Both the position numbers and the translations under genes were made by a program. The notes beneath the pieces were generated by a model that was not told where the DNA came from, did no database searches, and saw nothing but the letters and a program-made list of their open reading frames with translations. This document shows, in pieces, positions 1-43,294 of a stretch of 43,294 bases of DNA; the stretch's first letter is position 1, and each line of letters starts with the position of its first letter. Source of the DNA: an uncultured Craurococcus sp. (lineage in GTDB: Bacteria; Pseudomonadota; Alphaproteobacteria; Acetobacterales; Acetobacteraceae); NCBI GenBank assembly GCA_902805545.1, contig CADCTD010000161.1, positions 1 to 43,294 on the forward strand. The letters run 5' to 3'.

Positions 1-2199
1 GGCGGGCGCCTCGGCCTGCTCCTCCTCGCCCTCGGCATCCTCGTCGCCCTCGCCCTGACCATTGGCCTGGCTGGCATCGCCGCGCGGGCCGGTGCGGCGG
101 CGGCGGCGGCGCCGTCGGCGCTCCTGCCGCTCGCCCTCGGCGCGTTCGGCCTCGCTGGCCTCGGCCGATGGCGCGGCCTCGGCCACCTCCTCGGCTTCGG
201 GCTCGACCTCAGGCTCGGGCTCCGGCGCGTAGTCCATGCGCAGCGCGGCGGGCGGCGCCTCCGGCATGCGGCCCGGCTCGGCGGCGCGCAGCCGCTCGAG
301 GCGGAAGGCCGGCGGCAGCAGCGTCTCGTCCGGCTCGAAGACGACGGACATGCCGAACCGCGCCTCGATCGCCTGCAGCCGCTCGCGCTTCCGGTTCAGC
401 AGGTAGAAGGCGACGGCCGAGGCGACATGGACGCAGATCTCGGCGGAGCGGCGGCGCGCCGCCTCCTCCTCGATGCCGCGCAGCACCTGCAAGGCACTGC
501 TTTCCAGGCTGCGGACCTGGCCGCGGCCCTGGCAATGCGGGCAGGTGACGAAGGTGGTCTCGGTCAGCGAGGGCCTGAGGCGCTGGCGCGACATCTCGAG
601 CAGGCCGAAATGGCTGATGCGCCCGACCTGGATGCGGGCGCGGTCATGCTTCAGCGCCTCCTTCACCCGGCGCTCGACCATGGCGTCGTGCTTGGCCGAC
701 TCCATGTCGATGAAGTCGATGACGATGAGGCCGGCGAGGTCGCGCAGCCGGAGTTGCCGGGCGATCTCGTCCGCCGCCTCGAGGTTGGTCCTGAGCGCCG
801 TGTCCTCGATGTGCCGCTCGCGGGTGGAGCGGCCGGAGTTCACGTCGATGGCGACCAGCGCCTCGGTCTGGTTGATGACCAGGTAGCCGCCGGAGCGGAG
901 CTGGACCATCGGCGAGTGCATCGCATCCAGCTGCGCCTCGACCTGGTGGCGGGCGAAGAGGCCGCCGTCGCGGAACAGCTGGATCTTCCTCGCATGCTGC
1001 GGCATCAGCATGCGCATGAACTCGCGCGCCTCCTGGAAGGCGTCCTCGCCGTCCACCAGGATCTCCTCCACGTCGCGGGCATAGACGTCGCGGATGGAGC
1101 GCTTGATGAGGTCCGCTTCCTCGTAGATCAGCGCAGGCGCCGACGAGGCCATGGTGCGGTCGCGGATATTGTCCCAGAGCCGCAGCAGGTATTCGCAGTC
1201 GCGGCGGATCTCGGGCTTCGGCCGCTGCGCGCCGGCGGTGCGGACGATGAGGCTCATGCCCCCCGGCAGGCCGAGCTCGTCGATCACCTCGCGGAGCCGC
1301 TTGCGGTCGGTGACGGAGGTGATCTTGCGCGAGACGCCGCCGCCGCGGGGCGAGTTCGGCATCAGCACGGAGAAGCGGCCGGCGAGCGAGATGTAGGTGG
1401 TGAGCGCCGCGCCCTTCGTGCCGCGCTCCTCCTTCACCACCTGGACCAGCATGATCTGGCGGCGGCGGATGACCTCCTGGATCTTGTAGTGGCGGAGGAA
1501 GCGGGGCGGGATGCGCCGCTCGCGGGACACCTCCTCCGGGCCCTCGCCGCCGATGGTCTCGGGGGCGGGCGCGTCCTCCTCCTCGCCGTTCTCCTCCTCG
1601 CCATGCTCCCCGGCGGCGGCCAGATGGTCATGGCCGTTGGGGAGGGCGCCGTTGGCGAGCGGGGTGGGGAGGTCTGGCTGGTCGCCCTCGCCGGGGGCGG
1701 GCTCGGCGGCCGGCTCGGGCGTTGCCTCGAAGCGGGCCTCGGCGGCGATCTCGATGGGGCCGGCGGAGGCCGGCTCCTCGGCGGATGGCTCCGCCTCGGG
1801 GGCGGCGGCCTCGGCGGGCAGGACCTCGGGCGCCGCTTCGGGCTCGACGGCGGCTTCGAGGGCATCGGCGAGGGCGGCTTCGCGCTCCTCCGATTCCTCC
1901 TCCTCGCGCGCCTCGGCGGCCTGCATCTCGATCAGGCGCTGCCGGTCGGCGACGGGGATCTGGTAGTAGTCGGGATGGATCTCGCTGAAGGCGAGGAAGC
2001 CGTGGCGGTTGCCGCCGTATTCCACGAAGGCGGCCTGGAGGCTGGGCTCCACCCGGACCACCTTGGCCAGGTAGATATTGCCCTTGAGGGGCAGCCGGCT
2101 CGCGGCCTCGAGGTCGAATTCCTCGAGCCGGGTGCCGTCCAGCACCACCACGCGGGTTTCTTCCGCGTGGGATGCGTCGATCAGCATGCGCTTTGTCAT
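1..2199 (-). CDS. rne: Ribonuclease E (3' end outside window)
   Basis: Endoribonuclease that starts mRNA decay and processes rRNA and tRNA; it is also the scaffold of the degradosome. The visible part is 733 codons from ATG 2199 to the window edge. An S1 RNA-binding domain begins near residue 35 and is interrupted at about residues 80-225 by an insertion rich in Glu, Ala and Pro. The DNase I-like catalytic region follows. Asp452 (in AIDVNSGRST) and Asp495 (in IVIDFIDM) are 43 residues apart, as are the E. coli catalytic aspartates D303 and D346. The zinc-link CPHC has Cys553 and Cys556, 58 residues after Asp495, again the E. coli spacing. From about residue 640 the chain becomes acidic, Pro-rich and then Arg-rich, as expected for the disordered degradosome-binding tail. 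The C-terminus is missing. Family assignment is very secure. Confidence 0.97.
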   Translation of the reverse strand, partial: MTKRMLIDASHAEETRVVVLDGTRLEEFDLEAASRLPLKGNIYLAKVVRVEPSLQAAFVEYGGNRHGFLAFSEIHPDYYQIPVADRQRLIEMQAAEAREEEESEEREAALADALEAAVEPEAAPEVLPAEAAAPEAEPSAEEPASAGPIEIAAEARFEATPEPAAEPAPGEGDQPDLPTPLANGALPNGHDHLAAAGEHGEEENGEEEDAPAPETIGGEGPEEVSRERRIPPRFLRHYKIQEVIRRRQIMLVQVVKEERGTKGAALTTYISLAGRFSVLMPNSPRGGGVSRKITSVTDRKRLREVIDELGLPGGMSLIVRTAGAQRPKPEIRRDCEYLLRLWDNIRDRTMASSAPALIYEEADLIKRSIRDVYARDVEEILVDGEDAFQEAREFMRMLMPQHARKIQLFRDGGLFARHQVEAQLDAMHSPMVQLRSGGYLVINQTEALVAIDVNSGRSTRERHIEDTALRTNLEAADEIARQLRLRDLAGLIVIDFIDMESAKHDAMVERRVKEALKHDRARIQVGRISHFGLLEMSRQRLRPSLTETTFVTCPHCQGRGQVRSLESSALQVLRGIEEEAARRRSAEICVHVASAVAFYLLNRKRERLQAIEARFGMSVVFEPDETLLPPAFRLERLRAAEPGRMPEAPPAALRMDYAPEPEPEVEPEAEEVAEAAPSAEASEAERAEGERQERRRRRRRRRTGPRGDASQANGQGEGDEDAEGEEEQAEAPA

Positions 2200-2585
2200 C
2201 GAAGCGGTGGCTCCGCGCCGCGCGGCACGAGCGTGCGGCGCGGCGGATCGGGGTGGCGTGACCCGGAAGCGAGGGATGGCGCGACGCGGCCCGCTGTCGC
2301 GGAGCCGGGGGCTGCGCGACGGCGGCCCCCCACTCCGGTCCACCGGGCTTCGATCCTGGTGACCTGCATCCTCCCGCTGACCGGCGCCACGGGCGGCCGA
2401 TCGCGGGGGCAGGGCACGCGCGTCATGCGCCCATCCATCCTCCTCCGGCGGGGGCCGGGGCCCGGGCTGCCGCCGCGCCGGGTGCGGCGCAAGGCATCGG
2501 CCCGGGGCGGCTCCCCAGGGTTCGCGCCCCCGGTGCCAGACCCGCGGGGCGGGGCTGGGGCGACGTCGGCCACGCTTGCACCAGG

Positions 2586-2765
2586 GACGCCCCGAAGGGT
2601 TGGGTTGGGGCGTCAAGGGTCCGCACGCGACACGTCCCGCATGGCGACGAAGGCGGCGTCCCGGGCAGCCCCACCGACGCCATGCCCCTGGGGCGAACCC
2701 AGGGGCCTGTCGGGGGACCGTGGCGGGTGGCGGCCCGGCGAAACGCGGGGGCGGTTGCCGCCCCC
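2586..2765 (-). promoter_or_regulatory. Cluster of perfect hairpins in the presumed rne leader
   Basis: Three perfect 8-bp inverted repeats occur within 180 bases: 2586-2593 with 2607-2614 (13-base loop), 2685-2692 with 2698-2705 (5-base loop), and 2747-2754 with 2758-2765 (3-base loop). None is followed by a T tract, so they do not look like terminators. If transcription starts near 2875 they lie in the rne 5' leader, where structured RNA is the known target of RNase E autoregulation in enterobacteria. GC-rich DNA produces such repeats by chance, so the role is inferred. Confidence 0.3.
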
Positions 2766-2880
2766 CATGCCGGACTGCCGCGAACCGTGCCGCAGGCCCG
2801 GCGGACCGATCCGGTCCATGGCCTGCAAGCGTGGAAGCGCCGTAATCCTCCGCCGGCAGCGGGCGCCGCCGGGGCAAGGC

Positions 2881-2909
2881 ACCATAAGGGACGGGTTTCG
2901 CTTCCACAA
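2881..2909 (-). promoter_or_regulatory. Candidate sigma-70 promoter for rne
   Basis: Read on the minus strand: TTGTGG (2909-2904), a 17-base spacer, then TATGGT (2886-2881). The -10 matches consensus at 4 of 6 positions and the -35 at 3 of 6. It would give a leader of roughly 670 nt before the rne ATG. Long leaders are known for rne in other bacteria, where RNase E controls its own mRNA. Found by eye only. Confidence 0.35.
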
Positions 2910-3005
2910 GGCTGACGCAGCGGTCATCTGGATCGCGTCACGGCGCATCGCCCATGTTTTGGTCATAACGACGCCCTACACGGCGGCAATGCACGCCGAT
3001 GCGGC

Positions 3006-3034
3006 TTCACCCGCCATGAGCCAAGGGGTAGATT
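3006..3034 (+). promoter_or_regulatory. Candidate sigma-70 promoter for amiC
   Basis: TTCACC (3006-3011), a 17-base spacer, and TAGATT (3029-3034); each hexamer matches consensus at 4 of 6 positions. Transcription would start near 3041, about 24 bases before the chosen ATG. Confidence 0.35.
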
Positions 3035-3064
3035 GAGGGTGCAACGCTGGGGGGCGTGGCAGCG

Positions 3065-4210
3065 ATGACCGAGGGGGATGGCCGGTTCCGGCTGGGGCGG
3101 CGCGGGCTGATCGCCGGCGCCGCTGGATTGATAATACCCGGCCTCGCCGAGGCCGCAGCGCCGCAGGCGCGGCTCAGCGTGGCGCAGGGCGAAACGCGGC
3201 TCACCGTGCCGATCGGGCCGGGCATCGCCTGGCGGGTCTCCGCCACGCTGCGGCCGGCGCGGCTGGTGGTCGAGCTGCCGAACCAGCGCTGGCGCGGCCC
3301 GGACCGGCTGCCGGGCGCCGGCATCGTAGCCGAGGCGCGGCGCGAGGGCAGCGGCGGCACGCAGACCCTGATCCTGGCCCTCGCCGGGCCGGTGGCGGCG
3401 CCGCAGGTGGCGGCGGCGCGCGGCCAGCTCGTCATCCGGCTGCGGCCGGGGCCGGCGGAGGGCTTCGCCCGGCTCGCCCATGGAAGGCCGCTCGCCGCCG
3501 CCGCCCTGCCGCCGCGCGGCACCCTGCCGCTGGTGATGCTCGATGCCGGGCATGGCGGGCGGGACCCGGGGACCATCGGCAGCCAGGGCACCCATGAGAA
3601 GCGCATCACCCTCGCCGCGGCGCTCGAGCTCAAGCGGCAGCTGGAGGCCGGCGGACGCTGCCGCGTGGCGCTGACCCGCGGGCGTGACGTCTTCATCCCG
3701 CTCGGCAGCCGGGTGGAGATGGCGCGCCGGCGGGAGGCGGCGCTCTTCCTCTCGCTGCATGCCGACAGCGCGCCGGGGGCGCGGGGGGCGAGCGTCTACA
3801 CCCTCTCCGAGACCGCGACGGACAGCTTGGCGGCCAGCCTCGCCCGGCGGGAGAACCAGGCGGACCGCAATGGCGGCCTCCGCCTGCCCAGCGTCCCGCC
3901 CGAGGTGCAGCGCATCCTGCTCAGCCTGATCCGGCAGGAGACGCGCGCAGGCTCGGAGCGGATGGCCCGGCTGGTGGTCGATTCGCTCGAGGACCGGGTG
4001 GCGCTGCTGCCGAACGCCCACCGGCGGGCCGGCTTCGTCGTGCTGAAGGCGCCCGACGTGCCGGCGGCGCTGGTGGAGATGGGCTTCCTCTCCAACCCGC
4101 AGGACGAGGCGGCGCTGAACCGGGCGAGCCACCGGGCCAAGGTCGCCTCGGCGCTGGCGGAGGCCATTCACGGCTTCATCGACGCGCCGGGCGCAATGGC
4201 GGCGGGCTGA
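3065..4210 (+). CDS. amiC: N-acetylmuramoyl-L-alanine amidase, AmiC type
   Basis: Periplasmic zinc amidase that cuts the bond between MurNAc and the stem peptide, mainly during septum splitting. 381 aa from ATG 3065; a GTG at 3056 is the alternative, but the G-run at 3049-3054 is better spaced from 3065. The N-terminus has a twin-arginine-like signal (GRRGLIAGAAG) followed by an Ala-rich stretch, consistent with Tat export as in E. coli AmiA and AmiC. An AMIN-like domain spans about residues 35-125 and Amidase_3 about 150-370. The expected zinc and catalytic residues are visible: His163 (DAGHGGRDPG), Glu178 (THEKR), His232 (SLHAD) and Glu338 (VEMGFLSN). It lies 96 bases upstream of mrcA on the same strand, so the two are probably co-transcribed. 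Confidence 0.93.
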   Translation: MTEGDGRFRLGRRGLIAGAAGLIIPGLAEAAAPQARLSVAQGETRLTVPIGPGIAWRVSATLRPARLVVELPNQRWRGPDRLPGAGIVAEARREGSGGTQTLILALAGPVAAPQVAAARGQLVIRLRPGPAEGFARLAHGRPLAAAALPPRGTLPLVMLDAGHGGRDPGTIGSQGTHEKRITLAAALELKRQLEAGGRCRVALTRGRDVFIPLGSRVEMARRREAALFLSLHADSAPGARGASVYTLSETATDSLAASLARRENQADRNGGLRLPSVPPEVQRILLSLIRQETRAGSERMARLVVDSLEDRVALLPNAHRRAGFVVLKAPDVPAALVEMGFLSNPQDEAALNRASHRAKVASALAEAIHGFIDAPGAMAAG

Positions 4211-4306
4211 CCCGGCCCGCACTTCTGCGTGGTGCCGGCGGGCCGGGGGCCTATATCTCGCCTGGTTGCGTGGCCGCCCGCTTCGCGACCCTGTATTGGG
4301 ACCGCC

Positions 4307-6844
4307 ATGTCGCCGCCTGATTACCGCCCCGAGCCCACCCTCGACATCGCGCCGCCGCCCCCGCCGCCGCGCGACCCGCCACCCCAGAAAAAGCGCCGGC
4401 GGCGGACACCCTTCCGCGGGGTCTTCGGCGGGCTGCTGATGCTGCTCGCCGTCGGGCTGGCGGGCGGGGCGGTGGCCGGCTACGGGCTCTACCGGCAGGT
4501 GGCGGCAGACCTGCCGGACTACCGCTGGCTGGCCGACTACCAGCCGCCGCAGATGTCGCGCATCTATGCCGCCGACAGCCGGCTGCTGGCCGAGCTGGCG
4601 ACGGAGCGGCGGATCTTCGTGCCCATCGAGGCGATCCCGCGCCAGCTCCAGGCGGCCTTCGTCAGCGCGGAGGACCAGCGCTTCTGGGAGCACCATGGCG
4701 TCGACCCGATCGGCATCCTGCGCTCGGTGCTGACGGCGGTCGAGAATTACGGCAGCGGGCGGCGGCTCGGCGGCGCCTCGACCATCACCCAGCAGGTGGC
4801 GAAGAACATGCTGGTCGGCGCCGACCGGACGCTGACGCGCAAGCTGCGCGAGGCGATCCTCGCCATCCGCATCGAGGAGACGCTGCCGAAGGACCGCATC
4901 CTCGAGCTGTACCTGAACGAGATCTTCCTCGGCTACCAGGCCTATGGCGTGGCGGCGGCGGCGCAGGCCTATTTCAACAAGGGGCTGGACGAGCTGACAC
5001 TCGGCGAGACCGCCTTCCTCGCCGTGCTCCCGAAGGCGCCGAACAACTACAACCCGATGCGCTTCCCCGAAGCCGCCAAGGCGCGGCGCGACTGGGTGCT
5101 GGACCGCATGGTCGAGGACCGCGCCGTCACCCCGGCGGAGGCGGCCGCAGCCAAGGCCGAGCCCATCGTCCCCCGCCCGGTGCGACGGCCGGAGGTGCTG
5201 CCGGTCGGCCAGTACTTCACCGAGGATGTGCGCCGCGAGCTCTCGACCCGCTTCGGGCCGGAGCAGACGACGATGGGCGGGCTCGTCGTCCGCACCAGCC
5301 TCGACCCGACGTTGCAGGCGGCGACCGAGGGCGCGCTGCGCAGCGGGCTGCTCGGCTATGACCGGCGCCGGGGTGGCTTCCGCGGGCCGGTGGCGAAGAT
5401 CCCGGCCAGCGCGACGGAGTGGCTGCCGGCGCTGGAGGCGGTGCAGCGGCCCGGCGGCGCCATGCCGGAGTGGAAGCTCGCCGTCGCCCTCGAGGTGAGG
5501 GACCGCGAGGCGCGGCTCGGCTGGCTCGAGCGGCCGGACCCGCGCGGGCCGGTGCAGCCGCGCAGCGGGACCATGCCGCTCGAGGAGGTGGGCTGGGCGC
5601 GGCGGGCGCTCGGCGAGGGGCGGCTCGGCCCCGCGCCGCGGCGGATGCAGGAGGTGCTGGCGCCGGGCGATGTCGTCCTGGTGGAGCAGCAGCCGGCGCA
5701 GGCGGCGCAGGGGCGGGCGCCGGCACGGCCGGAGCGGCTCTCGCTGCGGCAGATCCCGCAGGTGGAGGGCGCCATCGTGGCACTCGACCCGGCGACCGGG
5801 CGCGTGCTCGCCATGGCCGGCGGCTGGTCCTTCGACAAGAGCCAGTTCAACCGCGCAACCCAGGCGCAGCGGCAGCCTGGCTCCTCTTTCAAGCCCTTCG
5901 TCTATCTCCCGGCGCTGGAGGCGGGCATCCCGCCCACGCAGCGCTTCCTCGACGCGCCGATCGAGATCAACACGCCGCAGGGCGTCTGGCGGCCGGGGAA
6001 TTACGGCGACGGCGTCAGCAACAGCTACGTCTCCGTCCGCACCGCGCTCGAGAAGTCGCTGAACCTCGTCACCATCCGCGTGGCGCAGGAGGTCGGCATG
6101 GACCGCGTGGCGGAGACGGCGGCGCGCTTCGGCGTCATCCCCAACATGCCACGGTACCTCGCCATGTCGCTCGGCTCGGGCGAGACGACGGTGCTGCGGA
6201 TGGCGGCCGGCTATGCCGCCTTCGCCAATGGCGGGCGCGAGGTGACGCCGACGCTGATCGACAGCGTGCAGGACCAGCGCGGCCGGGTGATCTGGCGCAG
6301 CGACATGCGCGCCTGCGAGGCCTGCGCGGCGACCGACCCGCAGGCGGGGCCGCCGGAGCTGGTCGACAATCGCCGGCAGATCACCGACCCGATCGCGGCT
6401 TACCAGATGGTCAACCTGCTGGCCGGCGTCGTGCAGCGCGGCACGGGCACGGCAGCAGGCAAGGGCCTCAATCGGCCGATCGCTGGCAAGACCGGCACGA
6501 CGAACGACTATGTCGACAACTGGTTCGTCGGCTTCACGCCCGACATCGTCGTCGCCGTCTGGATGGGCTTCGACGAGCCGCGCAGCCTCGGCAATGGCGA
6601 GACGGGCGGCGGCAATGCGGCGCCGATCTTCCATGACGTGCTCGAGGCGGCGCTGCGCGGCAGCCCGGCCGTGCCCTTCCGCGCGCCGCCGGGCGTGGCG
6701 CTGGTGCGGGTGCAGGCGGATAACGGGCAAAGCCTCACCGAGGCCTTCCGGCCGGGGACGGAAAACGCCGCCCGGCCGCCGGGGGAGGACCCGGCGAGAG
6801 GGACGGCCGTGGGGCTGGACCGGGGGCTAGGCGGGCTGTACTAG
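4307..6844 (+). CDS. mrcA: Penicillin-binding protein 1A (bifunctional transglycosylase/transpeptidase)
   Basis: Class A PBP that polymerises and cross-links peptidoglycan. 845 aa from ATG 4307; the frame is open back to 4229, but that stretch lacks conservation and the ATG has GGGA upstream. A Pro-rich basic cytoplasmic tail (to about residue 35) leads into one membrane anchor at about residues 40-62. The GT51 transglycosylase follows, with catalytic Glu122 in SAEDQRFWEHHG, then GASTITQQVAKNM and a KLREAILAIRIE block. A linker/OB-like domain precedes the transpeptidase, which has Ser526-x-x-Lys529 (GSSFKPF), Ser584-Leu-Asn (SLN) and Lys728-Thr-Gly (AGKTGTTNDY). All hallmark motifs are intact. 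Its partner upstream is the amidase amiC. Confidence 0.96.
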   Translation: MSPPDYRPEPTLDIAPPPPPPRDPPPQKKRRRRTPFRGVFGGLLMLLAVGLAGGAVAGYGLYRQVAADLPDYRWLADYQPPQMSRIYAADSRLLAELATERRIFVPIEAIPRQLQAAFVSAEDQRFWEHHGVDPIGILRSVLTAVENYGSGRRLGGASTITQQVAKNMLVGADRTLTRKLREAILAIRIEETLPKDRILELYLNEIFLGYQAYGVAAAAQAYFNKGLDELTLGETAFLAVLPKAPNNYNPMRFPEAAKARRDWVLDRMVEDRAVTPAEAAAAKAEPIVPRPVRRPEVLPVGQYFTEDVRRELSTRFGPEQTTMGGLVVRTSLDPTLQAATEGALRSGLLGYDRRRGGFRGPVAKIPASATEWLPALEAVQRPGGAMPEWKLAVALEVRDREARLGWLERPDPRGPVQPRSGTMPLEEVGWARRALGEGRLGPAPRRMQEVLAPGDVVLVEQQPAQAAQGRAPARPERLSLRQIPQVEGAIVALDPATGRVLAMAGGWSFDKSQFNRATQAQRQPGSSFKPFVYLPALEAGIPPTQRFLDAPIEINTPQGVWRPGNYGDGVSNSYVSVRTALEKSLNLVTIRVAQEVGMDRVAETAARFGVIPNMPRYLAMSLGSGETTVLRMAAGYAAFANGGREVTPTLIDSVQDQRGRVIWRSDMRACEACAATDPQAGPPELVDNRRQITDPIAAYQMVNLLAGVVQRGTGTAAGKGLNRPIAGKTGTTNDYVDNWFVGFTPDIVVAVWMGFDEPRSLGNGETGGGNAAPIFHDVLEAALRGSPAVPFRAPPGVALVRVQADNGQSLTEAFRPGTENAARPPGEDPARGTAVGLDRGLGGLY

Positions 6845-6856
6845 CCCTCGTCGATC

Positions 6857-6915
6857 CCTCAAGCGTGGCGCGGGCAAGTGGTTGATCCGCTTGGGGTCTG
6901 CGACGCGGCTTGAGG
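6857..6915. terminator. Inverted repeat between converging mrcA and the 6926 gene
   Basis: CCTCAAGC at 6857-6864 is matched perfectly by GCTTGAGG at 6908-6915. Inside the arms, AAGTGG and CCGCTT can form a second stem with one G-U pair around TTGAT. The 80-base gap lies between two converging genes, which suits a bidirectional terminator, but there is no T run, so this is tentative. Confidence 0.3.
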
Positions 6916-6925
6916 AAGCGAGGCT

Positions 6926-7297
6926 TCAGGCCAGGAGATAGCCGCCCTGGCCGAAATCGTTCCAGACGCCGTCGATGAAGACATAGTCCACCTCGGTCCC
7001 GAGGCCGCCGAGCGTGCCGGGCACGCCCTGGCTGTAGTAGTAGGGCTGATACACCCCGCCCGTGATCGGGTCGAAGTAGCTCGACACCCAGGTCACGCCT
7101 TCCGGGTGCCCGGTTTCCGCGCCGTAATCGAAGACGTCGGTGATCATGTAGGCGCCGTATTCCGGCCCATAGGGCGAGGAGAATACCTGGCCCAGCTCCG
7201 CATACGGCTCATCGGCGACAGTCACCCCGGCCCATTGGTCACCCGCCGGCGATGCGAAAGTCCAATAGAAGGCAGAGTCTGGTATTCCATTCGGCAT
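6926..7297 (-). CDS. Hypothetical acidic Tyr/Gly-rich protein without Lys or Arg
   Basis: I do not recognise this family. 123 aa from ATG 7297, with GGGAG placed well upstream on the minus strand. The composition is striking: no lysine, no arginine, one histidine, 9 Asp, 6 Glu and 13 Tyr, with many Gly. The chain has no signal peptide and no membrane helix, and ends in a short hydrophobic tail (GGYLLA). An acidic, Gly-rich chain without basic residues and with a hydrophobic C-terminus recalls type I secretion substrates, but no RTX nonapeptide is present, so this is only a guess. The codon use is less GC-biased than that of its neighbours. It converges on mrcA and stands alone. Coding status is fairly likely because of the clean start and ribosome binding site. 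Confidence 0.65.
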   Translation of the reverse strand: MPNGIPDSAFYWTFASPAGDQWAGVTVADEPYAELGQVFSSPYGPEYGAYMITDVFDYGAETGHPEGVTWVSSYFDPITGGVYQPYYYSQGVPGTLGGLGTEVDYVFIDGVWNDFGQGGYLLA

Positions 7298-7431
7298 GAG
7301 TCGTCTCCCTGGCCCGCCTTAGCGAACGAGACCGGGCGAAGTTGCCCGCCGGAACCGGCTGGTCGACCATGCGGGAGGCCGGTATTGCTTCGGCAATGCT
7401 TGCCGGTGCCTTCCGTGCGGCCAGTACCTCG

Positions 7432-7448
7432 CCTAATTGGTGATTAGG
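7432..7448. repeat. Short AT-rich inverted repeat
   Basis: CCTAAT-TGGTG-ATTAGG is a perfect 6-bp inverted repeat with a 5-base centre, in an AT-rich patch of the 193-base gap between the DUF1501 gene and the acidic hypothetical gene. It could be an operator or a weak hairpin after the DUF1501 gene. No T tract follows on either strand. The rest of this gap shows nothing I can name. Confidence 0.35.
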
Positions 7449-7490
7449 AGGGGATACCTATATCACCCGTCGGGCGCGCAAGGCTGCACC

Positions 7491-8717
7491 TCAGCTCCGC
7501 GCGAAGGGCGGCGGGGCGGCCGGCGCCAGGTCGGCGATGACGGTGCGGAAGACCACGCGGTAGTCGGTCGCCACGCGGAGATCGACGCCCTCGTCCAGCG
7601 CATCCGGCGCGAGGCCAGGCCAGTCGCCGAAGCGGCGGCCGAGGCCGAAGCCCCCGCCGAAGGCGAGGATCACCCCCGCCCGGCCATGATCCGTGCCGTT
7701 GCTGCGGTTGGAGCGGAGGCGGCGGCCGAATTCGCTCGCCACCAGCACCGTCCAGCGCCGCGGCAGGCCGGCCATGTCGGCATCGAAGGCACCGAGGCCG
7801 TGGGCGAGCACCCGCATCCGGTCGGCGAAGCGGCCGGGCTGGCCCTCATGCGTGTCCCAGCCGCCGAGATCGACCGTCGCGGCGATGAGGGCGGGGTTCA
7901 GCTTCGCGGTCTGGGCGACGACGGCAAGCGCGCGGCCGAATTCGCGGCCGGCATTGTAGTCGGCGCCGGCGGCCGGCGCGTAGGGGAGGAGCCTGCCTTC
8001 GGCATCGCGCGGCAGCAGCCGGTCGATGCTGCGGAGGCCGGCCAGCGCATCCTGCCCGGCCTGGGCGATGGGGCCCTGGCCGCGGCGGTAGAGCGCCTCC
8101 AGCATCGCATCGCCGAAGGCGCCGCCGGGGGGCGCCAGGCCGTCGCCGAGCCCGGCGAGGGCGAGGCTGTGCTGCCCGCCCCTCAGCTCCGGCGCCAGGC
8201 CGCCCTGGGCGGAGATGGCGGCGACGGTGGCGCCGGCAGGGGCGGCGCCGCCGGCCCAGGCGGCGAGCCAGCCGGTGCTGCCGCCATGCTCGGCGCGGAG
8301 GCCCTGGCCGAGCCCCATCATCGCCTGCGCCTCGAAATGGCTGCGCGTCGCCTGCGGCACGCCGGCGGCGGGCCAGATCGCCATGCGGCGGTCCTGCCAG
8401 ATCTCGGCGAGCGGCGCGGCCTCGCGGTGCAGGCGGAAATCCACCGCGGAGGAGGCGTCGAGGCGGAGTCCGGCCTGCGGGCCGCCGGTCGGGTTGCGCA
8501 GGCTCTCCGCGCGCTGGTCGACGAAATGCGCGTCATCGGCCGGGGAAAGGGCGTGCAGCCCGTCCATCCCGCCGCGCAGGTTGACCAGGACGAGCAGCGG
8601 GGCGCCGGGCTGCTCCGCGCCCCTCTGGTCGGCGAAGGCGAGGCTGCGGAGGCCGGGCAGGAGGGCGCCGCCGAGGCCGGCGCGGATCAGGTGGCGGCGG
8701 CCGAGCAGGATGGGCAT
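7491..8717 (-). CDS. DUF1501 family protein (Tat-exported, sulfatase-like fold)
   Basis: 408 aa from ATG 8717, which follows a clear GGGAG site. The frame is open far upstream, but that part is antisense to the DUF1800 gene. The N-terminus GRRHLIRAGLGGALLPGL is a twin-arginine-type signal, as is usual for DUF1501 proteins. Family-typical elements follow: LVLVNLRGGMDGLH near residue 45, a WDTHEGQ block near 300, and SEFGRRLRSNRSNGTDHG near 340, which supplies the Asp/His residues of the alkaline-phosphatase-like core. The biochemical function of the family is not established. It is 11 bases downstream of a DUF1800 gene; this pairing recurs in many bacteria and suggests a joint role in the cell envelope. 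Confidence 0.88.
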   Translation of the reverse strand: MPILLGRRHLIRAGLGGALLPGLRSLAFADQRGAEQPGAPLLVLVNLRGGMDGLHALSPADDAHFVDQRAESLRNPTGGPQAGLRLDASSAVDFRLHREAAPLAEIWQDRRMAIWPAAGVPQATRSHFEAQAMMGLGQGLRAEHGGSTGWLAAWAGGAAPAGATVAAISAQGGLAPELRGGQHSLALAGLGDGLAPPGGAFGDAMLEALYRRGQGPIAQAGQDALAGLRSIDRLLPRDAEGRLLPYAPAAGADYNAGREFGRALAVVAQTAKLNPALIAATVDLGGWDTHEGQPGRFADRMRVLAHGLGAFDADMAGLPRRWTVLVASEFGRRLRSNRSNGTDHGRAGVILAFGGGFGLGRRFGDWPGLAPDALDEGVDLRVATDYRVVFRTVIADLAPAAPPPFARS

Positions 8718-8728
8718 GGCCTTCTCCC

Positions 8729-10291
8729 TCAGGCGGTCTGGAAGGCGGGCGCGTTCAGCACCCAGCCGGCAAGTTCGGCGACCTCGTTCGGCACCGGGCG
8801 CGGGTTGCGGCCGGCGGCGGTCCAGACCCCGGCGACGGTCTCGGCCACCGGCGCGCCGGCCGGGCCGAGCGAGAGGCTGGCGAGGCGCTGGGCGACGGCC
8901 TCGACCGGGGCCTTGGCGAGCTCGGCATAATGCGGCGAGAGGCCGGTGCCGTTGGCGTTGCGGGCGAGGCCGAGCAGCATGGTCCAGCGCGCGCGCAGCG
9001 CCGTCGCGCCGAGATAGGGCGCGGCGTCGAGCGGCTGGCCATCGGGCGGCGCCCAGCCGAAAGGGGTCTGGCCGGCGGCCGAGAGCTGGCCGATCAGCGC
9101 CGGGGTCGGGGTGAAGGGGATGTCGAGCCCGCGCACCGCGGCTGCCATGGCATCGACCGGGCGGCGGGCACGGCCGAGGGTGGGGTCCAGTATCTCCGGC
9201 CCGGTGAGCAGCGCGCGGATGGTCCGGGCGATCTGGTCGTCCTGGCCGAGGCTGCGGGTCCAGGCGGCCTCGGCGCGGGCGATGGCGGCGGCCGGCGGCG
9301 GGTCGCCGAGCAGGAATCGGGCGAGCTTGGTGCAGAGGAAGCGCGCGGTCGCCGGATGGGCGGCGAGCGCGTCCAGCACCGCCTGGCCATGCGCCATGGC
9401 GGGGGCGAAGGGGTCGAGGTCCTGGCCGAGGAAGTGCTTCTGGTAGGGGTCGTGCCACTGGGCGACATAGGCGAACTCGCCGCTGCGCGGCAGGCTGCGG
9501 GTGCCGTCGAAGGCCTGGCCCGAGGCGACGCTCCAGCCGGTCAGCGCCCGGGCGGCCTCCCAGACATCGGCATCGACATAGAAGGCGGGGCGGCCGTCGG
9601 GCAGGCGCGGCACGTCGCGGCCGTTGCGGGCGCTGCCGCGATAGGCGGCGCGGCCGAGCGTGTGCAGCTCCAGCAGCTCGCGGGCGTAGTTCTCGTTGGG
9701 GGCGCCGGCGCGGGAGCTCTGGTTGTTCAGGTAGACCAGCATGGCCGGGCTGGTCGCCATCGCCTCCAGCAGGGCGCGGAAGGAGCCGAGGGCATGCTCG
9801 CGGATGCGCCGGTCATGGTCGGGCAGCGAGGCGGCGACGCGGCCATCGGCCTGGAAGGCGACGTTGAAGTGGTCGTGCCAGAACTCGGCCATCCGCTCGC
9901 GGAGCTGGGCCTCGGCAGCAGTCTTCTTCAGGAGGGTGGCGAGGGTCAGCTCGAGGCGCGGGCGCTCCCGCTCGGCGCCGGGGATGCGGATGTTCGGGCG
10001 GAACTCGCCCAGCCGCCAGCGCTCCGCCTGGGTCTGGGGCAGGGTGACGGGCGGCCGGCGCTCATCGAGGATCTGCTCGCCGGGGCCGGCGGCGTAGCGG
10101 ATGGGGATCGCCAGGGCGCCGATCCGCGCCTCCAGCGCCGGCTCCGCGGCGGGCAGGGCGAGCTGGCGGTCGAGCCAGGGGGCGAGGCCGGTGCGGGCCA
10201 GCGCCTCCGCCTCGCCCGGCCGGGCGCCATAGGCGGCGCGGGCCAGGATGCGGCGGGCGGTGGCCAGGTCGATCGGCGAGGCGGCAGTCAT
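8729..10291 (-). CDS. DUF1800 family protein
   Basis: 520 aa from ATG 10291. The chain is mostly helical, starting with an ARRILARAAYGARPGE segment typical of DUF1800 proteins. It contains the block RMAEFWHDHFNVAF (near residue 130), then NYARELLELHTLG (near 210) and GQDLDPFAPAMAHGQ. Near the end comes the GPEILD and GWAPPDGQPL region. No enzymatic activity is established for the family. I see no clear signal peptide, although many relatives are thought to be exported with their DUF1501 partner, encoded immediately downstream. The two genes form a compact operon behind the candidate promoter at 10345-10374. Confidence 0.88.
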   Translation of the reverse strand: MTAASPIDLATARRILARAAYGARPGEAEALARTGLAPWLDRQLALPAAEPALEARIGALAIPIRYAAGPGEQILDERRPPVTLPQTQAERWRLGEFRPNIRIPGAERERPRLELTLATLLKKTAAEAQLRERMAEFWHDHFNVAFQADGRVAASLPDHDRRIREHALGSFRALLEAMATSPAMLVYLNNQSSRAGAPNENYARELLELHTLGRAAYRGSARNGRDVPRLPDGRPAFYVDADVWEAARALTGWSVASGQAFDGTRSLPRSGEFAYVAQWHDPYQKHFLGQDLDPFAPAMAHGQAVLDALAAHPATARFLCTKLARFLLGDPPPAAAIARAEAAWTRSLGQDDQIARTIRALLTGPEILDPTLGRARRPVDAMAAAVRGLDIPFTPTPALIGQLSAAGQTPFGWAPPDGQPLDAAPYLGATALRARWTMLLGLARNANGTGLSPHYAELAKAPVEAVAQRLASLSLGPAGAPVAETVAGVWTAAGRNPRPVPNEVAELAGWVLNAPAFQTA

Positions 10292-10344
10292 GGCCGGGCA
10301 GGCCCTCCCTGCGCGGCCCGCGAGCGGCCGCTTCCGTTCGCGGG

Positions 10345-10374
10345 ACTATACACTGCTGGTGTGTTCAGGGTCGA
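10345..10374 (-). promoter_or_regulatory. Candidate promoter for the DUF1800-DUF1501 operon
   Basis: Read on the minus strand: TCGACC (10374-10369), an 18-base spacer, and TATAGT (10350-10345). The -10 matches 5 of 6 consensus positions and the -35 matches 4 of 6. Transcription would start near 10338, about 47 bases before the ATG at 10291. Confidence 0.4.
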
Positions 10375-10447
10375 ATGAACTTCTCCTCCATATCGTATCC
10401 CTCCGCATCCCCTGGACAGGGCACGCGGCTTGGCCTATCGCCCGGCC

Positions 10448-11579
10448 ATGCGCGCTGATGCAGAATCCCTGAACGAGCAGATCACCGCTTCGGTGTCCCT
10501 GCTGAGGAGGCATCTTTGACTGGGATGCCGCACTCCGACGCCTCGATGAGCTGAACGCCAGGGCGGAAGACCCGAGCCTCTGGAACGATGCCGCGGCCGC
10601 CAACACGCTGATGCGCGAGCGCTCCCGCCTCGCCGACCAGACCGAGGGCGTGCGGCGGCTTGAGCAGTCCGTGCAGGACGCCCTCGAGCTGATCGAACTC
10701 GCCGAGGCCGAGGGCGATGCGGCGACCGCCGATGCCGCCATCGCCGACCTCCATGCGCTGGCCACCGAGGCCAAGCGGCGCGAGATCGAGAGCCTGCTCT
10801 CCGGCGAGGCCGACCAGAACGACGCCTATATCGAGGTCAATGCCGGGGCCGGCGGGACCGAGGCGCAGGACTGGGCCGAGATGCTGCTGCGGATGTACCA
10901 GCGCTGGGCCGAGCAGCATGGCTACAAGGTGGCGCTGACCGAGCAGTCGGACGGGGAGGAGGCCGGCATCAAGTCGGCGACGCTCCAGGTCACCGGCCCC
11001 GCCGCCTATGGCTGGCTGAAGACCGAGACGGGCGTGCACCGGCTGGTGCGTATCAGCCCCTTCGGCGGCAACGACAAGCGGCAGACGAGCTTCGCCAGCG
11101 TCTATGTCTACCCGGTGGTCGACGACAGGATCGAGATCGAGATCAACCCGGCGGACATCAAGACCGACACCTTCCGCGCCTCGGGCGCCGGCGGGCAGCA
11201 CGTCAACAAGACGGAATCCGGCGTGCGCTTCACCCATATCCCGACGGGCATCGTCGCGGCCTCCACCCAGGACCGCAGCCAGCACAAGAACCGCGCCATC
11301 GCCATGAACATGCTGAAGGCGCGGCTCTACGAGCTGGAGCTGTCGAAGCGGGAGGCGGTGGCGGCCGGCATCGAGGCGGGGAAGACGGATATCGGCTGGG
11401 GCCACCAGATCCGGAACTACGTGCTGCAGCCCTACCAGCTGGTGAAGGACCTGCGGACGGGCGTCGAGAAGGGCAACCCGGCCGCGGTGCTGGACGGCGA
11501 CCTCGACGAGTTCATGGCGGCGGCGCTGGCCAGCCGGGTGGGCGCGACGCGGTCGGAGGCGTCGGCGGCGGCAAGGTAG
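10448..11579 (+). CDS. prfB: Peptide chain release factor 2, read through a programmed +1 frameshift
   Basis: RF2 recognises UGA and UAA stops and releases the nascent chain. The gene is join(10448..10516,10518..11579): 23 codons in the first frame end at an in-frame TGA (10517-10519), then the ribosome slips forward one base on CTT-T and continues for 353 codons, giving 376 aa. The leader [23 protein letters not shown] matches the alphaproteobacterial RF2 style in its [25 protein letters not shown] junction. The anticodon-like SPF is present in RISPFGGND, and the catalytic GGQ in [14 protein letters not shown] see no strong ribosome binding site before ATG 10448. The gene is not a pseudogene: expression depends on RF2 level through the TGA. 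Confidence 0.95.
10505..10520 (+). promoter_or_regulatory. prfB programmed +1 frameshift site
   Basis: AGGAGG CAT CTT TGA C: an internal Shine-Dalgarno sequence three bases before the slippery CTT, then a UGA stop followed by C (a weak termination context). This is the classic RF2 autoregulatory cassette. When RF2 is scarce the ribosome pauses at UGA and shifts +1 so that GAC is decoded as Asp. Confidence 0.95.
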
Positions 11580-11589
11580 GGTTGAGGAG

Positions 11590-12450
11590 CTAGATCGGGA
11601 CCAGGCGGGTGAGGCGGTTGGGGTTCTGCTCGCTCTGGTAGATGATGCCGCTGCGGGGTTCCCGCCACATGCCGTGGGCGCCGTTCAGCACGGGGCGGCA
11701 GCGGCCGATCAGCCTGCCCTCGCCGCTGAACTGGCTGAGGCGGGGGATCTGGTCCGTCACGTAGAAGCTGCCATCCGGGCCGCCATGGACGTCCATCGGC
11801 TTGTGGACGTCGCGCACATCCATCAGGTGGCTGCCATCCGGGGTGAAGACCTGGACGCGGTTGTTCTCCCGGTCCGCCACCAGCACCCGGCCATCCTCCA
11901 GCACCCAGACGGAATGCGGCGTGGTGAACTCCCCGCCGCGCTGGCCGGGGCGGCCCCAGGCGCCGAGCGGCGTGCCGTCGGCCGCGAAGCGGTGGACCCG
12001 GGAGTTCCCGTAGCCATCGGCGACATAGATGCTGCCGTCGGGGGCGAAGGCGATGTCGCAGGGCGCGTTGAAGGGCTCGCCCGGCGCGTGGCGCTTGCCG
12101 AGGGCCCCGAGCCGCCGCCCCTCCGCCGAGAAGATGATGATCTCATGCGCGTCGCGGTCGACGACGAAGACGCGGCCACCGGGGTGGACGGTGAGCATGT
12201 GGCCGTCCGCCACCTCGCCGGCGCCCCAGGCGCCGATGCGCTCGCCCGCCGGCGAGAGCACGACGATGGCCGGCGCTTCCGGGTCCACATAGGGGTCCGT
12301 GCGGTACTGGACGAGGACGTTGCCGGCCGCGTCGCAGGCGACGTCGCTGATGCGGCCGGGCCCTTCGGGCAGCTCGCCCCAGGGGCGCTCCACGCGGTAG
12401 CGCTGCTCGCCCAAGGCAACAACGAGGGGCGCGACGACCAGCGGTGTCAT
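11590..12450 (-). CDS. NHL-repeat beta-propeller, peptidylamidoglycolate-lyase-like
   Basis: 286 aa from ATG 12450, which overlaps the puuE stop by ATGA. No signal peptide is evident. The chain is a run of NHL/propeller blades (VADGYGNSRVHRF near 143, VADRENNRVQVF near 191, VTD near 231). The blades resemble the lyase domain of peptidylglycine alpha-amidating enzyme (PAL). By motif context Arg50 (VQYRTDP), His84, Tyr147 (DGYGNSR), His179 (TTPHSV) and His259 (NGAHGM) fall where PAL has its catalytic Arg533, zinc His585, Tyr654, His690 and His786; the numbering is from memory of the rat enzyme. PAL releases glyoxylate from an alpha-hydroxyglycine, the same chemistry as ureidoglycolate lyase, whose gene allA starts this operon. 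A role in ureide breakdown is therefore plausible but inferred; generic NHL proteins of other function are the alternative. Confidence 0.8.
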   Translation of the reverse strand: MTPLVVAPLVVALGEQRYRVERPWGELPEGPGRISDVACDAAGNVLVQYRTDPYVDPEAPAIVVLSPAGERIGAWGAGEVADGHMLTVHPGGRVFVVDRDAHEIIIFSAEGRRLGALGKRHAPGEPFNAPCDIAFAPDGSIYVADGYGNSRVHRFAADGTPLGAWGRPGQRGGEFTTPHSVWVLEDGRVLVADRENNRVQVFTPDGSHLMDVRDVHKPMDVHGGPDGSFYVTDQIPRLSQFSGEGRLIGRCRPVLNGAHGMWREPRSGIIYQSEQNPNRLTRLVPI

Positions 12451-13376
12451 TCGTTCAGGCCCCGGCCGGGATAGGGATGGGTGGCGACCCAATGCCGGGC
12501 GATGTCGAGGCGGCGGGTGATCCAGACGTCCTCGCCCTGCCGCATCATGTGGTCGAGCACGCGTTGCAGGCCCATGGCGCGGGCGGGGTGGCCGATCAGG
12601 CGCTGGTGCAGGCCGACGGACATCATCTTCGGCCGGCCGGCGCGGCCCTCGGCGAGCAGCATGTCGAAGGCGTCGCGGATATAGGAGAACCACTGGTCGC
12701 TGGTGCCCATCCAGCCCGCATATTTCCCGTCGTTGTTGGTGAGCGAGTAGGGCACGACGAGATGGCCCCGGCCCTCGACCGTCAGCCAGAAGGGCAGCTC
12801 CTCGCCATAGTAGTCGCTGTCGTAGAGGAAGCCGCCATGCTCGATGACGAGGCGGCGGGTGTTCACGCTCGGCCCGTAGCGGCAGTACCAGCCGGCGGGC
12901 TTCGCGCCCGTGGTGCGCTCAATGCTGGCGACGGCGCGGGCGATGTGGTCGCGCTCCTCCGCTTCGGAGAGCTCGAAATGCTTCACCCAGCGCCAGCCAT
13001 GGCTGCAGACGTCGTAGCCCGCGGCGCGGATGGCGGCGCAGGCCTCCGGGTTCTGCTCGAGCGCGAGGGCGCAGCCGAAGATGGTCAGCGGCAGGCCGCG
13101 CTCCTGGAACAGCCGCGTCAGGCGCCAGAAGCCGACGCGGCTGCCATATTCGAACATGCCCTCGGCGGCGAGGTCGCGGCCCTGCGTGACCTGCTTCACG
13201 CCGTAGGACTCGGTGAGGCCGTGCTCGGTGTAGCCGTCGCCCAGCGCGATCGAGGGCTCCGAGCCCTCCTCGTAGTTCAGGACGAAGTTCACCGCGAGCC
13301 TGGCGCCGCCCGGCCAGCGCGGATCGGGCGGGTTGGCGCCGTAGCCGATGAAGTCGCGCCTTACCTCGTAGGGCAT
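12447..13376 (-). CDS. puuE: Allantoinase, PuuE type (polysaccharide-deacetylase fold)
   Basis: Hydrolyses allantoin to allantoate in purine catabolism; this family has a NodB-like barrel unrelated to the metal-dependent amidohydrolase allantoinases. 309 aa from ATG 13376, close to the usual PuuE length; in-frame codons upstream lie inside allA. Diagnostic blocks are FVLNYEEGSEPSIALGDG (near residue 36), CSHGWRW (near 130), YDSDYYGEELPFW (near 195) and a late SVGLHQRLIGHPAR. Its start shares one base with the allA stop (TGATG) and its stop overlaps the NHL gene start (ATGA), so the three genes are translationally coupled. Other CE4-type deacetylases are the alternative, but the motifs and the allA neighbour favour allantoinase. 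Confidence 0.9.
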   Translation of the reverse strand: MPYEVRRDFIGYGANPPDPRWPGGARLAVNFVLNYEEGSEPSIALGDGYTEHGLTESYGVKQVTQGRDLAAEGMFEYGSRVGFWRLTRLFQERGLPLTIFGCALALEQNPEACAAIRAAGYDVCSHGWRWVKHFELSEAEERDHIARAVASIERTTGAKPAGWYCRYGPSVNTRRLVIEHGGFLYDSDYYGEELPFWLTVEGRGHLVVPYSLTNNDGKYAGWMGTSDQWFSYIRDAFDMLLAEGRAGRPKMMSVGLHQRLIGHPARAMGLQRVLDHMMRQGEDVWITRRLDIARHWVATHPYPGRGLNE

Positions 13377-13873
13377 CAGGGCAGCTCCACGGTGAACTCG
13401 GGGACCTCGACGAACTCCTCGTCGGCCTTCGTGCCGTCGCGCCACATGGTGACGACGAAGCGCGCCGGCACGTCGAGCACGGTGAAGGGGTGGTGCCAGA
13501 CATTGGCGCCGAAGGTGACGCCCTGCATCGGCCCGGCGAGGAAGGCCCGGGCGCGGGCCATGTCCGGCCCGCCGGAGGTTTGTCCCGCGCCGCGAGGGGG
13601 CGCATGCGGCGCGACGATGACCAGCCAGCGCCCGGCCTGCTGGGGGATGAAGCTTTGCGAGGAGTATTCATGCCGCTCCATGGTGGTGGAGCGCAGCGGC
13701 ATCGTGGCCGGCCTGTCCTTCACCGTCAGCGACAGGCTCGGCCGGGCATGCGGGCGCAGATTGGCCAGCGCATCCTCGAAATAGGTGCGGCCCGCGATGT
13801 CCGGGCATTCGATCACCTCGCCATAGGGGAGGAAGGCGGCGGAGGTCAGGGGTTCGGCCCGCAGGATCATCAT
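13376..13873 (-). CDS. allA: Ureidoglycolate lyase
   Basis: Splits (S)-ureidoglycolate into glyoxylate and urea, the last ureide step before urease. 165 aa from ATG 13873 (a second ATG follows directly at 13870); the open frame further upstream is not conserved in style. Cupin-like AllA features include LTSAAFLPYGEVIE at the start, ERHEYSSQSFIPQ near residue 75, VTFGANVWHHPFTVLD near 122, and a final WRDGTKADEEFVEV. It heads a tightly overlapping operon allA-puuE-NHL. About 90 bases separate it from the divergent urease operon, so shared regulation is plausible. Confidence 0.92.
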   Translation of the reverse strand: MMILRAEPLTSAAFLPYGEVIECPDIAGRTYFEDALANLRPHARPSLSLTVKDRPATMPLRSTTMERHEYSSQSFIPQQAGRWLVIVAPHAPPRGAGQTSGGPDMARARAFLAGPMQGVTFGANVWHHPFTVLDVPARFVVTMWRDGTKADEEFVEVPEFTVELP

Positions 13874-13964
13874 CGGCACCTTGCACAGGATGCCGCAGCA
13901 TGTCCGCCCCGGGCGGGTAGCGGAAGGGGGTTCCGGCGGGATCCGTTTGCGCCCGGGCACGGCC

Positions 13965-14813
13965 ATGCCATGCTGCGGCTTGATGCCGCGCGATGCCCCC
14001 GCCCTGCCCTTCCGCCATCAGCGGGCCGATGGTGCCTTCGAATTGGGCTTCGGCACACTCTCCCGCGGCACGGTGCTGCGGCACCTCTTCCAGCAGGCGC
14101 CGCTGCGTATCCTCTTCCCCGGCCCGGAGCCGGGCGAGCCGCCGACCGCGGCTCTGCTCAACTGCGCCGGCGGGCTGGCGGGCGGGGATGCGCTGCGGCA
14201 ATCGGTGCGGCTGGAGCCGGGGGCACGGGCGACGCTCTGCACCGCGGCGGCGGAGAAGGTCTACCGCAGCCTCGGGCCGGACACGCGGATCGGGACGCGC
14301 CTCTCCCTCGGCGCGGGCGCGGTGCTGGAATGGCTGCCGCAGGAGACCATCCTTTTCGACGGTGCGCGGATGGCGCGGCGGATGCAGGTGGAGCTCGCCG
14401 AAGGGGCGCGGTTGCTGGCGGTCGAGATGCTGGTCTTCGGCCGCGCGGCGGCGGGGGAGCGGATGCGCGCGGGCGCGGTATTCGATGGCTGGCGCCTGCG
14501 GGGGCCGGGTGGGCTGCTTTGGGCGGATGCGCTCTCGATCGCCGATCCGGCGACGGAGCTGGCGGCCCCCTTCGGCTTCGGCGGGGCGGAGGCGATGGCC
14601 ATGCTGCTGCTTGCCGCGCCCGAGGCGGAGGCGATGCGGGACCTGCTGCGCGACGCGGGGGCGGCAGCCACCCTGCCGCGGCCCGGCCTGCTCCTCGCCC
14701 GCTGGCTTGGCGGGGCGACGCCGGTGCGGCGGGCGGCGGGGGCGGCAATCGCCCTGGTGCGCGGGGCGGCGCTCGGCCAGCCGGCGCGGCTGCCTCGGCT
14801 GTGGACGACATGA
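13965..14813 (+). CDS. ureD: Urease accessory protein UreD
   Basis: Scaffold of the UreDFG complex that delivers nickel to apo-urease. 282 aa if ATG 13965 is used; ATG 13983 is equally possible, and the frame stays open to 13881, where it would nearly touch the divergent allA. No clear ribosome binding site decides the start. UreD features: RHLFQQAPLRILFPGPEP near residue 45, NCAGGLAGGD near 75, the TLCTAAAEKVYRS block near 98, and LEWLPQETILFDGARM near 130. It is first in the order ureD-ureA-ureB-ureC-ureE-ureF-ureG-ureJ; 42 bases separate it from ureA. Confidence 0.93.
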   Translation: MPCCGLMPRDAPALPFRHQRADGAFELGFGTLSRGTVLRHLFQQAPLRILFPGPEPGEPPTAALLNCAGGLAGGDALRQSVRLEPGARATLCTAAAEKVYRSLGPDTRIGTRLSLGAGAVLEWLPQETILFDGARMARRMQVELAEGARLLAVEMLVFGRAAAGERMRAGAVFDGWRLRGPGGLLWADALSIADPATELAAPFGFGGAEAMAMLLLAAPEAEAMRDLLRDAGAAATLPRPGLLLARWLGGATPVRRAAGAAIALVRGAALGQPARLPRLWTT

Positions 14814-14855
14814 GGCAAGCGGGGCCATGATCGCCCCGCCACGGATGAGCTCCGC

Positions 14856-15158
14856 ATGAACCTGACGCCGCGCGAGAAGGACAAGTTGCTGATCGCCATG
14901 GCCGCCCAGGTGGCGCGGCGCCGGCTGGAGCGGGGCGTGAGGCTCAACCACCCGGAGGCGGTGGCCCTCATCACCGACTATGTGGTCGAGGGCGCGCGGG
15001 ACGGGCGCAGCGTCGCCGAGCTCATGCGCGACGGCGCCACGGTGCTGGCGCGGGACCAGGTGATGGAGGGCATCGCCGAGATGATTCCTGAAGTTCAGGT
15101 GGAGGCGACCTTCCCCGACGGCACGAAGCTCGTGACGATCCACGAGCCGATCCGATGA
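14856..15158 (+). CDS. ureA: Urease subunit gamma
   Basis: Smallest structural subunit of the urease trimer. 100 aa, the standard length. It opens with [20 protein letters not shown] and carries the [21 protein letters not shown] block and a late [21 protein letters not shown], all hallmarks of the gamma chain. The stop overlaps the ureB ATG by four bases (15155-15158), which couples the production of the two small subunits. Confidence 0.98.
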
Positions 15159-15459
15159 TCCCGGGCGAGCTGTTTCCCGCCGGCGGGGAGATCGAGCTGA
15201 ATGCCGGCGCCGACAGCATCGAGGTCGAGGTCGGCAATTCCGGCGACCGGCCGATCCAGGTCGGCAGCCACTACCATTTCGCCGAGACCAACCCGGCGCT
15301 TGCCTTCGACAGGGCACAGGCGCGCGGGCGGCGGCTCGACATCCCGGCGGGGACGGCGGTGCGGTTCGAGCCCGGACAGAGCCGGACGGTGCGGCTGATC
15401 CCCTTCGGCGGCAAGCGGAGGGTGCACGGGTTCCGCGGCGAGACGGAGGGCCAGGTCTG

Positions 15460-15460
<1 letters not shown>
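15155..15460 (+). CDS. ureB: Urease subunit beta
   Basis: Structural subunit that packs around the alpha chain. 101 aa, full length for separate beta subunits. Typical features are [18 protein letters not shown] at the start, [14 protein letters not shown] near residue 40, and [16 protein letters not shown] with a late [10 protein letters not shown]. It overlaps ureA at its start and shares the A of its TGA stop with the ureC ATG (15460), so the alpha chain is translated by re-initiation. Confidence 0.98.
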
Positions 15461-17171
<1,711 letters not shown>

Positions 17172-17172
<1 letters not shown>

Positions 17173-17687
17173 TGAGCGCCGATCTCCCCCGCGCCACCCA
17201 GGTGCTGCCGGCCGGCGGATGGGTGGAGCGCACCGCGCGCCACGTCGTCACGCTCGATTTCGACGACCGCTTCCGCCGCCGCAAGCGCTATGTGGCGGAG
17301 GATGGCTTCGCCTTCCTGCTCGACCTGGAGGAAGCCGTGGCGCTGCGCCAGGGCGACGGGCTGCTGCTGGAAGGGGGCGGCGTCATCCTCGTCCGCGCCG
17401 CGCCGGAGCCGCTGGTGGAGGTGCGGACGGAGAATGCGGGGCGGCTGATGCGGCTCGCCTGGCATCTCGGCAACCGGCACCTGCCGACGGAGATCCAGCC
17501 CGACAGGCTGCTGATCCGCGACGACCATGTCATCGTCGCCATGCTGCGCGGGCTCGGCGCCGAGTTGCGGAAGGTGGAGGAGCCCTTCAACCCCGAGGGC
17601 GGCGCCTATGGCGAGCACAACCGGCAGCCGGGGCATCACCACCATCACCATGCCCATGGTGGTCATGACCATGACCACCATCACTGA
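17172..17687 (+). CDS. ureE: Urease accessory protein UreE with His-rich tail
   Basis: Nickel-binding metallochaperone for urease maturation. 171 aa; ATG 17172 overlaps the ureC stop by one base. The N-terminal peptide-binding domain includes VVTLDFDDRFRRRKRY and LLDLEEAVALRQGDG. The metal-binding domain carries RLAWHLGNRHLPTEI with the conserved histidine, and VEEPFNPEGGAYGEHN. The last 17 residues are nearly all His with Gly, Asp and Ala, a nickel store. The DNA for this tail is read in another frame as the start of ureF. Confidence 0.97.
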
Positions 17688-18363
17688 AGGCGCAGCGCTC
17701 TACCGGCTGCTGGCCTGGCTGTCGCCGGCCTATCCGGTCGGCGCCTATACCTACAGCCATGGGCTGGAGCGGGCGGTGGAGGATGGCGCGGTGCGCGACC
17801 GCGCGGCGCTTCTCGGCTACATCCGCAGCGTGCTGCTGGCAGGCGCAGGGCGCATCGACGGGGCGCTGCTGGTGGCCGCCTGGCGCGGCGCGGTGGCGGG
17901 CGATGATGCGGCGCTCGATGAGGCTGCCGAGCTGGCGGCGGCCTGGCGCGGTTCGGCGGAACTCGCCCTCGAGACGATGGCGCAGGGCACCGCCTTCACC
18001 AGCGTGACGCAATCCGCCTGGCCGGAGCCGCGCTTCGCCGCCTTCGCCGCGCGGCATCCGCGGAGCCTCGCCCATCCCGTCGCCTTCGGTGCGGCGGCGG
18101 GGTTTCACGGGTTGCCGCTGCGGCCCTCGCTCAGCGGCTGGCTGGCGGCTTTCGCGGCCAATCTCGTCTCGGCCGGGGTGCGGCTGGTGCCGCTCGGGCA
18201 GACGGATGGCCAGATCGCCACCGCGTCGCTGCACCCTGCCGTCGAAGCGGCGGCCGATGCGGCGCTCGCCGCCGATCTCGATGGGCTCGGCGCGGCGGCG
18301 CCGGCGCTCGACCTCTTCTCCATGCGTCACGAGACGCAGTACACGAGGCTCTTCCGCTCATGA
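17671..18363 (+). CDS. ureF: Urease accessory protein UreF
   Basis: Part of the UreDFG nickel-insertion complex, thought to control the UreG GTPase. 230 aa from ATG 17671. In-frame ATGs at 17656 and 17665 also lie inside the His-tail codons of ureE and cannot be excluded. The core begins [20 protein letters not shown] near residue 10, then [11 protein letters not shown] helical middle and the final [11 protein letters not shown] are typical of UreF. The stop overlaps the ureG ATG by four bases. Confidence 0.95.
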
Positions 18364-18983
18364 GCAACGGACCATTCAGGGTTGGCATCGGCGGCCCGGT
18401 CGGCTCCGGCAAGACGGCGCTGACGGAGCGCCTCTGCCGGCACCTGCGCGGGACGCACGACATCGCCGTCATCACCAACGACATCTACACCAAGGAGGAC
18501 GCGGAATTCCTGACCCGCGCGGGCGCGCTGGACCCGACGCGCATCGCGGGCGTCGAGACGGGGGGGTGCCCGCATACCGCCATCCGCGAGGATGCCAGCA
18601 TCAACCTCGCCGCGGTGCATGACATGGTGGAGCGCTTCCCGGCGCTCGAGGTGCTGTTCATCGAGAGCGGCGGCGACAACCTGGCCGCGACCTTCAGCCC
18701 GGAGCTGGCGGACCTGACGATCTACGTCATCGACGTCTCGGCCGGCGACAAGATCCCGCGCAAGGGCGGGCCCGGCATCACCCGCTCCGACATGCTGGTG
18801 ATCAACAAGATCGACCTCGCGCCGCTGGTGGGCGCCGACCTCTCCGTCATGGACCGCGACGCGCGGCGGATGCGCGGGCAGCGGCCCTTCATCTTCACCA
18901 ACCTCAAGGAGGATCTCGGCGTGGCCGAGATCGCCGATTTCATCCTCACCCAGGGCGGGATCGCCCCGCGAAAGGCTGCCTGA
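18360..18983 (+). CDS. ureG: Urease accessory GTPase UreG
   Basis: SIMIBI-class GTPase that carries nickel and drives its insertion into urease. 207 aa, full length. The P-loop [10 protein letters not shown] is near residue 11, switch region [13 protein letters not shown] near 40, the metal-binding Cys-Pro-His in [13 protein letters not shown] near 72, ESGGDNL near 101, and the guanine-specific [13 protein letters not shown] near 142. It overlaps ureF and ureJ at its two ends (ATGA and TGATG). Confidence 0.98.
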
Positions 18984-19540
18984 TGAACCCGATCCTTCTC
19001 CTCGCCACCCTGCTGCTGCTGCCGGCGACCGCCTTCGCCCATCCGGGCGACGCGATGCACCACGGGCTCGCCGCCGGCTTCCTCCATCCCTTCTCGGGCG
19101 CGGACCACCTGCTGGCCATGGTGATGGTCGGGCTCTGGGCCGGGCTGCTCGGCGGGCAGGCGCGCTGGGCGCTGCCGGGGGGCTTCCTAGCCGGCATGGC
19201 GGGCGGGGCGCTGACGGGCTTCGCGGGCTGGGCGCTGCCGGGGGTGGAGGCGGGCATCCTCGCCTCCGTCATCCTGCTCGGCGCGCTGGCGGGGCTGGCG
19301 CTGCGGCTGCCGCTGCCGCTCGGCATGCTGGCCGCGGCGGGCTTCGGCCTGCTGCACGGGCATGCGCATGGGACGGAGATGCTGGGCGGCACGGCCTTCC
19401 TCGGCATGCTGGCCGGCACGGCGGTGCTGCATGCGGCGGGGCTGGCGCTGGCGGTCCCGGCCGCCGCCTGGGCCCGGCGCGTCGCCCGGCTGGCGGGCGT
19501 GGCGGCGGCGCTGGGCGGCCTGCTGCTGGCGCTGGTCTAG
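18983..19540 (+). CDS. ureJ: HupE/UreJ family membrane protein, probable nickel transporter
   Basis: Inner-membrane protein thought to import nickel for urease. 185 aa; ATG 18983 shares one base with the ureG stop. A signal-like first segment (LLLATLLLLPATAFA) precedes His20-Pro, then the family motif HHGLAAGFLHPFSGADHLLAM, which places several His and Asp residues near the membrane face. About six hydrophobic helices follow, with a second His-rich site GLLHGHAHGTEM near residue 125. Its place at the end of the urease operon supports nickel rather than hydrogenase use; transport direction and metal are inferred from the family. Confidence 0.9.
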   Translation: MNPILLLATLLLLPATAFAHPGDAMHHGLAAGFLHPFSGADHLLAMVMVGLWAGLLGGQARWALPGGFLAGMAGGALTGFAGWALPGVEAGILASVILLGALAGLALRLPLPLGMLAAAGFGLLHGHAHGTEMLGGTAFLGMLAGTAVLHAAGLALAVPAAAWARRVARLAGVAAALGGLLLALV

Positions 19541-19560
19541 CGCAGGCCACGGCCGCCGGC

Positions 19561-20700
19561 ATGGACACCCCGCTCTGCCGCATGCTCGGCATCGGCTTCC
19601 CGCTGCTGGCCTTCAGCCACTGCCGCGACGTGGTGGCTGCCGTCAGCAAGGCCGGCGGCTTCGGCGTCTTCGGCGCCGCGGGCTATACGCCCGAGGAGCT
19701 GGAGCAGGCACTACGCTGGATCGATGCGGAGGTCGCGGGCCGGCCCTATGGCGTCGACCTGCTGATCCCCGAGAACCTCTCCATCCGCACCGAGGGCGGC
19801 GCCAGCAGCGCGGCGCTTCTGGCGCAGATCCCGGCGCAGCACCGCGCCTTCGTGCAGGACCTGCTGCGGCGCCACGGCATCGACCCCGACCGCCCGCTCG
19901 GCGACCGGCGGCGCGACGACCCGGACCGGCCGCCGCCCTACCAGCGCGAGACGGGGGAGCGGCTGATGGATGTCGCCTTCCGCCATCCGATCCAGCTGAT
20001 CGCCAATGCGCTCGGCGTGCCGCCCGCCTCCATGCTCGGGCGCGCCAAGGCGGCCGGCATCCCCTGCGCCGCGCTGGTCGGCGCGCGCGAGCACGCGCTG
20101 CGCCAGGTGGAGGCGGGGGTCGACATCCTGGTCGCCCAGGGCGGCGAGGCGGGCGGGCATTGCGGCGAGGTCTCGACCATGGTCCTGGTCCCGGAGGTGC
20201 TGCGCGTCGCGGGCAGCACGCCCGTGCTCGCCGCCGGCGGCATCATGACGGGCCGGCAGATGGCGGGCTGCATGGCCATGGGCGCCGCCGGCGCCTGGAC
20301 CGGCTCCGTCTGGCTGGCGACGGCGGAGGCGGAGACCTCGCCCGTCTTCCGCGAGAAGATGGTGGCGGCGCGCTCGCGCGACACCGTGCGCTCGCGCGGG
20401 CGGACGGGGAAGCCGGCGCGCCAGCTCCGCTCCGCCTGGACCGAGGCCTGGGAAGGGCCGGACAGCCCCGGCACCCTGCCGATGCCGCTGCAGGGGCTGA
20501 TCAGCGAGCCGGCCATGGCCCGCATCAACCGTGCCGCCGAGGGCGGAAGCGAATCCGCCCGCGCCCTGGTCAGCTATTTCGTCGGCCAGGGCGTCGGGCT
20601 GGTGGAGGGCGTGCAGTCCTGCCGAGGCGTGGTCGAGGGCTTCATGCAGGAATTCGCCGAGGCGCTCGAGGCGATGCGGTCGCTCGCCGAGGGGGATTAG
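19561..20700 (+). CDS. Nitronate monooxygenase family protein (2-nitropropane dioxygenase-like)
   Basis: FMN-dependent TIM-barrel enzyme that oxidises alkyl nitronates, or a related flavoprotein. 379 aa from ATG 19561, 20 bases after ureJ. The chain starts with the family FMN segment CRMLGIGFPLLAFSHCR and a GGFGVFGAAGYTPEEL loop. Near residue 195 is DILVAQGGEAGGHCGEVST, which contains the catalytic-type His and flavin phosphate contacts, followed by PVLAAGGIMTGRQMAGCMAMGA. A longer than usual, Arg/Asp/Pro-rich loop lies near 115-135. Substrate unknown; many relatives are misnamed 2-nitropropane dioxygenase. It may be transcribed with the urease operon. Confidence 0.88.
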   Translation: MDTPLCRMLGIGFPLLAFSHCRDVVAAVSKAGGFGVFGAAGYTPEELEQALRWIDAEVAGRPYGVDLLIPENLSIRTEGGASSAALLAQIPAQHRAFVQDLLRRHGIDPDRPLGDRRRDDPDRPPPYQRETGERLMDVAFRHPIQLIANALGVPPASMLGRAKAAGIPCAALVGAREHALRQVEAGVDILVAQGGEAGGHCGEVSTMVLVPEVLRVAGSTPVLAAGGIMTGRQMAGCMAMGAAGAWTGSVWLATAEAETSPVFREKMVAARSRDTVRSRGRTGKPARQLRSAWTEAWEGPDSPGTLPMPLQGLISEPAMARINRAAEGGSESARALVSYFVGQGVGLVEGVQSCRGVVEGFMQEFAEALEAMRSLAEGD

Positions 20701-21278
20701 GCGCGGGCGGGTGGCCTGGCGCCGCTTCTCTTCCGCATGATGATCGCAAGCAGCAGGCCGATCAGCGGCCCGAGCATGTCCAGCCCCATATGCGGATGCG
20801 CATTGGCCTGGGAATAGGCAGGGCCCTTCTGCAGCTGCTCGACCGTCTTCTGCACCAGCGCCTTGTTGATCGCCTCGCCGACCTCCTTGCCGAGCGCCTG
20901 CCAGTCGCCGACCTTCATCGATGCCGCGTCGCCCGAGAATTCGAGGAGCTCCCGCAAGGTCAGGTAGGCCAGCTCGACCAGGTCGTCATTGACCTCCTCC
21001 CGGCTGTCGATCGACTGGCGGGCCGAGAAGCGCAGGTCCCGCGGGATGCGCCACAGGAGATTGCGCTCGTGGCTGAGCGCGACCTCCCGGCCTTCAAGCT
21101 GGCGGATGATGTGGCGCAGCCTGCCCTCGTAGAGGGCCAGCTTGTCCCAGAAGGCCTGGTTCTGCGGGTCGCCGACCGCCTTGCCCTTCGACGCCGTCGC
21201 CTGTTCGAGGGACTGCTGCCTCACCTTGGCGCGGATCTGCTCCAGGGTCGCGCGGATCGCCGCGGTCTGACCAGCCAT
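20697..21278 (-). CDS. Hypothetical coiled-coil protein with C-terminal membrane anchor
   Basis: Not recognised. 193 aa from ATG 21278, chosen because the coding style starts there and a purine-rich stretch (GAAGAGGACCGAAGG) precedes it. The first 150 residues are helical and charged, with Gln/Glu/Arg patterns suggesting coiled coils. The end, LDMLGPLIGLLLAIIMRKR, is a single hydrophobic segment followed by basic residues, as in a tail-anchored membrane protein. Its TAA stop overlaps the TAG stop of the converging nitronate monooxygenase gene, so the two genes share bases 20698-20699. No functional motif is visible. Confidence 0.7.
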   Translation of the reverse strand: MAGQTAAIRATLEQIRAKVRQQSLEQATASKGKAVGDPQNQAFWDKLALYEGRLRHIIRQLEGREVALSHERNLLWRIPRDLRFSARQSIDSREEVNDDLVELAYLTLRELLEFSGDAASMKVGDWQALGKEVGEAINKALVQKTVEQLQKGPAYSQANAHPHMGLDMLGPLIGLLLAIIMRKRSGARPPARA

Positions 21279-21409
21279 CCTTCGGTCCTCTTCCTGCCCC
21301 TGCGCGGCCGGGGCCATGCGACGGCATCGCCCACATCCCGCCCGGCTGCGGTCCACGGGATTTCATGTCGTATGATAGCGCAACGACGAAGCGGGGCAGG
21401 CAACCAATC

Positions 21410-21438
21410 TTGACGGTCGGGACCGGCTGCGAACTCAT
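21410..21438 (+). promoter_or_regulatory. Candidate promoter for the NDH/SelD fusion gene
   Basis: TTGACG (21410-21415, 5 of 6 to consensus), a 17-base spacer, and ACTCAT (21433-21438, 3 of 6), in a locally AT-rich stretch of the 231-base divergent gap. Transcription would start near 21445, about 65 bases before the ATG. Confidence 0.28.
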
Positions 21439-21509
21439 TTTGATTTGATTTCGGCCTGCCGGCCGGTGCCGGCTGGCCCCGCTGGGCCCGATCGCCTAGC
21501 GTCCGCGCC

Positions 21510-23579
21510 ATGCCGCGAGACCTCGCCGAGACGCCCCCCGCCGAGGGCCGCGAATTGCTGCTGGTCGGCGGCGGCCATGCGCATCTCGGCCTGCTGCGCT
21601 CGCTCGCCATGCGGCCCGTCCCCGGGCTGCGCGTCACCCTGGTCGCGGATGAGCTGGAGCCGGTCTATTCGGGCATGCTGCCGGGGCTGGTCGCCGGGCT
21701 CTATGCGGCGGAGGAATGCGTCATCGCGCTGCCGCGCCTGGCGCTGGCGGCCGGCGCGCGGCTGATCCAGGACCGCGCCACCGGCCTTCAGCCTGTCGCC
21801 CGCCGCCTGCTCTGCGCCCGCCATCCGCCGCTGCACTATGACTGGCTCTCCATCGATGTCGGCTCCGTCGCCCGCCCGCTGCCGCCGGGCGAGGGCCCGC
21901 TGGTCGCCGTCCGCCCGATCGGCAGCCTGGAGGCGCGCCTCGCCGCTGCCCCGCCGGCCGGGCGCGCGGCGGTGGTGGGCGGCGGCGCGGCCGGGGTGGA
22001 GCTGGCCTTCTCGCTCCGCCGCCGGCTGGGGCCCGGGGCGGAGCTCGCCCTGTTGCCCGGAGCCGGGCTGCTGCCGCGGTCGGGGCCGCTGGCCCGCTGG
22101 GTGATCCGCCGGGCCCTGGAGAGGCGCCGCATCGCCCTGGTCGAGGGCGCCCCAGTGGCGGAGGCGGGACCGGGCGCCCTGCTGCTGGCCGATGGCCGCC
22201 GCATCCCCTGCGACCTCGCCCTCTGGACCACCGGCGCCGCCGCCCCGGCCTGGCTGCGGGAGACTGGCCTCGCCCTCGATCCGCAGGGCTTCATCGCCGT
22301 GGACGAGACCCTGCGCTCCCTCTCCCACCGCGAGGTCTTCGCCGCCGGCGACGTCGCCGCCCTGCAGGGGCATCCCCGCGAGAAGGCCGGGGTCTATCCG
22401 GTCCGGCAGGGGCCGGCCCTGGCCGATGCCATCCGCCGGCTGATGGCGGGCGAGGTGCCGCGCCCCTGGCGGCCGCAGCGTCGCGCCCTCGCGCTGATCG
22501 GCACGGCGGATGGCGAGGCGATCGCGCTGCGTGGCCGCCTCGCCCTGGCCGGCCGCTGGGCCTGGCGCTGGAAGCAGCGGATCGACCGGGACTGGGTGGC
22601 CGGCTTCGCCAGCCTGCGCACCACGCCGCCCGTGCCGATGCACTGCGGCGGCAGGCTGGCCGCGCCCGCGCTCACCGCCGCCCTCGCCCGCCTCGGCCTC
22701 GCGGAGGGGCCGGCATTGCCGGGGGATGCCGCGCTGCGGGTGCAGGACGCCGAGCGGTTCCCCGCCCTTCTCGGCGATGTGCACCTCCTCGGCCGCATCG
22801 CCGCCAACCATGCGATGGGCGAGATGCAGGCGATGGGCGCGCGGCCGCTCTCGGCCCTTGCCCTGGTCACCCTGCCCGATGCCCCTGCCGCCTGGCTGGA
22901 AGAGGACCTGCACGCCATGCTCCGCGGCGCGCAGGAGGTGCTGGAGGAAGCCGGCGCCCGCCTCATCGGCGGCCACGGCACCGAGGGGGCGGAGGTGGCG
23001 CTCGGCTTCGCCGTCACCGGCGCGGCCGGGCCGGGGCGGCTGGCGCAGGCGGGCGGCCTTCGGCCCGGCGACCGGCTGGTGCTGACCAAGCCGCTCGGCA
23101 CCGGGGTGATCCTCGCCGCCGCCATGCGGGGCGAGGCGAGGGCGGCCTGGCTGGAGGGCGCCGTCGCCGTCATGCAGCAGCCGGGCGGGCCGGCGGCCGC
23201 GGCGCTCCTCGCCCATGGCGCGACGGCCTTCGCGGCCGTGAAGGGCTTCGGCCTGCTCGGCCAGCTCGGGGAGATGCTGCGGGCCAGCGGGAGTGCAGCC
23301 CGGCTCGATGCCAGGGCGATCCCGCTTCTCCCCGGCGCGCAAGAGGCGCTGGAGCGCGGCATCCGCAGCCCGCGGCACGCGGCCAACGAGGCCGCCATCG
23401 CCGGCCTCGCCGAAAATCCGCCTGCCGCCCTGCTCGACCCTCAGATCGCCGGGGGCTTCCTCGCCGGCCTGCCCGAGGCCTCCGTCGCGCCCTGCCTGGC
23501 GGAGCTTCGAAGGCTGGGCGCCGCCGCCGCGCTCATCGGCACGGTGACGCCCGGCCCGCCGGCCATCCGCCTGGACTGA
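21510..23579 (+). CDS. NDH-2-like flavoprotein fused to a degenerate SelD-like domain
   Basis: 689 aa with two modules. Residues 14-350 are a pyridine nucleotide-disulfide oxidoreductase of the NDH-2 type: FAD-binding LLLVGGGHAHLGLL, NAD(P)H-binding AAVVGGGAAGVELAF near 155, and the second FAD motif VFAAGDVAAL near 275. Residues 370-689 match selenide, water dikinase: GRIAANHAMGEMQAMGA, LVLTKPLGTGVI, GFGLLGQLGEM and DPQIAGGFLAGLP. The catalytic parts of SelD are lost. Where active fusions have CGGCGAK, this has Cys379-Gly-Gly-Arg382-Leu-Ala-Ala385, so both the nucleophilic Cys/Sec and the Lys are gone. The metal Asp of DVTGFG is Ala576 (AVKGFG). No other selenium gene is visible in the window. 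NDH-SelD fusions are known; this one probably does not make selenophosphate. Starts at ATG 21510. Confidence 0.88.
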   Translation: MPRDLAETPPAEGRELLLVGGGHAHLGLLRSLAMRPVPGLRVTLVADELEPVYSGMLPGLVAGLYAAEECVIALPRLALAAGARLIQDRATGLQPVARRLLCARHPPLHYDWLSIDVGSVARPLPPGEGPLVAVRPIGSLEARLAAAPPAGRAAVVGGGAAGVELAFSLRRRLGPGAELALLPGAGLLPRSGPLARWVIRRALERRRIALVEGAPVAEAGPGALLLADGRRIPCDLALWTTGAAAPAWLRETGLALDPQGFIAVDETLRSLSHREVFAAGDVAALQGHPREKAGVYPVRQGPALADAIRRLMAGEVPRPWRPQRRALALIGTADGEAIALRGRLALAGRWAWRWKQRIDRDWVAGFASLRTTPPVPMHCGGRLAAPALTAALARLGLAEGPALPGDAALRVQDAERFPALLGDVHLLGRIAANHAMGEMQAMGARPLSALALVTLPDAPAAWLEEDLHAMLRGAQEVLEEAGARLIGGHGTEGAEVALGFAVTGAAGPGRLAQAGGLRPGDRLVLTKPLGTGVILAAAMRGEARAAWLEGAVAVMQQPGGPAAAALLAHGATAFAAVKGFGLLGQLGEMLRASGSAARLDARAIPLLPGAQEALERGIRSPRHAANEAAIAGLAENPPAALLDPQIAGGFLAGLPEASVAPCLAELRRLGAAAALIGTVTPGPPAIRLD

Positions 23580-23583
23580 GCCG

Positions 23584-24114
23584 CTACCGGCCCGTGCCGG
23601 AGCCGCTCCGCCCCTGGTTGCCGCCCGCTTCGGCGCCGGAGCCCATGCGGGTGGCGAGGGCGCCGACCGCCGTGGCGGCATCGCCGAGGCGGGTCGCCAC
23701 CTGCTGCTGGTCGGGGCGCTCGCCCTGCAGCGCCTGCTGCACCTGCTCGAGCTTCTGCTGCGCGTCGCGCCAGGCCTGCTGCCCCTGGACCTGCTGCGGC
23801 ACCTCCCGGACCGTCTTCAGCCCGGCATCCACCGTGCTGCGCGCCTGCAGGAAATTCGGCTGGGCGCCGCCCGACAGCTCGCCCTGCGACTGCTGCAGCG
23901 CCTGCTCCACCGTGCGAAGCCGCCCCACCACCGGGGCTTCCGTGCTGCCGGGCTGCTGGCTCGGCGCGAGGCTCGGCGGCGTCTGGGTGGTCTGGCCCTG
24001 GCCACCCTGGGTCTGGGCCTGGGCGCCGGCCATCAGGCCGAGGGCCAGGGCCGCAGCGCCTGCCAGCCGCAGCGCGGTGGCCGGCTTCGGCCCGTGGTGA
24101 GGCATTCTGTGCAT
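23584..24114 (-). CDS. Secreted Gln-rich helical hypothetical protein
   Basis: Not recognised as a named family. 176 aa from ATG 24114, with GAGGGA eight bases upstream. A Sec signal peptide is clear: a basic start, LRLAGAAALALGLMAGAQA, and likely cleavage after AQA near residue 35. The mature part is low complexity (Gln, Gly, Thr, Pro) to about residue 65, then helical with many Gln (QQVQGQQAWRDAQQKLEQVQQAL), and ends in a Gly/Ser tail. No catalytic motif. Probably periplasmic. Its stop is five bases from the stop of the converging fusion gene. It lies upstream of nothing obvious, and yjbQ ends 104 bases behind it on the same strand. Confidence 0.7.
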   Translation of the reverse strand: MHRMPHHGPKPATALRLAGAAALALGLMAGAQAQTQGGQGQTTQTPPSLAPSQQPGSTEAPVVGRLRTVEQALQQSQGELSGGAQPNFLQARSTVDAGLKTVREVPQQVQGQQAWRDAQQKLEQVQQALQGERPDQQQVATRLGDAATAVGALATRMGSGAEAGGNQGRSGSGTGR

Positions 24115-24218
24115 CGTTCGTTCCCTCTCGCGGCACCGGTTCACGGAGCCGCCTGTGACCGGAGGGGAGCGCCGGAGCAGCACGCCCGGTTCCATCGGGG
24201 CGTTGCCTCACCGATCCG

Positions 24219-24644
24219 TCAGGCCTCTCCGAGCAGGTGCAGCGCCAGCTCCCGCCGGTGGGGCCGCGTCCGGTGCTCGTAGAGGAAGATGCCCTGCCAG
24301 GTGCCGAGCACCGGCGCCCCGCCGGCGACGGGGATGGAGAGGCCGGTCTGGGTCAGCGCCGCGCGGATATGCGCCGGCATGTCGTCCGGCCCCTCCTCCT
24401 CGTGCCGGTAGCGCCCGTCGCCCCCGTCCGGCACCAGCCGGGCGAGGAAGGCCTCGAGATCCTCCCGCACCTCCGGCGAGGCATTCTCCTGCACCAGGAG
24501 GGAGGCGGAGGTGTGCCGGCACCAGATCGTCAGCAGCCCGGTGCCGAGGCCCTGGGCCGCCACCCAGCGCCGCACCGGCCCGGTGACCTCGGTGAGGCCG
24601 CGCCCGCGCGTCGGCACCTCGATGCTGTGGATGCGCTGTTCCAT
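24219..24644 (-). CDS. yjbQ: YjbQ family protein (UPF0047, thiamine-phosphate-synthase-like)
   Basis: 141 aa from ATG 24644, with a strong GGGAGGAGG site just upstream; the longer open frame is antisense to the kinase gene. The family signature is complete: WCRHTSASLLVQENASPEVREDLEAF near residue 40, YRHEEEGPDDMPAHIRAAL near 80, and LGTWQGIFLYEHR near 115. YjbQ proteins show weak thiamine phosphate synthase activity in vitro, but their true role is not settled. The His/Glu residues of these blocks probably bind metal. The gene is divergent from the ChvG-like kinase with only 37 bases between starts. Confidence 0.92.
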   Translation of the reverse strand: MEQRIHSIEVPTRGRGLTEVTGPVRRWVAAQGLGTGLLTIWCRHTSASLLVQENASPEVREDLEAFLARLVPDGGDGRYRHEEEGPDDMPAHIRAALTQTGLSIPVAGGAPVLGTWQGIFLYEHRTRPHRRELALHLLGEA

Positions 24645-24695
24645 GCCCTCCTCCCGCCCCAATGGTCTATAGACTGGCCCCATGCCCGATGTCGG
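24645..24695. promoter_or_regulatory. Compact divergent promoter zone of yjbQ and the ChvG-like kinase gene
   Basis: The 37-base gap contains a perfect 10-bp palindrome GTCTATAGAC (24665-24674). On the minus strand CCGACA (24695-24690), an 18-base spacer and TATAGA (24671-24666) form a fair sigma-70 promoter for yjbQ. On the plus strand TATAGA (24668-24673) ends only 8 bases before ATG 24682, so a transcript from it would be leaderless. All by eye. Confidence 0.3.
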
Positions 24696-26352
24696 CGTCC
24701 TCCAGGACCAGCAGCTCGCCCCCGGCCCGCCACGGCGGAAGCGCTGGGTCTCGCCCCTGCTGCGGCGGATCCTGCTGCTGAACGTGCTGCCGCCAGCCTT
24801 GTTGGCCGCCGCCATGCTCTATCTCGACCAGTACCAGAACGGCCTGCTGGCCGCCGAGGTCGAGGCGCTGCGGACCCAGGCCCGCATCTATGCCGGCGCC
24901 ATCGCCGAGGCCGGCACCCGCATGCAGGACGACCGTGCCGTGCTGGTGCCGGATGCCGTCCGCCCCCTGCTCCGCCGGCTGGTGGAGCCCTCGCCCAACA
25001 CCCAGGCCCGGCTCTTCGACAATACCGGCCTCGTCGTCGCCGACAGCCGGGTGCGCGAGGGCGCGGGCGGCGCCGTGGTGACGGAGCCGCTGCCGCCGCC
25101 CGAGCCGCGCGGCGCCTTCTCCACCAGCATCGCCGGGCTCTATGACCGCCTGCTGCGGCTGGTGCCGCGCGACGGCCAGTCCGACGTCGCGGTCGACATC
25201 GCCCCCGACGCCCCCTCCTTCGACTGGCAGCCCAATCTCGGCCCCGACCGGCGGGAGGAGCTGCGCCTCGCCCTCGAGGGCGGCGTCACCCCCTATATCC
25301 GCCGCACCGCGGATGGCCGCCTGCTGGTCTCGGTGGCGGAGCCGGCGCGGCGCGGCAACCAGTCCGTCGGCATCGTCCTGCTGACGCGGGAGGCGCGCGA
25401 GGTCGACCAGCGCCTGTTCGAGATCAGGGCGAGCGTGCTCGGCATCTTCGTCATCTCGCTGATCCTGACGGTGCTGCTCTCGCTCTACCTGGCGCAGACG
25501 CTGGCGAGCCCGATCATGCAGCTGGCCGGCGCGGCGGCCGCCATGCGCCAGGGCGAGGGGCGCGGCGGCAGCGTGCCCCCCGCCGTCCTGGCCCGCGAGG
25601 ACGAGATCGGCATCCTGGCGCGGGACCTGCAATCGGCCGCCCGCGCCCTCTGGGCCCGGATCGACACCAATGAGCGCTTCGCCGCCGACGTGGCGCATGA
25701 GCTGCGCAACCCGCTGACCAGCGTGCGCTCCGCCATCGAGACGCTGCGGCGGATCGAGAACCCGGACCAGCAGCGCCGCCTGCTCGCCATCATCGCCGAG
25801 GATGCGGTGCGGATGGACCGGCTGATCGCCGACATCTCCGACAGCTCGCGCGTCGATGCGGAGCTCTCGCGGACCGTCGCCGTGCCGGTCGACATCTCCC
25901 CCATCCTCTCGACGCTCGCCGAGCTGCACAACGCGACGCGCGAGGATGCGGACCCGGAGGTGGTGCTGGAGGCGCCGGCCGGCCCGCTCGTCGTCCGCGG
26001 CGTCGAGGGGCGGCTGGTGCAAGTGATGCGCAACCTGCTCGGCAACGCCCTCTCCTTCAGCCCGAAGGAGGGCCGCGTCTGGGTCCGCGCCCGGCCGACC
26101 GGCGCCCTGGTCGAGGTGGTCGTCGAGGATGAGGGGCCCGGCATCCCCGAGGCCAAGCTCGAGGGCATCTTCGAGCGCTTCTACTCCGAGCGGCCGAGCG
26201 GCGAGCATTTCGGCAAGCATTCCGGCCTCGGCCTCTCGATCAGCCGGCAGATCGTGGAGGGGCTGCGCGGCCGCATCGCCGCCGAGAACCGGCGCGACGC
26301 CGAGGGGCGGGTGACCGGGGCCCGCTTCATCATCCGCCTGCCCGTGGCGTAG
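24682..26352 (+). CDS. ChvG-like sensor histidine kinase
   Basis: Membrane histidine kinase resembling the envelope/acid stress sensor ChvG (ExoS) of alphaproteobacteria. 556 aa. First membrane helix about residues 28-48, a periplasmic sensor region with the ARLFDNTGLVVADSR block, second helix about 250-275, then a HAMP linker. The H-box FAADVAHELRNPLTSVRSA carries phosphorylatable His339; then N-box MRNLLGNALSFSP, G1 DEGPGIP, F-box FERFYSERP, and G2 KHSGLGLSISR. No cognate chvI regulator gene is next to it, where most alphaproteobacteria have one. No ribosome binding site is obvious before ATG 24682. Confidence 0.88.
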   Translation: MPDVGVLQDQQLAPGPPRRKRWVSPLLRRILLLNVLPPALLAAAMLYLDQYQNGLLAAEVEALRTQARIYAGAIAEAGTRMQDDRAVLVPDAVRPLLRRLVEPSPNTQARLFDNTGLVVADSRVREGAGGAVVTEPLPPPEPRGAFSTSIAGLYDRLLRLVPRDGQSDVAVDIAPDAPSFDWQPNLGPDRREELRLALEGGVTPYIRRTADGRLLVSVAEPARRGNQSVGIVLLTREAREVDQRLFEIRASVLGIFVISLILTVLLSLYLAQTLASPIMQLAGAAAAMRQGEGRGGSVPPAVLAREDEIGILARDLQSAARALWARIDTNERFAADVAHELRNPLTSVRSAIETLRRIENPDQQRRLLAIIAEDAVRMDRLIADISDSSRVDAELSRTVAVPVDISPILSTLAELHNATREDADPEVVLEAPAGPLVVRGVEGRLVQVMRNLLGNALSFSPKEGRVWVRARPTGALVEVVVEDEGPGIPEAKLEGIFERFYSERPSGEHFGKHSGLGLSISRQIVEGLRGRIAAENRRDAEGRVTGARFIIRLPVA

Positions 26353-26354
26353 CA

Positions 26355-26387
26355 CCCCGCAGGAAACCACTGCGCGACCTTGCGGGG
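26355..26387 (+). terminator. Terminator-like hairpin after the ChvG-like gene
   Basis: CCCCGCA (26355-26361) pairs perfectly with TGCGGGG (26381-26387), and one G-U and one G-C pair can extend the stem inward. It starts two bases after the stop codon. No T tract follows, so it may only stall decay or act with Rho. Confidence 0.3.
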
Positions 26388-26471
26388 GCCTGGTTCCGCG
26401 GCCGCGCCGGGAATGCCTCCAGCAACATTGGCTCACGCGACTTCCGCGCCGAAGCCCGCTATCCTCCCGCC

Positions 26472-27404
26472 ATGGGCCATATCGTCATCACCGAATACAT
26501 GGAGGCGGCCGCCATCGCGCGGCTCAGCGCGGCCCATCCGACGCTCTACGACCCCGACCTCGGCACCGCCCCGGACCGGCTGCACGGGCGGCTGGGCGAG
26601 GCGCGGGCGCTGATCGTCCGCAACCGGACCCGGGTCGACGCCGCCCTGCTGGACGCCGCGCCCCGGCTCCGCGTGCTCGGCCGGCTCGGCGTCGGCCTCT
26701 ACAACATCGACCTCGAGGCCTGCCGCCGGCGCGGGCTGGAGGTGATCCCGGCCGCGGGGGCCAATGCGGATTCGGTCGCGGAATACGCCATCCTCTCGGT
26801 CGGGATGCTGATCCGTGGCGCCTTCCAGTCCACCGCCGCCATCGCCGCGGGCGGGTGGCCGCGGGAGCGCCTCAGCACCGGGCGGGAGATGGGGGGCAAG
26901 ACCCTCGGCATCCTCGGCTTCGGCGATATCGGCCGCCGCGTCGCCCGGCTGGCGCGGGCCTTCGGCATGCGGGTGATCGCGCATGACCCGGTGCTGCCGA
27001 TCGACCATTCCGGCTGGGCCGAGACGGGGACGGAGTCCGTCTCCCTCGCCACGCTGCTCGCCGAGGCGGATGCCGTGACCCTCCATGTGCCGCTGGAGCC
27101 GGCGACGCGCGGCCTGGTCTCGGCCGAATTCCTCGCCGCGATGAAGCCGGGCGCCGTGCTGGTCAATGCCTCGCGCGGCGGGGTGGTGGACGAGGCGGCG
27201 CTGGCCGCGGCGCTGCACGCCGGCCATCTCGGCGGCGCCGTGCTCGATGTCTTCGAGGAGGAGCCGCTGCCCCCCGGCAACCCGCTCGCCGGGGCGCCGA
27301 ACCTGATCCTGACGCCGCACATCGCGGGCGCGACGCGGGAGAGCAACCTCCGCGTCTCCTCCCTCATCGCCGCCCGGGTGCTGGTCGCCCTGGCGATGGA
27401 CTGA
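26472..27404 (+). CDS. D-isomer-specific 2-hydroxyacid dehydrogenase
   Basis: NAD(P)-dependent oxidoreductase of the D-2-hydroxyacid family, which interconverts 2-hydroxy acids and 2-keto acids. 310 aa from ATG 26472. Rossmann motif LGILGFGDIGRRVARLA near residue 145; the catalytic triad is visible as Arg in NASRGGVVDEAAL, Glu in DVFEEEPLPPGNPL and His in LTPHIAGATRESN. The N-terminus (IVITEYM, then LYDPDL and ARALIVRNRT) resembles sulfolactate-type and related dehydrogenases, but the substrate cannot be decided. It lies 5 bases before the trmH-like gene and may begin a transcript running into the mla operon. Confidence 0.9.
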   Translation: MGHIVITEYMEAAAIARLSAAHPTLYDPDLGTAPDRLHGRLGEARALIVRNRTRVDAALLDAAPRLRVLGRLGVGLYNIDLEACRRRGLEVIPAAGANADSVAEYAILSVGMLIRGAFQSTAAIAAGGWPRERLSTGREMGGKTLGILGFGDIGRRVARLARAFGMRVIAHDPVLPIDHSGWAETGTESVSLATLLAEADAVTLHVPLEPATRGLVSAEFLAAMKPGAVLVNASRGGVVDEAALAAALHAGHLGGAVLDVFEEEPLPPGNPLAGAPNLILTPHIAGATRESNLRVSSLIAARVLVALAMD

Positions 27405-27409
27405 CGCGC

Positions 27410-28195
27410 GTGCTGCCGGAACCCGCCCCCACGCCCCGCCCGCCGGAGCCGCACCGCATCTGCGGCGCCGCGCCGGTGCGCGCCCTCTTCATCCGTCGCC
27501 CCGAGGCCGTGCTGCGCCTCTTCTACACCGAGGCGATGCGGCGCATGGCCGGGCCGCTCTGCGCCCATCTCGCCCGCACCCGCCGCCCCTACCGCGAGGT
27601 CCCGCCGGAGGAGCTCTCGCGCATCGCCGGCACGCCGCACCATGGCGGCATCTGCGCCGTCGCCCAGGTCCGCTATGCCGAGCGCCTGCAGGGCCCCGTC
27701 CTCCCCGCCGACCTGCCCGTGGCGCCGCTGCTGCCGGTGCTGGACGGCATCGGCAACCCGCACAATCTCGGCGCCGTCGCCCGCTCCGCCGCCTTCTTCG
27801 GCTGCCGCGCCCTGCTGCTGTCGGAGGACGGGCGCCAGGCCGACCTGTCGGACGCCGCCTTCCGCACCGCCGAGGGCGGGCTCGAGCTGTTGCGGGTGCT
27901 GCGCGCCCGCGACCTGCCGGCGCTGCTGCGGGCCATGCAGCGGGACTTCCTGGTCGTCGCCGCCACCGCCTCGGGCGGCCTCGCCCCGGAGGCGCTGCCG
28001 CGCGACCGGCCCGTCGCCCTCGTGCTCGGCAATGAGGAGCAGGGCCCGTCGCAGCCCGTGCTGGAGGCCTGCCCGGCCCGGGTGACGCTCGCCGCCGCTG
28101 GGCCGGTCGAGAGCCTCAACGTCTCCGCCGCCGCCGCCGTGCTGTTCCACAGCCTCGGCGGCCCGGCCGTGCAGCGCCCCGGACCCCGCCGCTGA
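27410..28195 (+). CDS. TrmH/SpoU family RNA 2'-O-methyltransferase
   Basis: SPOUT-class methyltransferase that uses S-adenosylmethionine to methylate a ribose in tRNA or rRNA. 261 aa from GTG 27410, five bases after the previous stop; no better start exists upstream. An N-terminal substrate-binding part (RICGAAPVRALFIRRPEAV, then HHGGICAVAQ) is of the RlmB/TrmH type. The three SPOUT motifs follow: DGIGNPHNLGAVARSAAFFG near 115, LVLGNEEQGPS near 205, and ESLNVSAAAAVLFH near 232. The site it modifies cannot be told. It is two bases upstream of mlaE. Confidence 0.9.
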   Translation: MLPEPAPTPRPPEPHRICGAAPVRALFIRRPEAVLRLFYTEAMRRMAGPLCAHLARTRRPYREVPPEELSRIAGTPHHGGICAVAQVRYAERLQGPVLPADLPVAPLLPVLDGIGNPHNLGAVARSAAFFGCRALLLSEDGRQADLSDAAFRTAEGGLELLRVLRARDLPALLRAMQRDFLVVAATASGGLAPEALPRDRPVALVLGNEEQGPSQPVLEACPARVTLAAAGPVESLNVSAAAAVLFHSLGGPAVQRPGPRR

Positions 28196-28197
28196 GC

Positions 28198-29298
28198 ATG
28201 CCGGCGACGCTCGCCGCCACGGCGGACGGCCGGGCCGTCCGCCTCGCCTTCGCCGGCAGCCTCGATGCCGCCGCCACCGCCCGGCTCTGGCCGGAGGCGA
28301 TGCGGCGGATGCGCGGCGCGCAGGCCCTCACCCTCGACCTCGGCGGCCTCACCGCGCTGGATACCGCCGGCGCCGTGCTGCTGCTGCGGCTGGAGCGCCT
28401 GGCGGGGGAGACGCGCTGGCAGGGCATGCCGGCCGGCCCGCTCCAGGCGGTGCTGGACCGCACCCGCCAGGCGCTCTCCGCCCCGCCGCAGGCCGAGGCG
28501 CCGCGCCTGCCCTTCCTCGCGCTCCTCGGCCAGGCGACGGTGCGGCGCGGCGGCGACATGCTTGGCCAGGTCGCCTTCCTCGGCGAGGCGGTGGTGGCCG
28601 GGATCGGCACGCTGCGCCGGCCCTGGCGCCTCCGCCTCGGCGAGGTGCTGCGCCACCTGGACGAGGCGGGGCTGCGCGCCTTCGGGCTGACCGTGCTGCT
28701 CGGCGTGCTGATCGGGGTGATCCTCGCCTTCCAGTCGTCGATCCCGATGCGCCGCTTCGGGGCGGAGATCTTCATCCCCAACCTCGTCGGCATCTCCCTG
28801 CTGCGCGAGCTCGGGCCGCTGATGGCCGCCGTCGTCCTCGCCGGCCGCACCGGCTCCGCCTTCGCCGCCGAGCTCGGCACCATGGTGGTGAACGAGGAGA
28901 TCGACGCGCTGCGCATCATGGGCATCGACCCGCTGGCCTGGCTCGTGCTGCCGCGGCTGCTGGCGGCGATGCTCGTCATGCCGATCCTCGCCCTGGTGAT
29001 GGACCTCGCGGGGCTGATCGGCATGGGGGTGGTGATGGCCTCGCTCGGCTTCCCGCCCGTCGGCGTCATCGGCCAGCTGCAACGCTCGATCGGCCTGCAC
29101 GACCTGATGGGCGGGCTGTTCAAGGCCGCCGTCTTCGGCCTCTCCATCGGCCTGGTCGGCTGCCGCGCGGGGCTCTCGGCCGGGCGCGGGCCGCGGGCGG
29201 TGGGCGATGCCGCGACGCTCGCCGTGGTCGGCGGCATCGTCTCCATCGTCGTGCTGGACGGCATCTTCTCCATCCTGTTCTTCCGGCTCGGCTGGTGA
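28198..29298 (+). CDS. mlaE: MlaE-type ABC permease with N-terminal STAS-like domain
   Basis: Permease of a phospholipid/lipid transport ABC system between the inner and outer membranes. 366 aa. Residues 1-95 form a STAS-like (MlaB-type) domain, with LTLDLGGLTALDTAGAVLLLRL as its core, fused to the permease as in many alphaproteobacteria. The permease has about five membrane segments and the family core LLRELGPLMAAVVLAGRTGSAFAAELGTM near residue 200, followed by EEIDALRIMGIDP, the coupling helix to the ATPase. The last A of its TGA stop is the A of the mlaF ATG. Confidence 0.93.
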   Translation: MPATLAATADGRAVRLAFAGSLDAAATARLWPEAMRRMRGAQALTLDLGGLTALDTAGAVLLLRLERLAGETRWQGMPAGPLQAVLDRTRQALSAPPQAEAPRLPFLALLGQATVRRGGDMLGQVAFLGEAVVAGIGTLRRPWRLRLGEVLRHLDEAGLRAFGLTVLLGVLIGVILAFQSSIPMRRFGAEIFIPNLVGISLLRELGPLMAAVVLAGRTGSAFAAELGTMVVNEEIDALRIMGIDPLAWLVLPRLLAAMLVMPILALVMDLAGLIGMGVVMASLGFPPVGVIGQLQRSIGLHDLMGGLFKAAVFGLSIGLVGCRAGLSAGRGPRAVGDAATLAVVGGIVSIVVLDGIFSILFFRLGW

Positions 29299-30050
29299 TG
29301 GGCGAGGCCGTCCTCCGCGTCGAGAACCTGGCCGCGCGCTTCGACGGGCGGACCATCTTCGAGCACGTCTCCTTCGAGGTCCGCCGCGGCGAGGTCTTCG
29401 TCATCCTCGGCGGCTCGGGCTCCGGCAAGTCGACGCTGCTGAAGCACATCATCGGTCTCTACCCGCCCGCCGAGGGGCAGGTTGAGATCCTCGGCGAGGC
29501 GATGGACGGGCTGGACGGCGCGGCGCGCACCGCGCTGCTGCGGCGGATCGGGGTGATGTGGCAGTCCGGCGCGCTCTTCGGCTCGCTGAGCCTGGCCGAG
29601 AATGTCGGGGTGCCGCTCGAGGAGCATACCCGACTGCCGCCCGAGGCCCGCGCCCTGGTCGCCCAGGCGAAGCTCGGCCTGGTCGGCCTCGCGGATGCCG
29701 CCACGCGCCTGCCGGCCGAGATCTCCGGCGGCATGGCGAAGCGGGCGGGGATTGCCCGCGCCATGGCGCTCGACCCGCCCATCCTCTTCCTCGACGAGCC
29801 CTCGGCCGGGCTCGACCCGATCACCTCCGCCGGGCTCGATGCGCTCATCCGGCAGCTGGCGCGGGACCTCGGCACCACCTTCGTCGTGGTGACGCATGAG
29901 CTGCAGTCGATCCTCGCCATCGGCGACCGCTGCATCATGCTCGACAAGCAGGCGCGCGGGATGATCGCCGAGGGCGACCCGCGCCGCCTCCGCGAGGAAA
30001 GCGACAACCCCGTGGTCCGCGCCTTCTTCCGCCGCGAGGTCCTGGCCTGA
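29298..30050 (+). CDS. mlaF: MlaF-type ABC ATPase
   Basis: ATPase of the Mla-type lipid transporter. 250 aa from ATG 29298, which overlaps the mlaE stop by one base; a GTG three bases earlier is possible. Walker A GGSGSGKSTLL near residue 38, Q-loop VMWQSGALFGSLS near 85, signature SGGMAKRAGIARAM near 142, Walker B ILFLDEPSAGLDP near 162, and H-loop VVTHEL near 198. The signature SGGM and the FGSLSLAENV segment are characteristic of Mla/Ttg2 ATPases. The stop shares one base with mlaD. Confidence 0.95.
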   Translation: MGEAVLRVENLAARFDGRTIFEHVSFEVRRGEVFVILGGSGSGKSTLLKHIIGLYPPAEGQVEILGEAMDGLDGAARTALLRRIGVMWQSGALFGSLSLAENVGVPLEEHTRLPPEARALVAQAKLGLVGLADAATRLPAEISGGMAKRAGIARAMALDPPILFLDEPSAGLDPITSAGLDALIRQLARDLGTTFVVVTHELQSILAIGDRCIMLDKQARGMIAEGDPRRLREESDNPVVRAFFRREVLA

Positions 30051-31069
30051 TGCCGCAATCCCGCCGCCTCTATTTCCGCGTCGGCGCGCTGGTGCTGGCG
30101 GCCCTGGCGCTCACCGTGGGCTTCGTCCTCTTCTTCACCGCCAGCCGCTTCGGCCGCAGCGCCACCATCTACGAGACCTACCTGCGGGAATCCGTGCAGG
30201 GCCTCGATATCGGCTCGGCGGTGCGCTACCGCGGCGTCGCCATCGGCCGCGTCACCGAGGTCGGCCTCGTCACCGCCGAGTACCGCGTGCCGGACCGCAC
30301 GACCTTCGGCGCCGTCTTCCAGCTCGTCTTCGTCCGCTTCGCGGTCGACATCGCCAAGGCGGGCGAGGTGCCCTCGGTCGACGAGGCGATCCGCCTCGGC
30401 CTCCGCGTCCGCATCGCGGCGCAGGGCATCACCGGGGTGAACTACCTGGAGCTCGACTTCCTCGACCCCGACCGCTTCCCGCCGCGCGAGGTGCCCTGGA
30501 CGCCGCGCTACCCTTATGTGCCGGCGGTGCCCTCGACCGTCGCGCAGGTGCAGAATGCCGCCGAGAACCTGCTGCAGAAGCTGCAGGGCGCCGACGTCAT
30601 CGGGCTGCTCGACAACGGCATCGGCCTGGCCGGCGAGCTGCGCGCCCAGCTCCGCGACGGCGATGCGGCGGTCGCGCTGCGGGAGGCGGCGAGCCTGCTG
30701 CGCAGCCTGCGCGCCCAGGCCGAGAGTGCCGACCTCCCGGCGCTTGCCGCCGAGCTGCGCGGCACCGCCGCCGAGGCCCGCGCCCTGCTGACCGCACGCG
30801 AGACGCAGCAGACCCTCGCCAATGCCGCCGCCACCATGGCGGAGCTGCGCACGGTGGTCGCCCGCCTGCCGAATACCGTCTCCACGCTCGATGGCAGCCT
30901 GCGCAATGTCCGCGGCGCCACCACCGACCTCCAGGCGGAGCTTGGCCCGATCCTGCGCGACCTGCGCGTCGCCGTCGCCAATCTCCGCGAGACGACGGAG
31001 CAGCTGCGCCGCTACCCCTCCCAGGCCATCCTCGGCGCGCCGCCGCCGGCGCCGGAGTCCCGCCGATGA
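30050..31069 (+). CDS. mlaD: MlaD/MCE family lipid-binding protein
   Basis: Membrane-anchored substrate-binding subunit that forms a ring on the permease and passes lipid across the periplasm. 339 aa. One N-terminal membrane helix at about residues 8-30, then a single MCE domain (about 40-125) with VQGLDIGSAVRYRGVAIGRVTEV and AAQGITGVNYLEL. A long helical region (about 160-320) carries Leu/Ala heptads and probably makes a coiled-coil tube or needle. Longer than E. coli MlaD, closer to the PqiB/LetB-like single-MCE proteins of alphaproteobacteria. The stop overlaps the next gene by four bases. Confidence 0.93.
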   Translation: MPQSRRLYFRVGALVLAALALTVGFVLFFTASRFGRSATIYETYLRESVQGLDIGSAVRYRGVAIGRVTEVGLVTAEYRVPDRTTFGAVFQLVFVRFAVDIAKAGEVPSVDEAIRLGLRVRIAAQGITGVNYLELDFLDPDRFPPREVPWTPRYPYVPAVPSTVAQVQNAAENLLQKLQGADVIGLLDNGIGLAGELRAQLRDGDAAVALREAASLLRSLRAQAESADLPALAAELRGTAAEARALLTARETQQTLANAAATMAELRTVVARLPNTVSTLDGSLRNVRGATTDLQAELGPILRDLRVAVANLRETTEQLRRYPSQAILGAPPPAPESRR

Positions 31070-31740
31070 CCGCCCGCCGTGCCGTCCTGCTGCTGCCGCT
31101 GCTCGCCGGATGCAGCGTCCTGCCCAACCGGCCCTACCAGGAGGCGCAGCGCTTCAGCCTGGCGCCGGAGCGCCCCGGCCGGGCCGCCGCGCCGCGCAAC
31201 GCGCCGGTGCTGCTGGTCCGCAGCCTCCGCGGCGCGCCGGGGCTCGAGGGGCGGGGGCTGAGGAGCCTCACCGCCGATGGCGAGGTCGTCACCGCCTACT
31301 GGCAGGAATGGGTCGCTCCCCCGGCCGATGCGGCGGAGGAGGCGCTGCGCCGCTGGCTGGCGGCGAGCGGCCGCTTCGCCGCCGTCACCCTGCCGGGCTC
31401 GCGCCTCCGTGCCGATCTCGTGCTGGAGGGCGAGCTGATCCGCCTGCAGGCCGAGCCCGCCGCCGGCCGCGCGACGGCCGCCCTTTCCGTGCTGCTGCTG
31501 TCCGAGCCGCAGATGGGCCCCGGCGAGGCCCGCATCCTCGCCCAGTTCACCGCCGAGGGAAATGCGCCGCTGTCATCCGGCCTCGACCCGCGCACGCCCG
31601 GGCCGGAGGCGGCCGCCGCGATCTCCGCCGCGCTCGGGGCGGCCTTCGCGCGGGTCGAGGAGCGGCTTGGCGGCGCTACGCCTCGCGCTCCAGCCGCTCC
31701 ACCTCGTCCGCCACCCGGCCGAAGGGCGCCGGCTTCGTGA
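31066..31740 (+). CDS. ABC-type transport auxiliary lipoprotein, PqiC/LptO-like
   Basis: Outer-membrane lipoprotein partner of the MCE system. 224 aa. Signal peptide with lipobox LLAGC, so the mature protein begins at Cys16. The PqiC-type fold is suggested by RFSLAPERP, PVLLVRSLRGAPGLEGRGL, VVTAYWQEWVAPPADAAEEALRRWLAASG, and LVLEGELIRLQ. The C-terminal 25 residues are Pro/Arg/Ala-rich and look non-conserved; their DNA overlaps the 3' end of the opposing response regulator gene by 65 bases. Last gene of the mlaEFD operon. Confidence 0.88.
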   Translation: MTARRAVLLLPLLAGCSVLPNRPYQEAQRFSLAPERPGRAAAPRNAPVLLVRSLRGAPGLEGRGLRSLTADGEVVTAYWQEWVAPPADAAEEALRRWLAASGRFAAVTLPGSRLRADLVLEGELIRLQAEPAAGRATAALSVLLLSEPQMGPGEARILAQFTAEGNAPLSSGLDPRTPGPEAAAAISAALGAAFARVEERLGGATPRAPAAPPRPPPGRRAPAS

Positions 31741-32074
31741 GGATGGCGATCGGGCCGCCGAGCGCCCGGAGCACCGCCGCCGTCTCCGGCAGGTGATTGG
31801 CCGACATCACCACCACCGGCAGCCCGGGCCGGTCCCGGCGCAGCCGCAGCACCAGCGCATCGCCGCGCATCCGCGGCATCTGCATGTCGGTGACCACGGC
31901 GTCGAACTTGCCGAGCTCCGCCTCCGCCCCCAGCGCCTCCAGCGCCGCCTGCCCGTCGCCGACGACGGTGACGCGATGACCGCGTTGCTGCAGCTCGAGC
32001 TCCACCGCCATGCCGATGAGGGCTTCGTCCTCCGCGACGAGGACATGGAGCGGCCGCTGCCCGGTACGGGTCAT
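31676..32074 (-). CDS. Single-domain response regulator (CheY-like receiver)
   Basis: 132 aa if ATG 32074 is used; an in-frame ATG at 32131 would add 19 unconserved residues. Neither has a good ribosome binding site. A lone receiver domain: acidic pair Glu15-Asp16 (VAEDE), phosphoacceptor Asp63 (VVTDMQMPRM), Ser in VVVMSAN, and Lys in LTKPAPF. No output domain, so it acts by protein contact or as a phosphate sink. It follows the HWE kinase gene on the same strand and is probably its partner. Its 3' end overlaps the converging lipoprotein gene by 65 bases. Confidence 0.9.
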   Translation of the reverse strand: MTRTGQRPLHVLVAEDEALIGMAVELELQQRGHRVTVVGDGQAALEALGAEAELGKFDAVVTDMQMPRMRGDALVLRLRRDRPGLPVVVMSANHLPETAAVLRALGGPIAILTKPAPFGRVADEVERLEREA

Positions 32075-32182
32075 CCAGTCGGGTTCCGGAACACTATGAG
32101 GTAGCCAGGATGGTTGCAGGGAGGAAGCCATAGCGGATGCGGGCGGTCCAAGGAAATTTCATGATGACCGTTCTGATTCGCT

Positions 32183-33226
32183 TCAGCTCGCGGGAAAGCG
32201 CATGGCCCAGCGCAGCCCCGGCCGGTTGGCGCCGGGGCTGGCCGGCGACGCCTCGAGGCTGCCGCCGAGCTGCCCGGCCAGCGCCCGGCTGATCCGGGTG
32301 CCGAGGCCGCTGCCCCTTGGCTTCGCCGCCATGTCGAAGCCGATGCCGTTATCCTCGACGAGCAGCAGGTAGTCCGGCTCGTCGAGGCGGAACTCGATCC
32401 GCACCCGCCCCTCCATCTCGCCGGGGAAGGCGTATTTCAGCGCGTTGGTGACCAGCTCGTTCACCGTCAGCCCGACCGGCACGGCGCGGGCCATGGGCAG
32501 CGGATGGTCCTCCGCCTGCACCATCAGGGCGATCGGGCGCATATCCACCGCCGCCTCGCGCAGGTCCTGCACCAGACCCTCGAGGAAGCCGCGGCTGTTG
32601 ACCACCGCCTCGCCATCGTCGCGGTGCCGGTCGAGCCGGGCATTGATGCGGGCCAGCGCCATGATGCGGCCGGAAGCGTCCTGCAGGGCCTGGCGGGCCT
32701 GCGCCTCCTCCATCGCCCCGGCCTGGAGGTGCAGCGTCGCCGCCAGCCGCTGCAGGTCGTTCCTCGCGCGGTGCACCGCCTCGCTCAGCAGGGTGCCCCG
32801 TGCCTCCGCCATCCGCCGCAGCTCGGCATTGGCGGTGGCGAGGCCCTGGCGCTCCTTCGCCAGCCGGTGCAGCGCGGTGTGGAGCGCCTCCATCAGGAAG
32901 GCGGTGAAGAGGGCGATGGCGGTGAAGATCAGCAGCGCCAGCAGGTCCGCCGCGCTGCCGAAGACGAAGGAGCCAGGCGGGTCGAACAGGAACAGGACGG
33001 CGAGCACGGCGCTGAGCAGCGCGGCGTAGATGCCGGTGCCGCGGTCGAAGACCAGGCCGGCCAGGATCACCGCCGGGAAGAAGAGCAGGAAGGGCAGCCC
33101 CGGCGCGCTGCCGAAGATCCAGAGCCGGAGGCCGAGGCAGGCGAGCACCACGAGGGTCGTCGCGCCGTAGCGCACCAGGACAGGCAGGCCGCGCGAGCGG
33201 GCCGAGAGCAGGAAGAGCCGTTCCAT
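32183..33226 (-). CDS. HWE/HisKA_2-type sensor histidine kinase with membrane sensor
   Basis: 347 aa from ATG 33226. Four hydrophobic helices in residues 15-115 form a DUF4118/KdpD-like membrane sensor (LRLWIFGSAPGLPFLLFFPAVI at its start). A short coiled coil leads to the HisKA_2 dimerisation box SEAVHRARNDLQRLAATLHLQA with His152 as phosphoacceptor. The ATPase part has VPVGLTVNELVTNALKYAFP, LLVEDNGIGFD and GSGLGTRIS. This kinase class is common in alphaproteobacteria and is often tied to general stress or light signalling. It is the first gene of a two-gene unit with the receiver protein downstream. Confidence 0.9.
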   Translation of the reverse strand: MERLFLLSARSRGLPVLVRYGATTLVVLACLGLRLWIFGSAPGLPFLLFFPAVILAGLVFDRGTGIYAALLSAVLAVLFLFDPPGSFVFGSAADLLALLIFTAIALFTAFLMEALHTALHRLAKERQGLATANAELRRMAEARGTLLSEAVHRARNDLQRLAATLHLQAGAMEEAQARQALQDASGRIMALARINARLDRHRDDGEAVVNSRGFLEGLVQDLREAAVDMRPIALMVQAEDHPLPMARAVPVGLTVNELVTNALKYAFPGEMEGRVRIEFRLDEPDYLLLVEDNGIGFDMAAKPRGSGLGTRISRALAGQLGGSLEASPASPGANRPGLRWAMRFPAS

Positions 33227-33243
33227 CGACCACCGGTGAGAGG

Positions 33244-33264
33244 AAACGGGGCCTCATGGCCCCG
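33244..33264 (-). terminator. Rho-independent-type terminator of gshB
   Basis: On the minus strand CGGGGCC, loop ATGA, GGCCCCG forms a perfect 7-bp stem (33264-33247), followed by TTTCC. It lies 27 bases after the gshB stop and before the kinase start. The T tract is short (three), so termination may be partial. Confidence 0.5.
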
Positions 33265-33290
33265 GCTCCGCTCCGAACGCAGCCGGGACG

Positions 33291-34235
33291 TTAGCGTTTC
33301 GCCTCGATCGCGTCCCAGATCGCCCGCTCCAGGTGCACGCCATCGAAGCGCGCGATCTCCTGCAGCCCGGTCGGCGAGGTGACGTTGATCTCGGTGAGGT
33401 AGTCGCCGATCACGTCGATGCCGACGAAGATCATCCCCCGCTCCCTGAGCGCCGGGCCGATGCGGGCGCAGATCTCCTGCTCGCGTGCGGTCAGCGTCGC
33501 CTTCTCCGGCCGCCCGCCGACATGCATGTTGCTGCGCGCCTCGCCCGCCGCCGGCACGCGGTTGATGGCGCCCATCGGCACGCCGTCGACCAGGATGATG
33601 CGCTTGTCGCCCAGCCGCACCTCGGGGACGTAGCGCTGCACCATCAGCGGCTCGCGCGAGCGCTCGGTGAACATCTCGACCAGGCTGTTGAGGTTGGAAT
33701 CGCCCGGCTTGATGTGGAACACGCCGGCCCCGCCATTGCCGAAGAGCGGCTTGACGATGATGTCCTGGTGCTTCTCGCGGAAGGCCTGGATCTGCGCCCG
33801 GCTCGCCGTCACCAGCGTCTCCGGCATCAGCTCCGGGAATTGCAGGACGAAGAGCTTCTCCGGCGCGTTCCTGACGCTCGCCGGGTCATTCACCACCAGC
33901 GTCTTCGGGTGGATGTGCTCCAGCAGGTGCGTCGCGGTGATGTAGGCCATGTCGAAGGGCGGGTCCTGCCGCATCAGCACGACATCCATGGTGGAGAGGT
34001 CGATCTCCTCCCGCGGGCCGAAGGCATAGTGGGCGCCGTGCTTCCGCTCGACCGTGACGGGCTCGCCCTGGGCGAGCAGCCGGCCGCCCGCCAGGGCCAG
34101 GTCGCGGACATGGTAGTGCCAGAGCCGGTGGCCGCGGGCCTGCGCCTCCAGCATCAAGGCGAAGGTGCTGTCGGCATCGATGTTGATGCCGGCGATCGGG
34201 TCCATCTGGACCGCGACCCGGAGGGCGCGCGCCAT
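33291..34235 (-). CDS. gshB: Glutathione synthetase
   Basis: ATP-grasp enzyme that joins glycine to gamma-glutamylcysteine, the last step of glutathione synthesis in the cytoplasm. 314 aa, the standard length, from ATG 34235 with GGGAG upstream. Family features: [25 protein letters not shown] at the start, [18 protein letters not shown] near 88, [13 protein letters not shown] near 115, the glycine-rich ATP loop [12 protein letters not shown] near 163, QRYVPE near 200, and metal-binding [12 protein letters not shown] near 290. It is the distal gene after hisF-hisE-HIT-SirB1, but a strong hairpin lies just ahead of it. Confidence 0.97.
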
Positions 34236-34249
34236 GGTCGTCTCCCACT

Positions 34250-34276
34250 GGTTCGGGGGATTCCGTGCCCCGAACC
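34250..34276 (-). promoter_or_regulatory. 9-bp hairpin just ahead of gshB
   Basis: GGTTCGGGG and CCCCGAACC form a perfect 9-bp stem with a 9-base loop (34250-34258 and 34268-34276). It sits in the 60-base gap after the SirB1-like gene and ends 14 bases before the gshB ATG, next to its ribosome binding site. No T tract follows. It may block read-through, protect an mRNA end or affect gshB translation. Confidence 0.4.
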
Positions 34277-34295
34277 GGGCGAAAAGGCCAGAGCC

Positions 34296-35147
34296 TCAAT
34301 TCAGCCGGTGGCGCAACTCCTCGACGACCATCCGCGTCCGGCTCGCCGCCGGGCCTTCCGGCTCCAGCTCGAGCGAGCGCTCGAGGCAGGCGAGCGCGGC
34401 GCCGATGCGGTCCAGCCGCTGGTTCATCAGCCCGGCCTCGCGCCAGAGCAGCGGCTGGTCCGGGGCGAGGCGCAGCATGTCCTCGGCGGCGGCGAGCGCG
34501 CTCGCCAGCTCCCCGGCGCGGAGCCGGCGCAGCTTGATGTTGTTCTGCAGCCTGAGCAGCACCGCGCGCTTGTCCATCAGCCGGACGAGGCCGGGCCGCA
34601 GCTCCGCCCGCTCGCCCTCGATCCGCTTGATCAGCGCGCGCAGGTCGGGCGCCTGCAGCCCCGTCCCGCCGGCGAAGACATCGACGAGCGCCTGGCCCCG
34701 CCCGCCCTCGACGGCGAGCAGGAAATGCCCGGGGAAGTCGACGCCATGCGCAGCCCAGCCGGCCGCCTCGGCGGCATGCAGCCAGAGGATGCCGAGCGCG
34801 ACCGGCAGGCCGCGCCGCCGCTCCAGCACCTGGATCAGGTTGGCATTGGCCGGGTTGTCGTAATCCTCGGTGTCGCCCCCGAAGCCGAAGCGGCCATGGA
34901 TCACCCCGGCCAGGACGGCGCGCCGCCGCTCGGCATCGCCGCCATCGGCCACCGGGTCGGCCGCCGCGGCGGCGACGGCCGCCTGCGCCAGCTCCGACAG
35001 CACGCCGGAGGCCGCGCGCCAGTCCGCCGCCGGCGCATCGATCCGCGCGAGCTGCAGGGCGACCGCGGCCAGCTCGATCTCCGCATCCGGCAGTTGTCCG
35101 GCGGCGGCGAGGGCGGCGCGTGCCTCCTCCTCAGGGCTCAGGGCCAT
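34296..35147 (-). CDS. SirB1 family protein (transglutaminase-like fold plus TPR-like tail)
   Basis: 283 aa from ATG 35147, three bases after the HIT gene stop. Helical N-terminus to about residue 85, then the SirB1_N (transglutaminase-like) core: DTEDYDNPANANLIQVLERR near 90, RGLPVALGILWLHAAEAAGW near 110, and VDFPGHFLLAV near 135. The Cys that a true transglutaminase needs is not evident, as in most SirB1 proteins. Residues 195-283 hold helical hairpins (ALAAAEDMLRLAPDQPLLWREAG, then ALACLERSLELEP) that look like TPR repeats. Function not established; E. coli SirB1 is also uncharacterised. Confidence 0.88.
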   Translation of the reverse strand: MALSPEEEARAALAAAGQLPDAEIELAAVALQLARIDAPAADWRAASGVLSELAQAAVAAAAADPVADGGDAERRRAVLAGVIHGRFGFGGDTEDYDNPANANLIQVLERRRGLPVALGILWLHAAEAAGWAAHGVDFPGHFLLAVEGGRGQALVDVFAGGTGLQAPDLRALIKRIEGERAELRPGLVRLMDKRAVLLRLQNNIKLRRLRAGELASALAAAEDMLRLAPDQPLLWREAGLMNQRLDRIGAALACLERSLELEPEGPAASRTRMVVEELRHRLN

Positions 35148-35150
35148 GCG

Positions 35151-35537
35151 CTACTCCCGCGGCTGCGGCACCATCCGGCCGAGGCGGCGGCCACCGAAGA
35201 GATGGACGTGGAAATGCCCGACTTCCTGCCCGGCATACTCGCCCATGTTGGAGAGAAGCCGATAACCATGCTCCTCCAGCCCGAGTTCCCGCGCCACCCG
35301 CGCGACCGCGCGCCAGAAGCCGGCGATCGCCTCGGCCGGCGCCTCGGCGTGGAAGTCGGCGGCGCTGACGTAAGCGCCCTTCGGGATCACCAGCACATGC
35401 ACCGGCGCCTGGGGGGCGATGTCGTGGAAAGCGAGCGCATGCTCGTCCTCCGCCACCCGCTTGCACGGGATCTCGCCGCGCAGGATGCGGGCGAAGATGT
35501 TGGCGGGGTCATAGGGCGGCTTGCCGGAGACGGCCAT
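35151..35537 (-). CDS. HIT family hydrolase (HinT-like)
   Basis: Histidine-triad nucleotide hydrolase, usually acting on purine nucleoside phosphoramidates. 128 aa from ATG 35537. The start is typical: YDPANIFARILRGEIPCKRV, then DEHALAFHDIAPQAPVHVLVIPKG. The catalytic triad motif GHFHVHLFGGR gives His-x-His-x-His near residue 112. It lies 17 bases after hisE and three bases before the SirB1-like gene, so it belongs to the hisF-hisE-HIT-SirB1 unit. A HIT gene next to hisE is common in alphaproteobacteria. Confidence 0.94.
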   Translation of the reverse strand: MAVSGKPPYDPANIFARILRGEIPCKRVAEDEHALAFHDIAPQAPVHVLVIPKGAYVSAADFHAEAPAEAIAGFWRAVARVARELGLEEHGYRLLSNMGEYAGQEVGHFHVHLFGGRRLGRMVPQPRE

Positions 35538-35554
35538 GGCGATCCTCCAACGGG

Positions 35555-36073
35555 TCAGGCGAGTTTGGTCGTGCGCGCCGCGCGGACGATGCCCTTGGGC
35601 CGCGCCGCCTTCTCGGCGATGCCGCTGATGCCCTCGCGCCGCCTGAGCTCCGCCCAGACCTCCTCCGGGCGGATGCCGGCATCCACCCAGACGACGACGA
35701 GATGGTAGAGCAGGTCGGCGGATTCCAGCACGGTTTCGGTGCGATGGCCGAGCGTCGCCTCGATGACGCATTCCACCGCCTCCTCGCCGAGCTTCTGCGC
35801 CACCTTGGCGGTGCCGCGGGCCATCAGCCGGGCGGAATGGGAGGTTGCGGCATCGCCGGCGAGGCGGCGGCTCTCCACCGTGTCCCAGAGCCGGTCGAGC
35901 ACCGTCGCATCGCCGTCCCGCGGCCCCTCGAGCGGGGCGAGGTGGCGCGCCTCCGCCCGGCGCACCGCCTTCTTCGGCTTGAGCGGGGCGGCGGGCAGCC
36001 GCTCCGGCACGGGCGCTGCGGCGCGCTTCTTGCGCACCTTCGCGGCCGGCTTCTTCTTGGTGTCCTTCGCCAT
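35555..36073 (-). CDS. hisE: Phosphoribosyl-ATP pyrophosphatase with a long basic N-terminus
   Basis: Second step of histidine synthesis: hydrolyses PR-ATP to PR-AMP and pyrophosphate. 172 aa against about 105-110 for usual HisE. The HisE core starts near residue 55 ([13 protein letters not shown]) and includes [24 protein letters not shown] with the metal-binding EExxE-type helix, then [17 protein letters not shown]. The first 50 residues are Lys/Arg/Ala/Pro-rich ([16 protein letters not shown]) and resemble a nucleic-acid-binding tail rather than part of the enzyme. ATG 36073 is three bases after hisF; an internal start is not supported by an obvious ATG near the core. Confidence 0.92.
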
Positions 36074-36076
36074 GCG

Positions 36077-36853
36077 TCAGGCGGCCTCCGGTCCAGGCAG
36101 GGGGCGGACCGGCAGGCCGGCCCGGGCCAGCGCCGCCTTGGCATCGGCGATGCGGTACTCGCCGTAGTGGAAGACGCTGGCGGCGAGGAGGCCGGTCGCC
36201 CCGACCCGCGCCCCCTCGACGAAATGCTCCATCGTGCCGACCCCGCCCGAGGCGACGATCGGCACCGGCACCGCGGCGCGCACCGCGCGCAGCAGTTCGA
36301 GGTCGAAGCCGGACTTCGTGCCGTCCCGGTCCATGCTGGTCAGCAGGATCTCGCCGGCGCCCGCCTCCGCCATGCGCCGCGCCCAGCCGACGGCATCGAT
36401 CCCCGTCGGCTTCCGCCCGCCATGGGTGAAGACCTCCCACCGCCCCTCGGCGACCTTCCGCGCATCGACGGCGACGACGATCGCCTGGCTGCCGAAGGCC
36501 TCCGCCGCGCGGGAGACGAGCGCCGGGTCGGCGACCGCGGCGCTGTTGATGCTCGCCTTGTCGGCGCCGGCCAGCAGAAGCCGCCTGACATCCTCGACCG
36601 AGCGCACCCCGCCGCCCACGGTCAGCGGGATGAAGACCTGCGCCGCGGTGCGCGAGACGACGTCGAGGATGGTGTCGCGGTTCTCGTGGCTCGCCGCGAT
36701 GTCGAGGAAGGTGACCTCGTCCGCTCCCTCGCGGTCATAGGTGCGCGCCTGCTCGACCGGATCCCCGGCATCGCGCAGCGCGACGAAGTTGACGCCCTTG
36801 ACGACGCGGCCGTCCTTCACGTCGAGGCAGGGGATGACGCGGAGCGCGAGCAC
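36077..36853 (-). CDS. hisF: Imidazole glycerol phosphate synthase subunit HisF
   Basis: Cyclase subunit that uses ammonia from HisH to form imidazole glycerol phosphate and AICAR. 258 aa from GTG 36853, preceded by a good AGGTG site. (beta-alpha)8 barrel with catalytic Asp11 ([16 protein letters not shown]) and a second Asp in [13 protein letters not shown]; phosphate loops [11 protein letters not shown] and [12 protein letters not shown]. It heads the run hisF-hisE-HIT-SirB1. The usual partners hisH and hisA are not upstream; the next gene is the divergent LOV-EAL gene, so the histidine pathway is split in this genome. Confidence 0.97.
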
Positions 36854-37031
36854 GGTTCACCTGTCCGGTTCGAGGGGGCGGCCGGCCCGGTGCCGGCGTC
36901 AGGCCGCAGGTGCCCGGCATGGCGAAGAAGCGGCCGGGGGTCAAGCGGCGAAGCGCCCGCCGCACCGGCACGGCGCGCGCCCGGAAGGGCCGTGCCGGGG
37001 GCGGCCGGTCCGCGCGCCGCGGCCTAATCCA

Positions 37032-37061
37032 TTGACGGACGAACCCTCAAGTTGCTATCTG
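37032..37061 (+). promoter_or_regulatory. Candidate promoter of the LOV-EAL/kaiC/kaiB operon
   Basis: TTGACG (37032-37037, 5 of 6 to consensus), an 18-base spacer, and TATCTG (37056-37061, 3 of 6), inside the only AT-rich patch of the 274-base divergent gap. Transcription would start near 37068, about 60 bases before ATG 37128. The rest of the gap (36854-37030) is very GC-rich and shows nothing I can name. Confidence 0.4.
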
Positions 37062-37127
37062 GCAAGTAAGGGCACTTTTTGCGCGAGCGCCTCCCAGTGT
37101 CTAGCAGGAAACGGGTTGGAGCTGACA

Positions 37128-38969
37128 ATGTGCCCTCCCCCGGTGCCGGCAACCGCGGATGAACCGCCGGACGACGGCCACCGATCCGCATCCCCGCATC
37201 CCGACAGGGTGCCCCGACATGATGTTGCGGGCGGGCCGGATGTCCGCAGCACCATGAACCTTCCCTTCGGCGGCGCGCTGCGCCATGCCAAGGCATCCGG
37301 CCTCGAACTCGCGCTGAACGAGCGCACGCTGGAGGGCTTCTCGGACGGCATCGCCATCGCCGACCTTGCCCTGCACGACCATCCGCTGGTCTATGTCAAC
37401 AGCGCCTTCGAGCGCATCAGCGGCTATCCGCGGGGCGAGCTGCTCGGCCGCAATTGCCGCTTCCTCCAGGGTGCGGAGCGCACCCAGCCAGGGGTCGCGG
37501 CCATGGCCACCGCCATCGCCGAGGGGCGCGACACCACCGTCGTCCTGCGCAACTACCGGCGCGACGGAACGCCCTTCTGGAACGAGCTGCGCCTCCGCCC
37601 GCTGCGCGACGCCGAGGGCCGCCTCACCCACTATCTCGCCAACATGCGGGACGTCACCGCCTTCCGCGACCTGAACGAGCGCCTGGCCCGTGCCGCCATC
37701 TTCGACGAGGTCACCGGCCTGCGCACCCGCCGCGGCTTCCTCGACCGGATGGCGCTGCTGGAGGCGGCGGACCGGCTGCTGATGCTCTGCTGCGATGTCG
37801 ACCAGCTGCGCGACGTCAACGCCACCTATGGGCGCCTGGCCGGCGACTCCCTGCTGCGCGAGCTCGGCCGGCGGTTGGAGGCGGCGCCCGGCCTCATCGT
37901 GGCGGGCCATCTCGGCGCCGGGCAACTCGCCGCCGCCCTGCACCGGCCGGCGCAGGTCGAGGCCGCCATCACCGCGCTGCATGACGCGCTGCGCCAGCCC
38001 TTCACCCTGCCGGGCGCCACCGTCTCCATCACCGTCACCCTCGGCTGGACCGAGGTCAGCTGGTCCGCCGCGCAGGGCGAGCCGCTGCTGATCGAGGCGG
38101 AGGCCGCGCTCTATGCCGCCAAGGCCGCCGGCCATGGCGAGCGCCGCGCCTTCGACCCGGCGGTGGAGCGCGAGGGCCGCCGGCGCCTGCGCATGACCGC
38201 CGAGCTGCGCGGCGCCCTGACCAACCGGGAATTCGTGCTGCACTACCAGCCGAAGGTGGAGCTCGCCACTGGCCGCATCATGGGGGTGGAGGCGCTGCTG
38301 CGCTGGCACAACCCGGTCTTCGGGCTGCAATCGCCCGACCGCTTCCTCCCCGTCGCCGAGCAGAGCGGGCTGGTCGTCGAGATCGGCGCCTGGGCCCTGG
38401 CCGAGGCCGTCCGCACCGCGGCCGAGCTGAACCGCCGCGGCCATGCCATCCAGGTCGCGGTCAATGTCTCGCCGGTGCAGATCCACCGCGACGACATCCC
38501 CGCGCTGCTCCGCCGCCTGCTGGCCGAGGCCGGGGCGGAGCCGGGCTGGATTGCGATCGAGCTGACCGAGACGGTGCTGGCCGACCGCACCGCCCGCACC
38601 CTCGCCTGCTTCCGGGCGCTGCGCGAGATGGGCATCGGCCTTGCGATGGATGATTTCGGCACCGGCTTCGCCTCGCTCGACCAGCTGCGCAGCCTGCCCT
38701 TCACCGAGGTGAAGCTCGACCGCAGCTTCGTCCGCAGCCTGGATGTCAACCCGGTGCAGGCGGCCATCGTCACCGGCACGCTCGGCGTCGCCCGCGCCCT
38801 CGGCATCAGCGCCACCTGCGAGGGCGTGGAGACGGAAGCGGAGCGGGAGCGGCTGATCGCGCTTGGCTGCCCGGTGGCGCAGGGCTACCTGTTCAGCCTG
38901 CCGCTCGCCAAGGAGGATCTGATCTGGCTGCTGGAGAAGCACGCGGTGCTGCCGGTGGCGGCGGAATGA
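37128..38969 (+). CDS. LOV-GGDEF(degenerate)-EAL protein, probable blue-light-controlled c-di-GMP phosphodiesterase
   Basis: 613 aa from ATG 37128, which has GGAG eight bases upstream; ATG 37254 is the alternative. LOV domain at about residues 65-180: the flavin-adduct Cys110 in GRNCRFLQG, Asn142 (NYRRDG) and Asn152 (FWNEL). The spacings Cys+32 and +10 equal those of plant phototropin LOV2 (C450, N482, N492). The residue at the place of the signalling Gln (Q513) is Met173. A GGDEF domain follows, but its active-site loop is Gly263-Ala-Gly-Gln-Leu267, so cyclase activity is unlikely. The EAL domain looks intact: Glu388-Ala-Leu (VEALLRW), VNVSPVQI, IELTETVL, DDFGTGFASL, KLDRSFV and CEGVETEAE. 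Its stop overlaps the kaiC-like start (ATGA), so light input, c-di-GMP hydrolysis and the KaiC-like switch are likely linked. Confidence 0.92.
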   Translation: MCPPPVPATADEPPDDGHRSASPHPDRVPRHDVAGGPDVRSTMNLPFGGALRHAKASGLELALNERTLEGFSDGIAIADLALHDHPLVYVNSAFERISGYPRGELLGRNCRFLQGAERTQPGVAAMATAIAEGRDTTVVLRNYRRDGTPFWNELRLRPLRDAEGRLTHYLANMRDVTAFRDLNERLARAAIFDEVTGLRTRRGFLDRMALLEAADRLLMLCCDVDQLRDVNATYGRLAGDSLLRELGRRLEAAPGLIVAGHLGAGQLAAALHRPAQVEAAITALHDALRQPFTLPGATVSITVTLGWTEVSWSAAQGEPLLIEAEAALYAAKAAGHGERRAFDPAVEREGRRRLRMTAELRGALTNREFVLHYQPKVELATGRIMGVEALLRWHNPVFGLQSPDRFLPVAEQSGLVVEIGAWALAEAVRTAAELNRRGHAIQVAVNVSPVQIHRDDIPALLRRLLAEAGAEPGWIAIELTETVLADRTARTLACFRALREMGIGLAMDDFGTGFASLDQLRSLPFTEVKLDRSFVRSLDVNPVQAAIVTGTLGVARALGISATCEGVETEAERERLIALGCPVAQGYLFSLPLAKEDLIWLLEKHAVLPVAAE

Positions 38970-40669
38970 CCGGCGCGCCCATGCCGCGCCTGCCGACGGG
39001 CATCGCCTGGCTCGACCGTCTGACCCATGGCGGCATCCCGGCCCGGCGGCTGACCGTGCTGCTCGGCCAGGCCGGGGCCGGCAAGACGCTGCTCTCCTGC
39101 CAGATCGCCGCCGCCCGCGCCCGGGTGGAGGGCGCCGGCACCGTCTTCGCCGCGCTGGAGGAGCCGCCGGCCGACATCATCCGCAATGCCGCCGGCTTCA
39201 CCTGGGACCTCGCAGCCCTGGCCGGGGAGCATTTCCACCCGCTCGACCTGCGGCCGGACCCGGACATGGTCTTCGCCGGGGATTTCGACCTGCGCGGCAT
39301 GCTCGCCACCCTCTCCGCCAAGGCGCGGCAGACCGGGGCGGGGCTCGTGGTGCTCGACGGGCTCGACACCGTGCTCGGCTGGCTCGCCAGCCCGGCCCGG
39401 CGCAGCGCGGAACTCGCCCGCATCGGCCGCTGGCTGGAGGAGGAGGGCCTCACCGCCATCGTCACCGCCAAGGCGGAGCGGCATGGCGGCCCGGCCGATG
39501 CCCTCGGCCCGCTCGAATTCGCCGTCTCGCTGGTGGTGGCGCTGGAGCGGCGGGAGGAGAGCGGCGGCACCCTCCGGGCGCTGCGCATCACCAAGTCCCG
39601 CGGCAGCGCGCACAGCAGCAGCGCCCACCCGCTGTTCTTCTCCCACAACGGGCTGGAGCCGCTGATGTGGCCCGGCGGCGATGCCCCGCCCGCCTCGCAG
39701 GAGCGCGTCGGCTCCGGCATGGCGCGGCTGGATGCGCTGCTCGGCGGCGGCTACCTGCGCGGCAGCACGGCGCTGCTCTCCGGCCCGCCCGGCACCGGCA
39801 AGTCGACCCTGGCGGCGCTCTTCGCCGCCTCCATCTGCGCCGGCGGCGGCCGCGCCGTGCATGTCGCCTTCGACGAGGGGCCGGAGCAGAGCATCCGAAA
39901 CATGCGCTCGGTCGGCATCGACCTCGCCGCCCATCGCGCCAGCGGCGCCCTCCGCCTGATCGGCCTGCAGCCGGGCCGCGACGGGCCCGAGCAGCTGCTC
40001 TCCGAGATCCTCGCCGCGGTCGAGACGCAGGATGCGACCGCCCTGGTGGTCGACCCCGTCTCATCGCTGATGCGCGGCGGCGTCGCCGATCTCGGCCAGT
40101 CCGCCGTCCGCCGCCTGGTGGAGGAGGCGCGCGCCCGCGGCATGACCGCGGTGCTCACCTCCCTCGTCGAGATCGGGGAGGACCCGGCCTCCGGCACGCT
40201 GAGCGCCGTCTCCACCATCGCCGATGCCTGGATCGCCCTCGGCTATGCCGAGCGGGGCGGCGAGCGCAACCGCACCCTCTCCATCGTCAAGGCGCGCGGC
40301 AGCGCCCATTCCAACCAGACGCGCGAGTTCGTCATGAGCAGTGAGGGCTGCACCCTGGCCGATGTCTACACCGCCGGCGGCGCCGTGCTGCTCGGCACCG
40401 CCCGGATGGAGCGGGAGGCGGAGGAGCGCCGCCTCGAAACCCTCGCCGCCCTCGACCACCAGCGCCGGCTGCGCGCGCTCGAGGCCCAGCTCACGGAGGC
40501 CGAGCTGCGCCAGCGCCGCTCCGCCCTCGAGTCCGAGGCGGCGCGCGCCGAGCTCGCCCTGCTCGAAGCCGCCGAGGCCGAGCGCCGCGCCGCCCAGGCC
40601 GAGCGCCAGGCCCGCACCGCCGCCAGCCGCTCGGCCGACACGCCGGCGGAGGAAGGAGCGTCGGCATGA
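38966..40669 (+). CDS. kaiC: KaiC-like double-domain ATPase
   Basis: 567 aa from ATG 38966 (ATG 38981 also possible). Two RecA-like domains as in cyanobacterial KaiC. CI: Walker A GQAGAGKT with Lys40, catalytic Glu65-Glu66 (ALEEPPADIIRNA), Walker B LVVLDGLD. CII: Walker A GPPGTGKST with Lys279, Asp303-Glu304 (AFDEGPEQSIRN) where KaiC has Glu-Glu, Walker B ALVVDPVSSLM. The phosphorylation region is preserved: Thr411, Ser416 and Thr417 (GTLSAVSTIADAW) align with T426, S431 and T432 of Synechococcus KaiC. After the KARGSAHSNQTREFVMS block the KaiA-binding tail is replaced by about 80 residues of Glu/Arg/Ala-rich coiled coil. Start and stop both overlap neighbours by ATGA. It is a KaiC-family switch working without KaiA. 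Confidence 0.93.
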   Translation: MTGAPMPRLPTGIAWLDRLTHGGIPARRLTVLLGQAGAGKTLLSCQIAAARARVEGAGTVFAALEEPPADIIRNAAGFTWDLAALAGEHFHPLDLRPDPDMVFAGDFDLRGMLATLSAKARQTGAGLVVLDGLDTVLGWLASPARRSAELARIGRWLEEEGLTAIVTAKAERHGGPADALGPLEFAVSLVVALERREESGGTLRALRITKSRGSAHSSSAHPLFFSHNGLEPLMWPGGDAPPASQERVGSGMARLDALLGGGYLRGSTALLSGPPGTGKSTLAALFAASICAGGGRAVHVAFDEGPEQSIRNMRSVGIDLAAHRASGALRLIGLQPGRDGPEQLLSEILAAVETQDATALVVDPVSSLMRGGVADLGQSAVRRLVEEARARGMTAVLTSLVEIGEDPASGTLSAVSTIADAWIALGYAERGGERNRTLSIVKARGSAHSNQTREFVMSSEGCTLADVYTAGGAVLLGTARMEREAEERRLETLAALDHQRRLRALEAQLTEAELRQRRSALESEAARAELALLEAAEAERRAAQAERQARTAASRSADTPAEEGASA

Positions 40670-40962
40670 GCGCGGCCGCCGTTGCGCTCTTCGTCGCCGG
40701 CGGCGCCCCGCGCTCCGCCGCCGCGCTCCGCAACCTCACCGCCGCCATCGCCGCCACCGGCCGGCCGGAGGGAACCTTCCGCGTCGAGGTGATCGACGTG
40801 CTGCGCGAGCCGGGCCGGGCGCTGGAAGCCGGGCTGCTGGCGACGCCGAGCCTCGCCCTCACCGCGCCGCATGGCCGCCGCCGCTGGTTCGTCGGCGAGT
40901 TCGACCAGCCGGAGCTGCTGGCCGGGTGGCTCGGCGACGTACTGGATGGCGAGCCCCCCTGA
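40666..40962 (+). CDS. kaiB: KaiB-like protein
   Basis: Thioredoxin-like/fold-switching partner of KaiC. 98 aa, the normal length. KaiB features: ALFVAGGAPRSAAALRNL at the start (KaiB has LYVAGNTPNSVRALKTL), VEVIDVLREPGRALEAGLLATPSLAL in the middle with the conserved LATPxLA, and RRRWFVGEFDQPELLAGWL at the end. It overlaps the kaiC-like stop by four bases. It should bind the CI domain of KaiC. Downstream, lutB has its own candidate promoter overlapping the kaiB stop. Confidence 0.9.
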   Translation: MSAAAVALFVAGGAPRSAAALRNLTAAIAATGRPEGTFRVEVIDVLREPGRALEAGLLATPSLALTAPHGRRRWFVGEFDQPELLAGWLGDVLDGEPP

Positions 40963-40987
40963 CCTACCGGCCCCGGGACGCTATATC
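40959..40987 (+). promoter_or_regulatory. Candidate promoter of lutBC
   Basis: CTGACC (40959-40964), a 17-base spacer, and TATATC (40982-40987); each hexamer matches consensus at 4 of 6 positions. The -35 overlaps the kaiB stop. CCTACC (40963-40968) and GGTAGG (40996-41001) form an inverted repeat around the -10, and the right arm runs into the lutB ribosome binding site AGGAG. Confidence 0.4.
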
Positions 40988-41010
40988 AGCCGCCTGGTAG
41001 GAGTTCGCCC

Positions 41011-42435
41011 GTGGTCGCCATCACCTCGCCCGCCTTCAAGGAGAATGCCCGGACCGCGCTCGCGGACCCCGGCTTGCAGAAGGCGCTCGGCACGGCGAAG
41101 GGCGCCTTCCTCCAGCGCCGCGCCCAGGCCGTTGCCAACCTGCCGGAATTCGAGCAGCTCCGGGACATCGGCCGGAACATCAAGAACCACACCCTGGCCA
41201 ATCTCGACTTCTACCTCGAGGCCTATGAGGCCAAGGTGAAGGCGGCCGGCGGCCAGGTCCATTGGTGCTCCACCGCCGACGATGCCCGCGCCGCCGTGCT
41301 CGAGATCTGCCGCAAAGCCAATGCGCGCACCGTCACCAAGGGCAAGTCGATGATCTCCGAGGAGCTCGGGATCAACGCCCATCTCGAGGCCCATGGCATC
41401 CGCCCGGTCGAGACCGATCTCGGCGAGTACATCCTCCAGCTCCGCCAGGAGCATCCGAGCCACATCATCGCCCCCGCCTTCCACCTGAACCGCGAGGACT
41501 GGGAGGCCGATTTCCGCCGCCTGCACACCGACCTGCCGCCCGACCGCGTCTTCGCCGAGCGGCGCGACATCCTGGCCGAGGCCCGCACCAAGCTGCGGGA
41601 GAAATTCCTGGAGGCCGATGTCGGCATCACGGGCGCCAATTTCCTCATCGCCGAGACCGGCAGCAGCGTCATCGTCACCAACGAGGGCAATGGCGACCTG
41701 ACCCAGACCCTGCCGCGGGTCCATATCGCGCTCGCCAGCATCGAGAAGGTTGTGCCGACGCTCGAGGATGCGACGAGCCTGCTGCGCCTGCTCGCCCGCA
41801 GCGCGACGGGCCAGGACTTCTCGGTCTACACCACCTTCTCGACCGGTGCCCGCCGCCCCGCCGACCTTGACGGGCCGGAGGAGTACCATGTCGTCCTGAT
41901 CGACAACGGCCGCTCCAACATGCTCGGCACCGAGTTCCAGGAGATGCTGCGCTGCATCCGCTGCGCCGCCTGCATGAACCACTGCCCGGTCTACGGCGCG
42001 GTCGGCGGCCATGCCTATGGCTGGGTCTATCCCGGGCCGATGGGCTCCGTCCTCACCCCCTCCCTCGTCGGCATCGAGAAGACCGGCCTGCTGCCCAATG
42101 CGTCGACCTTCTGCGGCCGCTGCGAGAGCGTCTGCCCGGTGAAGATCCCGCTGCCGAAGATGATGCGCCACTGGCGCGAGCGGGAGTTCGAGCGCCACCT
42201 GACGCCGGCGACCCAGCGCGGCAACCTCGCCCTCTGGGCCTGGTTCGCCCGCCGTCCCGGCCTCTACCGGATGGCGACCCGCGCCGCGACCACGGCGCTC
42301 GGCCTGCTCGGCCGCGGCAAGGGCAGCTTCCGCTCCATGCCGCTCGCGGGCGGCTGGACCGCGGGGCGCGACCTCCCCGTGCCCGAGGGCGGCACCTTCA
42401 TGGCCCGATATGCGAAGGAGCAGCGCCGCCGATGA
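41011..42435 (+). CDS. lutB: Lactate utilization iron-sulfur protein LutB
   Basis: Iron-sulfur subunit of the LutABC L-lactate oxidation complex. 474 aa from GTG 41011, with AGGAG eight bases upstream. The first 290 residues are the LutB/LUD domain, with TKGKSMISEELGINAHLE near 110 and ADVGITGANFLIAETGS near 205. Two [4Fe-4S] motifs follow: Cys315, 318, 321, 325 (CIRCAACMNHCPVYG) and Cys368, 371, 375 (CGRCESVCPVKIP). The C-terminus is helical. The stop overlaps the lutC ATG by four bases. lutA, which normally precedes it, is not here; the upstream gene is kaiB. Confidence 0.95.
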   Translation: MVAITSPAFKENARTALADPGLQKALGTAKGAFLQRRAQAVANLPEFEQLRDIGRNIKNHTLANLDFYLEAYEAKVKAAGGQVHWCSTADDARAAVLEICRKANARTVTKGKSMISEELGINAHLEAHGIRPVETDLGEYILQLRQEHPSHIIAPAFHLNREDWEADFRRLHTDLPPDRVFAERRDILAEARTKLREKFLEADVGITGANFLIAETGSSVIVTNEGNGDLTQTLPRVHIALASIEKVVPTLEDATSLLRLLARSATGQDFSVYTTFSTGARRPADLDGPEEYHVVLIDNGRSNMLGTEFQEMLRCIRCAACMNHCPVYGAVGGHAYGWVYPGPMGSVLTPSLVGIEKTGLLPNASTFCGRCESVCPVKIPLPKMMRHWREREFERHLTPATQRGNLALWAWFARRPGLYRMATRAATTALGLLGRGKGSFRSMPLAGGWTAGRDLPVPEGGTFMARYAKEQRRR

Positions 42436-43196
42436 CCAGGGAGGCCATCCTCGGCGCCATCCGCCGCGGCCTGAAGCGCGGCCCGCTCCCCGCCGACCAG
42501 CAGGCCATGCTGGGCGGGCGGCTGGCGACGCATCCTCGCCACCTCATCCCCGCCCGCTCCCGCCTGCCGCGGCCGGACCAGGTCGCCCTCTTCATCCGCA
42601 ACGTGGAGAAGGAGTTCGGCACGGTCGAGCGCGTCCCGAAGGCCGAGGCCGTGCCCGCCGCCATCGCGGACTACCTGGCGGCGCAGAACCTGCCCTCCCG
42701 CTTCCCCATGGCCCCGCATCCGGAGCTGACCGCGATCCCCTGGTCCAGCCGCCCGCTGCTGGAGATCGAGCAGCGCCGCGCCGAGGCCTCCGACCAGGTC
42801 AGCCTGCAGCACGGCTATGCCGGCATCGCCGAGACGGGGACGCTGATGCTCCCCTCCGCGCCGGAACGCCCGACCACCCTCAACCTGCTGGCCGAGACCG
42901 AGATGGTGGTGCTCCGCGCCAGCCGCGTCGTCGGCGCCTATGAGGAGGCCTGGGACCGCCTGCGGGCCGAGAGCCGGGACGAGCGCAGCGGCGGCTTCAT
43001 GCCGCGCAACATCATGTTCGTCACCGGCCCCTCGCGCAGCGCCGATATCGAGCAGACGCTGGAGCTCGGCGCCCATGGCCCGCGGCGGCTGCACATCATC
43101 CTGATCGACGACGACCCCGCCGCCCTGCCGATGGGCGATGCCACGGCCCCGCCGCCGGTCGCCGTCCCGGGCGGCCCCGCCGCCCCGGGGGATTGA
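42432..43196 (+). CDS. lutC: Lactate utilization protein LutC
   Basis: LUD-domain subunit of the lactate oxidation complex. 254 aa from ATG 42432. Basic N-terminus, then a Rossmann-like LUD core with VSLQHGYAGIAETGTLMLPSAPERPTTLNLLAE near residue 120, RNIMFVTGPSRSADIEQTLELGAHGP near 190, and LHIILIDDD near 220. The last 20 residues are Ala/Pro-rich. Translationally coupled to lutB. The following gene appears to start within its stop codon region. Confidence 0.93.
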   Translation: MTREAILGAIRRGLKRGPLPADQQAMLGGRLATHPRHLIPARSRLPRPDQVALFIRNVEKEFGTVERVPKAEAVPAAIADYLAAQNLPSRFPMAPHPELTAIPWSSRPLLEIEQRRAEASDQVSLQHGYAGIAETGTLMLPSAPERPTTLNLLAETEMVVLRASRVVGAYEEAWDRLRAESRDERSGGFMPRNIMFVTGPSRSADIEQTLELGAHGPRRLHIILIDDDPAALPMGDATAPPPVAVPGGPAAPGD

Positions 43197-43294
43197 GCGC
43201 GCCCGCCCGGCCGCGCCGGGCCCTGACCGAGCTCGATCGCCGCCTCTGGCAGGCCTGGACGGCGCATGCCCATGTGGCGCCCATGCCCGGCAAG
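43193..43294 (+). CDS. Start of a possible Smr-domain protein (cut by window edge)
   Basis: 34 codons from TTG 43193, which overlaps the lutC TGA, to the window edge. The residues LTELDRRLWQAWTAHAHVAPMPGK resemble the N-terminal segment before the Smr endonuclease domain in alphaproteobacterial Smr/MutS-related proteins (a Leu-Trp helix followed by a PLPG-type motif). The Smr domain itself would lie beyond the window. The TTG start is chosen for coupling to lutC and is uncertain. Confidence 0.4.
   Translation, partial: MSAPARPRRALTELDRRLWQAWTAHAHVAPMPGK

Follow-up and report, generated by a model that had tools for sequence, protein, structure and literature searches.

Outside cyanobacteria, nearly all clustered kaiC-kaiB pairs were reported in 2011 to have a gene for a histidine kinase or a GGDEF/EAL protein directly downstream (PMC3164672; this and the other papers given by PMC number are cited here from parts of their text). 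In R. sphaeroides, KaiB and KaiC occur without KaiA (PDB 8dba, 8fwi, 8fwj; PMC10076222), and KaiC has a C-terminal coiled-coil extension and forms a dodecamer (PMC10076222). In S. elongatus, the output route of the clock is SasA-RpaA, and induction of a c-di-GMP phosphodiesterase lengthens the period, apparently not via a direct action of c-di-GMP on the Kai proteins (both PMC13001216). The same organism has the LOV-GGDEF-EAL protein SL2, the EAL phosphodiesterase of which is activated by blue light in vitro (PMC8846402). Here we describe a stretch of 43,294 nucleotides from Belnapia (hereafter the window), in which three overlapping open reading frames on the plus strand encode a LOV-EAL protein with a degenerate GGDEF domain between these two (37254..38969), KaiC (38966..40669) and a single, divergent KaiB (40666..40962). 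The kai operon of Legionella pneumophila presumably also contains a GGDEF/EAL gene.

Both junctions of the three genes are four-base ATGA overlaps (plus strand, 38966..38969 and 40666..40669), as the original prediction had stated. The overlap of the LOV-EAL gene with kaiC is found in five of the six Belnapia operons, L041 having a gap there, and that of kaiC with kaiB in all six. It had also been proposed that these overlaps fix the ratio of the proteins. Overlaps of this kind are not rare here, since the adjoining lutB-lutC pair has one too (42432-42435), and we rejected this proposal; the overlaps speak for an operon but not for a constant ratio of its products. The start codon of the first gene is uncertain: L037, L039, L040 and L041 have ATG or GTG at the position of ATG 37254, and the alternative, ATG 37128, opens a longer frame and has GGAG shortly upstream (by eye). 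A candidate promoter (TTGACG, 17 nt, CTATCT; plus strand, 37032..37060) was also recognized by eye, and its TTGAC is present in five of the six aligned Belnapia sequences, while a consensus scan for promoters and terminators returned none at its threshold.

Pfam recognized PAS_9, GGDEF and EAL (227 bits) in the first frame. The LOV domain (PAS_9; 37347..37661) has the photoactive Cys68 (codon 37455-37457) within GRNCRFLQ, in accordance with the motif GxNCRFLQ, and the flavin pair Asn100 and Asn110; on its last strand, Met131 takes the place of the Gln found in the solved LOV domains of the alignment. The active site of the GGDEF domain (37695..38135; Pfam, alignment) is degenerate (HLGAGQ), and the motif is degenerate (LGAGQ, LVAGQ or LAAGQ) in each of the aligned Belnapia proteins, which are six of the seven, L038 being left out of the LOV-EAL alignments and the domain table. 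The EAL domain (38202..38903; Pfam, six-sequence alignment) retains its EAL motif, and the residues invariant in all six proteins include E346, N404, E436, E439, D466, D467, K487, E523 and Q543 (counted from ATG 37254), which we take to be the catalytic positions. The LOV domain with its Cys and the intact EAL domain of the original prediction are thus both present, and the degenerate GGDEF domain between them had been overlooked. Blue-light sensing by the LOV domain and c-di-GMP hydrolysis by the EAL domain are predicted from these residues.

The second frame matches Pfam KaiC (PF06745) in two stretches; the third matches Pfam KaiB at 36.3 bits, against a cut-off of 27, and has a KaiB fold in its model, so that the earlier assignments of a two-domain KaiC homologue and a KaiB homologue hold. 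The two RecA/KaiC ATPase domains of KaiC have the Walker A motifs AGAGKT and PPGTGKS. The catalytic pair is Glu-Glu in CI and Asp-Glu in CII, and CII accordingly lacks a pair of Glu residues: in R. sphaeroides KaiC, the counterpart of Asp303 (codon 39872..39874) is the first residue of the CII EE pair. Ser416-Thr417 (40211..40216) align with the CII phosphorylation sites of the same protein. Because Asp for Glu is a conservative change, it lowered only slightly our estimate that the protein works like R. sphaeroides KaiC. In the AlphaFold model of KaiC (pLDDT 83), residues 477-557 (40394..40636) form a single, continuous C-terminal helix of 81 residues, the probable counterpart of the R. sphaeroides coiled coil. 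The best solved relative of KaiC is the dodecameric KaiC of R. sphaeroides (E 4e-93), which is also at the top by fold (8fwi). The AlphaFold model of KaiB (pLDDT 90, 12-row alignment) has a thioredoxin-like topology, that of the fold-switched, KaiC-binding state, and fold-switched KaiB ranks first in a Foldseek comparison (5jyt, 5jwr; KaiC-bound 8fwj). Both proteins fall short of the NCBIfam cut-offs for circadian equivalogs (KaiC with 378.5 of 408 bits for PRK09302 and 208 of 546 for TIGR02655; KaiB with 35.6 of 110 and 35.5 of 145 bits), and for this reason they are regarded as divergent relatives.

KaiC with 76-100% identity to that of the window exists in six of the eight Belnapia genomes sampled (NCBI family Roseomonadaceae), and all six, named strains among them, have the order LOV-EAL, kaiC, kaiB, so that the synteny which the original prediction had proposed to look for does exist. 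Pairwise dN/dS values between the window and L039, L040 and L041 are 0.32-0.39 for LOV-EAL, 0.25-0.34 for kaiC and 0.21-0.56 for kaiB, higher than those of hisF and lutB. The three genes are under purifying selection, and this, with the order kept in six of eight genomes, argues that the arrangement is not due to chance. The flanks of the operon are collinear as well (hisF in six of six operons, lutB in five of six); synteny within the genus is therefore weak by itself, and the idea that it proves function was lowered. The genome of Belnapia G036 gave no match to this KaiC and none to a closely related LOV-EAL gene. Belnapia G213 has a LOV-EAL gene after hisF (67-68% identity), but kaiCB is absent from this place and KaiB had no match anywhere in the genome, and the genes that follow are SDR-like and FKBP-like frames (by eye), which resemble those past kaiB in L041. 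The EAL tree pairs G213 with L041 (93/89), which is most simply explained by a loss of kaiCB in G213, and the presence of the LOV-EAL gene there suggests that the enzyme does not need KaiBC.

In a quick tree with outgroups, the KaiC clade of the window comprises 19 rows under a branch of support 100, and in a careful tree it is the side opposite a 100/100 branch. In an alignment of KaiC proteins of at least 330 bits, all 20 clade rows (20/20) have Asp in place of the first Glu of CII, against none of the 52 R. sphaeroides-like rows and none of the six others, all of which (52/52 and 6/6) have Glu. Five clade members also have the second CII Glu replaced, by Ser, and the KaiC of L202 is without the Ser-Thr pair. 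Judged by sequence, then, the KaiC of the window belongs to a divergent clade that is marked by the CII Asp, with members in the family of Belnapia, in other families of its class and in another class of its phylum. One copy of KaiB lies beside kaiC in all 15 clade lineages, and two copies in 31 of 55 other KaiB-linked loci.

The neighbours of these genes were counted in a sample of genomes drawn by search tools and centred on the KaiC of the window, which is not a census; L083-L086 were dropped as duplicates of L037, L040, L039 and L041, and a gene was taken to be beside the cluster when it was on the same strand and at most 600 bases away. Among the 15 clade lineages (Belnapia collapsed), seven have an EAL neighbour (the window, L090, L197, L199, L201, L202 and L165), five a histidine kinase, and three (L196, L198 and L203) neither. 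The 55 other KaiB-linked loci, namely those collected that have a KaiB and a KaiC of at least 330 bits, have EAL in three cases and a histidine kinase in 44; one of these three, L172, is a mere fragment with a kinase beside it too. The frequency of EAL differs between the clade and the other loci (7/15 against 3/55; Fisher p 4.5e-4), and over all loci (Belnapia collapsed) a same-strand EAL frame lies beside the kai cluster in 10 of 75, including the fragment of L172, against four EAL frames among the remaining genes of these stretches, 511 by an estimate of bases/1000 (Fisher p 1.2e-4; the lineages are not fully independent).

A second cluster of the type LOV-PAS-GGDEF-EAL, kaiC, kaiB was found in G251/L090, which belongs to a different genus of the same family, and its partner protein has LOV and PAS domains and a GGDEF motif. 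The partners elsewhere have PAS (L165 and L202), HAMP and PAS (L199 and L201) or PAS and GAF (L197) as sensors, and the upstream slot is held by a histidine kinase in L087 and L088. The LOV motif, sought in frames with a domain match by one regular expression that other LOV forms could escape, was recognized only in L090, in L185, which lacks kaiCB, and in the six Belnapia operons with their duplicates, and the LOV domain was accordingly rejected as the conserved feature. Since the sensors of the partner vary and EAL recurs, the recurrent link is that of KaiBC with c-di-GMP breakdown, and light seems to be a lineage-specific addition. The original prediction had proposed a direct light input or output for a clock or switch. 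Light input as the core of the operon is not supported by the PAS, HAMP-PAS and PAS-GAF sensors that replace LOV in other EAL partners, nor by the kinases that fill the neighbouring place in the clade, the Met at the Gln position of the window's LOV domain and the LOV-EAL gene of G213 that lacks kaiCB.

In the EAL tree, a supported branch (97/96) separates the sampled EAL paralogues of Belnapia from the partner proteins of Belnapia, L165, L199, L201 and L090, and Belnapia joins L165/L199/L201 at 88/81 (the careful tree was made without L240, a misread frame, and L161, which has a very long branch). A topology in which the LOV-EAL proteins of Belnapia are forced together with their own paralogues was not firmly rejected (AU p 0.051). 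The EAL neighbours of L202 (upstream) and of L197, L164 and L205 (downstream) are outside the main EAL group, which weakens the idea of a single module. In the KaiC tree, Belnapia joins L165/L199/L201/L203 at 92 in the quick run (56 hand-picked loci, 24 of 80 being left out) and at 76/25 in the careful run (32 rows), and the KaiC of L090 is placed elsewhere in the clade. With this low value and this placement, a shared, inherited EAL-KaiBC module is suggested at most by the sequences, and the careful runs led us to give less weight to the view that the EAL and KaiC trees agree strongly.

Gene order, domains, motif residues, conservation and the recurrent adjacency of EAL and KaiC genes are direct observations, and the position of EAL where relatives carry a kinase leads us to regard the EAL protein as an output. 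In our main reading, with a probability of roughly 45%, the operon encodes a KaiA-independent KaiBC phospho-timer, the partner of which is a c-di-GMP phosphodiesterase that replaces the more usual histidine kinase, with EAL as the output. KaiC would autophosphorylate on Ser416/Thr417 without KaiA, like the KaiC of R. sphaeroides, and its C-terminal helix would form a coiled coil. When ATP/ADP falls, the thioredoxin-like KaiB would bind to the CI ring and push KaiC toward the dephosphorylated state, and the state of KaiC and KaiB would set c-di-GMP hydrolysis by the EAL protein. Through the LOV domain, which occurs in Belnapia and a second genus, blue light would act on the same EAL enzyme, so that the day/night energy state and light may meet on one enzyme, which would set c-di-GMP and, through it, motility versus biofilm. 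We infer here the physical contact of the proteins, the direction of control from KaiC to EAL, photoactivity, the oligomer and timing. Several observations speak against this reading: the LOV-EAL gene of G213 that lacks kaiCB, the three clade lineages with neither kind of neighbour, the low value for Belnapia in the careful KaiC tree and the separate place of L090 there, the AU test, the EAL neighbours outside the main EAL group, the changes in CII and at the LOV Gln position, and the in vitro results with c-di-GMP and the S. elongatus Kai proteins (PMC13001216). A more specific version would have the Asp-type KaiC and one divergent KaiB constitute a timer that writes into c-di-GMP through a bound EAL protein without a two-component step, and would have the same enzyme read blue light in Belnapia and one other genus, joining clock state and light in one complex; taken as a whole, this version is speculative and seems unlikely to us.

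The direction of control could also be the reverse, with the LOV-EAL protein not as the output of the Kai pair but as a factor that resets it in dependence on light and c-di-GMP. The LOV Cys retained in six of the seven Belnapia proteins (those aligned), the existence of the LOV-GGDEF-EAL phosphodiesterase SL2 in S. elongatus (PMC13001216, PMC8846402) and the longer period after phosphodiesterase induction in that organism (PMC13001216) are in favour of such an input. However, c-di-GMP did not consistently act on the S. elongatus Kai proteins directly in vitro, whether on KaiB-KaiC binding or on KaiC phosphorylation, according to the parts of PMC13001216 cited here, and the lineage-dependent sensors of a recurrent EAL partner, as well as the kinases that take the neighbouring slot elsewhere, make an input improbable. 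Alternatively, the genes may share a promoter and have separate jobs, in which case the LOV-EAL protein would be a blue-light phosphodiesterase of the usual sort and KaiBC would switch another target according to ATP/ADP. G213, which keeps LOV-EAL without kaiCB, would fit such a division, and so would the ATGA overlaps, which are not rare here, and the collinear flanks (hisF 6/6, lutB 5/6), which leave synteny within Belnapia weak by itself. The adjacency of EAL and kaiCB in several lineages nevertheless exceeds the background of the same stretches, and the EAL proteins of Belnapia, L090, L165, L199 and L201 are set apart from the Belnapia paralogues; we regard separate jobs as somewhat unlikely, though a serious candidate.

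It is also conceivable that drift has left the LOV domain as a PAS domain with a redox or structural role, and that the protein answers only to the energy or redox state. Across the six aligned Belnapia LOV domains, the Gln position is occupied by Met, Thr or Ser; the second flavin Asn is replaced by Ser in L037, and L038 has a one-base deletion in the aligned start region, with its first in-frame ATG, GTG or TTG at 4385. The Cys and its neighbours, however, are invariant in the six aligned proteins, identity to the window among the aligned Belnapia proteins is higher in LOV (0.67-0.85) than in the degenerate GGDEF domain (0.54-0.79), and LOV receptors without Gln are still able to signal (PMC9098866), and such a loss of the light response is quite unlikely in our judgment. 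The reading of KaiBC as a timer with a phosphodiesterase output bears on the way in which time or energy state is passed on by KaiBC pairs outside cyanobacteria. A recurrent phosphodiesterase in the place of a kinase would be a possible output without phosphorelay and would tie timing to a biofilm/motility switch; the kaiCB-less G213 with the same LOV-EAL gene, beside the operon-bearing Belnapia strains, suggests a clean comparison.

The original prediction considered the arrangement undescribed. For the LOV form this agrees with our search, in which neither a LOV-EAL/kaiC/kaiB operon nor a partner upstream of kaiC and overlapping it was found described in the open-access literature; the kind as such has been known since the 2011 report of kaiCB beside a GGDEF/EAL gene (PMC3164672). 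Neither the Asp-type KaiC clade nor a preference of this clade for EAL was met with in the open-access literature, searched by arrangement and not by the Asp mark. The clusters of PMC3164672 belong to the same neighbourhood class as that of the window, kaiCB adjoining a GGDEF/EAL gene. Their partner, in the parts of that paper cited here, is downstream and is described with PAS/PAC/GAF domains, and the word LOV has no match in its main text, whereas the partner in the window is upstream, overlaps kaiC and has a LOV domain. SL2 of S. elongatus has the same domain set as the window protein; however, its LOV domain is called canonical, while that of the window has Met for Gln and is followed by a degenerate GGDEF motif, and membership of SL2 in a kai operon is not described in the cited parts of PMC8846402 and PMC13001216. 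Legionella pneumophila has kaiBC outside cyanobacteria as well, and its KaiB (4kun) structurally matches the KaiB model of the window. By sequence and fold, the closest solved structure is that of R. sphaeroides KaiC: the KaiC proteins are about 36% identical, the modelled C-terminal helix is the putative counterpart of its coiled-coil extension, and the KaiB model resembles the KaiB bound in 8fwj. The two systems differ in CII, which has Asp-Glu and Ser-Thr in the window and Glu-Glu and Ser-Ser in R. sphaeroides, and in the operon partner, which is an EAL protein in the former and a PAS protein in the latter (PMC6627678).

In the Belnapia genome G213, the LOV-EAL gene is found at the same hisF locus (L185, positions 5477-7318), kaiCB is missing, and the genes directly 3' of LOV-EAL resemble those that follow kaiB in the Belnapia operon locus L041. 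Apparently, kaiCB has been naturally lost from the hisF locus of G213. In Belnapia sp. F-4-1 (L038), the aligned start region of LOV-EAL, at about 4196-4385, has a one-base deletion; the first in-frame ATG, GTG or TTG lies at 4385, already inside the LOV domain, and none precedes it.

In five KaiC proteins of the divergent clade (those of loci L089, L160, L161, L196 and L197), the second CII catalytic residue is also replaced, by Ser, and the resulting Asp-Ser pair may change or abolish their CII chemistry. At L161 (genome G762, positions 884-5874), kaiC and kaiB precede a hybrid kinase gene and an Hpt gene, after which comes the gene for a receiver-EAL response regulator; this is a possible further route from KaiBC to c-di-GMP. 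In clade members from the phylum's other class, more GGDEF or GGDEF-EAL genes, additional to the EAL neighbours counted, are found near kaiC (L165, 8533-9450; L201, 1566-4547; L198, 9012-9477; L203, 8467-8908).

Two Belnapia genomes, G245 and G121, carry an extra R. sphaeroides-like kaiC-kaiB-HWE kinase operon (L095, 5753-9136; L179), and thus two KaiBC types coexist there. The adjoining single-domain receiver and DUF4118-HisKA_2 kinase genes on the minus strand of the window (31676-33226) are a separate two-component pair. On contig C90 of the window's own genome (L097, 6095-9278), a second, distant two-domain KaiC is followed by a HisKA/HATPase/REC kinase, and KaiB is absent beside it. This KaiC and kinase without an adjoining KaiB resemble the second kaiC context described in PMC3164672.
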